Source of the DNA: Halorussus gelatinilyticus | Lineage (GTDB): Archaea > Halobacteriota > Halobacteria > Halobacteriales > Haladaptataceae | Assembly: GCF_023238445.1 (NCBI RefSeq) | Contig: NZ_CP096658.1 | Coordinates: forward strand, 992,001-1,056,000 | Direction: 5' to 3' | Length of the DNA stretch: 64,000 bases | Shown: positions 1-64,000 of the stretch, in pieces | Position numbering within the stretch: position 1 is the stretch's first letter | Layout of the letters: every line of letters begins with the position of its first letter | Notes under the pieces: generated by a model | The model's input: only the letters and a program-made list of their open reading frames with translations | Database searches by the model: none | What the model was told of the DNA's origin: nothing | Program-made: the position numbers and the translations under genes

Positions 1-655
1 GCAGGTGGACCGCCCCGCTCGGTCGCGCGTCGAGCATCGACCACGTTACGCCGCCACCGACGACGCCGGCCACCGCGGAGACCGAATCCGGAGTCAACCC
101 GTTCGTGGCGACCCCCGCCAGCGCGAGTCCGGCGGCGACGACGAATCCGCGGGACGGACTCCAGTCGGTGACGTACAGGAGCGCCGCGAGGTACGCCAGT
201 CCGATGGCGATGCCGACCACCACGTCGGCGACGTAGTGGACGCCGATGACGAGCCGCGAGGTCGCCACGACGGCCACGACCGCTCCGGCCCCGATGGCCC
301 GCCAGCGGTGGGAACCCCGTTCGAGGATGAGCGCGAGCAGTCCCCAGAGAACCGTCGCGCCGATGGCGTGGCCGCTCGGGAAGCCGTAGCCGCTGGCGTG
401 ACCGATCTGCACCTCGACCGGCGGGCGCGGGAGCGCGAACAGTCCCTTGAGCGCGAGGGTCAGCGCCAGCGCGCCGAGGACCGCCGAGAGCGCGAACGCG
501 CCGCGCCGCCGGTTGCCGAACCAGTAGACGAACGCGACCGCCGCGAAGAGGAACCACGCGTCTCCGAGTTGGGTTATCAGCGTGAACAGCTCGCGCATCC
601 ACGGCGCGAGCAGTCGTTCGAGTGCCTGCGTGACGCCGACTCCTCGTCCGGGCAT
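1..655 (-). CDS. PAP2-superfamily phosphatase (3' end outside window)
   Basis: Integral-membrane phosphatase of the PAP2 (type 2 phosphatidic acid phosphatase) family, which removes phosphate from lipid or isoprenoid phosphates at the membrane. Seen: hydrophobic helices alternate with the three family motifs, namely a KGLFALPRP segment, then PSGHA, then SRLVIGVHYVADVVVG. These supply the Lys, Arg, His and Asp of the active site. The ATG at 655 follows a purine-rich stretch on the minus strand. The frame is still open at base 1, so the C-terminus is missing. Substrate unknown; archaeal isoprenyl or phospholipid phosphates are an inference. Confidence 0.85.
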   Translation of the reverse strand, partial: MPGRGVGVTQALERLLAPWMRELFTLITQLGDAWFLFAAVAFVYWFGNRRRGAFALSAVLGALALTLALKGLFALPRPPVEVQIGHASGYGFPSGHAIGATVLWGLLALILERGSHRWRAIGAGAVVAVVATSRLVIGVHYVADVVVGIAIGLAYLAALLYVTDWSPSRGFVVAAGLALAGVATNGLTPDSVSAVAGVVGGGVTWSMLDARPSGAVHL

Positions 656-739
656 GAGCAGGGGCTAGTCGCGGGAGAAAGATATACGCTACGCCCGCCG
701 AGATGGAACGGCCGAACCGACGGCGGGACCGGCCCCGCG

Positions 740-1987
740 CTACGACCGGAAGTTACCGATGCGGTCGCTGACGCGGCCGGGGAGACTCAGCACGCCGACG
801 CCGAACCCGAGCATCACCATCAGGGCGTAGAGCCCGAGCGTCGAGAGCCAGACGACGGACATGGCGAAGATCGCCCAGAACTCTTCGAGCCAGAAGAAGG
901 CTCCGAGCGTCATCGCGGTCCCGTACAGCAACACGAGATACGGACCCCAACCGCGGGCGTGGCCGCGACGCATCCGCTTGCGGACGTACTGCTTGAGTTC
1001 CGACTCGACCTCGGGCTTCTCCACGGTCCGGGTCTCGATGTCTTCTTCGAACGATTCGACGTCTGCTCGCAACTCCCGCAACTCGTCGCGGAGTTCCACG
1101 ATGTCGGGAGCGGATTCGTCGTCGGTCATGTATCGGGAGAGTAGTCGTTGTTTGCGTTCGATACGGTCGGTCTCTGATTCCTTCGTTCGTTCCGCATAGC
1201 TGCCGCGGTCGGCGAGGACGACGTTCACGACGCCGCCGAGCAGGACGAGGATGCTGGCGAAGTACAGCCACGTCACCAGCAGGAGCGCGGTGCCGAGAAA
1301 CTGCGAGGGGCCGGTCGAGGAGGCCGCGGCGTAGATTCGGAACAGCACCTGCAGTATCGTCCAACCGACGGTCGCGACCACGGCGCCGGGAAGCGCCTCG
1401 CGAATCGACACGCCGGCGTCCGGGAAGACGACGTACAGCGGGAGGAAGACGGGAACGAGCGCGACCAACTGAATCAGCGTCGTGACGACGCCGACGAACG
1501 GGAACTGCGGGAACAGCGCCGTCGCGGCACCGGTCAGCACCACCACCACCACGCCCGCGCCGATGGCGGCCAACACGAGCAGCGCGTCTTTCACCTGATC
1601 TGCGATTCCGGTCTTGGCGTCGGTCGCGTAGATTGCCGAGAAGGCCTCGTCGAACCCCCGGAACACCTTTATCGCGCTCCACGCCAGCAACACCAGTCCG
1701 ATGGCGGTCGTCCCGCCCTGCCCCTGCGGGTTGAGGATGAACTGGCGCAGTTGGTCCTCGCCCGTCGCCGTCAGCAGGCCGGACGCTCGGTTGACGACCT
1801 GCGTGGCGAACTGCTCGCCGGCCACGAACGAGACGACGACGAAGGCGAGCAGGAGCAGGGGAATGAGCGAGACGAAGGCGTAGTAAGCCGTACTCGCCGC
1901 GAGGAAGGTGATTTCCTGCTCTCGGGCCTCCTCGACGACCGAGCGACCGACGTCCACGGCGTTTCCGAGACTGGGCACGCGACTCAT
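740..1987 (-). CDS. YihY/BrkB family membrane protein
   Basis: Inner-membrane protein of the YihY/virulence factor BrkB family (once misnamed ribonuclease BN). Seen: an N-terminal segment typical of the family (EITFLAASTAYYAFVSLIPLLLL), then about six hydrophobic helices. A charged, coiled-coil-like stretch follows at about residues 265-335 (ELRDELRELRADVESFEE), and two more helices close the protein, an extension frequent in haloarchaeal members. I chose the ATG at 1987 over an in-frame TTG six codons upstream. The molecular role of the family is not settled; transport or envelope functions have been proposed. Confidence 0.82.
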   Translation of the reverse strand: MSRVPSLGNAVDVGRSVVEEAREQEITFLAASTAYYAFVSLIPLLLLAFVVVSFVAGEQFATQVVNRASGLLTATGEDQLRQFILNPQGQGGTTAIGLVLLAWSAIKVFRGFDEAFSAIYATDAKTGIADQVKDALLVLAAIGAGVVVVVLTGAATALFPQFPFVGVVTTLIQLVALVPVFLPLYVVFPDAGVSIREALPGAVVATVGWTILQVLFRIYAAASSTGPSQFLGTALLLVTWLYFASILVLLGGVVNVVLADRGSYAERTKESETDRIERKQRLLSRYMTDDESAPDIVELRDELRELRADVESFEEDIETRTVEKPEVESELKQYVRKRMRRGHARGWGPYLVLLYGTAMTLGAFFWLEEFWAIFAMSVVWLSTLGLYALMVMLGFGVGVLSLPGRVSDRIGNFRS

Positions 1988-2050
1988 TTCGCCAACGAGA
2001 TACAAATATTCACTGGCACGAGGACGGGTATCTGGTCGTGAACTCCAGAG

Positions 2051-3160
2051 TTAGGCGTCGCGTGTCGCGTCTCGGATAGCTTCGACGGTCGCGCGCGTCT
2101 TGAACGTCGTGCCGCCGTAATGAGTTCGAGACGCCTCGAATCCGGCGTCTCGGAGGTTTTCGAGGAACTCGTCCATCCCAGAGGCTGTTCGGCTCCACTC
2201 CTTGCAGAGGCGGTGCTGGTCGTAGTGGGTCGGCAGGTGGAGTTCGCCTTCGAGGGTGTCGAGCAGTCGCTCGACCTTGCTCGCTGTCCCCATCGACTCG
2301 TCCAACTCGTCGCGGACCGCGGCGACGAACTCGGCGTCGTGAGTCGGACCGAGCCAGAGCGGTCCGGCGGTCAGCATCCGCTCGCCGCCACACTCGGGGC
2401 AGGTGTCGATGGGGTCGGCGATCAGCCCCTCGTCGTGTTCGCGGTGCAGGCAGTCCTCGCAGTGGTAGACGTGGCCCAGTTCGTCTATCGCGGCGTTGGC
2501 GTCGCTCGCGCTGTGGTCGAGTTCGAGGTAGGTCCGGACGTAGTGGTTCGTGGCGTGGGTCAGAATCGGCGTCACGCCCGCGTCGTAGCGCGCGGCGGTG
2601 CGGGCCATCGCCGACAGCAGGACGCGGACGCCCATCTCGGCGTGGTAGTCGGTGTTGCGCGGAACCGCGCCGTACTTCCGGACGCCGCTGTGGAAGTGCG
2701 CGCCACAGAGCGGCGCGGTGTCGGTCGCGGTGACGCAGACCAAATCGCGGGTGTTGGCGAAGGCGGCGTCCGCGAAGGGAATCGGCGTGCCGAAGGGGTC
2801 GATGTCCACCACGTCGAAGACCTCCTCGTGCATGACGGCGTTGGCGTCACGCTGGACGACCTCGCCGTCGAGGTCGTTGCGGGCGAGGTTCTCCCGACAG
2901 AGTTCGACGGCCGACTCGTCGATGTCCGCGAGCGTGGCGTTCCAGCCGTCGGCCGCGGCGCGCACGCCCCGGACGCCGCTGGCGGCCATCGCGTCGAGAT
3001 AGTACTCCGCGCGCGGCTCTCGGTCCCGATAGGCTCGGAGCGTCGCCACGGTCAGGTCGCGGTTCAACTCCTGTACCGGGTTGAAGAACACCTCGTCGCC
3101 GATGCCCTCGTCGGCCTGTTCGGGGACTTCGACCTCGACTCCGCCTTCGCTGACGCGCAT
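2051..3160 (-). CDS. trm1: tRNA (guanine(26)-N2)-dimethyltransferase Trm1
   Basis: SAM-dependent enzyme that makes N2,N2-dimethylguanosine at position 26 of tRNA. Seen: the family N-terminus ending in [14 protein letters not shown], a Rossmann SAM-binding region ([14 protein letters not shown]), the catalytic DIDPFGTP motif, and a C-terminal zinc region with CEDC and CPECGG pairs. The length (369 aa) is right for archaeal Trm1. The start is ATG at 3160, about 350 bp from the divergent SWIM gene. Assignment is firm from motif order. Confidence 0.95.
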
Positions 3161-3506
3161 ACCCGTAGTCTTCGCTCACCGGCGAAAAGCGAACCGATGC
3201 GCGCTCGGCTAATCCCTCGGAGTGGCTCAGCCCTCTCGGGGTAGTCGGACTGGCGGTTCGGCGGCACGCGGACATCACCTGCGTGCTGCCCGCGTCCCGC
3301 CCGCGCCCGGAACCGCGCGAAGCGTCCGGGCCGAGTTGGTCCCGTCTTCCGGTACGAGAGTTCGCGTGGTCGAGCGGTCGTGCGTGGCGGTCCCCGACCG
3401 GGACACCGGAACCTGTTTAGGCCCGCCGTCCGAACGCGTCTGTCGTGTTCCCGCCCGACGCCACAGCGTCCGACGGTCCCGAGCGCACGCTCCGGAGGCG
3501 GTCCCC
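3161..3506. other. intergenic region, no gene seen
   Basis: This 346-bp stretch separates trm1 (minus) from the SWIM protein gene (plus). Reading frames across it are Arg-rich with unfavourable codon use and no family resemblance, so I leave them out. It should hold the two divergent promoters, but I see no clear TATA box. Confidence 0.5.
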
Positions 3507-3854
3507 GTGAACGAGGTCGAGGCGTGGCAGGACGACCTCGACGCGGCGGGCGAACTCACCCCCGAGGTCACGAACGCCATCCTGTCGGTCCACGACGACC
3601 GCGGCGCGCAGGCCATCGAAGCCGTCTCGGAGGGGCGAATCAAGGAGTATCGGGACTTCACGGTCGTCGTCGGTCACGACGACGAGTACGTCGTGGAGGG
3701 CCGGGGCTGTGGCTGTCGGGACAGCGAGTACAACTTAGACCCCGAGGACCCGACCGACCTCTGCTGGCACGTCATCGCCGTCGCCATCGCGCGCCGGGTC
3801 GGTGAGGTTGACGACCACGACATGTGGTACTCGGACGTGCGCGACTTCTTGTAA
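3507..3854 (+). CDS. small SWIM zinc-finger protein
   Basis: A 115-aa acidic protein with a C-terminal SWIM zinc finger, a CxCx(n)CxH metal site. Seen: GRGCGCRDSEYN followed by DLCWHVIAVAIAR gives the two Cys, then Cys and His. SWIM fingers mediate DNA or protein contacts, and in haloarchaea they often occur as small stand-alone proteins. I chose the GTG at 3507 because the sequence becomes acidic and orderly there, while the upstream open frame is Arg-rich. Partner and target unknown. Confidence 0.72.
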   Translation: MNEVEAWQDDLDAAGELTPEVTNAILSVHDDRGAQAIEAVSEGRIKEYRDFTVVVGHDDEYVVEGRGCGCRDSEYNLDPEDPTDLCWHVIAVAIARRVGEVDDHDMWYSDVRDFL

Positions 3855-4116
3855 AACGGAGTAGTTCGCGGGCGATACGTCTGTCTGGGCGACTCAGCAC
3901 CAGATAGGACCGCCGCAGCGGTATCGTTGGATGATAGGGTATAGCACGGTGTAACCCGGACAAATAATCCTATTGTATTAAAACTAACTACTAGTAAATC
4001 TGGTAATATATTGGGGTTCCTCCGGTAACTCTGTCGTCGGAGCGCTCGGACTGACGGCTGTCCGGCAGACGAACGGTTGCACCGACGCGACCGAAAATGC
4101 TCGCTACACGGAAGCG

Positions 4117-4323
4117 TCAGTTCGTAATCGGCGCGTCGGCAGTAATCGGCGATTCGGTAATCGGACCCGTAATCGGCGACTGGGTAATCGGCTGCGTCGC
4201 CGTGATCGGTGCTTCGGCCGTTATCGGCGCATCGGCAGTAATCGGAGCGGCGGCTGCACTGCCGGTAAACGCGATTCCTATCATCGTGAATCCGACGAGG
4301 ATTCCGAGTATGCGTGTATTCAT
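4117..4323 (-). CDS. small secreted protein with PIT repeats
   Basis: A 68-aa protein with a clear Sec-type signal peptide (MNTRILGILVGFTMIGIAFTGSAAAA). The mature part of about 40 residues is built almost only from PIT tripeptides spaced by 2-5 residues (APITADAPITAEAPITATQ and onward). A TATA-like element 30 nt upstream of the ATG fits a leaderless transcript. Such a repeat could be an extended surface or cell-wall segment, but I know no family for it. The opposite strand is also open and would read VIG repeats; the signal peptide and promoter favour the minus strand. Local GC is lower than in neighbouring genes. Confidence 0.62.
   Translation of the reverse strand: MNTRILGILVGFTMIGIAFTGSAAAAPITADAPITAEAPITATQPITQSPITGPITESPITADAPITN
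4120..4245. repeat. degenerate GTAATCGGCG-type tandem repeat
   Basis: About ten imperfect copies of a TAATCGG core (GTAATCGGCG and variants) spaced 9-18 bp apart encode the PIT tripeptides of the minus-strand gene. The repeat lies inside the coding region and keeps the frame, so copy number could change without a frameshift. Confidence 0.7.
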
Positions 4324-4349
4324 AGTTATCTTGGCGCGGTGCCAACTTC

Positions 4350-4357
4350 TATTAAAC
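4350..4357 (-). promoter_or_regulatory. TATA box of the PIT-repeat gene
   Basis: On the minus strand this reads GTTTAATA, centred about 30 nt before the ATG at 4323, the spacing expected for a leaderless haloarchaeal transcript. Confidence 0.5.
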
Positions 4358-4564
4358 TCCCGATGCTCTAAAAGTTTTCTACGTGGTGTCCTAATACCGC
4401 AAGAAATCCGAGTTAGTTCGTCGTAGTTACGAAGATTGGTAATTAATCAAACCTGGTACCAGTACGGGACCTCTCGGCGACGACCGTTCGGCGGGACGAC
4501 CTCCGTCGTATCGGCGGGAGCGCCGTGGAAACCGGGATTCGCCGCTCGGGAGCGTCGTGGGGTG

Positions 4565-5239
4565 CTAGCGGTCACCCGTGCAGATGTCCACGAAGTTCCG
4601 GAGGATTCGAAGACCGGTCTCGCCGCTCTTCTCGGGGTGAAACTGCGTCCCGAAGACGGTACCGTCGTCGTCGGCGACGACTGCCGGGAACGCCGTACCG
4701 TAGTCGCTCGTGGCGACGACGGCGTCCTCGTCGTCGGGGACGGCGTAGTAGGAGTGGACGAAGTAGGCGTACTCGCCATCGACGCCGTCCACGAGCGGAT
4801 GGTCGCGGGTCACGTCGAGTTCGTTCCAGCCCATGTGCGGGACCTTCTGGCCCTCCGCGAACCGGACGTTGGTGCCCGAAATGAGGTCGAGTCCGCGAAC
4901 CTCTCCCTGACCCACGCGCTCGGCCTCCTCGCTGGTCGTGAGGAGCATCTGCATCCCGAGACAGATGCCGAAGACGGGCGTCCCGCGCTCGGCGGCGTCG
5001 AGGAGTGCCTCCCGGTAGGGTCCCGCGTTCTCGACACCCTCCCGGAACGCGCCGACGCCCGGCAGGACGACGCCGTCGGCCGACGCGAACGTCTCGGGGT
5101 CGTCGCTGACCTCGACGGTCGCACCGGCGCGTTCGAGGCCCCGGGTGACGCTCCGGAGGTTCCCCAGTCCGTAATCGACCACGACGACCGACGCATCGGT
5201 CCGTTCGCGGTCGTCCTCCCGTTTCTCGGTGAGACTCAT
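4565..5239 (-). CDS. hisH: imidazole glycerol phosphate synthase subunit HisH
   Basis: Glutaminase subunit that supplies ammonia to HisF in histidine biosynthesis. Seen: a class I glutamine amidotransferase with VVVDYGLGNLRS at the N-terminus, the nucleophile Cys in GICLGMQMLL, and the His and Glu of the triad in QFHPEKSG. The ATG at 5239 (MSLTEK) is chosen over an in-frame GTG at 5260. The gene stands alone here, with no other his gene beside it, as is common in haloarchaea. Confidence 0.95.
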   Translation of the reverse strand: MSLTEKREDDRERTDASVVVVDYGLGNLRSVTRGLERAGATVEVSDDPETFASADGVVLPGVGAFREGVENAGPYREALLDAAERGTPVFGICLGMQMLLTTSEEAERVGQGEVRGLDLISGTNVRFAEGQKVPHMGWNELDVTRDHPLVDGVDGEYAYFVHSYYAVPDDEDAVVATSDYGTAFPAVVADDDGTVFGTQFHPEKSGETGLRILRNFVDICTGDR

Positions 5240-5410
5240 GCCCGAGCGTACTGCTGGCACGGCAAAGTCCCTTTCCCTCGCGGCATCGGCCCTATTCTAA
5301 CGTCTTTTCTCGGCCGCTCGTTCGGCCGCAACCGGCGGTCGTCGCGCTGGACGTGTTAACTAGACCCGTGCAATTCGGCCGCTCGCGCGAGTATTACCGC
5401 CCGAGAAGCG

Positions 5411-5432
5411 TGATATTATATAGGTAAAATAG
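5411..5432 (+). promoter_or_regulatory. AT-rich promoter region of phnDCE
   Basis: The run ATATTATATAGGTAAAAT, the most AT-rich stretch between hisH and phnD, lies 45-65 nt before the phnD ATG and is the best TATA candidate for the operon. That spacing implies a short leader rather than a leaderless message. Confidence 0.45.
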
Positions 5433-5476
5433 GAAGACTTAACCGGCGTCTGTCTGACCGTTAATCTGATTCGGTC

Positions 5477-6511
5477 ATGGCAAACCGACGAAAATTCCTC
5501 AAGACGACTGGCGTAATCGGCACGGTCGGACTCGCGGGCTGCATGGGTGGCGGCAGCTCCGACGGAGAGACGACCACGACCTCCTCAGACACCACGTCCG
5601 AGACGGACGGTAGCGAGACGACCACGGAAGCGACGGAGACGACCACGACGAAGGAGAAGATGGACTTCCAGAACGGCGAGATAAACTTCAACGTCTCGCC
5701 GTCCGTCGCACAGGAGCGGCTTCAGGCCCAGTACCAGCCCATCAAGGAGCACCTCGAAAACGAGTTCAGCGTACCCGCGAAGCTCAAGCTGGCGAACAAC
5801 TACAGCGCCGTCATTCAGGCGCTCGGTGCCGGCACGTCCGACATGGCCGAGACCGGTCCGTTCGCGGCCGCGCTGGGCGTCGAGGCGGGGAAGGCCGAAA
5901 TCGCGCTCCAGCGGAAGGGGTACGGTAGCTGGGAGTACAAGAGCATCATCGTCGCGGCCGACGAGGTGGACGTGTCGAACCTCGACGAGATGAAGACGTA
6001 CATCGAGAACAACGACACCACCATCGCGTTCGCCGACCGACTCTCGGCGAGTGGCTGCCTGTTCCCGCTGTACGACCTCAAGAAGGCGGGCATCAAAATC
6101 GGCAATCTCCCCGAGGGCGGCGGAAGCGACGCCGCGTTCACGCCGAACTTCTCGAGTCACACCGGCGCGTACGAGACGCTCAAGAACGGACAGGCCGACT
6201 TCGCCGGCTTCGGTGGGTTCGTGCCCGGTCTGCAGGACAACTTCGACAAGAACGCGACCATCATCAACGAGCACAAGGGCCTGCCGCGTGCGCCCATCGT
6301 GGTCAGTCCCAAGCTCACCGACGAGGAGCGAAAGGCGCTCGTCGACTCGTTCACCGGCGCGCCCGACAAGATCTACTACGGGAAGGACGGCAAGCAGGAC
6401 ACCGACGACGACCTCTGGTTCAACGGCGTCCGCAAGGTCGGCGTCGAGAAGTACCAGCCCGTCATCGACGCCGCCAAAGAACTCGGCGTCGGCACGGACT
6501 ACTTCAAGTAA
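5477..6511 (+). CDS. phnD: phosphonate ABC transporter substrate-binding lipoprotein PhnD
   Basis: Extracellular binding protein that captures phosphonate (or phosphite/phosphate-like anions) for the PhnCE importer. Seen: a Tat-type signal peptide (NRRKFLKTTG) ending in the lipobox LAGC, so it should be exported folded and lipid-anchored. A Thr/Ser-rich linker follows, then a PhnD domain (INFNVSPSVAQERLQAQYQP; later SHTGAYETLKNGQADFAGFGG). The length, 344 aa, is normal. It is first in the operon with phnC and phnE. The exact ligand cannot be read from the sequence. Confidence 0.92.
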   Translation: MANRRKFLKTTGVIGTVGLAGCMGGGSSDGETTTTSSDTTSETDGSETTTEATETTTTKEKMDFQNGEINFNVSPSVAQERLQAQYQPIKEHLENEFSVPAKLKLANNYSAVIQALGAGTSDMAETGPFAAALGVEAGKAEIALQRKGYGSWEYKSIIVAADEVDVSNLDEMKTYIENNDTTIAFADRLSASGCLFPLYDLKKAGIKIGNLPEGGGSDAAFTPNFSSHTGAYETLKNGQADFAGFGGFVPGLQDNFDKNATIINEHKGLPRAPIVVSPKLTDEERKALVDSFTGAPDKIYYGKDGKQDTDDDLWFNGVRKVGVEKYQPVIDAAKELGVGTDYFK

Positions 6512-6534
6512 CGTCGCAAAATAAGTAGATAAAT

Positions 6535-6556
6535 AAACCGTTATACTTGTATTTTT
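6535..6556 (+). promoter_or_regulatory. AT-rich phnD-phnC junction, possible internal promoter
   Basis: The 49-bp gap between phnD and phnC is very AT-rich and contains TTATACTTGTATTTTTA just before the phnC ATG. It could be a secondary promoter or an mRNA processing/termination site that lets phnD be made in excess of phnCE. Confidence 0.35.
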
Positions 6557-6560
6557 ACCG

Positions 6561-7343
6561 ATGCCAGCAGTCTCACTCGAAAACGTAACCAAGGTCTACG
6601 GGGGAGACACGGTCGCCCTAGACGACGTGAGCTTCGAGATTCCCGAAGGCGAGTTCGTCGTCCTCCTCGGTCCGTCCGGCGCGGGCAAATCGACCATGCT
6701 CCGGGTTCTCAACGGGTTGACACAGCCCACGGAAGGCGAGGTCATCATCAACGAGAAGCCCGTGCGCGGCGAGCGCAGCGAGGTCGGGATGGTGTTCCAG
6801 ATGCACTACCTCATCGAGAGCATGAGCGCGTTCAAGAACGCGCTCACCGGCGGACTCTCTCGGTCGAACGTCGCTCAGAGCCTCCTCACGATGAACTCCG
6901 AGGAGGACAAGCGCGCGGCGCTGGAGGCGCTCGACACGGTCGGTCTCTTGGACGAGGCGGGCCAGCGCGCCGGGTCGATGAGCGGCGGACAGAAACAGCG
7001 CGTCGGCATCGCTCGCGCGCTCGTCCAGCAACCCGACCTGTTGCTGGCCGACGAACCGGTGTCGAGTCTCGACCCCAAGGCCGCCAAGGACGTGATGCGC
7101 TACATGAAGGAGGCCGCGAAGGAGCGCGACCTCACGACCGTCGCCAGCCTCCATCAGGTGAACATCGCCCGCGAGTTCGGCGACCGATTCCTCGGCGTCC
7201 GGGACGGCGAACTCATCTTCGACGGCGATCGCGAGGACCTCACGATGGACGTCGTAGACCGGATTTACTACGGCGAGGAGGGCAACGAAGAGGGCCAGAA
7301 CCTCGCCACCACGGCACCCGAGCGAGGTGACGCCGATGAGTAA
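6561..7343 (+). CDS. phnC: phosphonate ABC transporter ATP-binding protein PhnC
   Basis: Cytoplasmic ATPase that powers phosphonate uptake with PhnE. Seen: Walker A GPSGAGKST, a Q-loop region (VGMVFQMHYL), the ABC signature MSGGQKQRVGIARAL, Walker B LLLADEP, and the switch His in SLHQVN, in the right order over 260 aa. Its last 8 bases overlap the start of phnE (ATGAGTAA), which indicates translational coupling. Confidence 0.94.
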   Translation: MPAVSLENVTKVYGGDTVALDDVSFEIPEGEFVVLLGPSGAGKSTMLRVLNGLTQPTEGEVIINEKPVRGERSEVGMVFQMHYLIESMSAFKNALTGGLSRSNVAQSLLTMNSEEDKRAALEALDTVGLLDEAGQRAGSMSGGQKQRVGIARALVQQPDLLLADEPVSSLDPKAAKDVMRYMKEAAKERDLTTVASLHQVNIAREFGDRFLGVRDGELIFDGDREDLTMDVVDRIYYGEEGNEEGQNLATTAPERGDADE

Positions 7344-8331
7344 CTCCCGAATCGACGAGACGCTTCAGATGCTGGAGCGGCGACGGCGCATCCGGCAACT
7401 GTTCGGCGTCGGACTGGTGGCCGTCGTCCTCGCGGCGACGTACTTCGGGCTGAACTTCATCGGCTTCGAGCCGAAGGAACTCTGGGCGCAGGTGCCCCAA
7501 GAGATAGAGTTCATAAGGAGCTTCGTGCCGCCGAACTTCGTGGACTTCACCATCTACACCGAGCAGAACAACATCACGGGCCTGAAGGCGATTCCGGCGA
7601 GTTTCCGGAACTTCGGCGCGCCCATCATCGAGAGCCTGACCAGCGACAGCGCGTCGCTCGTGCGGCTCAGCATGGTGACCATCATCCTCGGATTCACCGG
7701 TACGGTCCTCGGATTCCCGCTCGCGCTGTTCTTCGGCGTGCTGGGTTCCGAGCAGGTCACGCCGTTCCCGTTCAACTTCATCTTCCGCGGCGCGATGAGC
7801 GCGATTCGGGCCATCCCGGCGCTGGTCTGGATTCTCATCTACGTGCCGCTGGCGGGCATCAACGAGGTCAGCGCAGTGCTGGCCATCGCCACCGACACCA
7901 TCGGGAACCTCGGGCGACTGTTCACCGACGAACTGGAGGAGATCGAGGACGGACCAATCGAGGCCATCCAATCGACCGGGGCCTCGCGCCCGCAGGTCAT
8001 CAGCTTCGGCATGCTGAGTCAGGTCTCGACCTCCTACGTCGCGTGGACGCTCTACATCCTCGAAATCAACACCCGCATCGCCATCAGCCTCGGCGTCGTG
8101 GGCGCGGGCGGTATCGGTCGGTACATCCGCCTGCGACAGGACCTCTTCAAGTACCAGAAGGCCGCCGCGGGCATCATCATGGTGTTCATCATCGTCATCT
8201 CGGTCGAACTGCTGTCCTCGCGCATCCGCGCGCGACTCCGGCCGGACGAACACGAGAGCAAGTCGCTCTGGGACGCCATCAAGGACCTCGGAGACGGCAA
8301 CAAGTGGCTCGGCACCGGTAGCAACCGCTGA
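7336..8331 (+). CDS. phnE: phosphonate ABC transporter permease PhnE
   Basis: Membrane permease of the phosphonate importer. Seen: about six hydrophobic helices and the EAA loop that docks onto PhnC (IEAIQSTGASRPQVISFGML), followed by a C-terminal helix pair typical of PhnE (ISLGVVGAGGIGRYI). The ATG at 7336 overlaps the phnC stop. An in-frame GTG at 7327 is possible but less likely. The length, 331 aa, includes an N-terminal extension with one helix. Confidence 0.93.
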   Translation: MSNSRIDETLQMLERRRRIRQLFGVGLVAVVLAATYFGLNFIGFEPKELWAQVPQEIEFIRSFVPPNFVDFTIYTEQNNITGLKAIPASFRNFGAPIIESLTSDSASLVRLSMVTIILGFTGTVLGFPLALFFGVLGSEQVTPFPFNFIFRGAMSAIRAIPALVWILIYVPLAGINEVSAVLAIATDTIGNLGRLFTDELEEIEDGPIEAIQSTGASRPQVISFGMLSQVSTSYVAWTLYILEINTRIAISLGVVGAGGIGRYIRLRQDLFKYQKAAAGIIMVFIIVISVELLSSRIRARLRPDEHESKSLWDAIKDLGDGNKWLGTGSNR

Positions 8332-8450
8332 CCGGTCCCGCCGCGCCGTCCTTCGACGGCCGACGCCGAGCGCGGCCCGCACCGAGTTCGTAAATCCGGC
8401 GAGAGGTTCGAGAAATCTCCACTTCTAGCAGAGAGGGTTAGTCAGGGCAC

Positions 8451-8482
8451 GGACGCGAGTCGGCACACGCCGACTCGCGTCC
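8451..8482. terminator. 14-bp perfect inverted repeat after phnE
   Basis: Arms GGACGCGAGTCGGC (8451-8464) and GCCGACTCGCGTCC (8469-8482) are exact reverse complements around an ACAC loop, 120 bp after the phnE stop. As RNA this is a very stable hairpin. No U-run follows, so it is not a typical archaeal terminator; it could also stabilise the 3' end or be part of a structured RNA. Confidence 0.6.
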
Positions 8483-8505
8483 CCGTCGGTCGGACTCTCC
8501 GCAGT

Positions 8506-8550
8506 GATTCGGCGGCGGCCGCTTCCGAGCGGCCGCCGCGCCGTCGAATC
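8506..8550. other. second large inverted repeat, nested arms
   Basis: Inner arms GCGGCGGCCGC (8512-8522) and GCGGCCGCCGC (8529-8539) pair perfectly around a 6-nt loop. Outer arms GATTCG (8506-8511) and CGAATC (8545-8550) extend the stem with a small internal loop. It lies 24 bp after the first hairpin and about 70 bp before the lipoprotein gene. Confidence 0.55.
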
Positions 8551-8620
8551 GCACTCCCGCCCGTCCGTCCCGAAACAGGTCAACCCGTAAACCTTTACGC
8601 GGAAACGTCGAAGCGCGGGT

Positions 8621-10261
8621 ATGCGCCGCTCGATAGTCCTCGCGGTCGGTCTCCTCGTCGTCCTCTCGGGATGCAACGCCTTCCCCGGCGGCGAGGCGGA
8701 ACCGACGACGCGGGCCACGACGCACGCCGACGGGACGATCTCCGCGGAGACGACCGCGGGCGACCGGTCGGGAACCGAAGCCGACGCGTCCGCGGACGAC
8801 TCGACGACGACCGAATCGGCCGAGGCCGCGCTACCGCCCGGCCTCTCTACCGACGGGGTGACGGACGCCGCCGCGCTCGCGGCCGCCCACGAACGAGCGC
8901 TAGAAAACCGGTCGTACACCTACGACCGGGACGTCCGCGTCGTCGCCGCCAACGGCACCCGACTCGGTCGGTGGGGCCAGCACACGCAGGTCGGGGCCGA
9001 GCGCCTGCGGTTCAACCACACGCAGACCGGCGACGGCGTCAGCGTCGCGGGCGTCACCATCGAGGACAGCCGCGTCTACACGAACGGGTCGGTCACGTAC
9101 ACGAGCGCCAGCGCCTACCGCGACGGCTACCGCGTGGCGTCCGGCAGGGGGTTCGCCGCGACCACCTTTAGTAGCGAGCAACTGCTTGCCGACGCGCTGA
9201 ACGCCTCCGAGACGAGCGTCACGCCGGTCGCGGCCCCGGAGGAGACCGGCGGCGTCTCCAGCGACGGGCAGTGGTACCGAGTCCGGGCCTCGGGCGAGAG
9301 TCGGACGTTCACCTATCGGACTCCGAACGGCACGGCCGAGGTGAACGCGACGAACGTCACCGCCACCGCGCTGGTCGCGCCCTCCGGGTTCGTCCGGAAC
9401 GTCACCTACGAGTACGACTTCGAGCGCGGGAACGTCTCCGGCCACCGAACGATGACGGTCCGGTACTCCGGCGTCGGCGAGACGACCGTCGAAGTCCCGG
9501 CGTGGGTCGCCGAGGCGAAGGCCGTCCACGCGAACCGAACGGGCAACGCGACCGAGACGGCGCTCGCCGACGCGCTCGCGCCCGGCCTGAACGAGTCGGG
9601 CGTGACCGACGCGTGGACCCTCGCGGAGGTCCACGCCGACACGCTCCGGAACCGGTCGTACACCGTCGTCTCGAACCTGACCGCCCGCGGTCTCGACGAC
9701 GACCGCGAGGCGACCGCGGACGCGACGACGAGAGTCACGCACGACCCGACGCGACTCGTCCGGCGGTCGAACGTGAGCGGCGACGCCCGGTCCATCGGAC
9801 TGTTCGGACAGGATATGGCGGTCTGGGCCACCGAGAACGGAACGTGGTACGCCGTCGAGCGCGCGAACGGGACGAACTATCGGAAGGTCGCGGAGGTCGT
9901 CCGGCCTACCTACGGGTCGCGGACCGACCGCGACACCCTGTTCGTCCTCTTCAGCGCGCTCGACACCGAACTCGCGGGCACTCTGACCGAGAACGGAACG
10001 ACGCTCCACCGTGTGAACGCCACGGGCGTTCTCAACCCCGAGGCGCTGGCGAGCGAACTCAACGCCGATTCGGTGCGGAACGTCTCGCTGACCGCGCTGG
10101 TGGACGAGCGCGGGGTGGTCCACGAGTATCGCGTCGCGTACACGGCCACGCACGGCGACCGGACGACGCGAATCGAGCGGACGACTCGGTTCGTCGCGCT
10201 CGGCGAGACGAGCGTCGAGCGCCCGGCGTGGGTCGCCGAGGCGAGAAACGCGACCGCGTAG
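8621..10261 (+). CDS. haloarchaeal lipoprotein with two tandem copies of one domain
   Basis: A 546-aa secreted lipoprotein of a haloarchaeal family (I recall it as DUF7537; number not verified). Seen: signal peptide with lipobox VLSGCN, a Thr/Asp-rich linker, then two copies of one domain. Copy 1 (about residues 67-292) opens LPPGLSTDGVTDAAALAAAHE and ends ETTVEVPAWVAEA; copy 2 (about 314-546) opens LAPGLNESGVTDAWTLAEVH and ends ETSVERPAWVAEA. It is rich in Asn-x-Thr/Ser sequons, so it may be N-glycosylated. A single-domain paralogue sits at 37424-38185. Function unknown; surface-anchored. Confidence 0.8.
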   Translation: MRRSIVLAVGLLVVLSGCNAFPGGEAEPTTRATTHADGTISAETTAGDRSGTEADASADDSTTTESAEAALPPGLSTDGVTDAAALAAAHERALENRSYTYDRDVRVVAANGTRLGRWGQHTQVGAERLRFNHTQTGDGVSVAGVTIEDSRVYTNGSVTYTSASAYRDGYRVASGRGFAATTFSSEQLLADALNASETSVTPVAAPEETGGVSSDGQWYRVRASGESRTFTYRTPNGTAEVNATNVTATALVAPSGFVRNVTYEYDFERGNVSGHRTMTVRYSGVGETTVEVPAWVAEAKAVHANRTGNATETALADALAPGLNESGVTDAWTLAEVHADTLRNRSYTVVSNLTARGLDDDREATADATTRVTHDPTRLVRRSNVSGDARSIGLFGQDMAVWATENGTWYAVERANGTNYRKVAEVVRPTYGSRTDRDTLFVLFSALDTELAGTLTENGTTLHRVNATGVLNPEALASELNADSVRNVSLTALVDERGVVHEYRVAYTATHGDRTTRIERTTRFVALGETSVERPAWVAEARNATA

Positions 10262-10391
10262 GTCGGCTACTTCACCGCCAGCGTCGCCCGCTTCACCCGA
10301 CGCTTTCCGTCGGTTTCTCGGCTCGGTACTTTTAAACACCATTACCTGTGAACCAGTAGAGCCACGCTCGTTCGGGACTTATCTTAGGAAT

Positions 10392-10808
10392 ATGAGAGAC
10401 GACCTAGCCGAGGGTAACGAAACTCCCGCGTCGCCGACACCGTCCCCGCGCGAGCCGAGCTTCGAGGCACCGCCGCTCTCGCAGGACAACATCTTCGACG
10501 CGCTGTCCTCCAAGCGGAGCCGATACGTGCTCGTCGCGCTTCGGGAAGCCGAGGGGCCTATCGACCTGCGCGAACTGGTCGATACGGTCGCCGCGTGGGA
10601 GACGAACAAGCCCATCGACCTCGTCTCGGAGGAACACTGCAAGCGCGTGTTCACCTCGCTTCGCCACTCCCAGTTGCCGAAGCTGGCGATGATGGGTCTG
10701 GTGGAGTACGACGAGACCGACGAGGTGGTCGAGCGCGGTCCCTACGCCGAGCAGGCCGACGCCTACCTCGACATCGCGGCGAGTCGGGACGAGAACGTGG
10801 ACCTCTGA
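10392..10808 (+). CDS. winged-helix DUF7344-type regulator
   Basis: A 138-aa protein with a disordered Pro/Ser-rich N-terminus and a helix-turn-helix-like domain of the haloarchaeal DUF7344 type (DNIFDALSSKRSRYVLVALREAEGPIDLRELVD; later RVFTSLRHSQLPKLAMMGLVEYDE). Family members are presumed DNA-binding regulators. The acyl-CoA dehydrogenase gene starts 93 bp downstream on the same strand with its own TATA-like TTTTTTAC, so joint control is only possible. Confidence 0.72.
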   Translation: MRDDLAEGNETPASPTPSPREPSFEAPPLSQDNIFDALSSKRSRYVLVALREAEGPIDLRELVDTVAAWETNKPIDLVSEEHCKRVFTSLRHSQLPKLAMMGLVEYDETDEVVERGPYAEQADAYLDIAASRDENVDL

Positions 10809-10870
10809 CGCCGCGACTCGACGCGACGACCCCCGTTTTCTTCGGCAACAATTGCGAGCGAGTAGGAGCG

Positions 10871-10878
10871 TTTTTTAC
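10871..10878 (+). promoter_or_regulatory. TATA box of the acyl-CoA dehydrogenase gene
   Basis: TTTTTTAC about 27 nt before the ATG at 10901, leaderless spacing. Confidence 0.45.
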
Positions 10879-10900
10879 AGTTCCGGACTCAGTAGTCGTC

Positions 10901-12064
10901 ATGCTCGATTACGTCTCACTGGAGGACGACCTCGACGAGGAAGAGCAGATGATTCGGGACACCGCTCGTCAGTTCGTCGAGGAGCAGGTCAAGCCGGACA
11001 TCGCCGACCACTTCGAGGCCGGAACCTTCCCGACCGACCTCATCCCCGAGATGGGCGAACTCGGTTTCTACGCGCCGAATCTGGAGGGCTACGGCTCGCC
11101 GAACGTCAGCGAAACGGCCTACGGTCTCCTGATGCAGGAACTGGAAGCCGGCGATTCGGGCATCCGCTCGATGGCGAGCGTACAGGGCGCGCTCGTGATG
11201 TACCCCATCCACGCCTTCGGCTCCGAGGAGCAGAAGGAGCGCTGGCTCCCCGGACTCGGCCGCGGCGAGTTGGTCGGCTGTTTCGGCCTGACCGAACCCG
11301 AACACGGCTCGAACCCCTCCGGCATGGAGACGTACGCCGAGAAGGACGCGGGCGAGTACGTCCTCAACGGCTCGAAGACGTGGATTACCAACTCCCCCAT
11401 CTCGGACGTGGCGGTCGTCTGGGCGCGGGACCGCTCGGCCGAGGATAATCCGGTCCGGGGCTTCCTCGTGGAGCCCGACCGCGACGGCGTGACCACGAAC
11501 AAGATAGACGAGAAGCTCTCGATGCGCGCGTCGGTCACGGGCGAAATCGGCCTGAACGACGTGTACGTCCCGGAGGACGCCGTACTCCCCGGCGTCGAAG
11601 GCATGAAGGGACCGCTCTCGTGTCTCACGCAGGCCCGGTACGGCATCGCGTGGGGCGCGGTCGGCGCGGCCCGCGACGCCTTCGAGACGGCCCGCGAGTA
11701 CGCCACCGAGCGCGACCAGTTCGGCGGTCCCATCGCGCGCTTCCAGATTCAGCAGCAGAAGCTCGCGGAGATGGCGACCGAGATTACGACGAGCCAACTG
11801 CTGGCTCACAGGCTGGCGGAGTTGAAGGAGCGCGGCGACCTGCGCCCCCAGCACGTCTCGATGGCCAAGCGCAACAACGTCCGGATGGCCCGCGACCAGT
11901 CGCGCGTGGCCCGCGAGATGCTCGGCGGCAACGGCATCACGACCGACTACTCGCCGATGCGCCACATGGCGAACATGGAGACGGTCTACACTTACGAGGG
12001 CACCCACGACATCCACACCCTGATTCTGGGGGAGGACCTCACCGGGATTGCGGCGTACGAGTAA
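10901..12064 (+). CDS. acyl-CoA dehydrogenase, glutaryl-CoA dehydrogenase-like
   Basis: FAD flavoprotein that oxidises an acyl-CoA at the alpha-beta bond. Seen: 387 aa of full-length ACAD fold, FAD/substrate segment CFGLTEPEHGSNPSGMET, WITNSP, and the C-terminal TYEGTHDIHTLILG motif with the catalytic Glu. That last motif closely matches glutaryl-CoA dehydrogenases (TYEGTHDIHALILG), which both oxidise and decarboxylate glutaryl-CoA to crotonyl-CoA, so lysine/tryptophan or benzoate-type degradation is suggested. Not proven; haloarchaea carry many ACAD paralogues. The ATG at 10901 follows a leaderless promoter. Confidence 0.88.
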   Translation: MLDYVSLEDDLDEEEQMIRDTARQFVEEQVKPDIADHFEAGTFPTDLIPEMGELGFYAPNLEGYGSPNVSETAYGLLMQELEAGDSGIRSMASVQGALVMYPIHAFGSEEQKERWLPGLGRGELVGCFGLTEPEHGSNPSGMETYAEKDAGEYVLNGSKTWITNSPISDVAVVWARDRSAEDNPVRGFLVEPDRDGVTTNKIDEKLSMRASVTGEIGLNDVYVPEDAVLPGVEGMKGPLSCLTQARYGIAWGAVGAARDAFETAREYATERDQFGGPIARFQIQQQKLAEMATEITTSQLLAHRLAELKERGDLRPQHVSMAKRNNVRMARDQSRVAREMLGGNGITTDYSPMRHMANMETVYTYEGTHDIHTLILGEDLTGIAAYE

Positions 12065-12281
12065 TCTGAAGCGCTCTCGGCATCTTTCGATTTGGACCCG
12101 GTGAGACGGGGACGAGACCGTGGTAAAGGTTGCTACTACCGACTTCGAGAAGTGATTGCGACCGCGAGCGACCGGGGGCTTCGGAAGACATCTTCTCGTC
12201 GATAGCAACGTCACTGACGGCGGACGTGCGTCTTTCGACGCTCCGAGCAACTTTTGAACGCGACTTGCCTACCTCTAATCG

Positions 12282-12803
12282 GTGAATCTCCACGTCCGCT
12301 ACGAGGGCGACGACGACCCCGACAAGTGTACCGCGCGAAAGCTGGCGCGCTTCGACCTCGCGACGCTCCATCGGAGCGCGTCGGCGACGCCCTACGGCAT
12401 CGTGCTGAACCCCCACGCCGAGCAGGCGCTCTCGCCCGCCGACCGCGCCGAGACCGACCGACTCGTCGCGCTCGACTGCTCGTGGGAGACCGCCGAGCAG
12501 GCCCTCTTCGAGATGCCCGGCGTCCACCGCGCGCTTCCGTTCCTCGTGGCGGCCAATCCCGTCAGCTACGGCAAGCCCTTCCGGTTAAACACCGTCGAGG
12601 CGTTCGCCGCCGCCCTGACGATTCTGGGCGAGCGCGAGCAGGCCGAGCGGATACTGGGCAAGTTCACGTGGGGCGAGACGTTCCTCGAACTCAACGCCGA
12701 ACCGCTCCGCCGGTACGCCGACTGCGAGGACTCGACCGAAGTGGTCGCAGTCCAGCAGGAGTACCTCGACGCCGGGGAGGCGCAGGCCGACGCCGATCAG
12801 TAG
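12282..12803 (+). CDS. tsr3: rRNA aminocarboxypropyltransferase Tsr3 (DUF367)
   Basis: SAM-dependent enzyme that transfers the 3-amino-3-carboxypropyl group to a hypermodified pseudouridine/uridine of small-subunit rRNA. Seen: the family order with [14 protein letters not shown] near the N-terminus, [24 protein letters not shown], then [25 protein letters not shown] and [11 protein letters not shown]. The start is GTG at 12282. The length, 173 aa, is normal for archaea. Its stop overlaps the convergent beta-helix gene by 7 bp. Confidence 0.92.
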
Positions 12804-14044
12804 TCCGCGCGGCTCTCGTTGCCGGCCTCCGCCAGTCCCTCGCCGACGAGCGCGACGACGGTACCGTTCCTGCTCGGATTCTCGACGGTCGCCGACGCGA
12901 CGTTTCGCCCGGCGCCCACCGTCGTCTCGACTCGCGTCCACCCCTCGCCCGCGTCGAAGCGCCAGAGCGCCAGCGACGCCTCGGTCGTCCGGGCGCGCTC
13001 GACCGCGGCGGCGTCGTAGCCCACCGTCAGCGAGAGATGTGAGCCGTTCGAACCGCGCGAGGCGGTCCCCTCGTCGTCGGTCGGCAGTACGAACAGCCCC
13101 TGCCCGACGACCTGCCGGTCGGTCAGCGGAATCGGCGGCACGTCGGCGTTCGCGTCGAGCGCCACGTCGCCGGCCTCGAACGAGGCGAGGTGGGTCCCGC
13201 CGAGGCGGACGCGCTCGCCGACCGCCGACGAGTTCCGAGCGGCGTAGACCTCCCATCCCGACGAGTTCGCTACCGAGACGCCGACGAGTCGGGCGTCCGA
13301 CGAGCGCGCGAGGGCGATTTCGGCGAACCCGTCGTCCCGGAACGTCGAATCCGTGACCGTCGCGTTCGCCGACCGGAAGAGCGCGACGCCGAACTGCGAG
13401 TGGTCGGCGACCGAGAGGTTCCGGAGCGAGAGGTCCGGCGAGCGTCTGACCGAGACGCCCGCGAGGTTGTCCGCGACCGAGAGACCCGCGAGGCTGGCGT
13501 TCGGCGAGCGCCGGAGGAAGATCCCGGTGTTGCTCCCGCGGACCGCCCCGCCACGGATTCGCAGGTCGGGCGCGTTCTCCACGAAGAACCCGTCACCGAG
13601 GTTGTTCACCGCCGAGACGTTCCGGAGCGTCACCCCGCTCGCGCCGAGAACTGCCGCGCCCGCGCCCCACCGCGTCGTCGTGAGGTTCCGGACCGTGACG
13701 TTCGAGCGCGATTCCGGGCCGCGAACGAGGACGCCGACGACGCCGGGGCGACCGCCGGGTCCGGCCGCGACGGTGTGGTTTCCGCCCCGGACGAGTACGT
13801 CGTCGGCCCGAATCTCGATACAGCCTCCGAGACCTGTCCGCGGCCGGGTCGGGGTCGCGTTCGCCACGTCGGCGGCGAGGACGTACTCGCCCGACTCGGT
13901 GATGGTGGTGCAACTCGAAATCCGGGTCGGTGCGGTCGCGTCCGCGCCGGTCTCGGCTGTCGCGGCGGTCGTCGCCGTGCCCGCGGGTGCGACGACGAGG
14001 AGACTAGCCAGCGCGAGGAGCGCGACCGTCTGTCGGTCCGGCAT
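12797..14044 (-). CDS. secreted right-handed beta-helix (NosD-like) protein
   Basis: A 415-aa exported protein. Seen: an N-terminal signal peptide ([19 protein letters not shown]), then [16 protein letters not shown] and about eight beta-helix rungs of periodic short hydrophobic strands with Asn and Ser turns ([37 protein letters not shown], and so on). This is the NosD/CASH carbohydrate-binding or sugar-hydrolase fold often seen in haloarchaeal surface proteins. There are several N-glycosylation sequons. No membrane anchor is visible at the C-terminus. The ATG at 14044 is chosen because the upstream open frame is not protein-like. Ligand unknown. Confidence 0.8.
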
Positions 14045-14180
14045 GACGAAGGAGTCACCGGACGCGAAGTTAGGACTTGTCGCCGTCGGTCGCAACGCCC
14101 CGACGGACCGCTCGCGGACGGTTCGGCCGGGTCGCGTCGCCGGCGTTACAGGACTGGGGCGTCCGGCCGACTCTGCAACA

Positions 14181-14186
14181 TTTAAA
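14181..14186 (+). promoter_or_regulatory. TATA box of rpl40e
   Basis: TTTAAA 25-30 nt before the ATG of the L40e gene, ideal spacing for a strong leaderless promoter. Confidence 0.65.
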
Positions 14187-14210
14187 TGCCGTGACGGCCA
14201 ACCGGTCGGT

Positions 14211-14360
14211 ATGGCCAGTTTCGAGAAAGCGGAAGCGCGAATCCTCGACAAGATGATCTGCATGCGATGTAACGCTCGCAACCCCCACGGAGCCGAGAAC
14301 TGCCGTAAGTGCGGCTACGGCAATCTCCGACCGAAGAGCAAGGAACCGCGCAACGCCTGA
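14211..14360 (+). CDS. rpl40e: 50S ribosomal protein L40e
   Basis: A 49-aa zinc ribosomal protein of the large subunit. Seen: [21 protein letters not shown] then [16 protein letters not shown], giving two CxxC zinc pairs and a basic C-terminus, which is the archaeal L40e signature. The small size is normal, since archaea lack the ubiquitin fusion. Confidence 0.95.
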
Positions 14361-14426
14361 GCGCCGCGCCGTTCCGTTCTCCGTCACTCGCGTTCGGATA
14401 GTCACGTCGCCGGTTTTCGAGCGGCG

Positions 14427-14732
14427 CTACTCGCCCGAACCGGGGTCGCCGCGCTCTTCGATTCGGGCCTCGTACTTCGCCAGCGCCTCGTCGAGCGCGT
14501 CCTCGGCGTCCACGTCGAGCGACTCGGCGAGTGCCAGCAGCGCGAAGAGCGCGTCGCCGAGTTCGTCCGACTTCACGTCCAGGGCGTCGGGGTCGGCGCC
14601 GTAGTCGGTGGACTCGTTGGCGTCCTTGGCCAGTTCGCCGACCTCCGATGCGAGGTCCAAGACGCGGTAGGCCGGGTCGGCGTCCATCTCGTGGTCCGCG
14701 AGGAAGGTTGCGACTTTCTGCTGAGAATTCAT
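14427..14732 (-). CDS. MazG-like nucleotide pyrophosphohydrolase
   Basis: A 101-aa all-alpha NTP pyrophosphatase domain of the MazG superfamily, which hydrolyses (d)NTPs, often non-canonical ones, to NMPs. Seen: the metal-binding acidic pattern in DLASEVGELAKD and KSDELGDALFALLALAESL. A single domain, as in many archaea. It sits 44 bp downstream of the metallo-hydrolase on the same strand, so the two may be co-transcribed. Confidence 0.82.
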   Translation of the reverse strand: MNSQQKVATFLADHEMDADPAYRVLDLASEVGELAKDANESTDYGADPDALDVKSDELGDALFALLALAESLDVDAEDALDEALAKYEARIEERGDPGSGE

Positions 14733-14775
14733 CTTCGGAGTCGAAACGGGACGCGCGGGGAAGAAAACGGTTGCG

Positions 14776-15387
14776 CTACTCCTCGGGGTACTTCGGTTCG
14801 CGGCGCTCGGCGCGCTCCAGCGCGCGCTCCACGACCTCGCGCACGTCGCCGTGGAACTCGTCGCCGTGGCCGGCGTACATCGATTCGACCGTCTCGGGCG
14901 TGCGGTCCAGAATCGTCCGGATGCTCTCTATCTCCCGGTCGCGGGACTGGCCGGCCATGTCGGTCCGGCCGAAACTCCCGTCGTCGAAGGCCCCGTCGTT
15001 GTACACCACCACGTCGCCGCTGAAAAGGGTCGAAGCCGAGACGAACGCGAGGTGGTCGTCGGCGTGGCCCGGCGAGTAGATAGCTTCGAACTCCTCGTCG
15101 CCGATGCGGAGGGTGTCGCCGTCCGCGAGTTCTTCGGTTCGGCGCGGGTGATCGCCGTAGCAGAGCAGTTCGGGGTCGTAGGCGTCCAGCACGGTGTCGA
15201 GTTCCGCGACGTGGTCGCCGTGCTGGTGAGTCAGGACGACGGCGTCGATGGTCTCGACGCGGTCGGCGACGGCGTCCACGACGCCCGGCATGCTGCCGGC
15301 GTCCACCAGCACCGTCCTGTCGCCCTCCACGAGATAGGCGTTACAGGTGAACGTCTCCGCGTCGGCGGTGACGTTGTGTACTTGCAT
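14776..15387 (-). CDS. MBL-fold metallo-hydrolase
   Basis: A 203-aa metallo-beta-lactamase-fold hydrolase. Seen: the HxHxDH di-zinc motif as HQHGDHVAEL, further ligands in YSPGHADDHLAF and FSGDVVVYNDG, and a late His in MYAGHGDEFHGD. Single-domain members of this shape are often glyoxalase II-like thioesterases, but the substrate cannot be told. Start ATG at 15387, just upstream of a probable shared promoter region with the DUF5786 gene. Confidence 0.85.
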   Translation of the reverse strand: MQVHNVTADAETFTCNAYLVEGDRTVLVDAGSMPGVVDAVADRVETIDAVVLTHQHGDHVAELDTVLDAYDPELLCYGDHPRRTEELADGDTLRIGDEEFEAIYSPGHADDHLAFVSASTLFSGDVVVYNDGAFDDGSFGRTDMAGQSRDREIESIRTILDRTPETVESMYAGHGDEFHGDVREVVERALERAERREPKYPEE

Positions 15388-15470
15388 GCTGGGCTATTTG
15401 GCCGCACCCCTCAAAACCTTGACGGGCGGCAGGAGACTTTAGTGGTCCAAGCACCTACATACATTTACAC

Positions 15471-15662
15471 ATGGGATTTGGGAGCTACGACGAGTCCGAA
15501 CAGGAGAGTCAGGACTACGATGCCGACCTCGACGACGATAATGGCGTGAACACCGAAGAGAACTCCCACGAAGGCAGTGTAGACTTCGAAATCGGAGCTT
15601 CGAACGACGAACTTCTCGACCGGCTTCAAGACATCAAAGACGACGGCCAGAGCGAGACGTAG
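15471..15662 (+). CDS. small acidic DUF5786-type protein
   Basis: A 63-aa, very acidic protein. Seen: MGFGSYDESEQE at the N-terminus and HEGSVDFEIGASNDELLDRLQDIKDD at the C-terminus, predicted as a strand plus amphipathic helix. A paralogue with the same architecture is at 23118-23288. I recall the family as DUF5786 (unverified number). Function unknown; restricted to haloarchaea as far as I know. Confidence 0.75.
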   Translation: MGFGSYDESEQESQDYDADLDDDNGVNTEENSHEGSVDFEIGASNDELLDRLQDIKDDGQSET

Positions 15663-15692
15663 CGTGGCACCCAACCCCGCGAGCGACGACCC

Positions 15693-16259
15693 GTGAAACC
15701 GGGCGTCCGTGCGCTCGGCGTCGCCGAGTCCTACCGAGAACGCTACAGCACGCTCGCGGGCGCCGTCACTCGCGCGAGCCGCGTCACCGACGGGTTCGCC
15801 TTCGAGACCTGCACCGTCGGCGGGACGGACGCCACCGCCGCCGTCGCCGACCTGTTTTCGAGCCTCGGCCGCGAGGACGTGCGCTACGTCTTCGTCGCCG
15901 GTATCGCGCTGGCGTGGTACAACGTCGTGGACCTACGCCGTCTCGCCGCGGAAATCGACCGCCCGGTGATTTCGGTCACGTTCGAGGAGAGTCCGGGACT
16001 TCTCGACGCCCTCGAAGCCGAGTTCGAGGGCGACGCGCTGGAGCGACGCAGGGAGACCTTCGAGCGCCAACCGCCCCGAGAGCGATTGGGCGTCAACGAC
16101 CAGACCGTGTTCGTGCGCCCGGTGGGCATCGACGCGAGCGAGGCCCGCGATGTGGTCCGAGCATTCACACCGGAGGGTGGTCGGCCCGAACCGCTCCGCG
16201 TCGCCAGACTCGCAGCGCGCGCAGGCGACGACCTGCGACGGGAGAGCGAGCGGGAGTGA
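15693..16259 (+). CDS. DUF99 family protein (endonuclease V-related)
   Basis: A 188-aa protein of the DUF99/UPF0215 family, structurally related to endonuclease V and sometimes annotated endonuclease dU. Seen: KPGVRALGVAES, then a long central fold with VRYVFVAGIALAWYNVVDLRRLA and RPVISVTFEES. The start is GTG at 15693, 31 bp after the DUF5786 gene. The family-4 UDG lies next on the same strand, which would suit a role in repair of deaminated bases. No activity can be shown from sequence. Confidence 0.82.
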   Translation: MKPGVRALGVAESYRERYSTLAGAVTRASRVTDGFAFETCTVGGTDATAAVADLFSSLGREDVRYVFVAGIALAWYNVVDLRRLAAEIDRPVISVTFEESPGLLDALEAEFEGDALERRRETFERQPPRERLGVNDQTVFVRPVGIDASEARDVVRAFTPEGGRPEPLRVARLAARAGDDLRRESERE

Positions 16260-16546
16260 CGATCCGCGGGAGCGGACCGACCGCCGAGGATGCGCTCGAT
16301 GACGCTTTCAGCACAGCGAGCGCTCTGTGAGACGGATTCTCGTCTGGGTGGACTGAAAGGGGCCGCCCGGTCGCGACTGAAAGGCTCGGTCGTCTGAACA
16401 CGGCCACTATCCTGCCCAGCGACCGCGCGGGGGCTTTCTGAACGTTCGTCTCTCGATCTACAGTATCGACTCTGCGCCGTCCGCTCCAAATTACGTTTCG
16501 ACCCGATGCCACCGACTCTTAGTATCCGAACCCCGAACGCACCGCT

Positions 16547-17137
16547 ATGGGAGAAATGGACGGCCTCGAAGTGACCGACTGCACGCGCTGTCCCGAACTC
16601 GTGGACTGCCGGAGCCGAATCGTCAACGGCACGGGTCCCGCCGACGCCGACCTCCTGTTCGTCGGCGAGGGACCCGGCGAGCAGGAAGACCAGCAGGGCG
16701 AACCGTTCGTCGGGCGGAGCGGCACGATTCTGGACGACAAGCTGCGCGACCGGGGACTCGCCCGCGAGGACGTGCGCATCACCAACTGCGTGCGGTGTCG
16801 CCCGCCGGAGAACCGCGACCCGACCAGCGAGGAGTTGGACAACTGCTGGCCCTACCTCGAATCGGAGATCGAGCAGGTGGACCCCGAGGTGATAATCACG
16901 CTCGGGAAAGTACCGAGCGAACACCTGCTGGACGCCGACGTCGCGGTCACGAAGGAGGCCGGGTCGGTCCGAACCGCCGAACTCGGCGGCGCGGTCCGGG
17001 ACGTGCTCGTCTGCGTCCACCCCGCGGCGACGCTCTACGACCGCAGCCAAGAGGAGACGCTGGACGCCGCCCTCGACAAGGCGGCCGCGATGGCCGGCGA
17101 GGACTCGGGCGGTCAGTCGCAACTCGGCGACTTCTGA
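16547..17137 (+). CDS. family 4 uracil-DNA glycosylase
   Basis: Iron-sulfur uracil-DNA glycosylase that removes uracil from DNA as the first step of base-excision repair. Seen: Cys pairs for the 4Fe-4S cluster (CTRCPELVDC at the N-terminus; CVRCRPP plus a Cys 18 residues later), the uracil-binding motif GEGPGEQEDQQGEPFVGRSG, and the catalytic-region motif HPAATLY. The length, 196 aa, fits thermophile-type UDGs found throughout archaea. Start ATG at 16547; a second ATG three codons later is also possible. Confidence 0.93.
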   Translation: MGEMDGLEVTDCTRCPELVDCRSRIVNGTGPADADLLFVGEGPGEQEDQQGEPFVGRSGTILDDKLRDRGLAREDVRITNCVRCRPPENRDPTSEELDNCWPYLESEIEQVDPEVIITLGKVPSEHLLDADVAVTKEAGSVRTAELGGAVRDVLVCVHPAATLYDRSQEETLDAALDKAAAMAGEDSGGQSQLGDF

Positions 17138-17233
17138 CGCACGGTTCGAAACGGTTTCGTCTCGACTCGCTACATCGAAAACCGCCAGTAACGAGTCAAT
17201 AACAATGGGTCGGCCGACGAAAGAAAGCGGTCC

Positions 17234-17473
17234 ATGCCCCTACCTACCTCGTCGCTGGCCGTCGGATTCGAGACGCTCTCGCTCGCCGCCGTGGCCGTCC
17301 TCGTCCCGCTGGTCCTCGCGTCGCTGGTGTACGCCGACGCGCGCAGACGACGCAGCGTGGCGCACTCGCGGGGCGCGTCGCTCGCACCGCTCGCGTGGGG
17401 CGCGACCACGTTCTTCTCGGGCGTCGGTTGCGTCGTCGTCGCGGCGTGCTATCTCCTCGTGCAGAGTCGATGA
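17234..17473 (+). CDS. small membrane protein, two helices
   Basis: A 79-aa protein with two hydrophobic segments (SLAAVAVLVPLVLASLVY and TTFFSGVGCVVVAACYLLV) separated by a basic loop (DARRRRSVAHSRG). I do not recognise a family with confidence; such two-helix proteins are common in haloarchaea. Start ATG at 17234. Confidence 0.65.
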   Translation: MPLPTSSLAVGFETLSLAAVAVLVPLVLASLVYADARRRRSVAHSRGASLAPLAWGATTFFSGVGCVVVAACYLLVQSR

Positions 17474-17544
17474 CGAGCGCGAACTCGCGAGTCGCGCTCC
17501 CGGACGTCCCGTACCGTTAAGTATCGGCTGACGAACGTCGGCGT

Positions 17545-17724
17545 ATGCCCAGTTGTCCGTCCTGCGGCGGCGACGCCGCCGATCCGAACTACAGCCAGAA
17601 GCGAATCGAACCGAAGGCCGACCGCGACGGCGTGACCGTGACCGCCACGACGAGCCAACGCTACTGGATGGTGGTGTGTCCCCACTGCGACGCGGTGCTG
17701 GGGACCGTCGAGGACGACCGATAA
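17545..17724 (+). CDS. tiny zinc-ribbon protein
   Basis: A 59-aa protein with two CxxC pairs: MPSCPSCGGDA at the start and VVCPHCDAVLG near the end, enough for one zinc ribbon. The middle is polar (QKRIEPKADRDGVTVTATTS). Start ATG at 17545, stop TAA at 17722-17724. Function unknown; a nucleic-acid or protein contact role is an inference from the fold. Confidence 0.72.
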   Translation: MPSCPSCGGDAADPNYSQKRIEPKADRDGVTVTATTSQRYWMVVCPHCDAVLGTVEDDR

Positions 17725-17838
17725 TCGGGTATCTCTGCCGTTCTTCGAACTGTATTTAGATACGCTTAGACAACCCAGAGTCACGTCAGCCGCGTCCGGA
17801 CCCAAAACGTTATTTCGGCCCCGTCGCTCCCGTGAGAT

Positions 17839-17931
17839 ATGGACGACGATACGAGGCAGAAGATAATCTCGGTGTTCTTCGTACTGCTGATGCTCAGTTC
17901 GGGCATCGCGTACACGGTTTCGATACTCTGA
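17839..17931 (+). CDS. 30-aa single-helix membrane protein
   Basis: A very short open frame, 30 aa: an acidic N-terminus (MDDDTRQK) followed by one transmembrane helix (IISVFFVLLMLSSGIAYTVSIL). Good codon use and the acid-then-helix layout argue for a real gene; I believe similar micro-proteins exist in other haloarchaea. Role unknown. Confidence 0.55.
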   Translation: MDDDTRQKIISVFFVLLMLSSGIAYTVSIL

Positions 17932-18066
17932 GCGGCGGAATCGACCGCCGCCCGAACGTCGAAGACCGACAGGCGACGCAGGCCGCCAACCGACCCGCCG
18001 ACCGCCGACGCGAACCGGCGACCCGCCGACGCGACTACCGGGCGGGACGCCGCGGAGCACCGCGGG

Positions 18067-18972
18067 TCAGCACGGCGGGAAGCCCTGAATCTGGACGAAC
18101 AACTGCTTGCTCTCGGGCGCGAGGTCGTCCCACGAGACGCGATTCTCGTCCACGATGGCGTCGGGGTCGAGCGCCGGGTCCGACAGCACCGTGTAGGCCG
18201 TGAGTCGCGGCGGTTCGAGTTCCGGTTCGCCGCCGCCCTCGCCGCCGGTCTCGGTGGCCGTCTGCCCGCCTTCCGCTTCGCCCTCCGGGACCGTCGTCAC
18301 CGCGGTTCCGGTCGTGGTCTCTCCTCCGGCGCAGAGGTCCGGGAGCGGGTCTGCCGCCGGGCCGCTCGGCGACCCGACGACGATGCGCATCGCGTGACCG
18401 AATATCTCGTGGGGCGCGCAGTGGAGGTCGTAGACCCCGCTCCGGTCGAACGTGTAGAGCCAGTAGCCGTCCTGCGGGAGCGCCGGGGCCGAGAACGGCG
18501 GCACCTCGTCGGGCACGCGCTGGAGGTAGCCGAACGCCGGGTGGTACGCCGTCACGGTGTGGTGGGGCGACTCGTAGCTAAACCGCACCGTGTCGCCCGG
18601 CTCGACGTACAGCCCGGTCGGTTCGAAGACGAACTCCGGAATCGGCGCGTCGCGCGGCCGAATCTGGAGTTGCACCTCGTGGTCGGGGCTGGTCGGCGGG
18701 TCGGCGTCCTCGGACAGCGCCGGGAACCCCCAGACCGGGTCGATTTCGCCGTCCTGTTGCGCTCGCTCGCGGGCCTCCGCGGGACTGCGCGCGTCCGTCG
18801 CGTCCGCGACGGACGCCGCGAGCTCGCTGGCCGCGCTCGTGCCCGAGAACGCCGCGAGCGCGCCCGCACCGCCCAGCGCGCGCAGGACGCTCCGGCGGTT
18901 CGCACTCGGATTTGACGTCGTTCGGTCGGTCGATTCGTCGGTCGCCGGTGTCTCGCGTCCGGAATCCCCCAT
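18067..18972 (-). CDS. Tat-exported cupredoxin (plastocyanin-like) protein
   Basis: A 301-aa exported blue-copper-type protein. Seen: a Tat signal (NRRSVLRALGGAGALAAFSG), then a cupredoxin domain with the copper ligands in order: His in SYESPHHTVTAYH, then Cys, His and Met in DLHCAPHEIFGHAM. A Gly/Glu/Thr-rich tail follows, with a final conserved-looking segment (AYTVLSDPALDPDAIVDENRVSWDDL) ending in PPC. It may carry electrons at the cell surface like halocyanin, but the C-terminal extension is unusual. Start ATG at 18972. Confidence 0.82.
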   Translation of the reverse strand: MGDSGRETPATDESTDRTTSNPSANRRSVLRALGGAGALAAFSGTSAASELAASVADATDARSPAEARERAQQDGEIDPVWGFPALSEDADPPTSPDHEVQLQIRPRDAPIPEFVFEPTGLYVEPGDTVRFSYESPHHTVTAYHPAFGYLQRVPDEVPPFSAPALPQDGYWLYTFDRSGVYDLHCAPHEIFGHAMRIVVGSPSGPAADPLPDLCAGGETTTGTAVTTVPEGEAEGGQTATETGGEGGGEPELEPPRLTAYTVLSDPALDPDAIVDENRVSWDDLAPESKQLFVQIQGFPPC

Positions 18973-19067
18973 GATTCGACTGGGGTTCACCGCGATTCTG
19001 GATAAAGTTACTCTACGATAGCTAACTGGTCCGGGAGAGGGTCCGTCCGAGTCCTGCAATCGAGCGC

Positions 19068-20921
19068 TTACACGCTGTCGTCCCACACGTCCGCCATCGG
19101 ACTCTTTCGGCCGGTCGAGGACTCCGTTTCGGTCCCCGACGACTCCCCCGAGGACCGACCGCTCGCCGACTGGCCGCCCGAAGAAGTACCGCCGGAAGCG
19201 GGGCTACCGCCCGACGACGACTCCGAACGACCGCAGGAGCGCGAGCGAGCGCGTCGTCCGGTCGTACCCGCCCCGGCCGCCGACTCGCTGGCTCTCCGGG
19301 GGTCGAACTCCGGCAGGTCCGGGCGAGACACGCGTTCGACCTGCTCGCGGAACCAGTCGGGGGTGTCGGTCTCTGCGCGGTCGAACACCTGGAGGAGACT
19401 CGAATCCGCGAGGTAGGTCGCGCCGTAGTCGTCCGGCGACCGAACTACTCGCCCGCAGGCCTGAATCACGGTCCGGAGCGCGGCCCGGTAGTACCACGCC
19501 CACTGGCCCTCTTCGAGGCGATGGGCGACTCTGGAGTCGTTGGTGTTGAGGAACGGCGCCTTGCAGACGACCTGCCAGCGCGCGAGGTCGCCCTTCAGGT
19601 CGAGGGCCTCCTCCATCTTGACCGAGAGGAACACCTCCTCGCCGTCGGTCGCTTTCCACGATTCGAGTTGGGCGTCGCGGTCGTCCTTGTCGTGGGTCCG
19701 GATTCGGTCGCCGACGCCGAAGTCGTCGAGTCGGTCGGCGAGTCGCTCCTGAATCGCGTAGGAGTGAGCGTGGACGATGCCCTTCTCGCCGCGGTGTTCC
19801 TGCATCACCCGGACCACCGTGCGGGCGATTTTCGGCAGGGTCTCGTCGCGGTGTTCGTAGGTCATCTTCCCCTGCGTCACGTCGTAGAGCGGCCGGTTCT
19901 CGACCGGGAAGGTGTGGCCCACGTCCACCAGCGCGACGTTCGCGGGGTCGAGACCGACCTGCCGGCAGAACGCCGCCTTGTTCAGGATAGTCGCCGAGAG
20001 GAGCGCGAACTTGTTGCCCCGCTCCCAGACGGTGTGGCTGAGGTAGCGCTCGGGGTTCATCGGCTTTATCGTAATCCCGCTCCCCTGACCGTCCGGCTGG
20101 TCCACGACCCACGTCGTCGCGCTCTCCGAGTCGCGGTAGTCCTCCACGAACCAGTCCAACTCGCCGATGAGTTCCTGCAATCGGTCGCGCTCGGCGGCCT
20201 CGTGGGGGTCGAGTTCCTGCCGGGCGATGAGTTCGTCTTTCTCCCTGCGACACCGGTTCTGGAGCCGGTCGGCGTACTCGACGGCGCGGTCCACGTCCGA
20301 AATATCGGGCACGTTCAGGTCGTCCCAGATGGGCACCGTCCGGGGGTTCAGGTCGATGGCCGCGTACATCTCGGCCCACTCCGCGAGACCGTGGGCCTCG
20401 TCTATCACCACGCAGTCGCGCTTGCGGAACACCTCCGACCCGGCGGTGCGCATGAAGTACGCCAGCGTCATCGCCGCGATTTCGCGGTTGCTCGCGATAG
20501 CGCGGTCCGAGAAGTACGGACAGCGGTGTTTCACCGAGCAGTCGTAGCCCTTCTCGCGGGCGCAGGGCGCCCTATCGACCGGCGTGTCCGTCTCGCCCGG
20601 CAGGATGCACGAGTAGTTTCGCTTGCCCCGGATGATTTTGAGGTCGTCCAGCAGGTCGTCCTCGGCCACGTCGTCCAGTTGCGAGACCTGCGGCGTGGTG
20701 TAGTAGGCACCGGTCGCGTCGCTCGGCGCGGCGTCGTCGGGCGTCCGGGCGCACCCCGCGATGGCGCGCGCCAGCAGCGACTTGCCGCTCCCGGTCGGCG
20801 CGCGTACCAACACGACGTCGTTGCCCTCTTCGAAGGCGTCCCTGACGTCTTCGAGGGCCGCACGCTGGTTGCCCCGATAGGAGGGCGCGGGGAACTCGTC
20901 GAAAATCCGGTCGGGGTTCAC
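19068..20921 (-). CDS. XPD/DinG-like Fe-S DNA helicase
   Basis: Superfamily 2 helicase of the Rad3/XPD/DinG group. Seen: Walker A (APTGSGKSLLARAIAG), four Cys suited to the Fe-S cluster (NYSCILPG, then three in APCAREKGYDCSVKHRCPYF), the DEAH box VVIDEAHGLAEWA, and C-terminal helicase motifs ending QACGRVVRSPDDYGATYLAD. The last about 75 residues are a Ser/Gly-rich disordered tail ending MADVWDDSV. The start is GTG at 20921. It is the second gene after the small zinc protein at 21019, about 100 bp apart. Expected role: DNA repair or restart of stalled forks. Confidence 0.9.
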   Translation of the reverse strand: MNPDRIFDEFPAPSYRGNQRAALEDVRDAFEEGNDVVLVRAPTGSGKSLLARAIAGCARTPDDAAPSDATGAYYTTPQVSQLDDVAEDDLLDDLKIIRGKRNYSCILPGETDTPVDRAPCAREKGYDCSVKHRCPYFSDRAIASNREIAAMTLAYFMRTAGSEVFRKRDCVVIDEAHGLAEWAEMYAAIDLNPRTVPIWDDLNVPDISDVDRAVEYADRLQNRCRREKDELIARQELDPHEAAERDRLQELIGELDWFVEDYRDSESATTWVVDQPDGQGSGITIKPMNPERYLSHTVWERGNKFALLSATILNKAAFCRQVGLDPANVALVDVGHTFPVENRPLYDVTQGKMTYEHRDETLPKIARTVVRVMQEHRGEKGIVHAHSYAIQERLADRLDDFGVGDRIRTHDKDDRDAQLESWKATDGEEVFLSVKMEEALDLKGDLARWQVVCKAPFLNTNDSRVAHRLEEGQWAWYYRAALRTVIQACGRVVRSPDDYGATYLADSSLLQVFDRAETDTPDWFREQVERVSRPDLPEFDPRRASESAAGAGTTGRRARSRSCGRSESSSGGSPASGGTSSGGQSASGRSSGESSGTETESSTGRKSPMADVWDDSV

Positions 20922-21018
20922 TGTTCGAAGTCACGGCGGTATCGGGAATAAAGGCTGTCGGTCGCGGCGGTTCGGAAGCGGGGAGGGAGACGGGCGACGA
21001 TTTCCGGCCCCTCGGCTG

Positions 21019-21228
21019 CTACGAGTCGCGGAGGGCTCGCACGTCCTCGACTCGCGGGTCGTCGGGGAGTCGGTCGATGCAGTCGAAACAGAGGAAGTGT
21101 TCGGTCCCGTCGGAGTCGAACTCCAAGGTCATCCCGCCGGTCGCGTCGTGTTCCAAGGTCCAGAGGTTGGCGATGCCGCCCGCGATTTTGACCTGCTCGC
21201 CGCATCCGTCGCAGGGTTGCTTGGCCAT
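21019..21228 (-). CDS. small four-Cys zinc protein
   Basis: A 69-aa protein with MAKQPCDGCGEQVKIAGG near the N-terminus and HFLCFDCIDRLPDDP near the C-terminus, two CxxC pairs that would form one zinc site. Upstream on the minus strand is GTATATATCC at about 21272, a TATA candidate some 45 nt before the ATG. It lies just upstream of the helicase and in the same direction, so it may be co-transcribed. Function unknown. Confidence 0.75.
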   Translation of the reverse strand: MAKQPCDGCGEQVKIAGGIANLWTLEHDATGGMTLEFDSDGTEHFLCFDCIDRLPDDPRVEDVRALRDS

Positions 21229-21342
21229 GTCGAATCCAGCGCCCCCACCGACAAAGCCCTGCCGACGGAATCGAATCGTATATATCCGAGTTCGTCGTGA
21301 GAATGGGTATCAAAGTCGGCTTCGGCCGACGTGGGTGGACCA

Positions 21343-21666
21343 ATGCACGAACCAGACTCCCTCGCAGCGACTGCCGTAGACCTCGGCGATCGCTCCCAGA
21401 CCGTCCACAGCGCGTCCAACGACCCGGACGACGACGAACCGCTCGCCCGGACGATTCTCGACGCGCTGGCGGAAGCGTCCGACCGCCCCGTGGACGAACT
21501 GAGCGTTCGCCTCTACGACGTGGTGGACCCCGACGCGCTGAACGACCTCTTCCGGCCGACCCGGAGCGGACCGGCCCGCGACGGCGGCCGGGTCGCGTTC
21601 ACCCTCGGCGAGTTCGTCGTGGAACTGCACGCCAGCGGCAACGTCTTCGTCCGGAAGACCTGTTGA
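21343..21666 (+). CDS. HalOD1 output-domain protein
   Basis: A 107-aa stand-alone HalOD1 domain, a haloarchaeal output module common in signalling proteins. Seen: LARTILDALAEASDRPVDELSVRLYDVVDPDALNDLF followed by GRVAFTLGEFVVELHASGNVFVRK, the helix-then-beta-hairpin layout of the family. Start ATG at 21343; the in-frame GTG at 21331 is weaker. The 3' end runs into a small tandem repeat. Confidence 0.75.
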   Translation: MHEPDSLAATAVDLGDRSQTVHSASNDPDDDEPLARTILDALAEASDRPVDELSVRLYDVVDPDALNDLFRPTRSGPARDGGRVAFTLGEFVVELHASGNVFVRKTC

Positions 21667-21748
21667 ACTCCCCGCAGGACGTGCTAAATCTCCGCAGAAA
21701 ACGCTGGACTCCAGAGGCCCTGCTGAATCCCCGCAGAAGACGTGCTAC
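21661..21748. repeat. three imperfect ~22-bp repeats between convergent genes
   Basis: Units at 21661-21681, 21682-21703 and 21721-21742 share TG(C/T)T.AA..CCGCAG followed by ACG; a 17-bp unrelated spacer separates units two and three. The first unit contains the stop codon of the HalOD1 gene and the last lies at the stop of the convergent gene. Confidence 0.6.
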
Positions 21749-22035
21749 ACCTCGTCGTCGGGGTCGCGTCTGTCCGCCATCCGGGCGGCCTCCGCGGCGT
21801 ACCGCTGTCGGCGCTCGGTCTCTTCGACCGCTTCGAGTCGGTCGGGGGACACGTCGAGCGCGGCGGTTACCGGGTCGAGGAGGACCCGTCTGTTGCGGTG
21901 CTTGCGGACGAAGCGTTCGCCGTCGGGCGTGGCGTACGTGACGACGACGTTCTGCTCGTCCCGTGCGTAGGTCCGTTCGACCATCCAGACGCGGACCGAC
22001 TCGTCCTCGGCCGTCTCGGTCGGCGCTCGCTCCAT
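21745..22035 (-). CDS. small charged haloarchaeal protein
   Basis: A 96-aa protein, no signal peptide or helix spans. Seen: VWMVERTYARDEQNVVVTYATPDGERFVRKHRNRRVLLDP reads as a small beta-hairpin domain, followed by an Arg/Glu-rich helix (RLEAVEETERRQRYAAEAARMADRRD). I do not recognise the family with confidence. It is divergent from the YkgJ-like gene and convergent with the HalOD1 gene. Confidence 0.62.
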   Translation of the reverse strand: MERAPTETAEDESVRVWMVERTYARDEQNVVVTYATPDGERFVRKHRNRRVLLDPVTAALDVSPDRLEAVEETERRQRYAAEAARMADRRDPDDEV

Positions 22036-22147
22036 GTCGGCGGTTTTCGGTCGGCCGGGATAGTTCCTGTGTCGAACCCGTGCGGGTCGAGACTATCGAC
22101 TCGTCCGACGGTTTATGCTACTCCGTCCCAAACTACGCGGGGGAACG

Positions 22148-23053
22148 ATGGACGTGAACTGCGAGGGGTGCGCCGGGTGTTGCATCGACTGGCGGGCCGT
22201 CGCGCCCGCCGCGAGCGACCACGAGCGACGCGGCCCGCGCGAACCGCTGGACGACGCGTACAACCTCGTCCCGCTGACCCGCGACGACGCCCGCGCGTTC
22301 CTCGACGCCGGGTTGGCCGACGCGCTGACGCCGCGACTCTGGCGCGACGAGTCGGGCGTCGAAATCGACGGCGTGTCCGTCTCGGCCATCGACGGCAAGC
22401 CCGCCTTCTTCCTCGGCCTCCGGAAGCCGCCGAAACCGGTCGCTCCGTTCGACACCGAACCGGCGTGGCTCCCGACCTGCGTCTTCCTCGACCCGACGAC
22501 GCTCCAGTGTCGGATTCACGACGACGAGACGTACCCCGAGGAGTGCGCCGACTATCCCGGCCACAACCTGAAACTGGACCAAGAGACCGAGTGCGAGCGC
22601 GTCGAGGACGCCTTCGGCGGGACGCGACTCGCGGACGACGACCCGCCCGAGGACCTTCCGGGGTTCCTGCTCGGCCCGCAGGCCGTCGGCCAGAAGGTGT
22701 TCGTCTTCCCGGACCCGGAGCGACTGTCCGGCGTCGTCGGGCGACTCGCGGACGGGGAATCGACCGCCGGGGACCGCGCGCTGTTCGTCGCGGCCGCGGT
22801 CGCCGCCGCGCCCGGCACGACGGCGGTGAACCGCGAGCGATTCGAGAGCGCGCTCTCGACGGCCCGCGAGGCCGACTCGTGGGCCGGGCGGGCCATCGCC
22901 GACTGGGAAGCGCGCGCCGGAGGCGAGAGGCCAGCGGCCGAAGACGGCGAGTCGGCGGCCGGAGACCGGTCTCCGGCCGCCGACCCGCGACTGGCCGAGG
23001 CAGTCGAAGTCGCGCGCGGCGCGCCCGAGACGCCGGGATGGGACGCCGAGTAG
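22148..23053 (+). CDS. YkgJ-type cysteine-cluster protein
   Basis: A 301-aa protein of the YkgJ/UPF0153 Cys-cluster family, thought to hold zinc or an Fe-S cluster. Seen: CEGCAGCCIDW at the N-terminus, then LPTCVFLDPTTLQCRIHDDETYPEECADYPGH, the conserved pattern that packs against it. The C-terminal 100 residues are Ala/Glu-rich and probably flexible. I chose the ATG at 22148 (MDVNCEGC) over one 11 codons upstream because the Cys motif normally starts the protein. Function unknown. Confidence 0.82.
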   Translation: MDVNCEGCAGCCIDWRAVAPAASDHERRGPREPLDDAYNLVPLTRDDARAFLDAGLADALTPRLWRDESGVEIDGVSVSAIDGKPAFFLGLRKPPKPVAPFDTEPAWLPTCVFLDPTTLQCRIHDDETYPEECADYPGHNLKLDQETECERVEDAFGGTRLADDDPPEDLPGFLLGPQAVGQKVFVFPDPERLSGVVGRLADGESTAGDRALFVAAAVAAAPGTTAVNRERFESALSTAREADSWAGRAIADWEARAGGERPAAEDGESAAGDRSPAADPRLAEAVEVARGAPETPGWDAE

Positions 23054-23117
23054 CGCGCGGGAGAACGACCGGAATAGCCGGGGCTACGCGGGTCGAATAG
23101 CAGTATAAGTAGATAGG

Positions 23118-23288
23118 CTACTTACCGGATTTTATCTCCTCGAACTTGTCGAGGAGCGCTTCCGCGGAGTCTCCCGAATCGTATTCTACGGAGCCGTGAT
23201 ACGTCGTTCTGTCGTCGTCTTCGCTGACGTCAACTGTATTGTTCTTGCGCTCACGGCGCTCGTGTTCGTCTTCGTCATAGGCACCCAT
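23118..23288 (-). CDS. small acidic DUF5786-type protein, second copy
   Basis: A 56-aa paralogue of the protein at 15471-15662: the same MG.YDEDEHE start and HGSVEYDSGDSAEALLDKFEEIKSGK end, with a shorter acidic middle. The ATG at 23288 is chosen to match the paralogue. Function unknown. Confidence 0.75.
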   Translation of the reverse strand: MGAYDEDEHERRERKNNTVDVSEDDDRTTYHGSVEYDSGDSAEALLDKFEEIKSGK

Positions 23289-23687
23289 TGACATGACAAC
23301 CACACTCATGGGTAAGCTTCGCCAGGTAATGAATGTAACGGATAATCACATTCTTTTCGCTCCTTGCAAACAGGTCGAAATCTACCGGACGAGGTTCGGA
23401 GTGCGTCGAAGTCGCGGGCGTCGGACTGGTGACCGTCGGACGGGAACCGGGCCTAAAACGGCTCTCTCGCGCGTTTGGACTTTCATTTCGTCTGATATCC
23501 AGATTCAGTTATCGCTCTGCCCGGCTTCTACGTAGCGCGACTCTCGGTCGTCCAGTGGCGATTCGTCGTTCGTCCGGCAGCGGTCCCCGGTCCGTCCCGC
23601 CGTCGCTCGCCGTTCGTCCGGCGCGTCCGGACGCGGAACGGCCGTCGTGACACAAAGCGTAAATCCCTCGCGCGGCTACATCCGCTC
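23289..23687. other. 399-bp intergenic region, no gene seen
   Basis: Lies between divergent genes (DUF5786 minus, DUF5784 plus). The first 70 bp are AT-rich relative to the surroundings (AATGAATGTAACGGATAATCACATTC) and should carry the minus-strand promoter. The remainder has only Arg/Ser-rich frames that look like noise. Confidence 0.5.
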
Positions 23688-24698
23688 GTGGCAAGCCCGC
23701 TCCGCTTTCGCCGCTCTACGGAGCGGTGGACCGACGAGAAGGTCGAACGCGACCTGTACGCCCCCCTAGACGAGAAGTTCGGCGCCGAGATGCCGACGCC
23801 CCACTACGCCGGGCCGTCGGGGTACGAGACCCGGCGCATCGAGATGGACAACGGCGACCTCGCGCTGTTCTGCTGGAACGACGACGAAGCCTTCTGGCTC
23901 GGCAACACCGAGACGCCCTCCGCGCTCTGGCGCACCGAGAAGTACACCTTCGAGGAGATTCCCTACCCGGTCGCTCGGTGGGCACAGCGCGAACTGCTCG
24001 GCGACCTCCGGACAGAGGACCCGTGGCTGGCCGACTACGACCACCTCTCGTGGTTCTTCCTCCCGGTGCTGTTCTCGAAGGACGGCCGCCAGTCGTCCAG
24101 AGCGTTCTTCCGGGACCACGCCGCCGGGTTCCCGGACGCGACCCGCGACGACGCGCTGGCGTTCTACGAGGAGTTCCTGACGACGGGCGCACTGGACGAC
24201 CACCGCTACGAGATGGCGTCGAAACTCGGCACCAGTCCGCAGGTGGACCCCGTGCGGATGGCGTCGGCGATGAGCGAGTTCACCGCGGCGAAACTGTTGA
24301 CCGACGCCGGCTACGACGTGACGCCCGAAATCGAAGTCACGACCGGCCACTCGCTGGACTTCCGCGCGGAGTCGCCCGACGGCGGCGAGTCGCCGCTGGT
24401 CGAAGTGACCCGGCCCCGGCCCCCGACGCGCCGTCACGCCGACACGCCGGTCGCCGCGGTGCGCGAGACGGCCGAGACCAAGACCTCGGGCCAACTCCAG
24501 AAGCACGGCGGCGGCGCGGTGCTGTTCGTGGACTGCTCGGGGTTCCGCGACGACGAGTGGAACGCGGTCCGCGGCGAGCAACCCGGCGTTCGCCACCGCC
24601 CCGCGGTGGTCTTCCGGGCGCGACCTTCTGGCGAGGTCGAGGCCTACCGAAAAGGCTCGGTACCGCTGGACCTCGACGGTGCCGTCGAGTGGGTGTGA
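23688..24698 (+). CDS. DUF5784-type protein with nuclease-like C-terminal half
   Basis: A 336-aa haloarchaeal protein (I recall DUF5784; unverified). The N-terminal half is mixed alpha/beta (GYETRRIEMDNGDLALFCWNDDEAFWLGNTETPSALW). The C-terminal third, from about residue 199, reads SEFTAAKLLTDAGYDV, then HSLDFRAES, then SPLVEVTRP, and later KTSGQLQKHGGGAVLFVDCS. That order (Glu in a helix, Asp on a strand, E-x-T/K on the next, then Q in a helix) resembles a PD-(D/E)XK nuclease core, but the usual Lys is Thr. Start GTG at 23688. Nuclease activity is inference only. Confidence 0.72.
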   Translation: MASPLRFRRSTERWTDEKVERDLYAPLDEKFGAEMPTPHYAGPSGYETRRIEMDNGDLALFCWNDDEAFWLGNTETPSALWRTEKYTFEEIPYPVARWAQRELLGDLRTEDPWLADYDHLSWFFLPVLFSKDGRQSSRAFFRDHAAGFPDATRDDALAFYEEFLTTGALDDHRYEMASKLGTSPQVDPVRMASAMSEFTAAKLLTDAGYDVTPEIEVTTGHSLDFRAESPDGGESPLVEVTRPRPPTRRHADTPVAAVRETAETKTSGQLQKHGGGAVLFVDCSGFRDDEWNAVRGEQPGVRHRPAVVFRARPSGEVEAYRKGSVPLDLDGAVEWV

Positions 24699-24731
24699 AC
24701 CGCGCCGCCGCGTTCGGCGACGGCGCTCACG

Positions 24732-25418
24732 CTACTCCGGAAGGGGCGGCCACGTCGTCGCGACAGTTTTCTCGATGATTTCGGTCTGTGCGCGCCGGAG
24801 GCGCTCGGACGTCGAGGAGGCCGAGACGCCAAGTTCCTCGGCGACCTCACGGAGCGACGTTCGCCGTGGAATCTCGAAGTACCCCAGTTCGTAGGCCGTC
24901 CGGAGCGCCTCGTGCTGGCGGTCGGTCAGCCCGTCGCCCGGCGGTTCCGGGTCGCCGTCGCGCGCGAGACGGTGCAGTTCGAACCCCGCGTTGCGCCGCC
25001 AGAGCGTTGCGAACTCGTCGAACGCCGCCCGGTCGGCGAACCACCCGGTCTGTCGCCACCCGTCGGTCTCGACCTCGATGCGTTCGACGATGGCCTCGGC
25101 CGTGGCCAGCGCTTCGAGGTCCGCGAGGTCGTCGAGGCGGTCCCCGAGTTGCTCCTCCAGACTGAGCGCCGGAATCGCCTGATACCGGCGGGTGTCCCCG
25201 GCACGCCCGATGCGGAACCACTCGCCGACGTCGAACGCGTCGTCGAGGGCGCTCTCGAACGCGGCCGGGGAACCGCCGGTCGCGGTGACGAGAAACAGCG
25301 GTCGGTCGCCGTGGTTGAACTGGAGTTCGAGGGTCAGCGACGCGTCGGGTACCGCGGCCGCGACCCCGACCAGCGGGAGGGCGTCACAGCGTATCTCGAA
25401 CTCGGCGAACAGTCCCAT
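24732..25418 (-). CDS. Bat-type helix-turn-helix (HTH-10) regulator
   Basis: A 228-aa regulator of the bacterio-opsin-activator family. Seen: an N-terminal sensor-like beta domain and a C-terminal HTH-10 with the family signature GLTDRQHEALRTAYELGYFEIPRRTSLREVAEELGVSASSTSERLRRAQ. The ATG at 25418 (MGLFAEFEI) matches family starts; upstream frame is Arg-rich. It is divergent from the alpha/beta hydrolase, whose promoter it might control. Signal unknown. Confidence 0.88.
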   Translation of the reverse strand: MGLFAEFEIRCDALPLVGVAAAVPDASLTLELQFNHGDRPLFLVTATGGSPAAFESALDDAFDVGEWFRIGRAGDTRRYQAIPALSLEEQLGDRLDDLADLEALATAEAIVERIEVETDGWRQTGWFADRAAFDEFATLWRRNAGFELHRLARDGDPEPPGDGLTDRQHEALRTAYELGYFEIPRRTSLREVAEELGVSASSTSERLRRAQTEIIEKTVATTWPPLPE

Positions 25419-25563
25419 GCGTCGTCGTTCCCGCGAACGCTTTTCACGGCGTCGAAACGCTCGCTTCGACCGGCGTCGCCGCACCGTCCACTCGCGCCCT
25501 CTCTTAAAGGGCCGCACGGCTGAGAGAACGGCTTAGTCCGCAGGCTCCCGAACGAACGGGGGC

Positions 25564-26358
25564 ATGCAGACGACACAGTCTACGGACGGTACGGAGATAG
25601 CTTACGAGCGGCGAGGCGACGGTCGGCCCGTCGTCCTGCTTCACGGAGGGATGGCCCCGCGGGAGTACTGGGACCCGGTCATCCCTCACTTCGAGGAGTA
25701 CGCCGCGGTCGTCCCCCGGCGACCGGGGTTCGGGACCTGCCTCGACGACCTCGACGAGACGAGCGCGGACGAGGTACTCGACCGCGAGGTCGAGTACGTG
25801 CGGGCACTGGTCGACGACCTCGACGGTGCCCCGGTGCTGTTCGGCCACTCGTTCGGCGCGCTCACCGCAATCGAGGCCGCGACCGACGCGACGGTCCGAG
25901 CAGTCGTCGCCTACGAACCCGCGGTCCTCCCCGAGGAGTTCCGCGAACGGGCAGACCTCGCCGACCGCATGGCGTCGCTGGTCGAGGACGGCGAGCGCCG
26001 CGAGGCGGTGAAACGCTACGTCGAGCAGGTCCTGCACCCCGACGGAATCGACGACCTCGACGCGTGGCTGGCGGAGTGGCCAGCGTGGCCCGACTGCGTG
26101 GACCTCGCCGAGGAGGTCGTCAGAATGAACCGCGCCGTCGAGGCGTACGAACTCCCGGAGCGCCTCGACGTCGATGCGCCCGCGCTCGTCCTCGCCGGGA
26201 CCGAAGGACCCGACTTCCTGCGCGCGAGCGCCCGTGGGGTCCACGATGCGCTCCCCCGCAGTCGGTTCGTCGAGTTCGACGGCGTCAGTCACGGCGGCCC
26301 GGCGGAGGTTCCGGAGCGAATATCGGCGGAGATGCGGTCCTTCCTGAGAGCGCGTTAG
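25564..26358 (+). CDS. alpha/beta-fold hydrolase
   Basis: A 264-aa soluble alpha/beta hydrolase. Seen: oxyanion-hole motif LLHGGM, nucleophile elbow GHSFGA, and a late His in GVSHGGP, with an acid in the LVLAGTEGPD segment. The cap region (residues about 130-190) is helical. The family covers esterases, haloperoxidases and C-C hydrolases, so the substrate is open. Start ATG at 25564 with CTTAAAGG near 25502 as a weak upstream AT element. Confidence 0.87.
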   Translation: MQTTQSTDGTEIAYERRGDGRPVVLLHGGMAPREYWDPVIPHFEEYAAVVPRRPGFGTCLDDLDETSADEVLDREVEYVRALVDDLDGAPVLFGHSFGALTAIEAATDATVRAVVAYEPAVLPEEFRERADLADRMASLVEDGERREAVKRYVEQVLHPDGIDDLDAWLAEWPAWPDCVDLAEEVVRMNRAVEAYELPERLDVDAPALVLAGTEGPDFLRASARGVHDALPRSRFVEFDGVSHGGPAEVPERISAEMRSFLRAR

Positions 26359-26370
26359 GACCCCTCGGGG

Positions 26371-26655
26371 TCAGAAACTGACCTGCTCGGGACCGGTCGT
26401 GCCGAGCGTCGTCGGGTCGCGGTCGCTGTACCCCTTCCTGCCGATGGCCTTCGCGCTGACCGCCGAGTAGAGCATCTCCTCGGCCTCGCCGGACGTGCCG
26501 AACGTCTCGGACTCGACGCGCCGGAACACGTCGGCCAGCGTCTCGGTGCCGTTCGGGAGGTCGAGTTCGTAGTCGCCGTACGAGTCGGCGAGTTGGTCGG
26601 TTGTCGCGGGATAGTCGTGGTCGCGGAGCAGTTGGGTCGCCTGTTGCAGTGGCAT
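26371..26655 (-). CDS. small DUF5789-type protein
   Basis: A 94-aa protein of a haloarchaeal family (DUF5789 from memory). Seen: QQATQLLRDHDYPATTDQLADSYGDYELDLPNGTETLADVFRR and SAVSAKAIGRKGYSDRDPTTLG, a compact helical layout. The start is ATG at 26655 rather than the in-frame one 18 bases upstream. A TTTATCATTA element on the minus strand about 30 nt before the start is a likely TATA. Function unknown. Confidence 0.76.
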   Translation of the reverse strand: MPLQQATQLLRDHDYPATTDQLADSYGDYELDLPNGTETLADVFRRVESETFGTSGEAEEMLYSAVSAKAIGRKGYSDRDPTTLGTTGPEQVSF

Positions 26656-26801
26656 CGACAAGTTGTACATCAAAGTTAATGATAAAGCTTCCTGCGGGAG
26701 GGCATTGGAGAATTTAAGGTGTCTAAGGGAGAGTCAGTAACACGGAAAACCTCGGCGCGGCGTAGCGAAGCGCTTTCGGACACCCCGCTCGTTTTGGAGG
26801 T

Positions 26802-27614
26802 ATGAGCGTCTTCGCGGACCTTCACGTCCACACGACCAACTCCGACGGCGAAATGCGCCTGTCGGAGGTTCCCGAGGCGGCCCGCGACGCGGGCGTCTCG
26901 GTCGTGGCCGTCACCGACCACGACCGCCTCCACCCCGAACTGCCGACGCCGGTCACCGCCTTCGAGGGCGTGACCGTCGTCCACGGCATCGAGTTGCGCG
27001 TCGAACCCCGCGGCGAGGCGTACGGCGACGCGGTCGGCGAGCGCGTGGACCTACTGGGCTACGGCGTCACGCCGACCACCGACCTCATCGACGAACTCGA
27101 CCGCGTCCAGACCGACCGCAAGGAGCGCGGGCGGAAACTCATCGAGAACGTCGAGGACCACCTCGACATCGACCTCGACCTCGAACCCCGCGAAGGTCTC
27201 GGGCGACCGCACGTCGCCCGCGCCGTCGTGGACCACCCCGACAGCGACTACGAGGAGATCGGAGACGTGTTCGACGACCTCATCGGCGACGACTGCCCCT
27301 GCTTCGTCGCGCGCGACGTGACCTCGTTCGAGCGCGGCGTCGAACTGCTGTCGGAGGCCTGCGGACTGGTCGGTCTCGCGCACCCCTACCGCTACGACGA
27401 CCCGGCGGCCGCGCTGGAACTGACCCGCGAACTGGACGCCGTAGAGCGATACTACCCCTACGACGAGGAGGTTGACTCGCGACCGGTCGAGCGCGCCATC
27501 GCCGAACACGACCTGATTCCGACCGGCGGGAGCGACGCCCACGGTCACGAACTCGGGAAGGCCGGACTGTCGAAACCAGAGTACAGACACTTCCGGTCGT
27601 CGGTGAATCTGTAG
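26802..27614 (+). CDS. PHP-domain phosphoesterase
   Basis: A 270-aa member of the PHP family of metal-dependent phosphoesterases. Seen: metal ligands in ADLHVHTTNSDGEM, VAVTDHDRLHP, an inner-domain His/Asp set (VGLAHPYRYDD) and the closing GGSDAHGHELG. Related enzymes act on nucleotides (3',5'-bisphosphates, 5' ends of nucleic acids) or other small phosphates. Substrate not determinable here. Confidence 0.88.
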   Translation: MSVFADLHVHTTNSDGEMRLSEVPEAARDAGVSVVAVTDHDRLHPELPTPVTAFEGVTVVHGIELRVEPRGEAYGDAVGERVDLLGYGVTPTTDLIDELDRVQTDRKERGRKLIENVEDHLDIDLDLEPREGLGRPHVARAVVDHPDSDYEEIGDVFDDLIGDDCPCFVARDVTSFERGVELLSEACGLVGLAHPYRYDDPAAALELTRELDAVERYYPYDEEVDSRPVERAIAEHDLIPTGGSDAHGHELGKAGLSKPEYRHFRSSVNL

Positions 27615-27755
27615 ACGGGTCCCGGACCGCAGCAGCGGACCACGCCGACGCTGTGACCGCGCTCGGCCGCGCGGAATCGCGAGCGCTCTCACCGATTCGA
27701 CAGGTCCGATGGGCCGAACGCAGGGATTAAATCCGGTCGGCGACTACTCCGTGAT

Positions 27756-27920
27756 ATGCGGTGTCACTACTGCGACCGGGACGCGGCGTTCGCGCCCGAG
27801 TTGAACGGCGTCCGAGTCGGTCTCTGCGACGCGCACTTCCGCGAACAGTTCGAGTACCTCGCGGAGACCGACGCGCTGGCCTACCTGCGACAGGAGTTGG
27901 ACGTAGACCGGCCGGAGTAG
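27756..27920 (+). CDS. 54-aa zinc protein
   Basis: Small protein starting MRCHYCDRDAAFAPELNGVR with a second metal cluster in LCDAHFREQFEYL, so one zinc site from Cys-x2-Cys and Cys-x2-His. A helix follows (TDALAYLRQELD). Start ATG at 27756, stop TAG at 27918-27920. I believe it belongs to a haloarchaeal DUF family but cannot confirm which. Confidence 0.7.
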   Translation: MRCHYCDRDAAFAPELNGVRVGLCDAHFREQFEYLAETDALAYLRQELDVDRPE

Positions 27921-27959
27921 CGACTCTCGGTCGGTGAGCGGCGGAAAAGAACTTTTAGC

Positions 27960-28331
<372 letters not shown>

Positions 28332-28429
28332 CTAAACGGCCGCGTCAGGGGTTTAGGCCGGGCTAAAACCGCAGTACGCCGTCGGGGACAACGCCGACCG
28401 TCTGACAGGTCTCCGCGCGAGGACGCGGT

Positions 28430-28440
28430 AATTTAAATAC
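28430..28440 (+). promoter_or_regulatory. TATA box of the cupin gene
   Basis: AATTTAAATAC, 23-33 nt before the GTG at 28463; fits a leaderless transcript and supports that GTG as the start. Confidence 0.6.
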
Positions 28441-28462
28441 TCGTAGGCGTCGATGCTCGGAC

Positions 28463-28936
28463 GTGGAGAAAGTCCGCATCGAGGAGGTCGAGTCGAGCGC
28501 CGGTCCCGCAGACGTGAAGCGACCGCTCACACGCGCTCTCGGCGCGACCGACCTCGCGGTGAACTACTACGAACTCGCACCGGGCGATAGCTTCGCGTTC
28601 GGCTACCACGCTCACGGCGACCAAGAAGAGGTGTTCTACGTCGCGTCGGGCACCGTCACCTTCGAGACGGCGGACGGACCGGTCGCGGCCGGTCCCGACG
28701 AGGCGGTCCGGTTCGCGCCCGGCGAGTTCCAGCGCGGCGTGAACGAGGGCGACGAGCGCGTCGTCGCGCTCGCGCTCGGCGCACCGAAGGAGAGCGGCGA
28801 CCTCGACCTGCGCCGGGACTGCCCCGACTGCGGCGAGCGGACGCCGAACCGCATCGAGCGCGCCGACGACGCCGCGGAGAGCGCGCTCGTCACGGTCTGC
28901 GAGGACTGCGGCGCGGAGACCGGGCAGTTCTCGTAG
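28463..28936 (+). CDS. cupin domain plus zinc-ribbon protein
   Basis: A 157-aa protein: an RmlC-like cupin barrel (GDSFAFGYHAHGDQEEVFYVASGTVTFET; PGEFQRGVNEGDERVVALALG) followed by a C-terminal zinc ribbon with two CxxC pairs (DCPDCGERT and VCEDCGAET). The His/Glu metal site of the cupin is present (H-x-H-x3-E). The cupin-ribbon pairing is seen in haloarchaeal proteins of unknown substrate. Start GTG placed by the TATA box. Confidence 0.83.
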   Translation: MEKVRIEEVESSAGPADVKRPLTRALGATDLAVNYYELAPGDSFAFGYHAHGDQEEVFYVASGTVTFETADGPVAAGPDEAVRFAPGEFQRGVNEGDERVVALALGAPKESGDLDLRRDCPDCGERTPNRIERADDAAESALVTVCEDCGAETGQFS

Positions 28937-28959
28937 GTGCGTTCCTCGGCGAACGCCGG

Positions 28960-29184
28960 CTATTCGCGCTCGCACGTCGGGTCCGGCCCGAGCAGCGCCC
29001 ACGCCAGTCCCAGCAGTCCAACCGTCAGCACCGTCACCAGCACCTGCGCGACGTTCGCGCCCAGACCGCCCGCGACCGCGCCGGACGCCAGCGCGGCCCC
29101 GCCGACCGCCGACGTACCGACGCAGCAGAGACTCGCCAGTCCGCCGATTCCGAGCAGTCGCCACGGGACGCCGCCGTCGGCCAT
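28960..29184 (-). CDS. small Ala/Gly-rich membrane protein
   Basis: A 74-aa membrane protein with two hydrophobic spans (LLGIGGLASLCCVGTSAVGGAAL and VAQVLVTVLTVGLLGLAWALLG) and a paired Cys in the first. The Cys-Cys in a membrane span recalls MerT/MerE-like transport proteins, but the similarity is too weak to claim. Start ATG at 29184. Confidence 0.62.
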   Translation of the reverse strand: MADGGVPWRLLGIGGLASLCCVGTSAVGGAALASGAVAGGLGANVAQVLVTVLTVGLLGLAWALLGPDPTCERE

Positions 29185-29421
29185 GCCCGCGACTTCGCGC
29201 TCGCGTCCTTTCGCTCTTTTGTCTCTACGCGGACGCACGTTCGTCGAGAACGGAACCGTGGCTCGCTTCCGCGAGCGTTCTCGGAGGACGGACGACACCT
29301 CTCGGGTCCCGTGTCGGACCGCGCTCGCCCGTCGGCGTGGCGGGAAATCGAGACTGAACGGGAGACCGAGGCGGTTGCCGACGCGCGTAGCTTTTTCCCC
29401 GCGGCCGGACACCGAACGACC

Positions 29422-30213
29422 ATGACGACCATCCCGAGTCCGGGCCTCGGTACGTCCGGCAACGACGACGCGGACCAGTGCGCCGAGACCGTCCGAAACG
29501 CGCTCGACGTGGGGTACCGCCACATCGACACGGCCCAGATGTACGACAACGAGGCCGCGGTCGGCGAGGGTATCGCCGCGAGCGAAGTCCCGCGCGAGGA
29601 GGTGTTCCTCGCCACGAAGGTCCACCCCTCGAACCTCGCGCCCGAGGACGTTCGCGAGACGACGGAAGCGAGTCTGGACCGCCTCGGCACCGACTACGTG
29701 GACCTGCTGTACGTCCACTGGCCGATGGGGGCCTACGACGCCGAGGCGACCCTGCCGGCCCTCGACGACCTGTACGACGAGGGGAGAGCCGAGAACGTCG
29801 CGGTCAGCAACTTCACGCCCGACCTGCTGGACGAGGCGCGCGAGATTCTGGACGCGCCGGTCGCCGCGAATCAGGTCGAGATGCACCCTTTGCTCCCGCA
29901 GGACGACCTGCTGGCGCACTGCCGAGAGCGCGACGTGACGGTCGTCGCGTACTCGCCGCTGATGCAGGGCGAGGCGGGCGACGTGGACGCGCTGGCCGAG
30001 ATTGCGGCGACACACGACACGACTCCCGAATCCGTCAGCCTCGCGTGGCTCCGCCAGCGCGACGGCGTGGTCCCGATTCCGAAGGCCACCGGCGAGGACC
30101 ACCTCCGGGCGAACTTCGAGACGCCCGACCTCTCGTCCGACGAGGTGGCGCGCATCGACGCCGTCGAGGAGCGCGAGCGGTTGGTGGACCCCGACGACGC
30201 GGCGTGGAACTGA
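29422..30213 (+). CDS. aldo/keto reductase
   Basis: A 263-aa NAD(P)H-dependent carbonyl reductase of the AKR superfamily. Seen: the tetrad Asp and Tyr in HIDTAQMYDNE, Lys in LATKVHP, His in YVHWPMG, then NQVEMHP and the cofactor segment PIPKAT. TIM-barrel length is normal. The ATG at 29422 is chosen because the upstream frame is not AKR-like. Substrate unknown. Confidence 0.92.
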   Translation: MTTIPSPGLGTSGNDDADQCAETVRNALDVGYRHIDTAQMYDNEAAVGEGIAASEVPREEVFLATKVHPSNLAPEDVRETTEASLDRLGTDYVDLLYVHWPMGAYDAEATLPALDDLYDEGRAENVAVSNFTPDLLDEAREILDAPVAANQVEMHPLLPQDDLLAHCRERDVTVVAYSPLMQGEAGDVDALAEIAATHDTTPESVSLAWLRQRDGVVPIPKATGEDHLRANFETPDLSSDEVARIDAVEERERLVDPDDAAWN

Positions 30214-30271
30214 CGCGCCACTCCCGCGCTTCCGCCGTTCATCGACCGGGAGGGTGACGGGACGAGACGGA

Positions 30272-30709
30272 CTACAGCGGTTCTATCTCGTCGCCGACCG
30301 AAATCTCCCCCGACTCGATGACGTCGGCTTCGAGGCCGCCGCGGTGGACCAGCGCCGATATCGCGCCGTCCTCGGTCAGGGATTCGAGGTGGCCGCAGGG
30401 TTCGCAGAGGTCGTTCCCCTCGCAGACCGCCTCGCCGACGCGGAAGCGCTCGCCGGCGAGGTGGTTCAGCGCGGCGTCGCTGGTGGTCAGGTTCCGGCGA
30501 TGCTCGCCGTCCGTGAGGTCGATGCCCTCGTCTGCCGCGGCGTCCAACGCCTCGCTCTCGACGAGCGTCAGGTCGGCTTTGTCCTTCCCGAAGTGACGGT
30601 CGCCGCGCACGCCCTCGCCCGCGACGACCTCGACCGCCTCGGCAGGTTCGGTCGCCGCGCCCGACTCGGGCGCGAGGTGGATGGCCTCGACGCGTCCAGT
30701 TCCGTCCAT
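30272..30709 (-). CDS. MOSC domain protein
   Basis: A 145-aa stand-alone MOSC (molybdenum-cofactor sulfurase C-terminal) domain, a sulfur- or Moco-handling module. Seen: GEGVRGDRHFGK, ALDAAADEGIDLTDGEHRRNLTT, FRVGEAVCEGNDLCEPCGHLESL with the conserved Cys, and HRGGLEADVIESGEISVGDEI. I chose the ATG at 30709; an in-frame GTG at 30733 would nearly touch the stop of the upstream HxlR gene. Probably co-transcribed with that regulator. Confidence 0.88.
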   Translation of the reverse strand: MDGTGRVEAIHLAPESGAATEPAEAVEVVAGEGVRGDRHFGKDKADLTLVESEALDAAADEGIDLTDGEHRRNLTTSDAALNHLAGERFRVGEAVCEGNDLCEPCGHLESLTEDGAISALVHRGGLEADVIESGEISVGDEIEPL

Positions 30710-30733
30710 ACGTTGGACTCCCGTCGGAGCCAC

Positions 30734-31153
30734 TTAGTTCTCTCCCGACGCCGCGGGCTCCGGAGCGTCGGCCGCACTCCCGTCGGGGTCCCGGCCGTCG
30801 GGGTCCCGGCCGTCGCGCTCCTCGGCCCACTCCAGCACCGGTTCGAGTCGGGTCGCCAACTCGCGGCCGTCGTCCGTGAGTTCGTACTCGACGCGCGGCG
30901 GAATCTCGTCGTACTGGGTCCGAGTCAGGAGGTCCGCCCCAGCGAGTTCGTCCAGTCGCGCGGACAGCGTGGACGTGCTGGCGTCCGGGAGGAACTCCTC
31001 CAGTTCGCCGAAGCGGGTGGGGTCGGTCGCGGCCACGACGCAGAGGACCTGCATCGCATATTTCCGACTCAGGAGGTCCAGCACGCCGTCGAGTCGACAG
31101 TAGCAGGCGATGTCGTCCGCAGCGAAATCGTCCGGGGTGGCGTCGTCGGTCAT
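30734..31153 (-). CDS. HxlR-family winged-helix regulator
   Basis: A 139-aa MarR/HxlR-type transcription factor. Seen: a Cys-containing N-terminus (DIACYCRLDGVLDLLSRKYAMQVLCVV), the winged helix with LEEFLPDASTSTLSARLDELAGADLLTR and the wing YDEIPPRVEYELTDDGREL, then a Pro/Asp/Ala tail. HxlR proteins often sense electrophiles or thiol stress through an N-terminal Cys, which is present. It is divergent from the MerB-like gene, with an inverted repeat between them. Confidence 0.9.
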   Translation of the reverse strand: MTDDATPDDFAADDIACYCRLDGVLDLLSRKYAMQVLCVVAATDPTRFGELEEFLPDASTSTLSARLDELAGADLLTRTQYDEIPPRVEYELTDDGRELATRLEPVLEWAEERDGRDPDGRDPDGSAADAPEPAASGEN

Positions 31154-31166
31154 GGCTTCGGGAACT

Positions 31167-31187
31167 CGAAGTTACTCCATTACTTCG
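31167..31187. promoter_or_regulatory. inverted repeat between hxlR and merB-like genes, likely operator
   Basis: CGAAGT and ACTTCG arms flank a 9-bp spacer (31173-31181), a perfect 6-bp dyad. It is 14 bp upstream of the HxlR start and just before the TATA-like CAGTATAAC (31195-31203) of the plus-strand gene, so a bound dimer could affect both promoters. Confidence 0.55.
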
Positions 31188-31221
31188 GACTCGACAGTAT
31201 AACACTTTGGGATGCAAAGTG

Positions 31222-31830
31222 ATGTCGATGCCGGAACGCAACGCCGTCCGCGACGAAGCGAACGACGAATCGAGCGCCGTCGAATCGGTCGAGGAGCGTC
31301 CGCTCCCACCCGGAATCGGCGAGAATATCGAAGCACTGTTCGGCACCGACGAGCGCCCGGAGACGGTCGGGGCGTGGGTCGAGGCGGTGGCCGCGGCCTT
31401 CGACGACGACTGGCCGCCGGCCGTCGCCGACCTCTGTCACGACGACGAGGGCCGCCACCGCGCCGAAACGGACGACCGGAGCTACCGGTTCGTCTGCGTC
31501 CTCGACGCCGTCATGCTCCCGTTCCTCACCGGCGAGTCGGTCGAGGTACGCTCGGAGGGGCCGGAGACGGGCGAGACGGTCACCTCGCGCGTCTCGCGCT
31601 CGGACATCGAGACCGACCCCGAGGACGCCGTGCTGTCGTTCGGAGTCGCGTCCGTCGATTCCGACGCAGACCCGACGCCGCGGCGGACCTACGAGTCGCT
31701 GTGTCCCTACGTCCACGCGTTCCCCGACGAGGACGCCTACCGACGGTGGAACGACCGAACCGACGCGCCGACGACGGCCCTGCCGCTCTCGGAGGGGTTC
31801 GAACTGGCGCGGGCGCTAATCCGGGCCTGA
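31222..31830 (+). CDS. MerB-like organomercurial lyase family protein
   Basis: A 202-aa protein of the alkylmercury lyase family; MerB cleaves carbon-mercury bonds using two Cys and one Asp. Seen: RFVCVLDAVMLPFLTGESVEV aligns with the MerB CALDTLM segment, giving Cys92 and Asp95, and SLCPYVHAFPDEDAYRRWND aligns with the second-Cys segment (Cys161). All three catalytic residues are therefore present. Start ATG at 31222, with another two codons later. No MerA or mercury transporter is nearby, so it may instead act on another thiol-reactive compound sensed by the divergent HxlR protein. Confidence 0.82.
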   Translation: MSMPERNAVRDEANDESSAVESVEERPLPPGIGENIEALFGTDERPETVGAWVEAVAAAFDDDWPPAVADLCHDDEGRHRAETDDRSYRFVCVLDAVMLPFLTGESVEVRSEGPETGETVTSRVSRSDIETDPEDAVLSFGVASVDSDADPTPRRTYESLCPYVHAFPDEDAYRRWNDRTDAPTTALPLSEGFELARALIRA

Positions 31831-31857
31831 GTCGCCACACTCGCGAGGGTCTCGGTT

Positions 31858-32829
31858 TCAACGCCACTCGTCGTGCGCGGCGTCGAGTCGGTCGCGGACG
31901 AACGACTCCATCGTCGCGGCGAGTTCGTCGGCGGGCACGTCGGCTCGGTCGCCGATGTCGCCGACCCTCCGGAAAGGTTTCAGAGTCAGCGCGGCCCGGT
32001 AGGTCGCCCGGCGAGCGTCGAATCCGTCGGGAAGGCCCCGAGCCGACTCGTAACCAGCGAGTAGCGCGCTCCGCAGGTCGCCGTCGTTTTCGGGAGAGAC
32101 GGGCTTCTCGAACCAGCCGAGTTCGGCCCGCGCGAGGTCGAACTCGCCGGGCGCGGACCGGGCGACCTCCCAGTCGAGGACCGACGAGACGCCGTCTCCG
32201 GCGAAGTGTAGGTTGTCGTCCTCGTAGTCACTGTGGACGAGGACCGGGTCGCCCGCGTCGGCGAACGCCTCCCGGTGGTCCCGGACGAACGCCAGCACCT
32301 CGTCGCCGAGGTCGGCGTAGCGCGTCCCGGCAAGGTCGTCGCGCCAGTCTGCGACCCACCCGACGAACAGGTCGGGCCACGACTCGGCGGCGTCGAGTTC
32401 GAGACGGTCGGGAATCAGTCGGTCGCCCGCGGGTCGGAGTTCGCCGTAGGTCTCGAACTGGAGCGCTGCAGTCCCGTGGACTCGCGCAAGGGTCGCGCCG
32501 GCGTCTCTGAGGCGGCGCTTGCGGAGTTCACGGGGTGCGTCCCCGTCGTAGGCACCGCCGGGCGCGAACGACGAGACGTAGTAGTCGTCGCCGCGGGCGA
32601 GCAGTCGGGGGACCGGGACCGCATCGGTGTCGGCGAGTCGCCGGAGGACCAGCGCGTCGCGGTGCAGCCCAGTGGCGTCGCCACGGGCGAGTTTGCAGAC
32701 CGCGCGCTGGCCCTCGAACTCGACTTCGTGAACGACGTGGTTGTCGGTCGTCAGTAACTCGTCGCGGACTGCGAAGTCGTCCGCGTGCGTCGCCAGCGCG
32801 TCTCGCATCCGGACCTCGGTCGTCGTCAT
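31858..32829 (-). CDS. APH/choline-kinase-fold phosphotransferase
   Basis: A 323-aa small-molecule kinase-like protein of the aminoglycoside-phosphotransferase fold. Seen: N-lobe Lys in RAVCKLARG, hinge SSFAPGGAY, catalytic loop HSDYEDDN with the base Asp and metal Asn, and the metal Asp in SVLDWEVA. The start is ATG at 32829, overlapping the upstream paralogue by 4 bp, so the two are a translationally coupled pair. Substrate unknown; family members phosphorylate sugars, amino alcohols or drugs. Confidence 0.87.
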   Translation of the reverse strand: MTTTEVRMRDALATHADDFAVRDELLTTDNHVVHEVEFEGQRAVCKLARGDATGLHRDALVLRRLADTDAVPVPRLLARGDDYYVSSFAPGGAYDGDAPRELRKRRLRDAGATLARVHGTAALQFETYGELRPAGDRLIPDRLELDAAESWPDLFVGWVADWRDDLAGTRYADLGDEVLAFVRDHREAFADAGDPVLVHSDYEDDNLHFAGDGVSSVLDWEVARSAPGEFDLARAELGWFEKPVSPENDGDLRSALLAGYESARGLPDGFDARRATYRAALTLKPFRRVGDIGDRADVPADELAATMESFVRDRLDAAHDEWR

Positions 32830-33770
32830 CGCTCGGTCTCCGCGCGGAACTGCCGGACAGTTTCGTAGACCGATTCCCGAATGTGAGCCGCGAACCGCGC
32901 CTTCGCCTGTCCGGTCCGCTGGCGCTGGAGGTGAAGCGACTTCAGGTACGAGACCGCGTTGACGAGTCGGAAGCACTCGCTTCGGCGGTCGGAGTCGGTG
33001 GGCAGCGGTCGGACCGACGTGTAGCCCTCGCGGAACGCCGCGAACTCGCCGCTCTCGTCGGGGTCGCCCGAGTCGCCGAGAAGCGGCATCGCGGTCCGCC
33101 AGTAGTCGTACTCGGCCGGCGCGACCAGCGCGTGTTCCCAGTCGATGACGCAGGTCACCTCGCCGTCGCGGACCGCGACGTGGGACGGGAGGTAGTTGCC
33201 GTGGGCCAGCACGGGGTCGTCGGAGCCAGCCAGCAGGTCGGGGCGTTCTTCGAGGAGAGCGCGGGCCTCCTCGGCGACATCTGCGTAGCCGAAGTCGGCG
33301 AGGTAATCGCGCAGGTCCTCGAGGAGGTCCGAGACGGTCTCGGTCCACGCGTCGCGGGCGTCTACCACGAGACGACCGCCCTCGGCGCGGGGGAAGCCGG
33401 TCTTCTCGAACGCGCCCGCGGTCTCGTCGTGGAGCGTCGCCAGTCCCGCACCGAGCGTCCGGGCGCGCTCGGCGTCGAGCGGGAGGTCGTCGTCCGGCAG
33501 GCCGGCACGCCACTCGGCGACGAACCAGTCGCCGCCGACCGCGAGGATTCGCGGGACGGGAACGACGGTCTCCCGGCCGACGAAGGACATCACGCGGGCC
33601 TCGGTCGAGGGGTCGGCGCGTGCGCCGCGGGCCACCTTGCAGACCGCGCGGGTGCCTTCGACCGAGACCTCGTAGACCGCGTGCGGCGGCACGGCGTGGA
33701 GTCGTCGGCGAACCTCGTAGTCGTTCGAAATCGATGCGAGTGCGTCGCGTACGTCGGCTGAGTCAGTCAT
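32826..33770 (-). CDS. APH-fold paralogue with altered catalytic loop
   Basis: A 314-aa paralogue of the following gene, with the same layout: RAVCKVARG, then the loop HGNYLPSHV, then TCVIDWEHA. The loop has Asn where the catalytic base Asp should be and His where the metal-binding Asn should be, although Lys and the second metal Asp are kept. It may be catalytically weak or a pseudoenzyme partner of its neighbour. The C-terminal 60 residues are helical and basic. Confidence 0.85.
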   Translation of the reverse strand: MTDSADVRDALASISNDYEVRRRLHAVPPHAVYEVSVEGTRAVCKVARGARADPSTEARVMSFVGRETVVPVPRILAVGGDWFVAEWRAGLPDDDLPLDAERARTLGAGLATLHDETAGAFEKTGFPRAEGGRLVVDARDAWTETVSDLLEDLRDYLADFGYADVAEEARALLEERPDLLAGSDDPVLAHGNYLPSHVAVRDGEVTCVIDWEHALVAPAEYDYWRTAMPLLGDSGDPDESGEFAAFREGYTSVRPLPTDSDRRSECFRLVNAVSYLKSLHLQRQRTGQAKARFAAHIRESVYETVRQFRAETER

Positions 33771-34039
33771 GTTCTGCGCCGCGTTACGTGCGACGACCGG
33801 TCGGAGCGCGGGAGAGTCCCGCAGCTACGACCGAGAAGAGGACGGGTCGAACCTATCTCACCAGTGACTTGAATGTTTGGATGCTCGACTCGCCACGGGC
33901 CTCGGCGTCGCACTCGGAGAACCGATTCGGTCGCCGACGCCGACGGTCGCTCCTCTCCGTCGAGAATCGCACCTGCCACGATAGCGACTCCGAGCGCGAA
34001 TCAGACCAGTTTTGTACCCCGAAAGCGACACTCCCAGTC

Positions 34040-34630
34040 GTGCCGCGGTTCGACTACCCCTGTCCGGACTGCCGGACGACGAGCAACCTCCACGGTCCCG
34101 ACTGCGAGTACGAGGGTGCGTCGTGGTCCGACATCGAGAAGGCCTACACGGACCTCGTGGCGGTCCTGTCGGCCAACGCGCTCCCCGAAGAGGCGCTCCG
34201 CGAGGCGGTCCACGGGCGATGGAGCAGCCTCCACAAGGCCGCGCTGGACCGACTGGTCCACGAACAGCGCGTGATGGAGAACGAGGAGGGACATCTCAAG
34301 CTTCTCACCGCGGAGCAGTACAAGGAACACGTCACGGACCCGAACGTCGAACCCATCAAGACCGTCGCCCGGAAGGGGTCGGTGCCGGGTGCCCACGACA
34401 ACGCCGTCTTCGCCATGATAGCCTGGTACGAGATGGTCGGTCTCTCCTGGAACGAGACCCGCGAGCGCGTCGTGGACTGGCTCCGGGACACCGGGACGTG
34501 GACCCGCGGCGGGTTCGAGGAGGCCTCGCCCCAAGAACTCGTGAACAAGAAGCGCCACGTCTACGAGTCGGGCTACGGCTGGAAGGAGAAGGCCGAGGCC
34601 GCGAAAGCGGTCATCGACCGGAGCCTCTGA
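34040..34630 (+). CDS. haloarchaeal protein with N-terminal zinc motif
   Basis: A 196-aa protein I cannot assign to a function. Seen: YPCPDCRTTSNLHGPDCEYEG at the N-terminus, a partial zinc ribbon. A helical body follows (SDIEKAYTDLVAVLSANALPEEALREAV; RWSSLHKAALDRLVHEQRVM reads like a winged helix). The C-terminal part, SWNETRERVVDWLRDTGTWTRGGFEE then KKRHVYESGYGWKEKAEAA, is reminiscent of helical segments in haloarchaeal primase-like proteins. Start GTG at 34040. A role with nucleic acid is a guess. Confidence 0.72.
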   Translation: MPRFDYPCPDCRTTSNLHGPDCEYEGASWSDIEKAYTDLVAVLSANALPEEALREAVHGRWSSLHKAALDRLVHEQRVMENEEGHLKLLTAEQYKEHVTDPNVEPIKTVARKGSVPGAHDNAVFAMIAWYEMVGLSWNETRERVVDWLRDTGTWTRGGFEEASPQELVNKKRHVYESGYGWKEKAEAAKAVIDRSL

Positions 34631-34695
34631 CGGCCGGCCTACCCCGACGCACGCTGTGTCCTCCGCAGGAGTCGCGGTTACGCCGGTTCTGCGAA

Positions 34696-34929
34696 TCAGT
34701 GCTGGTGGGTGAACAACAACACGTTATCCTCGACGGTCGTCACGCAGAGGTCGAGGACTCTGCTCAGTTCGAGGCTGTCGTAGTCCCCCCGGCAGACGAC
34801 CAGGTCGTCGAACGGCTCCTCGCAGGCCGGGCACGCGATACTGACCGTGTTACGGTACGTCTTCACCGTGTCCGCCGATTCGTACGGCGTCAACGACGAA
34901 ATCAGTTCGTCGAACTCGCTCTCGTCCAT
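34696..34929 (-). CDS. 77-aa protein with zinc Cys pairs
   Basis: Small acidic protein: DEFDELISSLTPYESADTVKTY, then VSIACPACEEPFDDLVVCRGD and a final helix-turn ending LLFTHQH. One CxxC pair plus Cys and His in the rest could bind zinc. It belongs to a widespread haloarchaeal type, but I cannot give a reliable name. Single gene, 140 bp from the PCNA gene. Confidence 0.7.
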   Translation of the reverse strand: MDESEFDELISSLTPYESADTVKTYRNTVSIACPACEEPFDDLVVCRGDYDSLELSRVLDLCVTTVEDNVLLFTHQH

Positions 34930-35068
34930 TGCTACCGCCCCGGACGGAGGAAATCGTGATAGTTCTATTGCTCAGACAGTCGTGGAGACGCTGGACGGAC
35001 GGCCGTCGCCTCGCGAGTGTCTCCGTTAGTCGAGTCGGACGGTGAAAATCGAAGAAGCGAGACCGGAG

Positions 35069-35812
35069 TCAGTCGCTCTGGATGCGCGGCGCGAGCATGA
35101 ACGTGACGTTGCCCTGCCCCTCCGCGATGTCGAAGTGGAGTTTGACGGGGAACTCCTCGCCGAGTTCGATGGTGACCTCGGCGTCCTTCGGGATGGCCTT
35201 GTTCATGTCCTTGAGGTAGTCGAGGCTAAAGAGCGAGCGAGCGGGACCGGCCTGTAGGTCCACGAGGTCATCGCGGTCCAACTCGAGTCGCACGTCGTCG
35301 GTGTCGCCCTCCGCCTCCACGACGAAGGTCTCGTCGTCGGGGTCCACCGCGAGCGCGATGTGGTCCGACACCATGTCGGCAGCCGTGACCGAGCGGTCGA
35401 TGTCCGCGCCCTCGACGACGATTTCCGCCGGGAGGTCGAGGTCCGGAATGTCGGGTTCCTGTCGGATGGAGTCGGGGTCGATGAGCGCGAGGGTGTACTC
35501 CAGCCCGTCGATCTGGATGTGGAGCTTGCGGGTCTCCTCGTCGAGTTCGAGGTGGACCGGCTGGTCGCCGCTGGCCATGCCGGCGATGTCTTCGAGTCGG
35601 TCGAGGTTCACGCCGATGATGCCGCCGTCCGCTTCGTAGGATTCGAAAGCCGCCGCGTCGAGTTCGAGGTCCACCATCCCGACGTTCGCGGGGTCTACCG
35701 CACGAATAGCGAGACCGTCCTCTTCGAGGTGGATTTTGCACTCGTCCACCAGCACGCCCACGGAGTCGATAGTGTCCTTGAGCGTGTCGGCGCTCACGAT
35801 AGCCTTAAACAT
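35069..35812 (-). CDS. pcn: DNA polymerase sliding clamp PCNA
   Basis: Homotrimeric clamp that tethers replicative polymerase, ligase and nucleases to DNA. Seen: full 247-aa two-domain clamp, [47 protein letters not shown], the interdomain connector around [18 protein letters not shown], and the C-terminal [23 protein letters not shown]. It is strongly acidic, as in other haloarchaeal clamps. A TATA box sits about 28 nt upstream. Confidence 0.97.
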
Positions 35813-35837
35813 CTTGCTAAGCGGTACGAACCCCCAG

Positions 35838-35845
35838 CATAAAAA
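35838..35845 (-). promoter_or_regulatory. TATA box of pcn
   Basis: Minus-strand TTTTTATG 26-33 nt before the PCNA ATG, leaderless spacing. Confidence 0.6.
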
Positions 35846-35953
35846 GTCACTCGTTCGGGCGCGTGCGCGTGGAAGCCCGAAGGATTCGAGAAGTGACGCG
35901 TTCTGCCAAGCGAAGCGCGTAAACCCCTCCGAGAACTACCGTGTGGCAACTGA

Positions 35954-36718
35954 ATGAGCCACAAAGACCACTACTACAACAAGTCCAAGCAGGAGGGCTA
36001 CCGGTCGCGCGCCGCCTACAAACTCAAGCAACTCGACCGCGAGGAGGACCTGCTCCACGAGGGCAAGACCGTCGTGGACCTCGGGGCCGCGCCCGGCGGG
36101 TGGCTGCAGGTCGCCAGCGAGGAGGTCGGCGAATCGGGCACCGTCATCGGCGTGGACCTCCAGCGAATCAAGGACGTGGACGGCGTCGAGACGGTCCGGG
36201 GCGACATGACCGACGAGTCCACGAAGGAGGAGGTCCGCGACCTCGCGGGCGACGCCGTGGACGTGGTCGTCTCCGACATGGCACCCAACATGACCGGCGA
36301 GTACAGCGTGGACCACGCCCGGTCGGTCCACCTCGCGCGGCAGGCGTTCGAGACGGCGCTCGACGTGTTGGACACCGGCGGCGACTTCGCGGTGAAGGTG
36401 TTCGAGGGGCAGGACCTCGACGACTTCCGCGAGGACCTCGACGAGGAGTTCCAGTACGTGCGGACGCTCCGCCCGGACGCCTCCCGAGACTCGTCCTCGG
36501 AGGTCTACCTCGTCGCCAAGGGGCGCATGACCGCGCCGGTCGCCGAGGGCGACGTCATCGAGGTCGAAATCGCGGACGAGGGGTCGGAGGGCGACGGCGT
36601 GGCCAAAGTCGAGAGCTACACGCTGTTCGTCCCCGGCACCAGCGAGGGCGAGACGGTCGAAGTCGAGGTCACCGAGGTCAAGCCGCGGTTCGGGTTCGCG
36701 GAGCGGACCGACGGGTAG
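35954..36718 (+). CDS. rlmE: 23S rRNA (uridine-2'-O)-methyltransferase RlmE with TRAM domain
   Basis: SAM-dependent 2'-O-methyltransferase of the FtsJ/RrmJ family, acting on the A-loop uridine of 23S rRNA. Seen: RSRAAYKLKQLD, SAM motif VVDLGAAPGGWLQVA, the KDKE catalytic set (DMAPNMTGEYSVDHARS; FAVKVFEGQD; SSEVYLVAKG). A C-terminal TRAM-like RNA-binding beta-barrel follows (APVAEGDVIEVEIADEGSEGDGVAK ... GETVEVEVTEV). This fusion is typical of haloarchaea. Start ATG at 35954. Confidence 0.94.
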   Translation: MSHKDHYYNKSKQEGYRSRAAYKLKQLDREEDLLHEGKTVVDLGAAPGGWLQVASEEVGESGTVIGVDLQRIKDVDGVETVRGDMTDESTKEEVRDLAGDAVDVVVSDMAPNMTGEYSVDHARSVHLARQAFETALDVLDTGGDFAVKVFEGQDLDDFREDLDEEFQYVRTLRPDASRDSSSEVYLVAKGRMTAPVAEGDVIEVEIADEGSEGDGVAKVESYTLFVPGTSEGETVEVEVTEVKPRFGFAERTDG

Positions 36719-36737
36719 CGGACGCGGCGCGGCAGTC

Positions 36738-36829
36738 AGAAATCGGGGTCGTACCCCTCGGCTCGCGCTTTTTCGATAATCGACTCGATGACGGCCGATT
36801 TCTCGCTTCGGTCGGTCGTCGGTTTCGTC
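36738..36829 (-). other. open C-terminal-like tail in another frame
   Basis: Downstream of the membrane-protein stop, another minus-strand frame continues for about 35 good-looking codons (TKPTTDRSEKSAVIESIIEK then ARAEGYDPDF, stop at 36738). It has no start codon of its own in the immediate vicinity. It reads like a missing C-terminal helix of the 36830-37039 protein, displaced by a frameshift; it may also be chance. Confidence 0.35.
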
Positions 36830-37039
36830 TCATCGCGAAATCCAGCAGTAGGTCTGAATCCCCCCGAATACGAGGGCGAGAACGCCGTTTTCGACGACCA
36901 GGAGGAGTTGCGCCTGTCCCGGTTCCACCTGACGGACCACGAGCAACAAGAGCGCGAACACCGTCGCCAGCACGAGGTTGTACTTCGCCAGCGCCGACCA
37001 ACAGGACTCGTCGAGTTCGATGAGACCGTCGCTGCCCAT
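36830..37039 (-). CDS. 69-aa membrane protein
   Basis: Seen: an acidic start (MGSDGLIELDESCWSALAKYN), helix 1 (LVLATVFALLLLVV) and helix 2 (LLLVVENGVLALVFGGIQTYC). The start is ATG at 37039. The stop comes abruptly after the second helix, and a plausible continuation lies in another frame, so the gene may be frameshifted. Function unknown. Confidence 0.6.
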   Translation of the reverse strand: MGSDGLIELDESCWSALAKYNLVLATVFALLLLVVRQVEPGQAQLLLVVENGVLALVFGGIQTYCWISR

Positions 37040-37126
37040 GCCGGACGAACGCGATGCAGGCTGAAAAGCCGGACGGGCAGTTCGCCCGAACGGGGAGACA
37101 CTCGGACGGGAACGCCCGGACCGGCG

Positions 37127-37333
37127 TCAAATCCGTGCGCCGACGCCCGCCCACCTGACGACGCCGCGGAAGAAGATGACGACGCCGACCAGAAACGCGG
37201 TCAGCGCCGCGAGCATCGGCATCGCTTCGAGCGCCGGGCCGCCGAGAAACGGGCCGCGAACGAGCATCCAACCGCCGAGGAGGGCGACGACGAGACCGAA
37301 CAGCGCCGTCGCGCCACCGAGTAGTTTTCGCAT
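37127..37333 (-). CDS. two-helix membrane protein
   Basis: A 68-aa membrane protein: MRKLLGGATALFGLVVALLG then a second hydrophobic helix (MLAALTAFLVGVVIFFRG) and a short basic end. I chose the ATG at 37333; a GTG five codons upstream (37348) is in frame. Common type in haloarchaea with no known role. Confidence 0.62.
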   Translation of the reverse strand: MRKLLGGATALFGLVVALLGGWMLVRGPFLGGPALEAMPMLAALTAFLVGVVIFFRGVVRWAGVGARI

Positions 37334-37423
37334 ATCCGTCTGGGTCACTCTACCCCAGCGAAGAAACGTTTACGGCCAAAATGGCGAGAAAATTATCGTA
37401 TCGTCGGGGTCGTCGGTCCCGGA

Positions 37424-38185
37424 CTACGAGTTCGTCGAGTTCCGGGCTTCGTCGAGCCACGTCGGTTCCGCGACGGTCGTCTCGCCCACGTCCGAGACGT
37501 TCATCGTGAAGTCGGTCCGGACCCGCTGGCCCTGTCGAGTGACCGAGGCCTCGACCGACACCGAGTGGACGACGCCCTGCTGGTCCACCAGCATGGTCGC
37601 GTTGTAGTCGGTGACGTTCGCCTGCGAACTCTGGGTCGCGTTGCTCCCGTCGGCTTCGAGGACGACGAGCGTCGTTCCATCGACGGTGCGGACGCCGGTC
37701 GGCGTGAAGTTACCCGACCCGGCGAACCGGTCGAGATAGCTCCGGCCGGTGTACGACGCCGGGATTATCTGGTTCGAATCGGGGGAGCGGTCGGCGATCT
37801 GATACCGCGCTTCGCCGTCGCCGACGTTCAATCGCGTGTATCGCTTCTCCTCGGTTACGAAGACCGACACGTTCTGTCCCATGGCGGAGCCGTTCACGCG
37901 AATCTGCTCGCGGTCCGCGCCGACCGCGGCGTCGAGCGCGACCGACTGGTTACCCATCGAGGAGTTGACCGTGGAGGCGACTTCGAGCGTGAGGCTCTGG
38001 TTCTGTAGCTGGTTCTGGTGGGCGTCGGCGAGGGCCGTCAGGTTGGTCCCGTTCTCCGAGACGCCCGCGGGGTACGTTACGTCGTCTACGCTCTGTGCGC
38101 CGTCGCCGCCTGGGAGCGCGCCGGAACAACCGGCGAGGGCCACGAGGCAACAGACGACGAGCAACTGGAGGGCTTTGCGTCGCAT
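37424..38185 (-). CDS. single-domain lipoprotein, paralogue of 8621-10261
   Basis: A 253-aa exported lipoprotein. Seen: signal with lipobox VALAGC, linker, and one copy of the domain found twice in the 546-aa lipoprotein: it opens YPAGVSENGTNLTALADAHQ NQLQNQSLTL and ends DVGETTVAEPTWLDEARNSTNS. Several N-glycosylation sequons. The shared domain resembles LolA/LppX-like lipid carriers in overall layout (repeated beta strands, one long region), but that is inference. Function unknown. Confidence 0.8.
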   Translation of the reverse strand: MRRKALQLLVVCCLVALAGCSGALPGGDGAQSVDDVTYPAGVSENGTNLTALADAHQNQLQNQSLTLEVASTVNSSMGNQSVALDAAVGADREQIRVNGSAMGQNVSVFVTEEKRYTRLNVGDGEARYQIADRSPDSNQIIPASYTGRSYLDRFAGSGNFTPTGVRTVDGTTLVVLEADGSNATQSSQANVTDYNATMLVDQQGVVHSVSVEASVTRQGQRVRTDFTMNVSDVGETTVAEPTWLDEARNSTNS

Positions 38186-38278
38186 GTGACTCGTCGGTTG
38201 CAGGGCGGCAGGAAAGAACTGTCGGTGTCCGGCGGAAACCCCGCCCCGTCGGTCGGTTTTTCGACAGGAGTGGCGGCG

Positions 38279-39007
38279 TCAGTCGGCGGTCCGGGGCGCG
38301 GGCGCGGCAGACCCGCGAGAGCGGAAGTAGCCGACGACGGCGTAGACGAACGGCGTGTCCGCGACCGCGATGAGCAGTTTGAGGACGTACTGGCCGACGA
38401 CCAGACCGAGCAGCGCGTTCGTCGTCATCGGGTCGCCGCCCCGGAGTGCGGGCATCGCGGCGAACCCGACGAACACGAAGATGAGCGTGTCGATGAGCTG
38501 ACTGCTCGCGGTGGAACCGACGTTCCGAATCCAGAGCGAGTCGCCGTCCGTCGCCTCCCGAATGGCGTGGAAGACGCGCACGTCCCAGTGCTGGCTCACG
38601 ACGTACGCCAGCAGGCTGGCGACGACGATGTTCAGGCTCGCGCCGAGGACGCGCTCGAACGTGGCAGGGTCCACCGTGCTGAACGGCGCGGCGGGCGCGG
38701 CGATGGTCGAGTACACCAGCGCCAGCAGGACGAAGTTCATGGCGAAGCCGACGTTGACCATCTTGTGCGCCTCCTCGGGACCGTAGAGTTCGGAGTAGCA
38801 GTCCGACGCGAAGAACGTCACCGCGTAGGCCAGCGCCGCGCCGGGCATGACGAGCAGGGCACCCGTGAACGGGAGTTCGAAGGGGATGGAGAAGCCGAGT
38901 AGTTTCGACGCGGTGAGTTGGGCCGTCACCAGCGCGGTGACGAACAGCGCGACGAGCGCGATGCGACCGGTCGGAAGGGGCGTGGTGTCGCGGTAGTGGT
39001 CGGTCAT
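38279..39007 (-). CDS. yhhQ: YhhQ-type queuosine/archaeosine precursor transporter
   Basis: A 242-aa membrane protein of the VUT/YhhQ family that imports 7-deazaguanine precursors for tRNA modification. Seen: about six helices and the family motifs TASKLLGF, FFASDCYSELYGPEEAHKMV, and STASSQLIDTLIFVFVGF. In archaea the product would feed archaeosine synthesis. Fourteen bases after the RHH gene on the same strand, so they form an operon. Confidence 0.88.
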   Translation of the reverse strand: MTDHYRDTTPLPTGRIALVALFVTALVTAQLTASKLLGFSIPFELPFTGALLVMPGAALAYAVTFFASDCYSELYGPEEAHKMVNVGFAMNFVLLALVYSTIAAPAAPFSTVDPATFERVLGASLNIVVASLLAYVVSQHWDVRVFHAIREATDGDSLWIRNVGSTASSQLIDTLIFVFVGFAAMPALRGGDPMTTNALLGLVVGQYVLKLLIAVADTPFVYAVVGYFRSRGSAAPAPRTAD

Positions 39008-39021
39008 CTTCGAGTCCTCTC

Positions 39022-39195
39022 TCAGTCGTCTTCCAGTCGGCCGTGGCGCTCGTCTATCTCGTCCAGTACGTCCAGCATCTTCCGGACCGACGCGCGGATG
39101 GCCTCGCTCCGGTTGACGAACTTGCCGTCCTCGCCGACGTGGCCGTCGAGGTCTTCGAGCAGTTCGTCCGGTACTTCGACGCTTATCTTGCTCAT
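39022..39195 (-). CDS. ribbon-helix-helix (CopG-type) regulator
   Basis: A 57-aa RHH protein: MSKISVEVPDELLEDLDGHV (ribbon), then VNRSEAIRASVRKMLDVLDEIDERHG (helices). RHH dimers bind DNA with the beta ribbon. It immediately precedes the YhhQ transporter and may control that operon. Start ATG at 39195, stop TGA at 39022-39024. Confidence 0.85.
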   Translation of the reverse strand: MSKISVEVPDELLEDLDGHVGEDGKFVNRSEAIRASVRKMLDVLDEIDERHGRLEDD

Positions 39196-39331
39196 ACTGG
39201 GATATTATCCTTCGACGGTTTAAACTGTTCGAGATTCCGAGACGCGCGCTCTTCGAGTCCTGAAGACACCCGGAGGTGACCGAATCGAGGGAACTAGCTG
39301 CAGAAACGACGACGAAATCTGAATCCGAATC

Positions 39332-41620
39332 CTACCGCCGTCCGCCCAGCGTCACGACGAACAGGCCGCCCAGTCCGATGAGGTAGGCGATAGAGAGCGG
39401 GATGGCGACGAGGAACATCGTGTAGATGCTGTCGGGCGTCGCCAGTCCCGCGACCGCGAAGATGGCGATGACGACCTCGCGCCAGCGGTCCTTCATCGCG
39501 TCGAACGAGACGATGCCGCCGCGCTCGAACAGCCACATCGTCAGCGGCACGTCCGCCAGCAGGCCGATGCCCGCGGTGGTGAAGAACACGAGCCAGAAGA
39601 AGTTGCTGACCCGGTAGGAGATTATCATGTCGGCCCGAAGCGCGTCGGCGACCAGCCACGAGATGACGCTCGGCGCGACGACGGTGTAGCCGAGCGCACT
39701 CCCGGCGACGAGTCCGACCGCGATGGTCACCGACCAGAGTCCGAAGACGCGCCGGTCGCCGGCGGCGAGTCCCCGCTCTTTCATCGCGGGCCACGCGTAG
39801 TAGAGGACCAGCGGAACGACGGCCACAGCGCCCAGCAGCGTCGAAATCTTGACCTCGAAGACGAGCGCCTCGACGGGGTGGAGCGTCACGATGTTCAGCA
39901 CCGTCTCGCCCGACCCCATCTCCGGACGGACCTCGGCGGGGAGTCGCCTGAGGAAGTCCTTGCGGATGGTGCCGATGCCGCCCCGGTAGAGGAACGTGAA
40001 CACGCCGGCGAGGACTATCATGAACAGGCCGACGATGCGGAACATCTTGGACGTGAGGCTCTCGAAGATGAACCGCAGGTCGTAGAACCACCCGCCGATG
40101 TCGTCTTCGGTGGTCTCGTCCTCGGTGAAGGCGTCGGCCATGCCCGCGGCCGTACTCTCGAAGACGTTGCCCGACGACTGGGGCTGGTCCTGCTCGCGGG
40201 GGAAACTGGCTTCGGTGGTCTCTCCCGTCTCCGCGTCCGCGGCGTCCGCACCCGCGGCGGCATCTGCACCCGCGGCAGCCGCTTCGTCGACTCCGGTCTC
40301 GTCGGCGTCCGCCTCGTCGCCCTCCGCCTCGTCCTCGGGGTGCAACTCGTCGTAGCGGTCGAGGATGGCTTGGGCCTTCTCGGCGTCGTTGGCGTCCATC
40401 GCCTCGCGAGCGTGGCCGACCGCGTCCTCCTCGTTCATGTCGGCGAAGACCTCCGGCGGGGCCGCGCGGACCGCGCTCGCGTCGAGGTTTTCGAGGTCGA
40501 TGTCGCCGGGCGCGCCGGCGGCGGGCGCGGCGACGTTCGCGGCGACCTCGTTGAGTTCCTGCGTCAGGTAGTAGAAGAACGTGACGACGAGCGCGACCAG
40601 CGCGACGGCCCCCGAGGCGACGAGGACCGACTCCTCGCGGGGAAGCCCGACGACCGACTGGACGGCCGGGAGCGCGTACTTCGTGGGGAGTTCGGCGTTG
40701 ATGGCCTCGACTCCCGCACGGGTGAAGAAGAACCGAGCTAGCAGGAACGCCAGCGCGGGGACGCCGAGCATCTGAATCGCGTTGTCTCTGGCGACGCCGA
40801 AGAAGCTCAGGCGCTCGCTCCCCCGCTTGAGCGTCACGACGATTTTGGTGAGATAGAGACTGAAGGCGTACAGCAGGATGAGCGGCGTCGCCCACATGAT
40901 CTGCGTGAACGGGTCGGGTGGCGAGGCGACCGCGCCGAACACGAAGATGCCGAGGATGGCGTAGCGCCACTTGTCGCGGAACGTCTCGTACGGGACGATG
41001 CCGGTGTAGGCCAGCCCGCTCATCGCCAGCGGGAGTTCCGCGGCGAGACCGAACGACAGCGAGAGGAACGCGATGAACTCCGTCCACTTGACGATGGAGT
41101 AGCGCGTCTCGAAGCCCGCGGTGACGGCGTTGTTGGCGAGGAACTTGAACATCAGCGGGAAGAAGACGCCGTATCCGTACAGCATCCCGGCGGTGAACAG
41201 CACCAACGCGAGGAGAACGAGCATCGCGATTTTCCAGCGGGCGATGGGCGCACCGGGATACCACGACCGCTGGCGGAGCGAATCGCGCGAGTAGTACAGC
41301 AGGACGGGAAGCGCGATGACGCCGCCTGCGATGGCCCCTATCTTCGCCTGCAACAGGATTACGTCGAACGGCGTCACCGCGATGACGGTGACCTCCTCGG
41401 CGAGCGACGGCGGCATCTGGGCCTTGGTAACGGCCTTGAGGAACGGCCAGCCGGCGGAACGAAGCGCGTAGAAAGACGCGACGAAACCGACGAGGAAGAC
41501 GATGAAGACCTTCTGAAGATGTTCCTGCGCCGTCGAGAGCATCGCTCCGATGGTCTCTCGGCCGCTGTTGACGGCGCGGGCGGTGTCCTCGTCGACGACG
41601 CTACTTCCAGTCCCGGACAT
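39332..41620 (-). CDS. tatC2: fused double TatC (TatCt) translocase subunit
   Basis: A 762-aa Tat translocase subunit made of two TatC domains in one chain, the haloarchaeal TatCt type. Seen: an N-terminal TatC half (LQKVFIVFLVGFVASFYAL ... FETRYSIVKWTEFIAFLSLSFGLAAELPLAMSGLA), an acidic Ala/Asp-rich cytoplasmic linker at about residues 355-500, and a second TatC half (FDAMKDRWREVVIAIFAVAGLATPD). Roughly 14 membrane spans in all. It is divergent from tatC1. Together they recognise Tat signals and export folded proteins. Confidence 0.94.
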   Translation of the reverse strand: MSGTGSSVVDEDTARAVNSGRETIGAMLSTAQEHLQKVFIVFLVGFVASFYALRSAGWPFLKAVTKAQMPPSLAEEVTVIAVTPFDVILLQAKIGAIAGGVIALPVLLYYSRDSLRQRSWYPGAPIARWKIAMLVLLALVLFTAGMLYGYGVFFPLMFKFLANNAVTAGFETRYSIVKWTEFIAFLSLSFGLAAELPLAMSGLAYTGIVPYETFRDKWRYAILGIFVFGAVASPPDPFTQIMWATPLILLYAFSLYLTKIVVTLKRGSERLSFFGVARDNAIQMLGVPALAFLLARFFFTRAGVEAINAELPTKYALPAVQSVVGLPREESVLVASGAVALVALVVTFFYYLTQELNEVAANVAAPAAGAPGDIDLENLDASAVRAAPPEVFADMNEEDAVGHAREAMDANDAEKAQAILDRYDELHPEDEAEGDEADADETGVDEAAAAGADAAAGADAADAETGETTEASFPREQDQPQSSGNVFESTAAGMADAFTEDETTEDDIGGWFYDLRFIFESLTSKMFRIVGLFMIVLAGVFTFLYRGGIGTIRKDFLRRLPAEVRPEMGSGETVLNIVTLHPVEALVFEVKISTLLGAVAVVPLVLYYAWPAMKERGLAAGDRRVFGLWSVTIAVGLVAGSALGYTVVAPSVISWLVADALRADMIISYRVSNFFWLVFFTTAGIGLLADVPLTMWLFERGGIVSFDAMKDRWREVVIAIFAVAGLATPDSIYTMFLVAIPLSIAYLIGLGGLFVVTLGGRR

Positions 41621-41713
41621 TCTTTGGAAAGGGTAGCCGTGTCGTAGTTATCAATCTTCTCGTACAGACGGTCACAGAAGACCTATAAGAACGGCAGGAC
41701 GTAGAGCCACTGA

Positions 41714-42550
41714 ATGGCTGACGAATCGGAGGCGACGGCCAGCAATCTATCGCCCGCGGAGGATACGGGTGCTCCACCGCGGGAGACGGAGGCGCTGAAC
41801 GACCCGGCCGCGAGGCCGGAGGAGCCGCTGGAAGACGAGGAGATGCCGCTGGCCGATCACATCGAGGAGATGGTGAAACGGTTGGCGGTCGTCGTCGCCA
41901 TCGCAGGGATGATCACTGCGGTCGCGCTCCCGTTCTCCGAGCAAGTCATCAACCACCTGTGGTACAACATCATCCCGTTCGACCAGCTCGGTCCGCAGGC
42001 GCGACCCCGCCTCTACCACCCGCTCGCGCTGGTCCTGACGAAACTGAAAGTCGCCAGCCTCGCGGGCGTCATCGTCGCGCTCCCCGTGTTCGTCTACGAG
42101 ACGTACCTTTTCATGCGGCCCGGTCTCTACCCCCACGAACGACGCTACTACCTCGCAGCAGTGCCGACGAGCCTCGTGTTGGCCGTCGTCGGCGTCAGTT
42201 TCGCGTTCTTCCTCGTCTTGCCCGCGGTGTTCACGTACTTCATCTCCTACACCGAGGGCGCGGCGCAGTTGGCGTTCGGCCTGACGAAGACGTTCAACCT
42301 CATCCTGATGCTGATGGGGTATCTGGCGGTCGTGTTCCAGATTCCGCTGTTCATCATGCTCGCCATCATGATGGGCCTGACGACCCGCCGGTGGCTCGCG
42401 GACCGCCGCCTGTTGTTCTGGGGCGCGTTCCTCGGCATCTCGTTCCTGTTCACCCCCGACCCGACCGGGATGGCTCCCATCCTCGTCACGCTGACGATGA
42501 TCACGCTGTTCGAAGGGACGCTGTTCCTCCTCAAGTGGACCGGGAACTGA
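41714..42550 (+). CDS. tatC1: Tat translocase subunit TatC (TatCo type)
   Basis: A 278-aa single TatC. Seen: acidic N-terminus, then MPLADHIEEMVKRLAVVVAI, six helices, the TatC segment LALVLTKLKVASLAGVIVALPVFVYETYLFMRPGLYPHERRYY, and FLFTPDPTGMAPILV near the end. Start ATG at 41714. Its promoter region is shared with the divergent tatC2 (93 bp). The single TatC and TatCt are both expected in haloarchaea, which route most secretion through Tat. Confidence 0.95.
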   Translation: MADESEATASNLSPAEDTGAPPRETEALNDPAARPEEPLEDEEMPLADHIEEMVKRLAVVVAIAGMITAVALPFSEQVINHLWYNIIPFDQLGPQARPRLYHPLALVLTKLKVASLAGVIVALPVFVYETYLFMRPGLYPHERRYYLAAVPTSLVLAVVGVSFAFFLVLPAVFTYFISYTEGAAQLAFGLTKTFNLILMLMGYLAVVFQIPLFIMLAIMMGLTTRRWLADRRLLFWGAFLGISFLFTPDPTGMAPILVTLTMITLFEGTLFLLKWTGN

Positions 42551-42663
42551 CGGTCTCACGTCGTTTTCGCGCCGCCAACGACTCGTTTCCGCTCGCGTAA
42601 TCGGCTTATAACTAAGGAGTAGTAGTCCCAACAAATTCGTAGCGTTCGCGCCTGCCACATAGC

Positions 42664-42704
42664 TCGCGTGCCAGCAGCTACACACCGCAGTTCGCGTGCC
42701 AGCA
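42664..42704. repeat. direct repeat TCGCGTGCCAGCA, two copies
   Basis: Exact 13-bp copies at 42664-42676 and 42692-42704, 28 bp apart; a degraded third copy (TTCGCGCCTGCCACA) lies at 42646-42660. They sit in the 248-bp gap between tatC1 and larE, where no gene is visible. Confidence 0.55.
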
Positions 42705-42798
42705 AACTGCCACCCTGGGTGCGAACGCCCATGCCACTTTCTCGAACCGGACTGGCGAGTGACGACCAGCGCGTAGTCGTCGCCGACCGGGACCGCCG

Positions 42799-43737
42799 CT
42801 ACTCCGCGGTCGGATACTCCGAGGCGAACACGTCTTCGACCAGCGGTTCGTCCGCGTCGCTGTCACCCGTCGCCTCGTTCCCGGCCACCGCGTCCGGAAC
42901 CTCCTCGCTCTCATCGCCTTCGCTCTCGTCGCTTTCGGGACTCACGCTCCCGGTCTGATAACCGTGGAGGTCCAGCGTCACGTGGTCGAATCCGAGGTCG
43001 GTCAGGCGGTCGCGTGCGGCCGCCACGAAGTCTTCGTTCAGCGCCGCGTCGAGTTCGTCGCGGCCGACCTCGATGCGGGCGAGTCCGTCGTGGTCCCGGA
43101 CGCGGAACTGCGAGAACCCCCACTGGCGGACCAGTTCCTCGGCCTGTTCGACGCGCGAGAGCTTCTGCTCGGTGACTTCGAGACCGGTCGGAATCCGCGA
43201 GGAGAGACACGCCATCGAGGGTTTGTCGGCGACCGAGAGGTCGTAGGCGTCGGCCAGTTCCCGGACCTCGTCTTTGTCGATGTCGTGAGCCAACAGCGGG
43301 GAGTAGGCGTCGAGTTCGTCCACGGCCTGCAGACCGGGCCGATGGCCGCCGTCGGCGTCGCTGGCGTTCGTCCCGTCGCAGACCACCGGAATCCCCAACT
43401 CGTCGGCGGCTTCGAACATCTTGCCGAGACGCATCGTCCGGCAGTGATAGCACCGGTCGCCGTCGTTCGCCACGAAGTCGGGGTCGTCCAACTCCGAGAA
43501 GGTCACGATTTCGTGTCGGACGCCGATCTCGTCGGCGACGCGCTTCGCGTCGTCGAGTTCCGCCTCCGGCAGGGTCTCGCTCTTGGCGGTGCAAGCCACC
43601 GCGTCGTCGCCGAGCGCGTCGCGGGCCAGCGCCGCGACGACCGACGAGTCCACTCCGCCGGAGAACGCGACGAGTACGCCCTCCCGGTCCGCGAGGTCCT
43701 CGCGGACCGCCTCCGCTTTCTCCTCGATAGAAGCCAT
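42799..43737 (-). CDS. larE: ATP-dependent sacrificial sulfur transferase LarE
   Basis: PP-loop enzyme that adds sulfur to the pyridinium precursor in synthesis of the nickel-pincer cofactor (used by lactate racemase LarA and related enzymes). Seen: VAFSGGVDSSVVAALA, the Cys motif RCYHCRT, GTNASD, SMACLSSRIPTG, and a C-terminal acidic tail. The start is ATG at 43737 (MASIEEK); the longer frame upstream is not LarE-like. LarB lies 10 kb away at 53607. Archaea use this cofactor in LarA homologues acting on hydroxy acids. Confidence 0.94.
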   Translation of the reverse strand: MASIEEKAEAVREDLADREGVLVAFSGGVDSSVVAALARDALGDDAVACTAKSETLPEAELDDAKRVADEIGVRHEIVTFSELDDPDFVANDGDRCYHCRTMRLGKMFEAADELGIPVVCDGTNASDADGGHRPGLQAVDELDAYSPLLAHDIDKDEVRELADAYDLSVADKPSMACLSSRIPTGLEVTEQKLSRVEQAEELVRQWGFSQFRVRDHDGLARIEVGRDELDAALNEDFVAAARDRLTDLGFDHVTLDLHGYQTGSVSPESDESEGDESEEVPDAVAGNEATGDSDADEPLVEDVFASEYPTAE

Positions 43738-43860
43738 GTTCCGGCAGTTGGTGCCTGTGAGCAAAAAGGGCGTTGGACGCCGCCGGACCTTCCGGAACCG
43801 TCCGATGGAACGCGGGAACTCGCAGACAGGTTGGATTTTCATTACATTCGCTTCGATAAC

Positions 43861-43870
43861 TATTTTTATT
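43861..43870 (+). promoter_or_regulatory. TATA box of the Cys-rich protein gene
   Basis: TATTTTTATT 27-36 nt before the ATG at 43897, suited to a leaderless message. Confidence 0.6.
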
Positions 43871-43879
43871 CCTGAACCT

Positions 43880-43896
43880 GCGTGATTATTTCACGC
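43880..43896. promoter_or_regulatory. palindrome abutting the start codon, likely operator
   Basis: GCGTGA and TCACGC arms around TTATT; the last base touches the ATG at 43897. It lies between the TATA box and the start, where a bound protein would block transcription. Confidence 0.5.
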
Positions 43897-44223
43897 ATGT
43901 CACCCGATAACGACAGCACGAGCAAGCGTCGAATGCTAAAGAGCATCGGTGCGACCGGTCTCGCGCTGGGCGCGAGCGGCGTCGTGGCCGCGAGCGGGGC
44001 CGACGCCGACCCGACCGAAGTTCCGGCGGACCGGTCCGAGGCCCCGACCCAGAGCGACGGAGTCTCTCCCGAGGGCGGTTGGGAGTACAAGTGCGAGGAC
44101 TTCGCCTGCTGCTCGGGAAGCGACTGTCAGGAGTACCGACGCTACTGCGCCGACGGCAGTTGTAGCGGATGGGAGAAGTCCGGTTGCTGTGCGGGAGACT
44201 GCGGTTCGTTCTCCTGTGCGTAA
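43897..44223 (+). CDS. Tat-exported cysteine-rich small protein
   Basis: A 108-aa precursor. Seen: a Tat signal (SKRRMLKSIGATGLALGASG), a polar propeptide-like stretch (about residues 38-60), and a C-terminal domain of about 48 residues with ten Cys at 66, 71, 72, 77, 84, 89, 97, 98, 102 and 107. An even Cys number in an exported domain suggests up to five disulfides. I know no family; it might be a halocin-like peptide, a metal- or redox-active protein, or a surface structural protein. The promoter is strong and carries a palindrome at the start codon. Confidence 0.75.
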   Translation: MSPDNDSTSKRRMLKSIGATGLALGASGVVAASGADADPTEVPADRSEAPTQSDGVSPEGGWEYKCEDFACCSGSDCQEYRRYCADGSCSGWEKSGCCAGDCGSFSCA

Positions 44224-44377
44224 GCCGGGAGCGCGTCCCGGCGTTTCTCGGCGGCGTTGCGGTCGCGCTCGACCGACGAGCGCCGTGCGCGTCCGGGAGA
44301 CCCTACCCCATCTGCCGAGATTCGTCCGGGGTCGTTCCGCGAACGTTTTTTATCCTCGACGCGAGAAGTCGCGCTCG

Positions 44378-46420
44378 ATGGAGTTGGAGGCGATACCGGG
44401 CGTCGGGTCGAAGACGGCGGCGGCGCTCTCGGAGTTGGACGACCCCGAGCGCGCGCTGGAGACCGGCGACGTGGCCGAACTCGCCAGCGCCCCCGGCATC
44501 ACCGAGGGCCGAGCGGCGGCCATCGCGCGCGGTGCCGTCCGTCGGCGTCACGACGACCCCGGCGGCTTTCTGGCGACCGACCGCGCGAAGGAGATATACC
44601 GCGACGCGCTCGGCCTGCTCAAAGCCCGGACGGTCACGAGCTACGGCGAGAAGCGCCTCGAAACGCTCTACCCCAGCGGCGTCGCCTCGCGCGTCGAGGA
44701 GGCCCGCGAGTTCACAGAGTCGGCGCTCGAACGGACGCCCGACCCCGAGGTACTGGACGCGCTCGCCGACGTGGAACCGCTCTCGCCGCCCCGCGACGTG
44801 TCGGTTCGGGACCGCTGTCTGGCGACGACCGACGCCGAGCGCTACAGCGAGGCGAAGGAGGCGATGCCGGAGTTGAGCGTCGAAGTGGTCGAGGACGCTC
44901 GGGACCTCGCGGACCTCGCGCGGGGCTACTCGACCGTGGTCGCGCTGGACGAGGAGTTCGCGGGCGTGGCCGTCGAGGGCGACGTGCGCGTCGAACCCGA
45001 CGCGCTCGACCGGCCCGCCGAGGTCGTGCCCGAGCGCGTGCTGGCGTTCTACGCCGCGAACCGCGAGTGCTTGCAGGCGGCCGCGCGAGTCCACCGCGCC
45101 GCGGACATCGACCCGCCGCTGGACTTGGACGCCTTGGAGGAGACGCTGGCGCGCGTCGATTCGGAGGGCACCGTCGTCGGCGACGAGGAACTGGACCGCC
45201 TCTCGCGCGCCGTGGACGACCTCGACGCCGCGGTCTCGACCGCCGAGAGCGTCGCCAACGACGCGCTTCGCGAGGCCATCGAGGAGCAGGACGTGACGGT
45301 CGAAGGCTCGGATCTGCTCTCGCTGGTCGAACAGGGCGCGGGCGTCGATTCGCTGCTCTCGCGGGAACTGAGCGACGAGTACGCCGCCGCGGTCGAGCAG
45401 GCCCGCGAGGAACTCATCGACTCGCTGGACTTGGACACGGGCGAGGCAGAGGTCGCACGCCGAGCGTTCCCCGAGGAGCCGACCTTCCCGGTCGAGCGCG
45501 ACGAGGAGGTCGTCTCGCGCCTGCGCGACGACTTGCAGGCCGCGAAGGACCGTCGGGCCGCCAGCCGGAAGCGCGAACTCGCCGCCGACCTCGCGGACCG
45601 CCGCGAAGACGCCGAGAAGTTGGTCCGGACCGCGCTCGAACTCGACGTGGAGTTGGCCGTGGAGCGCTTCGCCGAGGACTTCGACTGCGTGATGCCCGAG
45701 TTCGTCGGAGACGACGCGGCGGAGTCGAGCGACTCGGGCTTCGAAATCGTCGGCGGCCGGTCGCCTCTGCTGGACGTGGAGTTCGCGGCGGTCGAACCGG
45801 TGGACTACGACGTGTCGGGCGTCGCGCTCCTCTCGGGGGTCAACAGCGGCGGGAAGACCTCGACGCTGGACCTGGTCGCGCTCGTCGCGATCTTGGCTCA
45901 CATGGGCCTGCCGGTGCCCGCGGAGTCGGTCCGCATCGAGCGCTTCGGCGAACTCCACTACCACGCCAAGACGCAGGGGACGCTGGACGCCGGGGCCTTC
46001 GAGTCCACCCTCCGAGAGTTCGCGGGGCTGGCGACCGGCGGTCGGTCGTCCGGCGGCGGGTCGGCGAGTCGCGCGGACGGGTCGGGCGGCGCGGACCGCC
46101 TCGTCCTCGTGGACGAACTGGAGAGCATCACCGAACCCGGCGCGAGCGCCAAGATTATCGCCGGAATCCTCGAAGAACTGCGCGGCCGCGACGTGACCGG
46201 CGTGTTCGTCTCGCACCTCGCCGCCGAGATTCGGGAGATGGCCGACTACGACGTGCCGGTGGACGGCATCGAGGCGAAGGGGTTGGAGAACGGCGAGTTG
46301 GTCGTGAACCGCTCGCCGGTGAAGAATCACCTCGCTCGTTCGACACCGGAACTCATCGTGGAAAAGCTGGCCGGGGACTCGGACGGGGAGTTCTACGACA
46401 GACTCCTAGAGAAGTTTTAG
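44378..46420 (+). CDS. MutS-family ATPase with N-terminal helix-hairpin-helix
   Basis: A 680-aa archaeal MutS-related protein. Seen: two N-terminal HhH-like turns (AIPGVGSKTAAALSEL; SAPGITEGRAAAIARG), a long helical core with coiled-coil stretches, then the MutS ATPase: Walker A LSGVNSGGKTSTL, MGLPVPAESVRIERF, and Walker B VLVDELESITEPGASAKII. It lacks the MutS1 mismatch-reading domain, so it is of the MutS2/MutS5-like kind, likely acting on DNA junctions or recombination intermediates. Start ATG at 44378 with TTTTTATC 25-32 nt upstream. It is immediately followed by the orc1/cdc6 upstream region. Confidence 0.86.
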   Translation: MELEAIPGVGSKTAAALSELDDPERALETGDVAELASAPGITEGRAAAIARGAVRRRHDDPGGFLATDRAKEIYRDALGLLKARTVTSYGEKRLETLYPSGVASRVEEAREFTESALERTPDPEVLDALADVEPLSPPRDVSVRDRCLATTDAERYSEAKEAMPELSVEVVEDARDLADLARGYSTVVALDEEFAGVAVEGDVRVEPDALDRPAEVVPERVLAFYAANRECLQAAARVHRAADIDPPLDLDALEETLARVDSEGTVVGDEELDRLSRAVDDLDAAVSTAESVANDALREAIEEQDVTVEGSDLLSLVEQGAGVDSLLSRELSDEYAAAVEQAREELIDSLDLDTGEAEVARRAFPEEPTFPVERDEEVVSRLRDDLQAAKDRRAASRKRELAADLADRREDAEKLVRTALELDVELAVERFAEDFDCVMPEFVGDDAAESSDSGFEIVGGRSPLLDVEFAAVEPVDYDVSGVALLSGVNSGGKTSTLDLVALVAILAHMGLPVPAESVRIERFGELHYHAKTQGTLDAGAFESTLREFAGLATGGRSSGGGSASRADGSGGADRLVLVDELESITEPGASAKIIAGILEELRGRDVTGVFVSHLAAEIREMADYDVPVDGIEAKGLENGELVVNRSPVKNHLARSTPELIVEKLAGDSDGEFYDRLLEKF

Positions 46421-46721
46421 AGACGGATACGCCGTAGCAGTCGATATTTCGTTGCCGATTTTCCTGGAAACGAGATGCGTCGCTTCACTGGAAACGAGGT
46501 GTGCGCCGCTCCACCGGAAACGGAGGGCCGAAAGGAGACGAGACGCCGACCGTCGAGCCGACGACTTCCTCGCGGCCGGAGAGGTCCGCCGTCTGATACA
46601 CCGTCGGCCGAAGTCGTCGGGGGTGCACCGAGAGGCCGCGAATCGGCGCGTTGGACCCCTCTTCCGTTTAATATTTTCGGCTGCCGAAAGGTTAAGTAGC
46701 TGGGACAGCGAGGTGAAAGTG
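46421..46721. other. candidate replication origin upstream of orc1/cdc6
   Basis: This 301-bp gap before an orc1/cdc6 gene contains the ORB-like cluster (46462-46530) and an AT-rich run (GTTTAATATTTT, 46666-46677) that is the best promoter or unwinding-element candidate. No gene is visible. Haloarchaeal origins commonly lie just upstream of an orc1/cdc6 gene, so an origin is a reasonable inference. Confidence 0.5.
46462..46530. repeat. three GGAAACG repeats resembling origin recognition boxes
   Basis: Units centred on GGAAACG start at 46466, 46490 and 46516, all in one orientation, 24 and 26 bp apart. Each is preceded by a pyrimidine half (TTCC, TTCACT, TCCACC) and followed by a purine-rich GAG/GGAG run. 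Haloarchaeal ORB elements have a similar TTCCA(C)-GGAAAC-G-rich form. Confidence 0.6.
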
Positions 46722-47855
46722 ATGGCAGACGACCCCGAGGAGGGGATGCTCTCGTGGGACGAGTCCGTGTTCCGGGACGAACACGTCTTCGAGATAGATT
46801 ACGTCCCCGAGACGTTCGCCCACCGCGAAAGCGAGATGCGGAGCCTGAAGTACGCGCTCCGCCCCGCCGCCCGCGGTTCGCGCCCCCTCAACGTCATCGC
46901 CCGCGGCCCGCCCGGAACCGGCAAGACCACGGCGGTCCAGAAGGTGTTCGGCGAACTCGGGGCCCAGACCGACGTGCGGACCGTCCGCGTGAACTGTCAG
47001 GTCGATTCGACGCGCTACTCGGTGTTCTCGCGGGTCTTCGAGGGCATCTTCGAGTACGAACCGCCCTCGTCGGGCATCTCGTTCAAGAAGCTGTTCCGCC
47101 AGATTACCGAGAAACTGGTCGAAGAGGACGAGGTGCTTGTGGTCGCGCTCGACGACGTGAACTACCTCTTCTACGAGGGCGAGGCCTCCGACACGCTCTA
47201 CTCCTTGCTCCGGGCGCACGAGGCCCACTCCGGCGCGAAAATCGGCGTCATCGTCGTCTCCTCGGACCTTAACTTGGACGTCATCGAGGACCTGGACGGC
47301 CGCGTCCAGAGCGTCTTCCGACCCGAAGAGGTCTACTTCCCGGTGTACGACAACGAGGAGATCGCGGACATCCTCCGCGAGCGCGTCGAGCGCGGCTTCC
47401 ACGAGGGCGTCGTCTCGACCGAGGTGCTGGACGAGGTGGCCGAACTCACCGCCGAGAGCGGCGATTTGCGGGTCGGCATCGACTTGCTCCGGCGCGCGGG
47501 GCTGAACGCCGAGATGCGCGCGAGTCGAACCGTCAGCATCGAGGACGTGGAAGAGGCCTACGAGAAGTCCAAGTACGTCCACCTGAGCCACAGCCTACAG
47601 GCGCTCTCGGACAGCGAAATCGAACTCCTCGAAGTCATCGCCCGGCACGACGGCGAGCGCGCCGGCGACGTGTACGACGCCTTCCACGAGCAGACCGGGC
47701 TGGGTTACACGCGCTACTCCGAGATTATCAACAAGCTCGACCAACTCGACATCATCGACGCGACCTACACCAACGTCGAGGGCCGCGGACGTTCGCGCCA
47801 GCTCTCCCTGCGCTACGAGCCCGAGGCCGTGCTGAATCGGCTGGAAGGGAACTGA
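46722..47855 (+). CDS. orc: Orc1/Cdc6 replication initiator
   Basis: A 377-aa AAA+ initiator that binds origin boxes and loads MCM. Seen: Walker A NVIARGPPGTGKTTAVQKVF, Walker B VLVVALDDVNYLFYEG, sensor 1 and 2 regions (VIVVSSDLNLDVIEDLDGRVQSVF; SGDLRVGIDLLRRAGLNAE), and a C-terminal winged helix (LSDSEIELLEVIARHDGERAGDVYDAFHEQTGLGYTRYSEIINKL). The start is ATG at 46722 (MADDPEEG). Haloarchaea carry several paralogues; which one this is cannot be told. Confidence 0.95.
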   Translation: MADDPEEGMLSWDESVFRDEHVFEIDYVPETFAHRESEMRSLKYALRPAARGSRPLNVIARGPPGTGKTTAVQKVFGELGAQTDVRTVRVNCQVDSTRYSVFSRVFEGIFEYEPPSSGISFKKLFRQITEKLVEEDEVLVVALDDVNYLFYEGEASDTLYSLLRAHEAHSGAKIGVIVVSSDLNLDVIEDLDGRVQSVFRPEEVYFPVYDNEEIADILRERVERGFHEGVVSTEVLDEVAELTAESGDLRVGIDLLRRAGLNAEMRASRTVSIEDVEEAYEKSKYVHLSHSLQALSDSEIELLEVIARHDGERAGDVYDAFHEQTGLGYTRYSEIINKLDQLDIIDATYTNVEGRGRSRQLSLRYEPEAVLNRLEGN

Positions 47856-47963
47856 AGCGACTCGGCGTGACTGAATTCGGCGTTACGGGATTCTACGAGG
47901 AACCAGCACCGCCGACGAGTTCGCTCGGTCGAAAGAAAAACGAGTGTATCGGTAGCGAGCGAC

Positions 47964-49271
47964 TTACCGCTCGGAGGTCTCTATCTGCACCGCGTCCGGT
48001 ACGTCGACCTCGATGAGGTCGCCGGAGAAAGCGAACCGGTCGTCGCCCTCGCCGACGGTCCCCTCGACGCGGACTCGGCCGTCGGTCTCGGAGATGAGAT
48101 CGACCGCCGCGCCGCCGTCCTCGTTCGGTTCGAGGTTCTCGAGGTCGCCCGTCACCTCGAAGACGTAGTTCATCTGCTCGTCGGTGTTCGGACTGGAGAC
48201 GACGGCCACCTTCGACAGTTGGCCGTCCTGCGCTTGGTCGTCGTCCTGCTGGTCGTCGTCCTGTTGGTCGTCCTGCTGGTCCCCGGTCTGCTGGTCCATC
48301 CCGGCCTGCTTGCGCACCGTCTGCATCAGTTCGGCGACCGTGCCGCTGGTCTGGAAGTTCGAGGCGATCTCCTCGCCGTTCTCCGTGACCTGACCGAACG
48401 ACAGTTCGTACATCGCGCTCCGAATCGCGTCGAGCGTGTTGGCGACGGTGACGCCGGCGTCGGCCGCGGCCGACTTGATGGCCGAGAGGGTGAGGTTCCC
48501 ATCGGCACCCAACTGGCGCACCTGCGAGAGGAACTGGACGTGCGGCGCGGGAATCGTCTCGGGCGGCATGATGTTCAGCGTCAGGTCGCTGAACTCGAAC
48601 GTCCGGCTAGAGACCTTCGCAGTGCCGCTGGGCGAGGAGATGGCGAACGTCGTGCCGTCGAGTTGCATCGTCACGTCATTGGCCGTGAGCGTGGCGTTGC
48701 GACGCTTGATACTGAGTTCGCTCCACTTCGAGGCGCCGAGCGACGCGAGCGCCGACAGCGATGCGCCGCCCGTCAAGAGGTCGCGGGTCCCCGAGGGGAC
48801 GACGTTCCCGACCGTGCCGGTCGCGACGACCTTGTTCGCGAGGAGCGTACCGTCGGTCCGGACCGGGCCGAGCGTGACCTGAATACCGCTCTCCGGATCG
48901 ACGTCGGCCTCCGCGAGCGCGGAGAGCAACGGCGACAGCGACTGCCCCTCGTAGGCCTCGACCATCGCCGCCCTGACCGTCGCGTAGGTCTCGGCCGACA
49001 CGTCGCTCACGTCGACGCGTGCGCGGGCTATCGACAGCGACTTGCTCCCGGTCTCCATCGACCAGTCGTTCAACTGCAACCGCATCGTGCCGTTCTGATA
49101 GCGGAACGTAGCGCGGCCGACCGACGCGGTCGCCTCGCCGAGGTCCACGGACACGTCTTCGATCTGCAACGGTTCCGTCTCCTGTGCCGATGCGTCGGCC
49201 GCCGCGCTCGATACGCCTCCGATCGAGAACGTTGCGGTTGCGAGCATCGCGCCGAACTGACGCCGTTTCAT
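47964..49271 (-). CDS. Tat-exported protein with QQDD-rich linker
   Basis: A 435-aa exported protein. Seen: Tat signal (MKRRQFGAMLATATFSIGG), then a repetitive beta-rich body (EDVSVDLGEATASVGRATF; SKSLSIARARVDVSDVSAET; KSSAADAGV-type helices between strands). A Gln/Asp linker follows at about residues 326-350 (repeats of QQDDD), then a C-terminal beta domain (NYVFEVTGDLENLEPNEDG). No lipobox or helix anchor, so probably secreted. I do not recognise the family. Confidence 0.72.
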   Translation of the reverse strand: MKRRQFGAMLATATFSIGGVSSAAADASAQETEPLQIEDVSVDLGEATASVGRATFRYQNGTMRLQLNDWSMETGSKSLSIARARVDVSDVSAETYATVRAAMVEAYEGQSLSPLLSALAEADVDPESGIQVTLGPVRTDGTLLANKVVATGTVGNVVPSGTRDLLTGGASLSALASLGASKWSELSIKRRNATLTANDVTMQLDGTTFAISSPSGTAKVSSRTFEFSDLTLNIMPPETIPAPHVQFLSQVRQLGADGNLTLSAIKSAAADAGVTVANTLDAIRSAMYELSFGQVTENGEEIASNFQTSGTVAELMQTVRKQAGMDQQTGDQQDDQQDDDQQDDDQAQDGQLSKVAVVSSPNTDEQMNYVFEVTGDLENLEPNEDGGAAVDLISETDGRVRVEGTVGEGDDRFAFSGDLIEVDVPDAVQIETSER

Positions 49272-49526
49272 GCTTCTCACGCCGCAGTTCTAATCCGGAC
49301 ACTGGAATAAATCGGAGATACCGTTCGGACCGTTCACGCAAATAAGCCGGGTTTTCCCGCTCGGCAATCGAAAACACCCCGCGACGGGACGGTTCGAAAC
49401 CGTCCGCGTCCGACCGGTTGTATTCGGTCGATAACAGCTTGTTACAGTAAGCGGTCTGTCGTTAGGGTAGCCGTTAGATAGCGCGAAGCGACGCAATTCG
49501 GCCGTTCGTTCGGGTTTTCGGACACG

Positions 49527-49904
49527 TCAATCGTCGGTCGCGGACCCGGCGGCGGTGGGGTCGTCGCGACGCTCGCCGGTCTGGAGGACGAAGGTCCGCT
49601 CCGGCGGCGGTGCGGCCCGCAACTCGACGGTCTTGGCGAGATAGTAGTACTTCCGGTTGCCCCGCTCGTAGTGCGCGACGAGTCCGGCGTCCTCCATCTT
49701 CGAGAGGTGGTGGACCGCGGTCTTGCCGTCCATCCCGACCGTCTCCGCGAGTTGCGAGACGTACTGCGGTTCCCGCGAGAGTTCCCGGATTATTTCGATT
49801 CGGGCCTTGCTCCCGAGCAGGTCGATGAGCGACACGACACTCAATTCGGCGTCGGTCGGGAAAAGTGACCGGGCGAGTGAAGGGCGCTGGCGGCCGGACG
49901 GCAT
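49527..49904 (-). CDS. ArsR-type winged-helix regulator
   Basis: A 125-aa transcription factor: SLIDLLGSKARIEIIRELSREPQYVSQLAETVGMDGKTAVHHLSKMEDAGLVAHYE is a clean ArsR-like winged helix, followed by RGNRKYYYLAKTVELRAAPPPERTFVLQ. Start ATG at 49904. The open frame further upstream overlaps the divergent amphi-Trp gene and is not protein-like. The pair is divergent by 27 bp, so autoregulation and control of the neighbour are likely. Confidence 0.86.
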   Translation of the reverse strand: MPSGRQRPSLARSLFPTDAELSVVSLIDLLGSKARIEIIRELSREPQYVSQLAETVGMDGKTAVHHLSKMEDAGLVAHYERGNRKYYYLAKTVELRAAPPPERTFVLQTGERRDDPTAAGSATDD

Positions 49905-49931
49905 TAGGCGCGCCGGAGCGAAGACGCCGGC

Positions 49932-50234
49932 ATGGACGACAGGGTCGAGCTTCCGGACGACAGGGACCGACAGCGAACCACCGTTACCGACGGCTTCTTC
50001 GAGCGCGAGATTCACCTCTCTCGGGCGGCGACCGCCGACTTCCTGCGGGATTTGGCCGACCAGATAGAGAACGACACGAGCCTGACGCTCTCCTCCCAAG
50101 AGTGGGAGATTCCCTTCGAGTACCGCGAACCGGTCGAAATCGAGGTCGAGTTCGCCGGGGGGCGCGAGTCCGAGTTGGAAGTCGAGTTGGAGTTCACCGA
50201 ACCCCGGGGCGGCGAGGAGTTGAGCGTGGAGTGA
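49932..50234 (+). CDS. amphi-Trp domain protein
   Basis: A 100-aa protein with the haloarchaeal amphi-Trp domain: FEREIHLSRAATADFLRDLADQIENDTSLTLSSQEWEIPFEYREPVEIEVEFAGG followed by acidic strands. The conserved Trp (EWEIPF) that names the domain is present. Function unknown; abundance and acidity suggest a cytoplasmic role. Confidence 0.82.
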   Translation: MDDRVELPDDRDRQRTTVTDGFFEREIHLSRAATADFLRDLADQIENDTSLTLSSQEWEIPFEYREPVEIEVEFAGGRESELEVELEFTEPRGGEELSVE

Positions 50235-50267
50235 GGAAATCGTCGGCTCGTCCGCTCGCACGCCCGC

Positions 50268-51511
50268 TCACTCGTACCGGAGCGCGTCGATGGGGTCGGT
50301 CTTCGCGGCGCTCCACGCGGGGTAGAGTCCCGCGACCACGCCGACGAGAATCCCGACCGCCACAGCGACGGCGAACCACTCGTAGGGCAGGACGAGGCTC
50401 AGGCCGATGTACTCACCCGCGGCGTAGGCTCCGCCGATGCCGACCGGGATGCCGAGTAGGGCACCGAACAGGCCGAGCATCACGGCCTCCAGCAGGAACA
50501 GTTGGAGGATGTCGCGGTTCTGCGCGCCCACCGATTTCATGATGCCGATCTCCTTGGTGCGCTCGGTGACCGAGACGAGCATAATGTTGGCGATGCCGAT
50601 GGAGCCGACGACGAGCGAGATGACCGCGATGCCGGTGATGAAGTTCGTGAGCGTCGTGAGCAGTTCCTTTATCCGGTCCACGAGGTCTTGGTCGGTCTCG
50701 ACCGAGAAGGCGTAGTCGTCGGGCACGAGCCGGGCCGCGTCCGAGCGGTTTTCGAGGTACGACCGTACGCCCGTCTTTACTCGCGGGACCGCCTCGAAGT
50801 CCTCGGCGACGACCGTGAGCGTGGGGTAGACGCGCTGGCTCTCGCCGGTCGTCGGACTCTCGATGGTCGTCCGGTAGAACGGGTCGGTCGGCACGAAGAC
50901 GAGCGGCTGAGAGCTGCCGAGTCCCTCGAAGGCCCCGCCGCCCGACGAGCCGTTGAGCAGGCCGACGACCTCCGCCTCGATGGAGTCGCCCGAGGCCAGC
51001 CGCAGCGTGACGTTCTGGCCGACGCCGAGTGCGGGGTCGAAGAGATTCGCGGCCTGCTGGTTCAACACGACCTCGCGCGACCCCTGCCGGAAGGCTCGGC
51101 CCTCGACGAACGCGCCGTCGTCGAAGTAGCTCGGCGAGGTGGCGACGACCTGTCGCTGGGCGACCGTCTCGCCGCCCGCCGAGACGGCCGCGGTGGGTAC
51201 CACGCCCCTCGGAATCACCGATTCGACGCCCGAGACGTTCCGGAGCGCGTCCACGTCGCTCGTCGTGAAGACCGGTTGTGAGCCGGCACCCGGCCCGCCC
51301 TCTTGGCCCTCGGGACCGGCCCAGACGTAGACGTTGGGCGTGCGGTCCGCGCCGACCTGTCCCAGAACGTCGGCCCGGAGGCTGGTGCCGAGCGTGACGA
51401 AGGTGATGACCGCCGCGACGCCGATGACGATGCCGAGCGTCGTCAGCGTCGAGCGGAGTTTGTGGCTCTTGATGGACCGCCAACTGAAGCGGAGGCTCTC
51501 TGCGAACTCCA

Positions 51512-51512
<1 letters not shown>
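50268..51512 (-). CDS. MacB/FtsX-type ABC transporter permease
   Basis: A 414-aa permease: an N-terminal helix (THLRSTLTTLGIVIGVAAVITFVTLG context), a large extracellular MacB-PCD domain (residues about 45-270), and three C-terminal FtsX helices including GIANIMLVSVTERTKEIGIMKSVGAQNRDILQLFLLEAVMLGLFGALLG. Its ATG shares one base with the stop of the upstream ATPase gene (TGATG), so they are coupled. Likely exports a lipoprotein, peptide or drug. The periplasmic-loop protein is absent. Confidence 0.92.
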
Positions 51513-52309
<797 letters not shown>

Positions 52310-52444
52310 TGTCGAGTGTAGTACGGTCGGGCGTGTCAAAACACTAGCGCCCGTTGCGGCGGGAAACGTTCCGTTGTTCGGACCGCCTCCGGAGGGCGAC
52401 GGCCTTCGACCAGACTTTTTACCCGCGGCGACCGACGTGCGAGC

Positions 52445-53131
52445 ATGAAATCGACGGGCGGAAGCGACGCGGAGAAGCGTGCCGCGGGCGAGAGCGCGGC
52501 CGAGGCGGTCGAGGACGGCGCGGTCGTCGGTCTCGGCACGGGTTCGACCGCGGCTCACGCGATTCGAGCCATCGGCCGGAAGGTCGATAGCGGTCTCGAC
52601 GCGCGCGGAATCCCGACCTCGTTCCAGTCGCGGGAGTTGGCGAAGGAGGCCGGGATGCCGCTCACGACGCTGGACGAGACCGACGCCGTGGACCTCGCCA
52701 TCGACGGGGCCGACCAGTTCTCCGGCCCGCACCTCGTGAAGGGCGGCGGCGCGGCCCACGCCCGCGAGAAGATCGTAGACGCGGCGGCCGACCGCCTGCT
52801 GGTGGTCGCGGACCCGAGCAAGGAGGCCGAGCGACTCGACCACCCGGTCCCCGTCGAGGTCCTGCCGGACGCGCGGACGACCGTCGCGGCCGAGATTCGG
52901 GCGCTCGGCGGGTCGCCGACGCTCCGGAGCGCCGAGCGCAAGGACGGCCCGGTCGTGACCGACAACGGGAATCTGGTGCTTGACTGCGACTTCGGCGAAA
53001 TTCCGAATCCGGCGGAGCTAGCGACGGACCTCGCCGCGCTCCCCGGCGCGGTCGAACACGGCCTGTTCGTCGGGATGGCCGACGAGATTCACGTCGGCCG
53101 CGAGGACGGCGTCGAGGTCGAGGAGTTCTGA
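52445..53131 (+). CDS. rpiA: ribose-5-phosphate isomerase A
   Basis: Interconverts ribose-5-phosphate and ribulose-5-phosphate, feeding nucleotide synthesis. Seen: [37 protein letters not shown], and the catalytic and phosphate-binding residues in the usual places over 228 aa. Start ATG at 52445, divergent from the ABC ATPase gene. Confidence 0.95.
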
Positions 53132-53258
53132 GCGCGTCCGCGCCAACTCCGTAGTTCGCACTCGGAGTTACGCCGTCTACTCTCCACCTCGAACCGTATC
53201 AGAAGCTACGAGCTACGAGGTATCGGACGCGATAAAAGAAACGTGGCGGGTTCCCGGT

Positions 53259-53426
53259 TTACAGGTCGCGGGGCTGGACGGTCTTTCGGTCGTTGGCCTC
53301 GGCACGGCGGGCGGCCTCGTCGAGGAGTTCGTCGACGCGGTCGTCGAGGGCGTCGTAGAAGTCCGACGCCACGTTCTTGTCGTCCAGTGCGTCCTTGACA
53401 GCTGCTTTGACGATGAGGTCTGCCAT
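53259..53426 (-). CDS. minimal histone-fold (DUF1931-type) protein
   Basis: A 55-aa acidic protein: MADLIVKAAVKDALDDKNVA, then SDFYDALDDRVDELLDEAARRAEAN and a final DRKTVQPRDL. The alpha1-loop-alpha2-loop(TV)-alpha3 start recalls half of an archaeal histone fold, and I recall DUF1931 proteins reading this way. It lacks the basic residues of DNA-packing histones. Start ATG at 53426, stop TAA at 53259-53261. Role uncertain. Confidence 0.7.
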   Translation of the reverse strand: MADLIVKAAVKDALDDKNVASDFYDALDDRVDELLDEAARRAEANDRKTVQPRDL

Positions 53427-53523
53427 ACGAACTTTCCTTTCCTGCCACTCCTAATAAAGCTTCTCAAATCTACGGGCGAACGGCCCGCTGTCGTTCAATT
53501 CCCGGTCATCTATCAGGAGGGCC

Positions 53524-53540
53524 AAAAAGTATAAATACTA
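53524..53540 (+). promoter_or_regulatory. TATA region upstream of larB
   Basis: The run CAAAAAGTATAAATACT is a strong TATA candidate, 67-83 nt before the larB ATG, so the larB message would carry a leader of about 45 nt. A GGAGGATAGG stretch at 53571-53580 might serve in ribosome binding but lies about 26 nt from the start. Confidence 0.45.
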
Positions 53541-53606
53541 TCGGGTTGTGTGCCGCCGGTTCCGCGGGTCGGAGGATAGGAGTACGTAGAGTGCCCAGAG
53601 TCGGAC

Positions 53607-54386
53607 ATGCGCGAACTACTCGAAGCAGTTGCGGCGGGCGAAGTGAGTCCGGCCGACGCCGAGGCGCGACTCGCCGGCTACGCGACCGACGACGCGGGGC
53701 GGTTCGACGCCGCGCGAGAGACCCGGAGAGGCGTCCCAGAGGCGATTCTGGGCGACGGCAAGACGGCCGCGGAGACCGCGTCGCTCGCCGCGACGGCGGT
53801 CGAGACGACGGGCCGGGCCATCGTGACGCGAACCGACGATGACCAGCAGCGCGCGGTCCGGACGCGACTCGCCGACGACCACCCCGCGGCCGAGGTGACG
53901 GTCCACGAGCGGTCGGGCGTCGTCGTCGCCCACGACGCCGACTTCGAACCGCCGGACGTGGCCGCGACCGTCGGCGTCGTCACCGCGGGCACGAGCGACG
54001 CGATTCCCGCGGGCGAGGCCGCCGTCGTCGCCGGGGAGATGGGCGCGACCGTCGAGCGAGTCGAGGACGTCGGCGTCGCGGCACTGACCCGCATCGTGGA
54101 CCAGCTCGACCGCCTGCGCGAGACCGACGTGCTGGTCGTCGCGGCGGGCCGGGAGGGCGCGCTCCCGACCGTGGTCGCGGGACTGGTGAACACGCCGGTC
54201 ATCGGCCTGCCGGTCTCGACCGGCTACGGCTACGGCGGCGAGGGGGAGGCCGCGCTGGCGGGGATGCTCCAGTCCTGCTCGGTCCTGTCGGTGGTCAACG
54301 TGGACGCCGGATTCGTCGCGGGCGCGCAAGCCGGGTTGATCGCCCGAGCGGTGGGTAGCGCTAGAGGCGAGGACGACGACGAGTAA
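53607..54386 (+). CDS. larB: pyridinium-3,5-biscarboxylic acid synthase LarB
   Basis: First enzyme of nickel-pincer cofactor synthesis: it carboxylates and hydrolyses nicotinic acid adenine dinucleotide to give the biscarboxylate that LarE sulfurises. Seen: MRELLEAVAAGEVSPADAEARL, then the PurE-like C-terminal half with ATVGVVTAGTSDAIPAGEAAVVAGEMG, VEDVGVAALTRI, and GLVNTPVIGLPVSTGYGYGGEGEAALAGMLQSCS. The length, 259 aa, is normal. LarE is at 42799 in this window; LarC and LarA were not seen. Confidence 0.93.
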   Translation: MRELLEAVAAGEVSPADAEARLAGYATDDAGRFDAARETRRGVPEAILGDGKTAAETASLAATAVETTGRAIVTRTDDDQQRAVRTRLADDHPAAEVTVHERSGVVVAHDADFEPPDVAATVGVVTAGTSDAIPAGEAAVVAGEMGATVERVEDVGVAALTRIVDQLDRLRETDVLVVAAGREGALPTVVAGLVNTPVIGLPVSTGYGYGGEGEAALAGMLQSCSVLSVVNVDAGFVAGAQAGLIARAVGSARGEDDDE

Positions 54387-54474
54387 TTTCCGCCGACACG
54401 TTGCCTTACCGCGATACAACGGGTTGTTACAACCGGCGTTTTTCAGTTACTCTCGCGAAATTGAACCACAATTA

Positions 54475-54498
54475 CCGGAAACGTTCTTTGCGTTTCCG
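54475..54498. other. 8-bp inverted repeat after larB
   Basis: CGGAAACG (54476-54483) and CGTTTCCG (54491-54498) pair around a 7-nt loop, about 90 bp after the larB stop. It could be a terminator-like hairpin. The CGGAAACG arm also resembles one of the ORB-like units at 46466-46522, though no cluster is present here. Confidence 0.4.
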
Positions 54499-54555
54499 AA
54501 AAAGAGATTTCGACTTGGGAAGGATTTTTGATGGTCGGGCGCGAAGAGTGGAGTA

Positions 54556-54574
54556 CTGGCAGTGACCCTGCCAG
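54556..54574. promoter_or_regulatory. 7-bp hairpin just before a small zinc-protein start
   Basis: CTGGCAG (54556-54562) and CTGCCAG (54568-54574) pair around TGACC; 10 nt separate it from the ATG at 54585. It may be a translational control hairpin or a protein operator. Confidence 0.4.
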
Positions 54575-54584
54575 ATGAAACCCA

Positions 54585-54740
54585 ATGCCAAAGTGTGACC
54601 ACTGCGGCGCGCACATCTCCGAGCGATTCGTTCGAGTGTTCGCCGACGAGGACGGCCAAGTCCGAGCGTGCGTCTCGTGCTCGGCGAACGCCGGAATCGC
54701 CGAAGTCGCGCGTCAACGCGCCAGAGAGGCGAGAGCATAG
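54585..54740 (+). CDS. 51-aa zinc-finger protein
   Basis: Tiny protein beginning MPKCDHCGAHISERFVRVFA and ending with ACVSCSANAGIAEVARQRAREARA, two CxxC pairs plus a His. This is a recurrent haloarchaeal type (I recall DUF7563; unverified), with no known function. Start ATG at 54585 is preceded by a hairpin. Confidence 0.72.
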   Translation: MPKCDHCGAHISERFVRVFADEDGQVRACVSCSANAGIAEVARQRAREARA

Positions 54741-54797
54741 CCCGCCGAACGGGCGGGAACCAAACAGATAAGAACCACCACGCGAAGCCTGTAGGGC

Positions 54798-55061
54798 GTG
54801 ACGGTCCACCACTGGGTGTACGTCGTCGAGTGCGCTGACGGCAGTTTTTACACGGGTTACACGACGGACGTCGAGCGACGCGTCCGCGAACACGACCGCG
54901 GCGAGGGCGCGAAGTACACCCGCGGACGCACCCCGGTCGAGTTGGTCCACACCGAGCGCTTCGACTCGAAGTCGGCGGCGATGTCCCGCGAGTACGAGGT
55001 CAAGCAGTTGTCGCGGCGACAGAAAGAGGAGTTGGTCGAGGAGGACGCGGACGGCGAGTGA
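54798..55061 (+). CDS. GIY-YIG nuclease-superfamily protein
   Basis: An 87-aa single-domain GIY-YIG protein of the UPF0213/YhbQ type. Seen: [20 protein letters not shown] ([16 protein letters not shown] covers the GIY-YIG strands), [20 protein letters not shown] with the conserved Arg and His, and [25 protein letters not shown] with the metal Glu. YhbQ proteins are linked to DNA repair. Start GTG at 54798. Confidence 0.88.
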
Positions 55062-55064
55062 ATT

Positions 55065-55964
55065 TCAGTCGCGCAGTACGTCGCCTTCCGGCACCGACGC
55101 CGGAAGGCCGACCAGTTCCGCGCTTCGCTCCCAGAGTCGTCGCCGGAGGTCCGGGTCGTCGGCCGCGGACGCGGCCGACGACCGCTCTTTTCGGTCGAAG
55201 TACGCGCCAGACACGTCGGCCACCGCGTCGCTCGTCGTCAGATAGACCAGCGCCTCGGCGGCCCCCTCGACGCTCTCGAAGGGGCCGACGGGCGCGACGG
55301 TGGCGACGAGGGCGGCCGCGCTCGTGAACAACCGGGAGAAGCCCGTGGCGTTCCGAACGAGGTCGGTGTGAGGAATCCACCCCGGATGGACGCAGTTGGC
55401 GGTGACGCCGGTGCCGTCGAGTCGGGCGGCCAACTCGCGAGTGAACAGGACGTTCGCCAGCTTCGAGTCGGCGTAAGCGTCGAGTCCGTCGAAGTTCTCG
55501 CCGCGGACGACCGATTCGAGGTCCGCGAGCGACCCGCCCTCGTGGAGCGCGCTGCTCGTGGTGACGACTCGTGCGGGCGCGCTCTCGCGCAGGCGTGACG
55601 CGAGGAGGTTCGTCAACAGAAAGGGTGCGAGGTGGTTGACGGCGAACGTGAGTTCGATTCCCTCCGCCGTGGTCCAGCGCTCGCTCCGGGAGGTCCCGGC
55701 GTTGTTCACCAGCGCGTCGAGGCGGTCGTAGTCGGCCCGGACCTCGCGGGCCAACTCCCGGACCGCGTCGAACTCCGCGAAGTCCGCGCGGTAGAACTCG
55801 CCGTCGCCGTCGGGGTGGGCGTCCCGGACCGCCGAGCGGACCTCCCGTCCGGCCTCGCGGTCCCGGCCGGTGAACAGGACGGTCCAGCCGCGGTCGGCGA
55901 GTCGGAGGGCGGCCTCGCGGCCGATACCGCTCGTGGCTCCGGTCAGGAGGGCGACTCGGTTCAC
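55065..55964 (-). CDS. short-chain dehydrogenase/reductase
   Basis: A 299-aa NAD(P)-dependent SDR of the retinol-dehydrogenase-like type. Seen: cofactor motif TGATSGIGREAALRLA, NNAG in LVNNAGTSRSE, Ser in VVTTSSALHEGG, and YxxxK as YADSKLANVLF. Start GTG at 55964. Six bases from the FMN reductase gene on the same strand, so an operon. Substrate unknown. Confidence 0.9.
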   Translation of the reverse strand: MNRVALLTGATSGIGREAALRLADRGWTVLFTGRDREAGREVRSAVRDAHPDGDGEFYRADFAEFDAVRELAREVRADYDRLDALVNNAGTSRSERWTTAEGIELTFAVNHLAPFLLTNLLASRLRESAPARVVTTSSALHEGGSLADLESVVRGENFDGLDAYADSKLANVLFTRELAARLDGTGVTANCVHPGWIPHTDLVRNATGFSRLFTSAAALVATVAPVGPFESVEGAAEALVYLTTSDAVADVSGAYFDRKERSSAASAADDPDLRRRLWERSAELVGLPASVPEGDVLRD

Positions 55965-55970
55965 GGCGGG

Positions 55971-56585
55971 TCAGTCGTCGGCTTCGGTCCGTCCGCCGTC
56001 GGTCTCCGCGCTCGTGGTCTCGTCCACGCCCGCGTCGGGCGCGGTCACGTCGGGGTGGATGAAGGCGTACTCGACGGCCTGTTGGCCGAGTTTCCGGACG
56101 CGCTCCTCGATGTCCTCGTCGGTGATTTCGCCGTCCTCGAACTTGTTCCGGGCGTTCCGGATGCCGACCTGATGTGGCAGGACCCACGCGTGGACCCCGC
56201 GGGCTGTCACGCGCATGTGGTCGAGCGTGCTGGCGAACGACCCGCCGCCGGCCGAGGCCAGCAGGCCGACCGTGGTGTCCTCGTACTCGTCGAATCCGCA
56301 GTAGTCGTGGACGTTCCGGAAGGCCGCGGAGTACGACCCGTGGTAGACCGGACTCCCCCAGAGGACCGCGTCGGCCTCCCGAATCTCGCGCTTGAGTTCG
56401 GTCGCGGCCTCGGGTTCCTCCTCGTCGGGGTCGAAGACGGGGAGGTCGTACTCGCGCACGTCCAGCAGTTCGGTGTCGGCACCGCGCTCGGCCGCCGCGT
56501 CGAGGGCGTGTCGCAGGGCGGCGCGGGTGTAGCTTCCGTCGCGCATGCTCCCGGCGAGCGCGACGACGACGGGTGTTCCGTTCAT
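55971..56585 (-). CDS. NAD(P)H-dependent FMN reductase-type flavoprotein
   Basis: A 204-aa flavodoxin-fold reductase. Seen: FMN phosphate loop VVALAGSMRDGSYTRAALRHAL, EADAVLWGSPVYHGSYSAAFRNV and VGLLASAGGGSFASTLDHMR. A C-terminal acidic tail (about 30 residues) is disordered. It directly precedes the SDR gene. Likely quinone, azo or iron reductase activity, not determinable. Confidence 0.88.
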   Translation of the reverse strand: MNGTPVVVALAGSMRDGSYTRAALRHALDAAAERGADTELLDVREYDLPVFDPDEEEPEAATELKREIREADAVLWGSPVYHGSYSAAFRNVHDYCGFDEYEDTTVGLLASAGGGSFASTLDHMRVTARGVHAWVLPHQVGIRNARNKFEDGEITDEDIEERVRKLGQQAVEYAFIHPDVTAPDAGVDETTSAETDGGRTEADD

Positions 56586-56664
56586 CTTGCCCGTTCTACG
56601 GGTCCGGACGGAAAAACAGTTTCCGGAAGGCGGTTTTTGTAATTATTCGGAGAGAATACCGGGG

Positions 56665-57984
56665 TCACCGACGCTCGGTCGTCACCGGCACGTCGCCTTT
56701 GGGTTGGAGCGTGACCGCCGCCGAGAGTTCGAGGTCGCCGTAGTTCCTATCGAGCGTCCACTCGCGGGCCATCGTCGCCAGCACGAGTTGGGCCTCCACC
56801 ATGGCGAACTGCTGGCCGATGCACCGGCGCGGTCCGCCGCCGAACGGGAAGAAGGCGTACTCGGGGCGGTCGGCCCGTCCCTCGCCGTCCAGAAATCGCT
56901 CCGGCCGGAACGTCTCGGGGTCGTCCCAGAATCTGTCGTCGCGGTGGAGGACCCACGTCGGCAGGAGGACCATCGAGCCTTCGGGCACCTCGTACTCGCC
57001 GAACGTCACGGCCTCGGCGGGTTCGCGCCGAATCTCGTGGGCGGGCGGGTAGAGGCGCATCGCCTCTTTCACGACAGCCTCGGCGTACTCGAACTCGAAC
57101 ACGTCTTCGATGGTCGGACGGCCGTCCACGACCTCGGCGAGTTCGTCGTGGAGTCTGGCCTCCGCGTCGGGGTTGCGCGACAGGAGGTCCCAGACGTAGG
57201 TCAGCGTGAGCGCGGTGGTCTCGTGGCCGGCGAACAGGAACGTCAGCATCTCGTCGCGTATCTGCTCGGCGTCCATCTCGGCGTCCGCGTCCAGCAACAT
57301 CGCCAGCAGGTCGTCGCGGTCGGCGTCGGCGCGCCGGCGCGCGTCGAGGACGTCGTACACCTGCGCGTCGAGGTGGTCGCGCGCACGGTTCGCCCGCCGC
57401 AGGAAGGGCACGGGTGCCCAGTCGGGCGCGAGAAAGGTGACCGGTTGATTCTGCGGCTTCAGCGGTCGCTGCATCGCCTCGACCGCGTCGTAGATGCCGC
57501 GCGCTTGGAGGTCGATGTCCTCGCCGAACATCGCCTCGACCAGGATTTCGAGGGTCGTGCGCATCATCTCGTCGCGAAGGTCCACCGTCCCGCCGTCGCG
57601 CCAGCGGTCGGTGGTGTCCGCGGTTCGTTCGACCATGATTTCGGCGTAGTTCTCGATGTGGCTCAGGAAGAACGCCGGTTGGATGGCCTCGCGCTGGCGC
57701 TCCCACAGGTCGCCGCCACTGGTGAGCAGTCCGTCGCCGACGATTTCCCGGAGTTTGTCGGTGCTGCTGTCGTGCTTCGGGAACGTGTCGGTGTCCTCCA
57801 GCACTCGCTTCACGTCGTCGGGGTCGGTCAACATGTAGGCGTCCCAGCCGATTATCTCGTAGTTGACCACCCGACCGTACTCCTCGGCGCACCGCTCGCG
57901 GAAGTCGCAGGGGTCGCGCGCCCACTGATGGGTGTTGCCGACCACTGGCAGGCCGCGCGGTCCCGGCGGTGGTTTCGTCGTCAC
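56665..57984 (-). CDS. cytochrome P450
   Basis: A 439-aa soluble heme monooxygenase. Seen: PPPGPRGLPVVGNTHQWARD at the N-terminus, I-helix oxygen motif FLFAGHETTALTLT, K-helix ExxR in EAMRLYPP, the meander W..PETFRPERF, and the heme Cys in FPFGGGPRRCIGQQFAMVE. Start GTG at 57984. No redox partner is adjacent except the zinc ferredoxin far away. It is divergent from a Bat-type regulator. Haloarchaeal P450s have unknown substrates; carotenoids or sterol-like compounds are guesses. Confidence 0.93.
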   Translation of the reverse strand: MTTKPPPGPRGLPVVGNTHQWARDPCDFRERCAEEYGRVVNYEIIGWDAYMLTDPDDVKRVLEDTDTFPKHDSSTDKLREIVGDGLLTSGGDLWERQREAIQPAFFLSHIENYAEIMVERTADTTDRWRDGGTVDLRDEMMRTTLEILVEAMFGEDIDLQARGIYDAVEAMQRPLKPQNQPVTFLAPDWAPVPFLRRANRARDHLDAQVYDVLDARRRADADRDDLLAMLLDADAEMDAEQIRDEMLTFLFAGHETTALTLTYVWDLLSRNPDAEARLHDELAEVVDGRPTIEDVFEFEYAEAVVKEAMRLYPPAHEIRREPAEAVTFGEYEVPEGSMVLLPTWVLHRDDRFWDDPETFRPERFLDGEGRADRPEYAFFPFGGGPRRCIGQQFAMVEAQLVLATMAREWTLDRNYGDLELSAAVTLQPKGDVPVTTERR

Positions 57985-58037
57985 GTTCGAAGAGAGGTCC
58001 CGGTCGGCCCTGACTCTGCTGCCGTGAATCCGCGGCT

Positions 58038-58047
58038 TCTTTATAAG
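58038..58047 (+). promoter_or_regulatory. TATA box between P450 and Bat-type regulator
   Basis: TTCTTTATAAG centred about 30 nt before the ATG of the plus-strand regulator gene. Confidence 0.5.
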
Positions 58048-58071
58048 CGACCGGCGTAGGCGGACGCACCA

Positions 58072-58731
58072 ATGCGGTACGCCCGAGTTCGAGTGACGCC
58101 GACCGAAGGAGCGGGGGACCATCCGCTCGGCGCGCGCCTCGCCGAGGTCAAGGGCGTCGAGCGCGAGCGAGTCCACCGCATCGAACTGCTGGGAGACGGC
58201 ACCGGCGTGTTGCTGGCCGAGGCGAGCGGCGACCGGGACCGCTACGAGCGACTCCTCGCCGAGAGCGAGTTCGTCGACGACTACGCCGTCACCGGGGCCG
58301 AAGGCAACTGGTACGCCTACGTCCACTTCGAACCGAACGAGCGCGTCGAGGAGACGCTGGCGGCGTTCCGCGACTCCGAACTGATGATAGAGATGCCCAT
58401 CGAGGCGCTCCCCGACGGCGCGCGAGAGATAACCTTCGTCGGCGACGAGGCCGCGTTCGCCGACGCGGTACCGACCGACACCGACTACTACGAGGTCGAA
58501 CTGCTGGAGACCGGCGAGCGCCCGCCGCGGGCCGACGACCTGTTCGCCCGTCTCACCCAGCGCCAGCGCGAGGTGCTGTCGGTCGCGCTCGAACTGGGTT
58601 ACTACGAGGACCCCCGGCGGGCGACCCACGACGAGGTGGCCGACGAACTCGGCATCTCGCCGAGTACCGCGGGCGAACACCTCCGGAAGATAGAGTCGCG
58701 GGTGTTCGCGCAGTTCGCCCGCGAGCGGTGA
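58072..58731 (+). CDS. Bat-type helix-turn-helix (HTH-10) regulator
   Basis: A 219-aa regulator with an N-terminal beta sensor-like domain (RYARVRVTPTEGAGDHPLGARLAEVKGVERERVHRIELL) and a C-terminal HTH-10 (FARLTQRQREVLSVALELGYYEDPRRATHDEVADELGISPSTAGEHLRKIESRVFAQF). It is divergent from the P450 gene, 87 bp apart. Control of the P450 is a reasonable inference. A second member of the family lies at 24732-25418. Confidence 0.9.
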   Translation: MRYARVRVTPTEGAGDHPLGARLAEVKGVERERVHRIELLGDGTGVLLAEASGDRDRYERLLAESEFVDDYAVTGAEGNWYAYVHFEPNERVEETLAAFRDSELMIEMPIEALPDGAREITFVGDEAAFADAVPTDTDYYEVELLETGERPPRADDLFARLTQRQREVLSVALELGYYEDPRRATHDEVADELGISPSTAGEHLRKIESRVFAQFARER

Positions 58732-58762
58732 CGGAGGCGACGGAGACGGTGTGACCGGCGAA

Positions 58763-59998
58763 TCAGCCCGCCGACTCCTCGGGAGCCGCCCGTCGGTCGG
58801 CGAGCGGCGACCCGGCGGCGAGGAACGCCGCCGACCCGACCACCAAAATCCCCCCGAAGAGACCGATGGTCGGGACGATGCCGAGCGCGTCGGCGAGGTG
58901 GCCCGCGCCGAGTTCGAAGGGGATGGTGACGACGTTGTAGACCATCCCCGCGGCGCTCAGCACCGTCGCCCGCCCGACCGATTCGACGTGGTCGTTGACG
59001 TACTGGTTGGCCAGCGGCATCGTCACGCCGCGGGAGGCGCGCATGAGGAGGAAGACGGGAATCGCCGTCGCCGGAACGAGCGCGACCCCGACGAACAGCG
59101 CGCCGAGGAGCGGCGGCGCGAGGAGGAACCACCGCCGGATGCCGACGACCGACCGAATCGCGTCGGTCCGGTAGCTGACCGCCGCGGCGACCGCGGTGAA
59201 CCCGCCGTAGAGCCACCCGACCGAACTGACCGACAGCCCGAGCGTCTCGACGCTGAACGGTTGGACGAAGAAGTTGACGCCCCAGTAGACGCCGACGAAG
59301 AGACCGAGATAGGGGACGAACGACCGGAGCGGCGGCTTCGAGAACTCCTCGCGGACGATCGGGAGCGCGTCCACGACGGTGAACTGCTCGGCGTCGTCGG
59401 CGTCGCCCTCGTCGGCCCCTTCGCGTCCGGGCGTCGATTCGGGGAACGACAACAGGACGGGGACGCTCAGCGCGGTCACGCAAGCCGAAACGAGGTAGGC
59501 GGCGGGCATCCACGCGTCGGCGATGTACCCCCCGAGGATGCCGGTCGCGCCCGTCACGACGTACATCACGGCGTTGCCCCGTCCCCGGACCGCCGCGAAC
59601 TCGTCCTCGTTCGTCCGGGCTTTCAGCGTGTCGTAGAGCCACGCGTCGGCGGTTCCGGACCGGAACGTCGAGGCGAACGCCCAGAACCCCATCACGACCG
59701 CGAAGTGGACGAACTCGCTGGAGGCGGCCATCGCCACCTGCGCGACGGTGACGAGTCCGCTGGCGAGCAGGAGGCCGTTCCGGCGACCGATGCGGTCGCC
59801 GACGATGCCGGTGGGAATCTCGAACAGGAGGAGACCGGCCCACCAGACGGCGTCCACAGCGCCCACGAGCGCGTAGGACTCGACGTTGACCTCGATGTAA
59901 TAGTACCAGATGGGCGTCGTGAACCCCGCGGCCATCGACGCGCGATAGAGGTAGTACTTGGCGACGTTGCCCGTCGGGAGGGTCTCCGCGAGTCTCAC
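58763..59998 (-). CDS. MFS transporter
   Basis: A 411-aa major facilitator protein with about twelve helices. Seen: FEIPTGIVGDRIGRRNGLLLASGLVTVAQ, the intracellular loop signature between helices 2 and 3. LKARTNEDEFAAVRGRGNAVMYVVTGATGILGGYIAD follows, then an acidic central loop (PGREGADEGDADDAEQ) that splits two six-helix halves. I chose the GTG at 59998; a TTG at 60025 is in frame. Probably a drug or metabolite exporter. Confidence 0.86.
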   Translation of the reverse strand: MRLAETLPTGNVAKYYLYRASMAAGFTTPIWYYYIEVNVESYALVGAVDAVWWAGLLLFEIPTGIVGDRIGRRNGLLLASGLVTVAQVAMAASSEFVHFAVVMGFWAFASTFRSGTADAWLYDTLKARTNEDEFAAVRGRGNAVMYVVTGATGILGGYIADAWMPAAYLVSACVTALSVPVLLSFPESTPGREGADEGDADDAEQFTVVDALPIVREEFSKPPLRSFVPYLGLFVGVYWGVNFFVQPFSVETLGLSVSSVGWLYGGFTAVAAAVSYRTDAIRSVVGIRRWFLLAPPLLGALFVGVALVPATAIPVFLLMRASRGVTMPLANQYVNDHVESVGRATVLSAAGMVYNVVTIPFELGAGHLADALGIVPTIGLFGGILVVGSAAFLAAGSPLADRRAAPEESAG

Positions 59999-60122
59999 TG
60001 GTCGCCCTACAGACCCGGCGTACAAAACTGTCGGCAGAAACTCTTTTTTGTAGCCTCGGTTTCACGTTCGTGCGACCCTGCCACGCGGAGGTTTTTTCGG
60101 CGGGGGAGGCGACGTGTCGGGT

Positions 60123-61523
60123 ATGGAGACGCCGATTTCGTTCGGAACCGACGGCTGGCGAGCGACGCTCGACGAGTTCACCGCACCGCGCGTCCGGATG
60201 GTCGGGCAGGCAGTCGCCGATTACCTGCGAGAGGTCGAGGACCGCGACGGCGGCACGGTCGCGGTCGGCTACGACGCCCGCGAGACCTCGCGCGGGTTCG
60301 CCGAGGAGCTGTGTCGCGTGCTGGCGGCCAACGGGTTCGACGCGCTGATTCCGCCGCGGGACTGCCCGACGCCGCTGGCGGTCTGGACTATCGCGGACCG
60401 CGAGTTGGCGGGCGCACTCGTCGTCTCGGCGAGTCACAACCCGCCGAACTACAACGGCGTGAAGTTCTTCCCCCACGACGCCGCGCCCGCCCTGCCCGAA
60501 GTGACCGACGAAATCATGGCCCGCATCGCCGAACCCCGCGCGCTCCCCGACGACGAGCAGGGGAGCGTCCGCGAGGAGGACCTGCTGGAACCCTACGCCG
60601 ACCACGCCTTCGACGTGGTGGGCGTCGGTCCCGACGAGGACGAGACGCTGGACGACCTCGAAGTCGTCTACGACGCGATGCACGGGTCGGGCCGCGGGTT
60701 CACCGACGAACTGCTCGAACGTGCCGGCGCGACCGTCCACCGGCGGCGCTGCGAGCAGGACGCCGAGTTCGGCGGCACGAACCCCGAACCCAGCGCCGAG
60801 AACCTGCAGGGCCTCGTCGAGGAGGTCCGCGAGCGCGACGCCGACCTCGGCATCGCCAACGACGGCGATTCGGACCGAATCGCCGTCGTGACGCCCGACC
60901 GCGGTTTCCTCGACGAGAACCTCTTCTTCGCGGCGACGTACGACTACCTGCTCGAAGACGACTCCGGCCCGGCGGTCCGGACCGTCTCGACTACCTTCCT
61001 CGTGGACCGCGTGGCCGAGGCCCACGGCGAGGAGATAGTCGAGACCGCGGTCGGCTACAAGTGGGTCGCCGAGGCGATGGGCGAACACGACGCGCTCATC
61101 GGCGGCGAGGAGTCGGGCGGGTTCTCGATTCGGGGCCACGTCCGCGAGAAGGACGGCGTGCTGATGGCGCTGCTCGCAGGCGCGGTCGAGAGCGAGCGCT
61201 CCTACGACGACCGCGTGGACGCGCTTCTCTCGGAGTTCGGCGAGATTCACCAGAGTAAAATCAGCGTGGACTGCCCCGATGACCGCAAGCAGGACGTGCT
61301 GGCCGACCTCGAAGCCCAACTCCCCGAGGAAGTGGCGGGCGAGCGCGTCGAGGAGGTCAACGACACCGACGGGTTCAAGATTCTGCTCGAAGACGGGTCG
61401 TGGCTGCTGGTGCGCCCGAGCGGGACGGAACCGAAGATGCGCGTCTACGCCGAGGCCGCGAGCGAGGAACGCGTCGAGGCGTTGCTGAACGCGGGACGCG
61501 AGTTGGTCGAACCGTTAGTCTAA
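60123..61523 (+). CDS. phosphohexomutase (phosphoglucomutase/phosphomannomutase)
   Basis: A 466-aa alpha-D-phosphohexomutase that moves phosphate between C1 and C6 of glucose, mannose or glucosamine phosphates, feeding sugar nucleotides and glycosylation. Seen: ISFGTDGWRA, catalytic phosphoserine loop ALVVSASHNPPNYNGVKF, metal loop IANDGDSDRIAVV, sugar loop GGEESGGFSIRGH, and phosphate loop VRPSGTEPKMRVYAEA. Start ATG at 60123. Which sugar it prefers cannot be told. Confidence 0.94.
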   Translation: METPISFGTDGWRATLDEFTAPRVRMVGQAVADYLREVEDRDGGTVAVGYDARETSRGFAEELCRVLAANGFDALIPPRDCPTPLAVWTIADRELAGALVVSASHNPPNYNGVKFFPHDAAPALPEVTDEIMARIAEPRALPDDEQGSVREEDLLEPYADHAFDVVGVGPDEDETLDDLEVVYDAMHGSGRGFTDELLERAGATVHRRRCEQDAEFGGTNPEPSAENLQGLVEEVRERDADLGIANDGDSDRIAVVTPDRGFLDENLFFAATYDYLLEDDSGPAVRTVSTTFLVDRVAEAHGEEIVETAVGYKWVAEAMGEHDALIGGEESGGFSIRGHVREKDGVLMALLAGAVESERSYDDRVDALLSEFGEIHQSKISVDCPDDRKQDVLADLEAQLPEEVAGERVEEVNDTDGFKILLEDGSWLLVRPSGTEPKMRVYAEAASEERVEALLNAGRELVEPLV

Positions 61524-61723
61524 GCGTCGCTCTCGCCGAAGTTCAACACTCCATTGGGATTCGCGTAGTAGACGTAGGCCAGTCCGAGACCCATCAGCAC
61601 CGCGACCGCTCCGAGCAGGTCGCTCGCGTCGGCCGCGAACCCGCCGGCGAGCGTGACGTAGGCCATCACGGCCGCGAACGCGGTCCAGACGACGGCGACT
61701 CGTCGGCGTCGTTGCTCGTCCAT
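61520..61723 (-). CDS. two-helix membrane protein
   Basis: A 67-aa protein: MDEQRRRRVAVVWTAFAAVM then DLLGAVAVLMGLGLAYVYYANP, two hydrophobic spans with a basic start. The stop overlaps the end of the phosphohexomutase gene by 4 bases (convergent). Function unknown. Confidence 0.65.
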   Translation of the reverse strand: MDEQRRRRVAVVWTAFAAVMAYVTLAGGFAADASDLLGAVAVLMGLGLAYVYYANPNGVLNFGESDA

Positions 61724-61910
61724 ACCGAGTCTGGGGGCGTCGGGGAAGTTGGGTCTGTTGGACTCGTTCGGCGCGTTTCGGCGCACAGACGTTGACACAG
61801 ACGCGCTTGACAATCATCCGTATTCCTTTCACAATTATACACCATCGTCTGAGACTTCGATACCGGCCGCCGGACGCGACTGGCAACAGTCGGCGTCGCG
61901 TCACTCCCGG

Positions 61911-62357
61911 TCAGTCGGCCCCGTCGGCGTCGTAGCGCCCGCGAAGCCTATCGTCATCCCCCTCGACCGGCGAAATCTCGAAGCCGAGCGCGTCGTAGAA
62001 CGGGCGGACGCCGGGGTCGAACTCGGCGGTCAGACGGGCGCGGTGCGCGGCCGCGGCGCGGACCAGTGCGGTCCCGACGCCCCGGCCCCGGCGGGCGCGC
62101 CTGACCGCCACGGCGTCGATGTGCGCGGCCTCGTCGCCGGACGCGTCCGGCGCGTCGTCGCTCAGAGGCACGAGAACCAGCGCACCGAGAACCGGCGTCT
62201 CGCGCTCGCCGGAGTCCTCGTCGCCCTCGCTCGCCACCAACACGTCCCCGGCGGCGACGCGCTCGCGGAGGTCGTCGCGGACGTCCAGCATCGCGGCGTC
62301 GAGGACGCGCCGGACGCCCAGTCGATCGTCGGCGGTGGCACGGGTGATTCGGACCAT
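61911..62357 (-). CDS. GNAT-family N-acetyltransferase
   Basis: A 148-aa acetyltransferase. Seen: VRITRATADDRLGVRRVLDAAML at the N-terminus, and the acetyl-CoA binding motif as AAHIDAVAVRRARRGRGVGTALV with the R/Q-x-x-G-x-G/A pattern, followed by AEFDPGVRPFYDALGFEI. Targets (amines or proteins) unknown. Minus strand, 13 bp downstream of the halocin-linked membrane protein. Confidence 0.88.
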   Translation of the reverse strand: MVRITRATADDRLGVRRVLDAAMLDVRDDLRERVAAGDVLVASEGDEDSGERETPVLGALVLVPLSDDAPDASGDEAAHIDAVAVRRARRGRGVGTALVRAAAAHRARLTAEFDPGVRPFYDALGFEISPVEGDDDRLRGRYDADGAD

Positions 62358-62370
62358 GTATGCAGTTGAT

Positions 62371-62559
62371 CTACGAAGCGGCCTTTCGTCGGAGTCTCGT
62401 GAACGTGTACGCTACTATCGCAGTCGTCAGGGTCGTGAACGCGACCGACGTCATGTTCTGGAGGCCAACGAGTTCGGAGTCGAACCAACTGAAAATGGCG
62501 ACGACTAGGGTGATGCCGAAGATGAGTCCGGCCTCGGTCGAATTGACGTTCCACTCCAT
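62371..62559 (-). CDS. 62-aa membrane protein downstream of the halocin-like gene
   Basis: Seen: NSTEAGLIFGITLVVAIFSWF, then a helix (MTSVAFTTLTTAIVAYTFTRL) and a basic end (RRKAAS): two membrane spans. The ATG at 62559 lies 14 bp after the stop of the halocin C8-like reading frame, so they share an operon. Position suggests an accessory or immunity-related protein, as small membrane proteins accompany halC8-type loci, but sequence gives no proof. Confidence 0.65.
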   Translation of the reverse strand: MEWNVNSTEAGLIFGITLVVAIFSWFDSELVGLQNMTSVAFTTLTTAIVAYTFTRLRRKAAS

Positions 62560-62573
62560 CTTCGATAGTACCG

Positions 62574-63584
62574 TTAGTGTCCTGAATAACGTTTACATGT
62601 TGGATAGCACACGGCGGCCGTGACAGCACCGCAGAAGACACCACAGCCTACGGTCAACGACGAAGCGACGACTGACGCCGCGCACAGCGAGCCGCACGAC
62701 GTTCCTGTGGCCGCGGAGAGTGTACCGCAGAATACCTTGCAGGCGTCGACGCAGTAGAATCCGCCACATTGGATGTGGTTCTGGATTCCGACCCTGTCCG
62801 ACGACCCGTACGAGAGTATGCCCCGAGACTGACTCTCAGAGACCGTGAATGAAAGCCCCTCATCGCTATTGACAGTACCCTCTACGTTGACGTACAAGCG
62901 GTTCGCCGTCCTCTCGTGTTATTGGAACCCGAAGCCATGCTCGACTTGCGTCTTTCTCCGGCATTTGAACGAGCATGGGATTCGGAGCCTGCTTGTCGGA
63001 CTTGGCCAGAACGCGCTTCAGTGCCCGAACAACTTCCACTCGGTCAGCCGGACCGTCGCCGATCGACTCTGCCCCTCCGTTTGACAGCACTTCGACAATC
63101 ATCTTCCGTCCTGTCTGCTCTACCTTTGGGGTGTGGCCAACGTCTACTACGCTCCCGTGTTCTCCGTCGATCTTCCGCACTCCGTCACCAACCTTCTTCT
63201 CTCCTATCGCCTTGGCAGCTGTACCCTCGAAGTCGGCCGATTCGTAGTACTTGACGGTAAACTCTTTTTCCTCGTTCTCTAGTACGACGACCTTGCCCTG
63301 ACTAGTCCCATCGTCGTCGCTGATAGTGTACTTGCCAGCGGTCCTCACTGACGGTGCGCTCCCGAACTGGTCCACGACGAACTGGACCTGCTCTGATTCC
63401 CGCGCGGCCTTAACTAGGGCTTTCCGCTCTGAACTACTCATTTCCTCTATATCGACACCTATCTCGCCCGACGCAGTCAGTTCGTTTGCACTAGTTACGC
63501 CCGGCGCAATTGCGGTCGCACCGGCGGCAATACCCATCTTCTGAAGTACGCCTCGTCGGTTTATTTCATGGTTTTCTCAACCAT
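62574..63584 (-). pseudogene. halocin C8-like precursor, disrupted by two frameshifts
   Basis: One gene appears to be read in three frames. From ATG 63584 (set by a TATA box 28 nt upstream) the frame stops after eight codons (MVEKTMK). The frame one base off carries ENHEINRRGVLQKMGIAAGA, a Tat signal, and continues through an N-terminal pro-region/immunity-like domain to 62866. A second shift near 62893 leads to the C-terminal frame (TANRLYVNVEGTVNSDEG and on to 62574). That ends in a domain with ten Cys (QCGGFYCVDACKVFC, CGSLC, GCGVFC, VCYPTC), the number found in halocin C8, a proprotein-derived archaeal peptide antibiotic. The frameshifts could be real decay or sequencing error. GC is lower than in the flanks, which suggests transfer. 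Confidence 0.72.
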
Positions 63585-63609
63585 GTAAAGAAACATACAA
63601 CCTCTTTGA

Positions 63610-63616
63610 TTATAGT
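63610..63616 (-). promoter_or_regulatory. TATA box of the halocin-like gene
   Basis: Minus-strand ACTATAA, 26-32 nt upstream of the ATG at 63584, leaderless spacing. This is what fixes 63584 as the original start. Confidence 0.6.
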
Positions 63617-63679
63617 TTTCTGACGTTTAGTGGAGAATACTGAGGGCGTGAGCGACGTTTCAGGCGAAATGCGGTGACA

Positions 63680-64000
63680 CTACCGTAACATCCGGTCCAC
63701 CATCGCCAGCACGTCGTCCACTGGCGGCCGGTCGTCGGTGCCCTCGCCGCGGTGGACCGCGAACAGTCGCAGGTCCCCGTCGCGGGCGTCCAGAATCGCG
63801 GTCTGGGGTAGTCGCCCGAGGAGGTCGTGGAGACCGCCCAACTTGCCGAATCTGGTCGGCTGGCCGTACTGCTCGGCGACCGACTTGTCGGCGTCGGCGA
63901 CGACCGGGAACGGCGAGTGGGTCTTCGTCTGCCACTTGGTGGCCTTCTCCTCGGACTCCGGCAGAACCGAGACGACCGCGGCGTCGCGCTCGCGGAACTC
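63680..64000 (-). CDS. peroxiredoxin/thioredoxin-fold protein (N-terminus outside window)
   Basis: The last 106 aa of a redoxin-fold protein. Seen: EFRERDAAVVSVLPESEEKATKWQ, SPFPVVADADKSVAEQYGQ (AhpC/TSA-type), PQTAILDARDGDLRLFAVHRGEG and a final helix. The catalytic Cys region would lie beyond the window edge, so peroxidase activity cannot be confirmed. Stop TAG at 63680-63682. Confidence 0.8.
   Translation of the reverse strand, partial: EFRERDAAVVSVLPESEEKATKWQTKTHSPFPVVADADKSVAEQYGQPTRFGKLGGLHDLLGRLPQTAILDARDGDLRLFAVHRGEGTDDRPPVDDVLAMVDRMLR

Follow-up and report, generated by a model that had tools for sequence, protein, structure and literature searches.

A single oriC1-type ORB upstream of a second orc1/cdc6 gene in Halorussus gelatinilyticus: probably an Orc1 box outside the origin, not a replication origin

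The prediction of replication origins in haloarchaea relies on ORBs next to orc genes, and the locus described here raises the question of whether such a combination marks an origin or something else. The window, i.e. the whole stretch of 64,000 nucleotides that was analysed (bases 992001-1056000 of the single 3.67-Mb contig of Halorussus gelatinilyticus), contains at about 1.0387 Mb an intergenic region between the end of a MutS2-like gene at 46420 and the start of an orc1/cdc6-family gene at 46722. A preliminary description had seen in this region a candidate replication origin with three ORB-like repeats. This proposal is partly supported, namely in that the repeats are ORB-like, and not in that the site is an origin. 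We lean towards the reading that the site is a clade-specific Orc1 box outside the origin, which may weakly buffer or titrate Orc1.

Three GGAAACG units indeed lie on the same strand, at 46466-46472, 46490-46496 and 46516-46522, with spacings of 24 and 26 bp as described previously (Table 1). The word alone is not enriched, as it occurs nine times in the window compared with 15.3 expected matches; three of the nine are packed into 57 bp, and the repeated 9-mers of the intergenic region lie above those of all 60 shuffles. When compared with the published Halobacteriaceae expression TT[TC]CACC[GCT]GAAAC[GA][AC][GA]G[GT]G[GT] (Ori-Finder 2, PMC4164010), which served as the ORB reference, units 1, 2 and 3 show five, two and three mismatches of 20, respectively, and 640 kb of a first-order Markov control gave one match with three mismatches or fewer. 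The two better matches, units 2 and 3, are not independent, since all units are copies within one tandem array. A scoring matrix was further built from 59 ORBs near oriC1 of eight Halorussus genomes. With their own genome left out, these oriC1 ORBs score between 12.6 and 33.7 bits (median 30.3), and unit 3 lies at about the 10th percentile of true oriC1 ORBs. From the matrix scores of the three units (Table 1) it follows that only unit 3 is a credible box. The ORB-like character claimed for all three repeats hence holds by matrix or expression for one unit, perhaps for two, and has to be given up for unit 1. The halophile-specific G-string (GGGGT) was not found at the end of any of the three units, which read GATGC, GGTGT and GGGCC, and oriC1 ORBs mostly carry GGGG there. 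Between the array and the orc promoter, the region also contains an 11-bp perfect inverted repeat (46558-46568, CCGACGACTTC; 46610-46620, GAAGTCGTCGG; 41 bp apart), which was rejected as an ORB-related element, as it neither resembles an ORB nor is conserved in the aligned relatives.

Table 1. Features of the intergenic region and its neighbouring genes (positions within the window)
Feature	Position	Strand	Basis
MutS2-like gene, upstream neighbour; exact start uncertain	44381..46420	+	Helix-hairpin-helix and MutS domain V
Tandem array of three GGAAACG units	46464..46522	+	TRF and repeat finder: period 26, 2.3 copies, score 76
Unit 1, decayed ORB-like copy	46459..46478	+	5/20 mismatches, -10.8 bits
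Unit 2, degenerate ORB-like copy	46483..46502	+	2/20 mismatches (Ori-Finder 2), 6.7 bits
Unit 3, credible oriC1-type ORB; matches the single box of three related species	46509..46528	+	24.0 bits
AT-rich run TTTAATATTTT	46667..46677	+	Sequence and genus alignment; ORBs on one side only
Promoter-like BRE/TATA element CGAAAGGTTAAGTA	46685..46698	+	Genus alignment; promoter assigned by resemblance
orc1/cdc6-family gene, 377 aa	46722..47855	+	NF001626 equivalog (PRK00411.1-5), E = 4e-223

The downstream gene is a member of the orc1/cdc6 family, as had been assumed, and the closest named relatives of its product are found in Halorussus species (97% identity). Its product was rejected as the initiator of oriC1, since it fits NF001626 and the Orc1 encoded at 1.2977 Mb fits NF001625; the crenarchaeal Cdc6-1 (2qby_A) matches the latter with 3.7e-109 compared with 5.9e-36 for the window protein. 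The AT-rich run noticed near 46670 is likewise present. It was rejected as an unwinding element, as it lies directly upstream of the conserved promoter-like element of the orc gene, CGAAAGGTTAAGTA, which has its centre some 27 bp ahead of the ATG, as in leaderless genes, and represents the best-conserved stretch of the intergenic region across the genus.

In all 13 genomes in which both positions are known (the window gene and the orthologues L015, L018-L020, L022, L035, L039, L048, L050, L082, G003 and G005), this second orc gene and the putative oriC1 are about 58-375 kb apart, so that the gene is itself origin-proximal. The chromosome carries a further orc-like gene at G000:C1:1764012-1765003 (L009/L011), which the query matched in two separate reading frames, as if it were frameshifted.

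The oriC1 of the chromosome is at 1.297 Mb. A whole-genome scan with the ORB expression revealed a dense group of ORBs at 1.2969-1.3007 Mb, 258 kb from the window site, that surrounds the Orc1-type initiator gene (NF001625, 1.2977 Mb). The order of genes at 1.295-1.302 Mb, namely GTP-binding protein, orc1, signal peptidase and polymerase, is the one given for haloarchaeal oriC1 (PMC4010727); the polymerase is the small subunit of DNA polymerase D (Pfam DNA_pol_E_B), and the names of the GTP-binding protein and the signal peptidase were read from sequence. Between inverted ORBs with G-strings at 1296937 (-) and 1297128 (+) lies an AT-rich core, with 70% AT in its richest 40-mer, and the cumulative GC-skew of 614 contiguous kb reaches its maximum within this core, at 1,297,082. 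The minimum of the same 614 kb lies at about 1022839 (window position about 30839), and the curve is roughly flat leftward of it and rises steadily rightward to oriC1.

The window site has two features in common with a haloarchaeal oriC1, namely a directly adjacent orc/cdc6 gene and, in unit 3, a box that fits the same ORB motif. It differs in the family of its orc gene, in its gene neighbourhood, where the order found at 1.295-1.302 Mb is absent, and in the lack of a G-string. An inverted arrangement of at least two ORBs is missing as well, since all units lie on one strand and one of them is credible. That no inverted copy is found near the array had already been stated in the preliminary description and is borne out by a minus-strand search, which gave no match with up to four mismatches. 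There is further no AT-rich unwinding element flanked by ORBs, the richest 40-mer being 60% AT compared with 70% at oriC1. A skew change, named earlier as a possible sign of an origin, is also missing from the site, as no extremum lies within 10 kb and the nearest minimum is 16 kb away. On these grounds, together with the distribution of the box described below, the claim of a replication origin does not hold.

The box is not conserved with the orc family. It is present upstream of the same orc gene in 4 of the 17 Halorussus genomes that carry the gene and missing in the other 13, and a scan for the oriC1-type motif found no ORB with three mismatches or fewer within 1 kb upstream at any of 80 other haloarchaeal loci, six of which are again from Halorussus. 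These counts use the full ORB expression, since the narrow pattern [CT]GGAAAC[GA] is too strict for ORB variants, and they include further genomes of the genus. A conserved origin was hence rejected, as the array is missing from the corresponding intergenic DNA in 16 Halorussus relatives and at the 80 other loci. In a de novo repeat test, which was aimed at origins with another family of ORBs next to this orc gene, repeat-rich upstream regions were found in 5 of the 80 orc orthologues, compared with about two expected at the threshold.

The three other carriers (G006, G009 and G014) have a single box each, at the place corresponding to unit 3, in the same direction and 163-228 bp before the start codon. 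Together with the window genome they form one clade on the orc gene tree (support values left aside). Among the four species, 17-20 of the 20 positions of the core are identical, and the flanks have diverged. Only in the window genome is the box tandemly amplified. On the simplest history, the common ancestor of these four Halorussus species gained a single oriC1-type ORB 3' of the MutS2-like gene and 160-230 bp upstream of the conserved second orc gene. In the window lineage, a 26-bp unit was then tandemly duplicated and two of the copies decayed, so that unit 3 is the only good box left.

This box is not the only ORB-like site outside oriC1. Strong sites, for which up to one mismatch to YCCANYBGAAACGRRGGGS was allowed, occur about 5-17 times per genome, compared with 0-1 for the reversed pattern that served as control, and in the window genome all 15 of them are located between 1.038 and 1.460 Mb, around oriC1. 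In 15 genomes of Halorussus, Haladaptatus, Halomicrococcus, Halobaculum, Salinibaculum, Haloarcula, Halomicrobium and Natrinema, 61 of the 69 ORB-like clusters outside oriC1 (more than 10 kb away from it) lie within 260 kb of oriC1, compared with about 15% expected; with six genera represented by one genome each, this holds for 27 of 29 clusters. Here, oriC1 is confirmed by gene content in the window genome and taken elsewhere to be the densest inverted ORB group. The P values of this enrichment are overstated, because the 260-kb bound was picked after inspection of the data, because related genomes share sites and because the effect is not seen in three of the 15 genomes (G027, G023 and G025) when these are taken singly. 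The direction is clear, and ORB-like sites outside oriC1 concentrate near it. With their distance of 258 kb, the window boxes are situated at the edge of this zone of about 260 kb.

Other stray strong sites of the window genome are located at G000:C1 positions 1160664, 1165458, 1211537/1211671, 1247706, 1287341, 1445931 and 1459833. Counterparts of stray sites occur in G001-G014 and G018-G026, and the pair 1211537/1211671, 134 bp apart, recurs in most Halorussus genomes. A literature search, which covered few subscription papers, gave no report of ORBs spread around oriC1.

One element of this set has a fixed geometry. An outward-facing pair of ORBs, 57 bp apart from start to start and separated by a 38-bp gap, lies at G000:C1:1300601-1300676 (L184 4601-4676; a weaker pair, 1300601/1300658), and the same 57-bp pair is found in six other complete genomes from Haladaptatus, Halomicrococcus, Haloarcula, Halomicrobium and Natrinema (L195-L200). 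Judged by the surrounding reading frames, the pairs are located inside the coding sequence of the PolD small subunit, and a Pfam search confirmed this subunit in all three proteins searched. In Haladaptatus G021, whose frame was missing from the filtered list, the flanking sequence is like that of the sister species. In Natrinema G026, the PolD small-subunit gene contains the pair even at a distance of 156 kb from the putative oriC1. A strict pair pattern matched 26 of 242 genomes of the class, from 15 of 73 genera, with no match in the control; the location in PolD given above refers to the pairs of the window genome and the six others. Among the matches listed, two genomes have a gap of 35 bp and the others one of 38 bp, with a variable gap sequence. 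One could tentatively speculate, with some doubt, that the Orc1 boxes around oriC1, including the PolD pair, form a system for the control of the initiator, of which the window array would be a recent and locally amplified member.

As for the window site itself, the likeliest binder of unit 3 would be Orc1, the initiator of oriC1 encoded 258 kb away, rather than the product of the neighbouring gene. The site would start no replication and, like other stray ORBs near oriC1, would probably hold a little Orc1 and so provide weak buffering or titration. The motif match and its distribution, the gain within the clade, the duplication, the position of oriC1 and the lack of origin hallmarks are results of the computation; the binding and the role are inferred. 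A titration site should match the ORB motif of the resident initiator, as unit 3 does with its 24.0 bits. It should also have a high density of ORBs, and in this regard the window site falls short, since its 70 bp contain a single credible box next to two decayed copies.

The closest parallel for such a role is oriC2D of Haloarcula hispanica, where ORBs outside the origin proper are thought to bind the initiator without starting replication and where initiator titration has been proposed with experimental support (PMC3936714). That region, however, adjoins its own origin and initiator gene on their downstream side and has 11 ORBs within 722 bp, whereas one good box 258 kb away from oriC1 would make a weak titration site. 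A second point against a functional box is that unit 3 lacks the G-string, without which ORBs do not function at oriC1 of H. hispanica (PMC3936714). Moreover, the box is missing from most of the genus, and its function, if any, is therefore dispensable. In bacteria, datA and other DnaA-box clusters outside oriC offer an analogy, as initiator boxes off the origin with a proposed buffering role, although they involve a different initiator in a different domain of life, and the function of the window site is putative. The oriC3-cdc6D* region of H. hispanica, which was judged deficient and showed no autonomous replication (PMC3528665), resembles the window site in that an ORB-like element adjoins an orc gene and the complete set of inverted ORBs is missing; it differs in that one ORB is found in each flank of cdc6D, whereas the window contains a one-sided tandem array.

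Three other explanations have to be weighed. A serious alternative, if not a likely one, is a neutral leftover without bound protein and function, i.e. a tandem repeat with an ORB-like word that arose by chance, or a former box in decay. It would agree well with the large distance of units 1 and 2 from the oriC1 consensus, with the youth of the element and its confinement to one clade, and with a box that lacks the G-string. It is less easily reconciled with a 20-bp core that is near-identical in four species despite diverged flanks, with the rarity of equally good chance matches (0-1 per genome for the reversed pattern with up to one mismatch) and with a location that fits the concentration of such sites near the origin.

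It is also possible, but rather improbable, that the box is an operator at which Orc1 or the neighbouring Orc regulates how the downstream orc gene is transcribed or how much read-through arrives from the MutS2-like gene. The box is intergenic, ahead of the orc gene and in the same direction in all four species, and the autoregulation by DnaA boxes in bacteria (mentioned in PMC3936714) offers an analogy. Its distance of 163-228 bp from the start codon, however, places the box much more than 100 bp ahead of the promoter element, which is uncommonly far for an archaeal regulator. Most Halorussus, moreover, control the same orc gene without the box.

Lastly, an origin at this site, be it active, one-sided or dormant and operated by the product of the adjacent orc gene or, in trans, by Orc1, is very unlikely: an orc gene adjoins and is preceded by ORB-like units, dormant origins exist in Haloferax mediterranei (PMC4595724) and clusters of ORBs away from a classic origin can at times be active, because Natrinema J7 plasmids with predicted oriCs but no adjacent cdc6 gene could replicate (PMC5350488), but against this stand the missing inverted ORB, inter-box AT-rich element, G-string and skew extremum, the 13 Halorussus genomes that keep the orc gene without the box, and the predicted origins with deficient ORBs of H. 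hispanica, which showed no autonomous replication (PMC3528665).

Overall, we thus favour a box for Orc1 outside the origin. The window site as such is of modest interest. For the field, it means that origin prediction from ORBs beside orc genes can mislead, because an oriC1-type box can adjoin an orc gene without any sign that this gene owns an origin. The parts worth following are the set of origin-proximal boxes and the PolD pair, and if the stray boxes bind Orc1, the control of haloarchaeal origins would become directly testable.

What the first reader, a model, noticed from the sequence alone, without database searches (positions are those of the whole stretch)
62574..63584. Halocin C8-like precursor split by two frameshifts in a lower-GC island
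A promoter-defined ATG (63584), a Tat signal in another frame (NRRGVLQKMG) and a 10-Cys C-terminal peptide in a third frame all line up on one strand. The first shift lies just after the start and fits one lost base in GA(G)GAAAACC. The second is near 62893. Halocin C8 is made as a Tat-exported proprotein whose C-terminal peptide has ten Cys. Possible explanations: an inactive relic, programmed frameshifting or phase variation, or sequencing error. The peptide's Cys spacing differs from HalC8, so it may be a new member.
Basis: partly seen in the sequence, partly recalled or inferred. Interest (0 to 1): 0.82.

Follow-up and report, generated by a model that had tools for sequence, protein, structure and literature searches.

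The report
Broken haloarchaeal peptide-toxin gene beside partner
A salt-loving archaeon carries a recently acquired but broken gene for a secreted, ten-cysteine, halocin-like peptide, next to a small intact membrane protein that may be its immunity protein.

Summary
The pieces are real: on the minus strand, 63584-62574, lie a promoter and start codon, a Tat-signal/body frame and a ten-Cys frame. There are two frames, not three; start codon and Cys peptide share one. A sister copy in Halorussus aquaticus (body and core 97-98% identical) reads straight through the second junction, so body and peptide were one precursor. It has a different lesion, a stop at the second Tat arginine. Four intact relatives (333-356 aa) have RR signal, body and an 8-10-Cys core. 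None matches halocin C8 models TIGR04449 or PF22862: a separate, halocin-like family. Assembly error is unlikely (1 of 136 ORFs frame-changed).

With a downstream 62-aa membrane-protein ORF it forms a low-GC cassette in 2 of 18 Halorussus genomes, between genes adjacent in the other 16; its two tiles are the most alike of 394 compared. The partner ORF is intact in all four decayed loci seen, including one lacking the core. Best reading: a recently decayed Tat-exported peptide toxin whose likely immunity gene is retained. Activity of peptide and partner is not shown.

The parts
63609..63615 (-). TATA-like promoter element (CTATAAT), 24 nt before the start codon, as expected for a leaderless haloarchaeal transcript
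   Evidence: Sequence, by eye; CTATAA kept in H. aquaticus with spacing within 1 nt. Leaderless reading is inference.
63561..63584 (-). Start codon and short frame MVEKTMK*, out of frame with the body (first lesion)
   Evidence: frame phase
63553..63558 (-). Twin-arginine pair of the Tat signal (EINRRGVLQKMGIAAG), in the body frame
   Evidence: the segment aligns with that of the intact relatives, which have RR (where the window-type row starts at MGIAAG); weak TAT_signal_seq match below cut-off
62866..63576 (-). Precursor body frame (signal h-region and about 210-aa body); ends at a stop after the second junction (about 62897)
   Evidence: 97.5% identical DNA to H. aquaticus; relatives
62574..62897 (-). 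C-terminal frame; continuous with the body in H. aquaticus (second lesion at its upstream edge)
62577..62768 (-). Ten-Cys core CGGFYC...CYPTCKRYSGH (spacing 4,3,3,10,3,12,3,7,3)
   Evidence: identical protein in H. aquaticus
62371..62559 (-). 62-aa intact membrane-protein ORF, candidate immunity partner, 14 nt downstream of the precursor stop
   Evidence: top of 4,377 small ORFs with a profile of partners from four other loci, E 0.002; intact also in H. aquaticus, L003, L108, L111, L118
63680..64000 (-). Flanking redoxin (AhpC/TSA) gene, 3' part: one edge of the insertion site
   Evidence: adjacent to GNAT in 16 of 18 Halorussus genomes
61911..62357 (-). Flanking GNAT acetyltransferase gene: other edge of the insertion site

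Best explanation
This is a recently decayed copy of a halocin-like peptide-toxin gene from a family distinct from halocin C8. The intact gene makes a precursor of roughly 335-355 aa that is exported by the Tat pathway. A C-terminal 60-70-residue peptide with usually ten Cys is then presumably freed as the active antimicrobial. A 58-68-aa small membrane protein encoded just downstream probably protects the producer. Gene and partner form a 1.2-kb low-GC cassette that entered the redoxin-GNAT site and was shared between Halorussus lineages. In this genome the precursor cannot be made in one piece, because start codon, body and core are not in one frame, while the partner remains intact. The cell is therefore most likely an immune non-producer. 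Shown: anatomy, frames, homology, insertion site, recent sharing, past purifying selection, and partner ORF intact in four decayed copies. Inferred: export, toxin activity, processing, and immunity by the partner.
For: - Single-frame body plus core in H. aquaticus. Four intact relatives L111, L108, L002, L004 of 333-356 aa with RR signal and Cys core.
- A different lesion in the sister copy: in-frame TGA at the second Arg of RR.
- dN/dS of body 0.144 (p 2e-4) and of body plus core 0.204 (p 4e-4), so the frames were under selection until recently.
- Empty site in 16 of 18 Halorussus genomes. Cassette tiles at 98.5 and 96.3% identity are the two highest of 394 aligned (of 999 cut; median 84.3).
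- Background indel rate: 1 frame change in 136 testable ORFs (48,837 aa); two in 1 kb at that rate has P about 2e-5.
- Partner: a 50-75-aa ORF with two hydrophobic segments within 100 bp downstream in 3 of 7 family loci, against 5 of 521 control genes (P 3e-5). The window partner ranks first of 4,377 small ORFs with a profile made without it.
- Partner ORF intact in all four decayed loci (window, L010, L003, L118). In L118 no core is seen and the partner follows the body remnant by 21 bp.
Against: - No functional data for any member, and no Pfam or NCBIfam family covers it.
- In the strict hydropathy test the window and H. aquaticus partners show only one segment; window partner homology is weak (20-21% identity to the other loci; E 0.002).
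- Two of the eight loci lack the downstream partner: L002 has a different small hydrophobic ORF upstream on the other strand, and L004 has ABC-transporter-like genes (by eye).
- Partner-like proteins also occur in 12 further genomes of 382. In 11 of these 12 loci inspected (L151 too short) no plausible Cys core was found in 1.5 kb upstream on the same strand; L150 has one 7-Cys stretch taken as chance. The partner may have a wider role, or these are chance matches of membrane segments.
- The partner shows no synonymous and two nonsynonymous differences between sister copies, so selection on it is not demonstrated.
- The four decayed loci include two sister copies, so they are not four independent cases.
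Confidence: 0.72

Rival explanations
1. Assembly or sequencing error: the gene is intact in the living strain.
For: Window genome completeness is 96.66%, against 98-100% for 16 of the 17 other Halorussus genomes; both lesions are small frame changes, and the body shows strong past purifying selection.
Against: Only 1 of 136 testable ORFs shows a frame change in 400 kb of this genome (4 of 133 the other way). The H. aquaticus copy carries an unrelated nonsense lesion, so decay of this cassette is not peculiar to one assembly.
Confidence: 0.12
2. The body alone is still made from an internal start (Met 63537) as a non-Tat protein with an immunity-like role, as HalI protects against halocin C8, and the peptide has been discarded.
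For: Body Met and frame are conserved in both sister copies although both lost the link from start codon to Tat signal in different ways. In HalC8 the precursor also yields the immunity peptide HalI (passages of PMC11509114). Body dN/dS is low.
Against: No match of the body to PF22862 and no clear similarity to HalC8-like bodies (hhalign 10.8%, p 0.003); no ribosome-binding site seen by eye; the promoter sits at the upstream start codon.
Confidence: 0.1
3. Programmed frameshifting or phase variation expresses the precursor occasionally.
For: The two shifts cancel, so start and core are in one frame.
Against: Four relatives encode one frame; H. aquaticus has no shift at the second junction and a stop, not a shift, near the first; no repeat tract at the first site in H. 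aquaticus.
Confidence: 0.03
4. The secreted Cys-rich protein is not an antimicrobial but another secreted factor (for example a signalling or surface peptide), and the membrane protein is an accessory rather than an immunity protein.
For: No activity known; no family match.
Against: Architecture like HalC8; leader shared with two HalC8-like precursors at E 1e-12 and 6e-9; patchy, horizontally shared, decaying cassette with partner retained.
Confidence: 0.2

Closest known systems
Halocin C8 / HalC8-like precursors (NCBIfam TIGR04449, Pfam PF22862)
   Same: Tat-type N-terminus, body, C-terminal core with usually ten Cys; two TIGR04449 precursors (L031, L022) share the DxxGCxE...RR leader of the intact relatives (E 1e-12 and 6e-9; alignment); a VSTQ-like stretch just before the core in several of both groups (by eye)
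   Different: No match to either model; Cys spacing 4,3,3,10,3,12,3,7,3 against 2,7,3,7,13,7,8,8,5 in HalC8 (L016); body not clearly related; core similarity only marginal (hhalign probability 27-33%, p 5e-4 to 7e-4; reversed control p 0.04); small membrane partner downstream
Halocin H4 and HFX_0892/HmHapP (PMC12893001: abstract and found passages read)
   Same: Secreted haloarchaeal precursors activated by proteolysis, for HmHapP by another strain's protease
   Different: No sequence comparison made; HmHapP acts through an N-terminal helical fragment; the word 'cysteine' does not occur in the paper's main text
Bacterial bacteriocins with small membrane immunity proteins (recalled, not tested)
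   Same: Toxin precursor followed by a small membrane protein
   Different: Tat export and archaeal host here; no homology tested

Membership tests
Halocin C8-like family | C-terminal domain matches TIGR04449 (halocin_C8_dom) | tested here: not met
   No TIGR04449 match for the window frames and five relatives at E up to 1, or for the H. aquaticus protein at E up to 10; control HalC8 1e-16 and 2e-15; the family search finds 43 of 391 genomes, not this one
Halocin C8-like family | N-terminal domain PF22862 (Hac8_like_N), in the HalI part | tested here: not met
   No match for window pieces, H. aquaticus protein or five relatives; HalC8 (L016) 1.7e-48. Caveat: of the TIGR04449 members tested, L031 is below the Pfam cut-off and L022 has no match
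Halocin C8-like family | Tat (twin-arginine) signal | tested here: met
   RR in the body frame, as in four intact relatives; sub-threshold TAT_signal_seq match.
Halocin C8-like family | C-terminal core of about 60-76 aa with ten Cys | tested here: met
   Ten Cys in the window, L010, L002, L003, L108 and L111; eight in L004. Number met, spacing different
Halocin C8-like family | Antimicrobial activity, cleavage of precursor, immunity from the body | not testable with these tools
   -
Family described here (Cys core ending CYPTC or similar, with small membrane partner) | Same body and core as intact members | tested here: met
   Body: found among ORFs by the family profile, 1e-71, and 97.5% identical to H. 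aquaticus. Core: 1.9e-40 to profile A3, which contains the window row; 42 and 40% identity to L002 and L003 in a plain search
Family described here (Cys core ending CYPTC or similar, with small membrane partner) | One continuous open frame | tested here: not met
   Window copy broken in two places; H. aquaticus copy has an in-frame stop
Family described here (Cys core ending CYPTC or similar, with small membrane partner) | Homologous small membrane protein directly downstream | tested here: met
   Window 62559-62371; such an ORF in 6 of 8 family loci; homology weak for the window member (E 0.002)

The most novel reading that the evidence does not exclude
A previously unnamed class of archaeal secreted peptide toxins (Tat precursor with a Cys core distinct from halocin C8) is paired with a dedicated small membrane immunity protein. 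The cassettes move between haloarchaea and repeatedly lose the toxin while keeping the immunity gene, so many haloarchaea are immune non-producers. This would differ from halocin C8, where one gene gives both toxin and immunity.
Probability: 0.4. Interest if true: 0.66.

Novelty: new variant of a known kind. Interest (0 to 1): 0.5.

Why it matters
HalC8 is described as the best-characterised halocin at the molecular level (PMC11509114, passage); few others have known genes. A distinct family with a linked small membrane protein, plus natural toxin-lost/partner-kept loci, gives a direct genetic test of archaeal bacteriocin immunity. It also suggests that searches with the HalC8 models miss related systems. 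For this window the practical result is that the gene is broken, so no peptide should be expected from this strain.

Tried and rejected
- No match to the H. aquaticus protein in 72,556 plasmid or 50,697 phage records at E 0.01. No relative of the core in viral contigs (25 candidate stretches, none confirmed).
- AlphaFold on the 107-aa C-terminal frame alone gave pLDDT 45.9. The model is not usable and no fold search was run.
- PDB sequence search with that frame: one hit at E 0.27, taken as chance.
- The first indel-rate script (3 of 69 and 7 of 71) included what I took for spurious antisense ORFs and was replaced by the codon-position-filtered one.
- Family profile against 27 TIGR04449 precursors and 1,598 ORFs of two Halorussus genomes used as decoys (two of these proved to be the family's own copies). 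The whole profile also gives L020 5e-4 and L027 1e-3, with the best decoy at 0.0096. With the leader/Tat part removed the best is L036 0.034 (decoy 0.073). Body alone: decoys score better (0.01 against 0.61). Core alone: L041 0.024, no decoy listed. Homology of body and core to HalC8-like precursors is left open.
- hhalign of full precursors (97%, p 7e-11) covers the Tat signal and the first part of the body. Without the Tat part and core it falls to 10.8%, p 0.003, reversed control 0.31, so it is not counted as body homology.
- Dropped before counting family members: five weak hits (G041, G087, G136, G289, G358; E 0.0018-0.009) and two (G302, G438).
- Leader search hit 300 of 391 genomes at E 0.001. 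Many of the listed weak hits contain stops and are taken as chance. Thirty loci were read, and my motif found a leader ORF in 17 of them.
- Repeats: no repeat pair lies at the two cassette edges.
- Papers: six searches. Judged by titles and abstract starts, none listed describes this family. Only PMC12893001 (abstract and passages) and PMC11509114 (passages) were read. The halI paper PMC2566001 is not held. Sun et al. 2005 was seen only as a reference entry.

Full report
What is there. On the minus strand a TATAAT (63614-63609) stands 24 nt before an ATG at 63584, which reads MVEKTMK and stops. A second frame carries EINRRGVLQKMGIAAGATAIAPG and a body to 62866. A further ORF, 62897-62574, ends in CGGFYCVDACKVFCGTLSAATGTSCGSLCAASVVASSLTVGCGVFCGAVTAAVCYPTCKRYSGH. 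A 62-aa ORF follows (62559-62371). The area is low in GC (0.563 against 0.656 over 400 kb).

The pieces are one gene. A named relative, Halorussus aquaticus XZYJ18 (NZ_CP100400.1, L010), reads body and Cys peptide as one frame of 320 aa from the Met of MGIAAG. DNA identity is 97.5% for the body, 98.1% for the C-terminal frame, 98.9% for the 62-aa ORF, but 87% for the short stretch from start codon to that Met. Its own start codon is in frame with the body, but a TGA stands at the second Arg of the RR pair. Thus two sister copies are each cut off from their Tat signal by different lesions, and the window copy is also broken before the peptide.

Selection and error. Between the copies the body has 11 synonymous and 5 nonsynonymous differences (dN/dS 0.144, Fisher p 2e-4). 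Body plus core frame has 13 and 8 (0.204, p 4e-4). The Cys part has no amino-acid change. The C-terminal frame alone is uninformative (2 and 3, p 0.6). The frames were therefore read until recently. In 400 kb of this genome, 1 of 136 ORFs testable against H. aquaticus shows a frame change (4 of 133 the other way). Two in 1 kb by the same process has a probability near 2e-5, so assembly error is unlikely but not excluded.

Family. Searches of 391 and 392 genomes gave intact relatives L002 (355 aa), L004 (356), L108 (333) and L111 (335; a second, intact copy in H. aquaticus), plus a C-terminal half in L003. The leader search added L118. That makes eight loci: four intact, four decayed. The intact ones have an RR signal, a body and a C-terminal core with ten Cys (eight in L004) ending in CYPTC, CYATC or CLPTC.

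Is it halocin C8? HalC8 itself was recovered (L016, reading the same as the recalled peptide) and matches TIGR04449 (1.9e-15) and PF22862 (1.7e-48). The window pieces, the H. aquaticus protein and five relatives match neither. Against 27 TIGR04449 precursors and 1,598 decoy ORFs, a profile of the family finds L031 (1e-12) and L022 (6e-9), and weakly L020 and L027, but this rests on the N-terminal leader/Tat part. Without it nothing stands clearly above decoys (best 0.034 against 0.073). The leader, DxxGCxE followed by RR, is shared by both groups and by precursors with other Cys cores (L117, L120). The window copy itself has only a short n-region without it. Core against core is suggestive at most (hhalign 27-33%, p 5e-4 to 7e-4, reversed control 0.04). 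So it is built like HalC8 but is not shown to be a member.

Partner. Within 100 bp downstream, a 50-75-aa ORF with two hydrophobic segments occurs in 3 of 7 family loci, against 5 of 521 control genes and 3 of 23 TIGR04449 loci (L118 not yet included). The window and H. aquaticus ORFs pass only one segment in that test. With a profile from four other partners they rank first and second of 4,377 small ORFs (E 0.002 and 0.007). L002 and L004 have no such downstream ORF. In the four decayed loci (window, L010, L003, L118) the partner ORF is intact. In L118, leader and body start are in different frames, the rest of the body and the core are not found, and the partner begins 21 bp after the remnant. 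This is what retention of an immunity gene after toxin loss would look like. It is an inference from four loci, two of them sister copies. A class-wide partner search hit 15 of 382 genomes. Besides the three family loci, 11 of 12 were inspected and no plausible Cys core was seen upstream (L150 has a 7-Cys stretch taken as chance; L151 too short). These are either orphan immunity genes or unrelated small membrane proteins.

Mobility. All 18 Halorussus genomes searched have the redoxin and GNAT genes together. In 16 they are directly adjacent (roughly 15-70 bp between match ends), and in the window genome and H. aquaticus the cassette lies between them. Flanking genes are 78% and 76% identical between the two. 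Of 394 800-bp tiles that aligned (of 999), the two most similar (98.5, 96.3%; median 84.3) are those of the cassette. Recent sharing by transfer or recombination at this site is the simplest reading. No repeat pair marks the two edges, and no match was found in plasmid, phage or viral collections.

Mechanism. Most likely an intact copy exports a precursor by Tat, a protease frees the Cys-rich peptide (as stated for ProC8, HalI and HalC8 in passages of PMC11509114), and the small membrane protein protects the cell. In this genome the precursor is lost and the partner kept. Activity, export, cleavage and immunity are untested.

Verdict. The halocin C8 label does not hold. It is a new variant of a known kind, of moderate interest, raised by the linked partner and the toxin-lost loci.

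Noticed in passing
window 43897-44223 (+): A separate, intact 108-aa ORF with a Tat-like signal (KRRMLKSIGATGLALGASG) and a C-terminal stretch with ten Cys (CEDFACCSGSDCQEYRRYCADGSCSGWEKSGCCAGDCGSFSCA); no Pfam match and only weak Tat-type NCBIfam matches; weak matches in 4 of 14 other Halorussus genomes, all within the first 60 residues.
   Followed up: partly
L031, L022, L117, L120, L002, L004, L108, L111: One leader (DxxGCxE ... RR) precedes several different Cys-rich cores, and a DGGGCxETW start also occurs on proteins without a Tat-type signal (L130, L131, L135-L137): a possibly modular leader.
   Followed up: partly
L119: Another precursor with this leader whose body and Cys-rich stretch lie in different frames, followed by a small hydrophobic ORF: a further apparently decayed peptide locus (by eye).
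   Followed up: no
L004 and L020 (same contig of G324, about 4 kb apart): A member of this family and a HalC8-like TIGR04449 precursor sit close together, with ABC-transporter-like genes (by eye) next to the former.
   Followed up: no
window 63584-63553 and L010 3314-3346: Both sister copies carry a lesion within the first dozen codons, between start and Tat signal, though by different changes; this could be chance or selection against export first.
   Followed up: no
L147, L148, L152, L156: Pairs of small membrane ORFs (...VAVFAWYRTGLTGIQRWTNA...) resembling the partner, without a Cys core seen upstream.
   Followed up: partly
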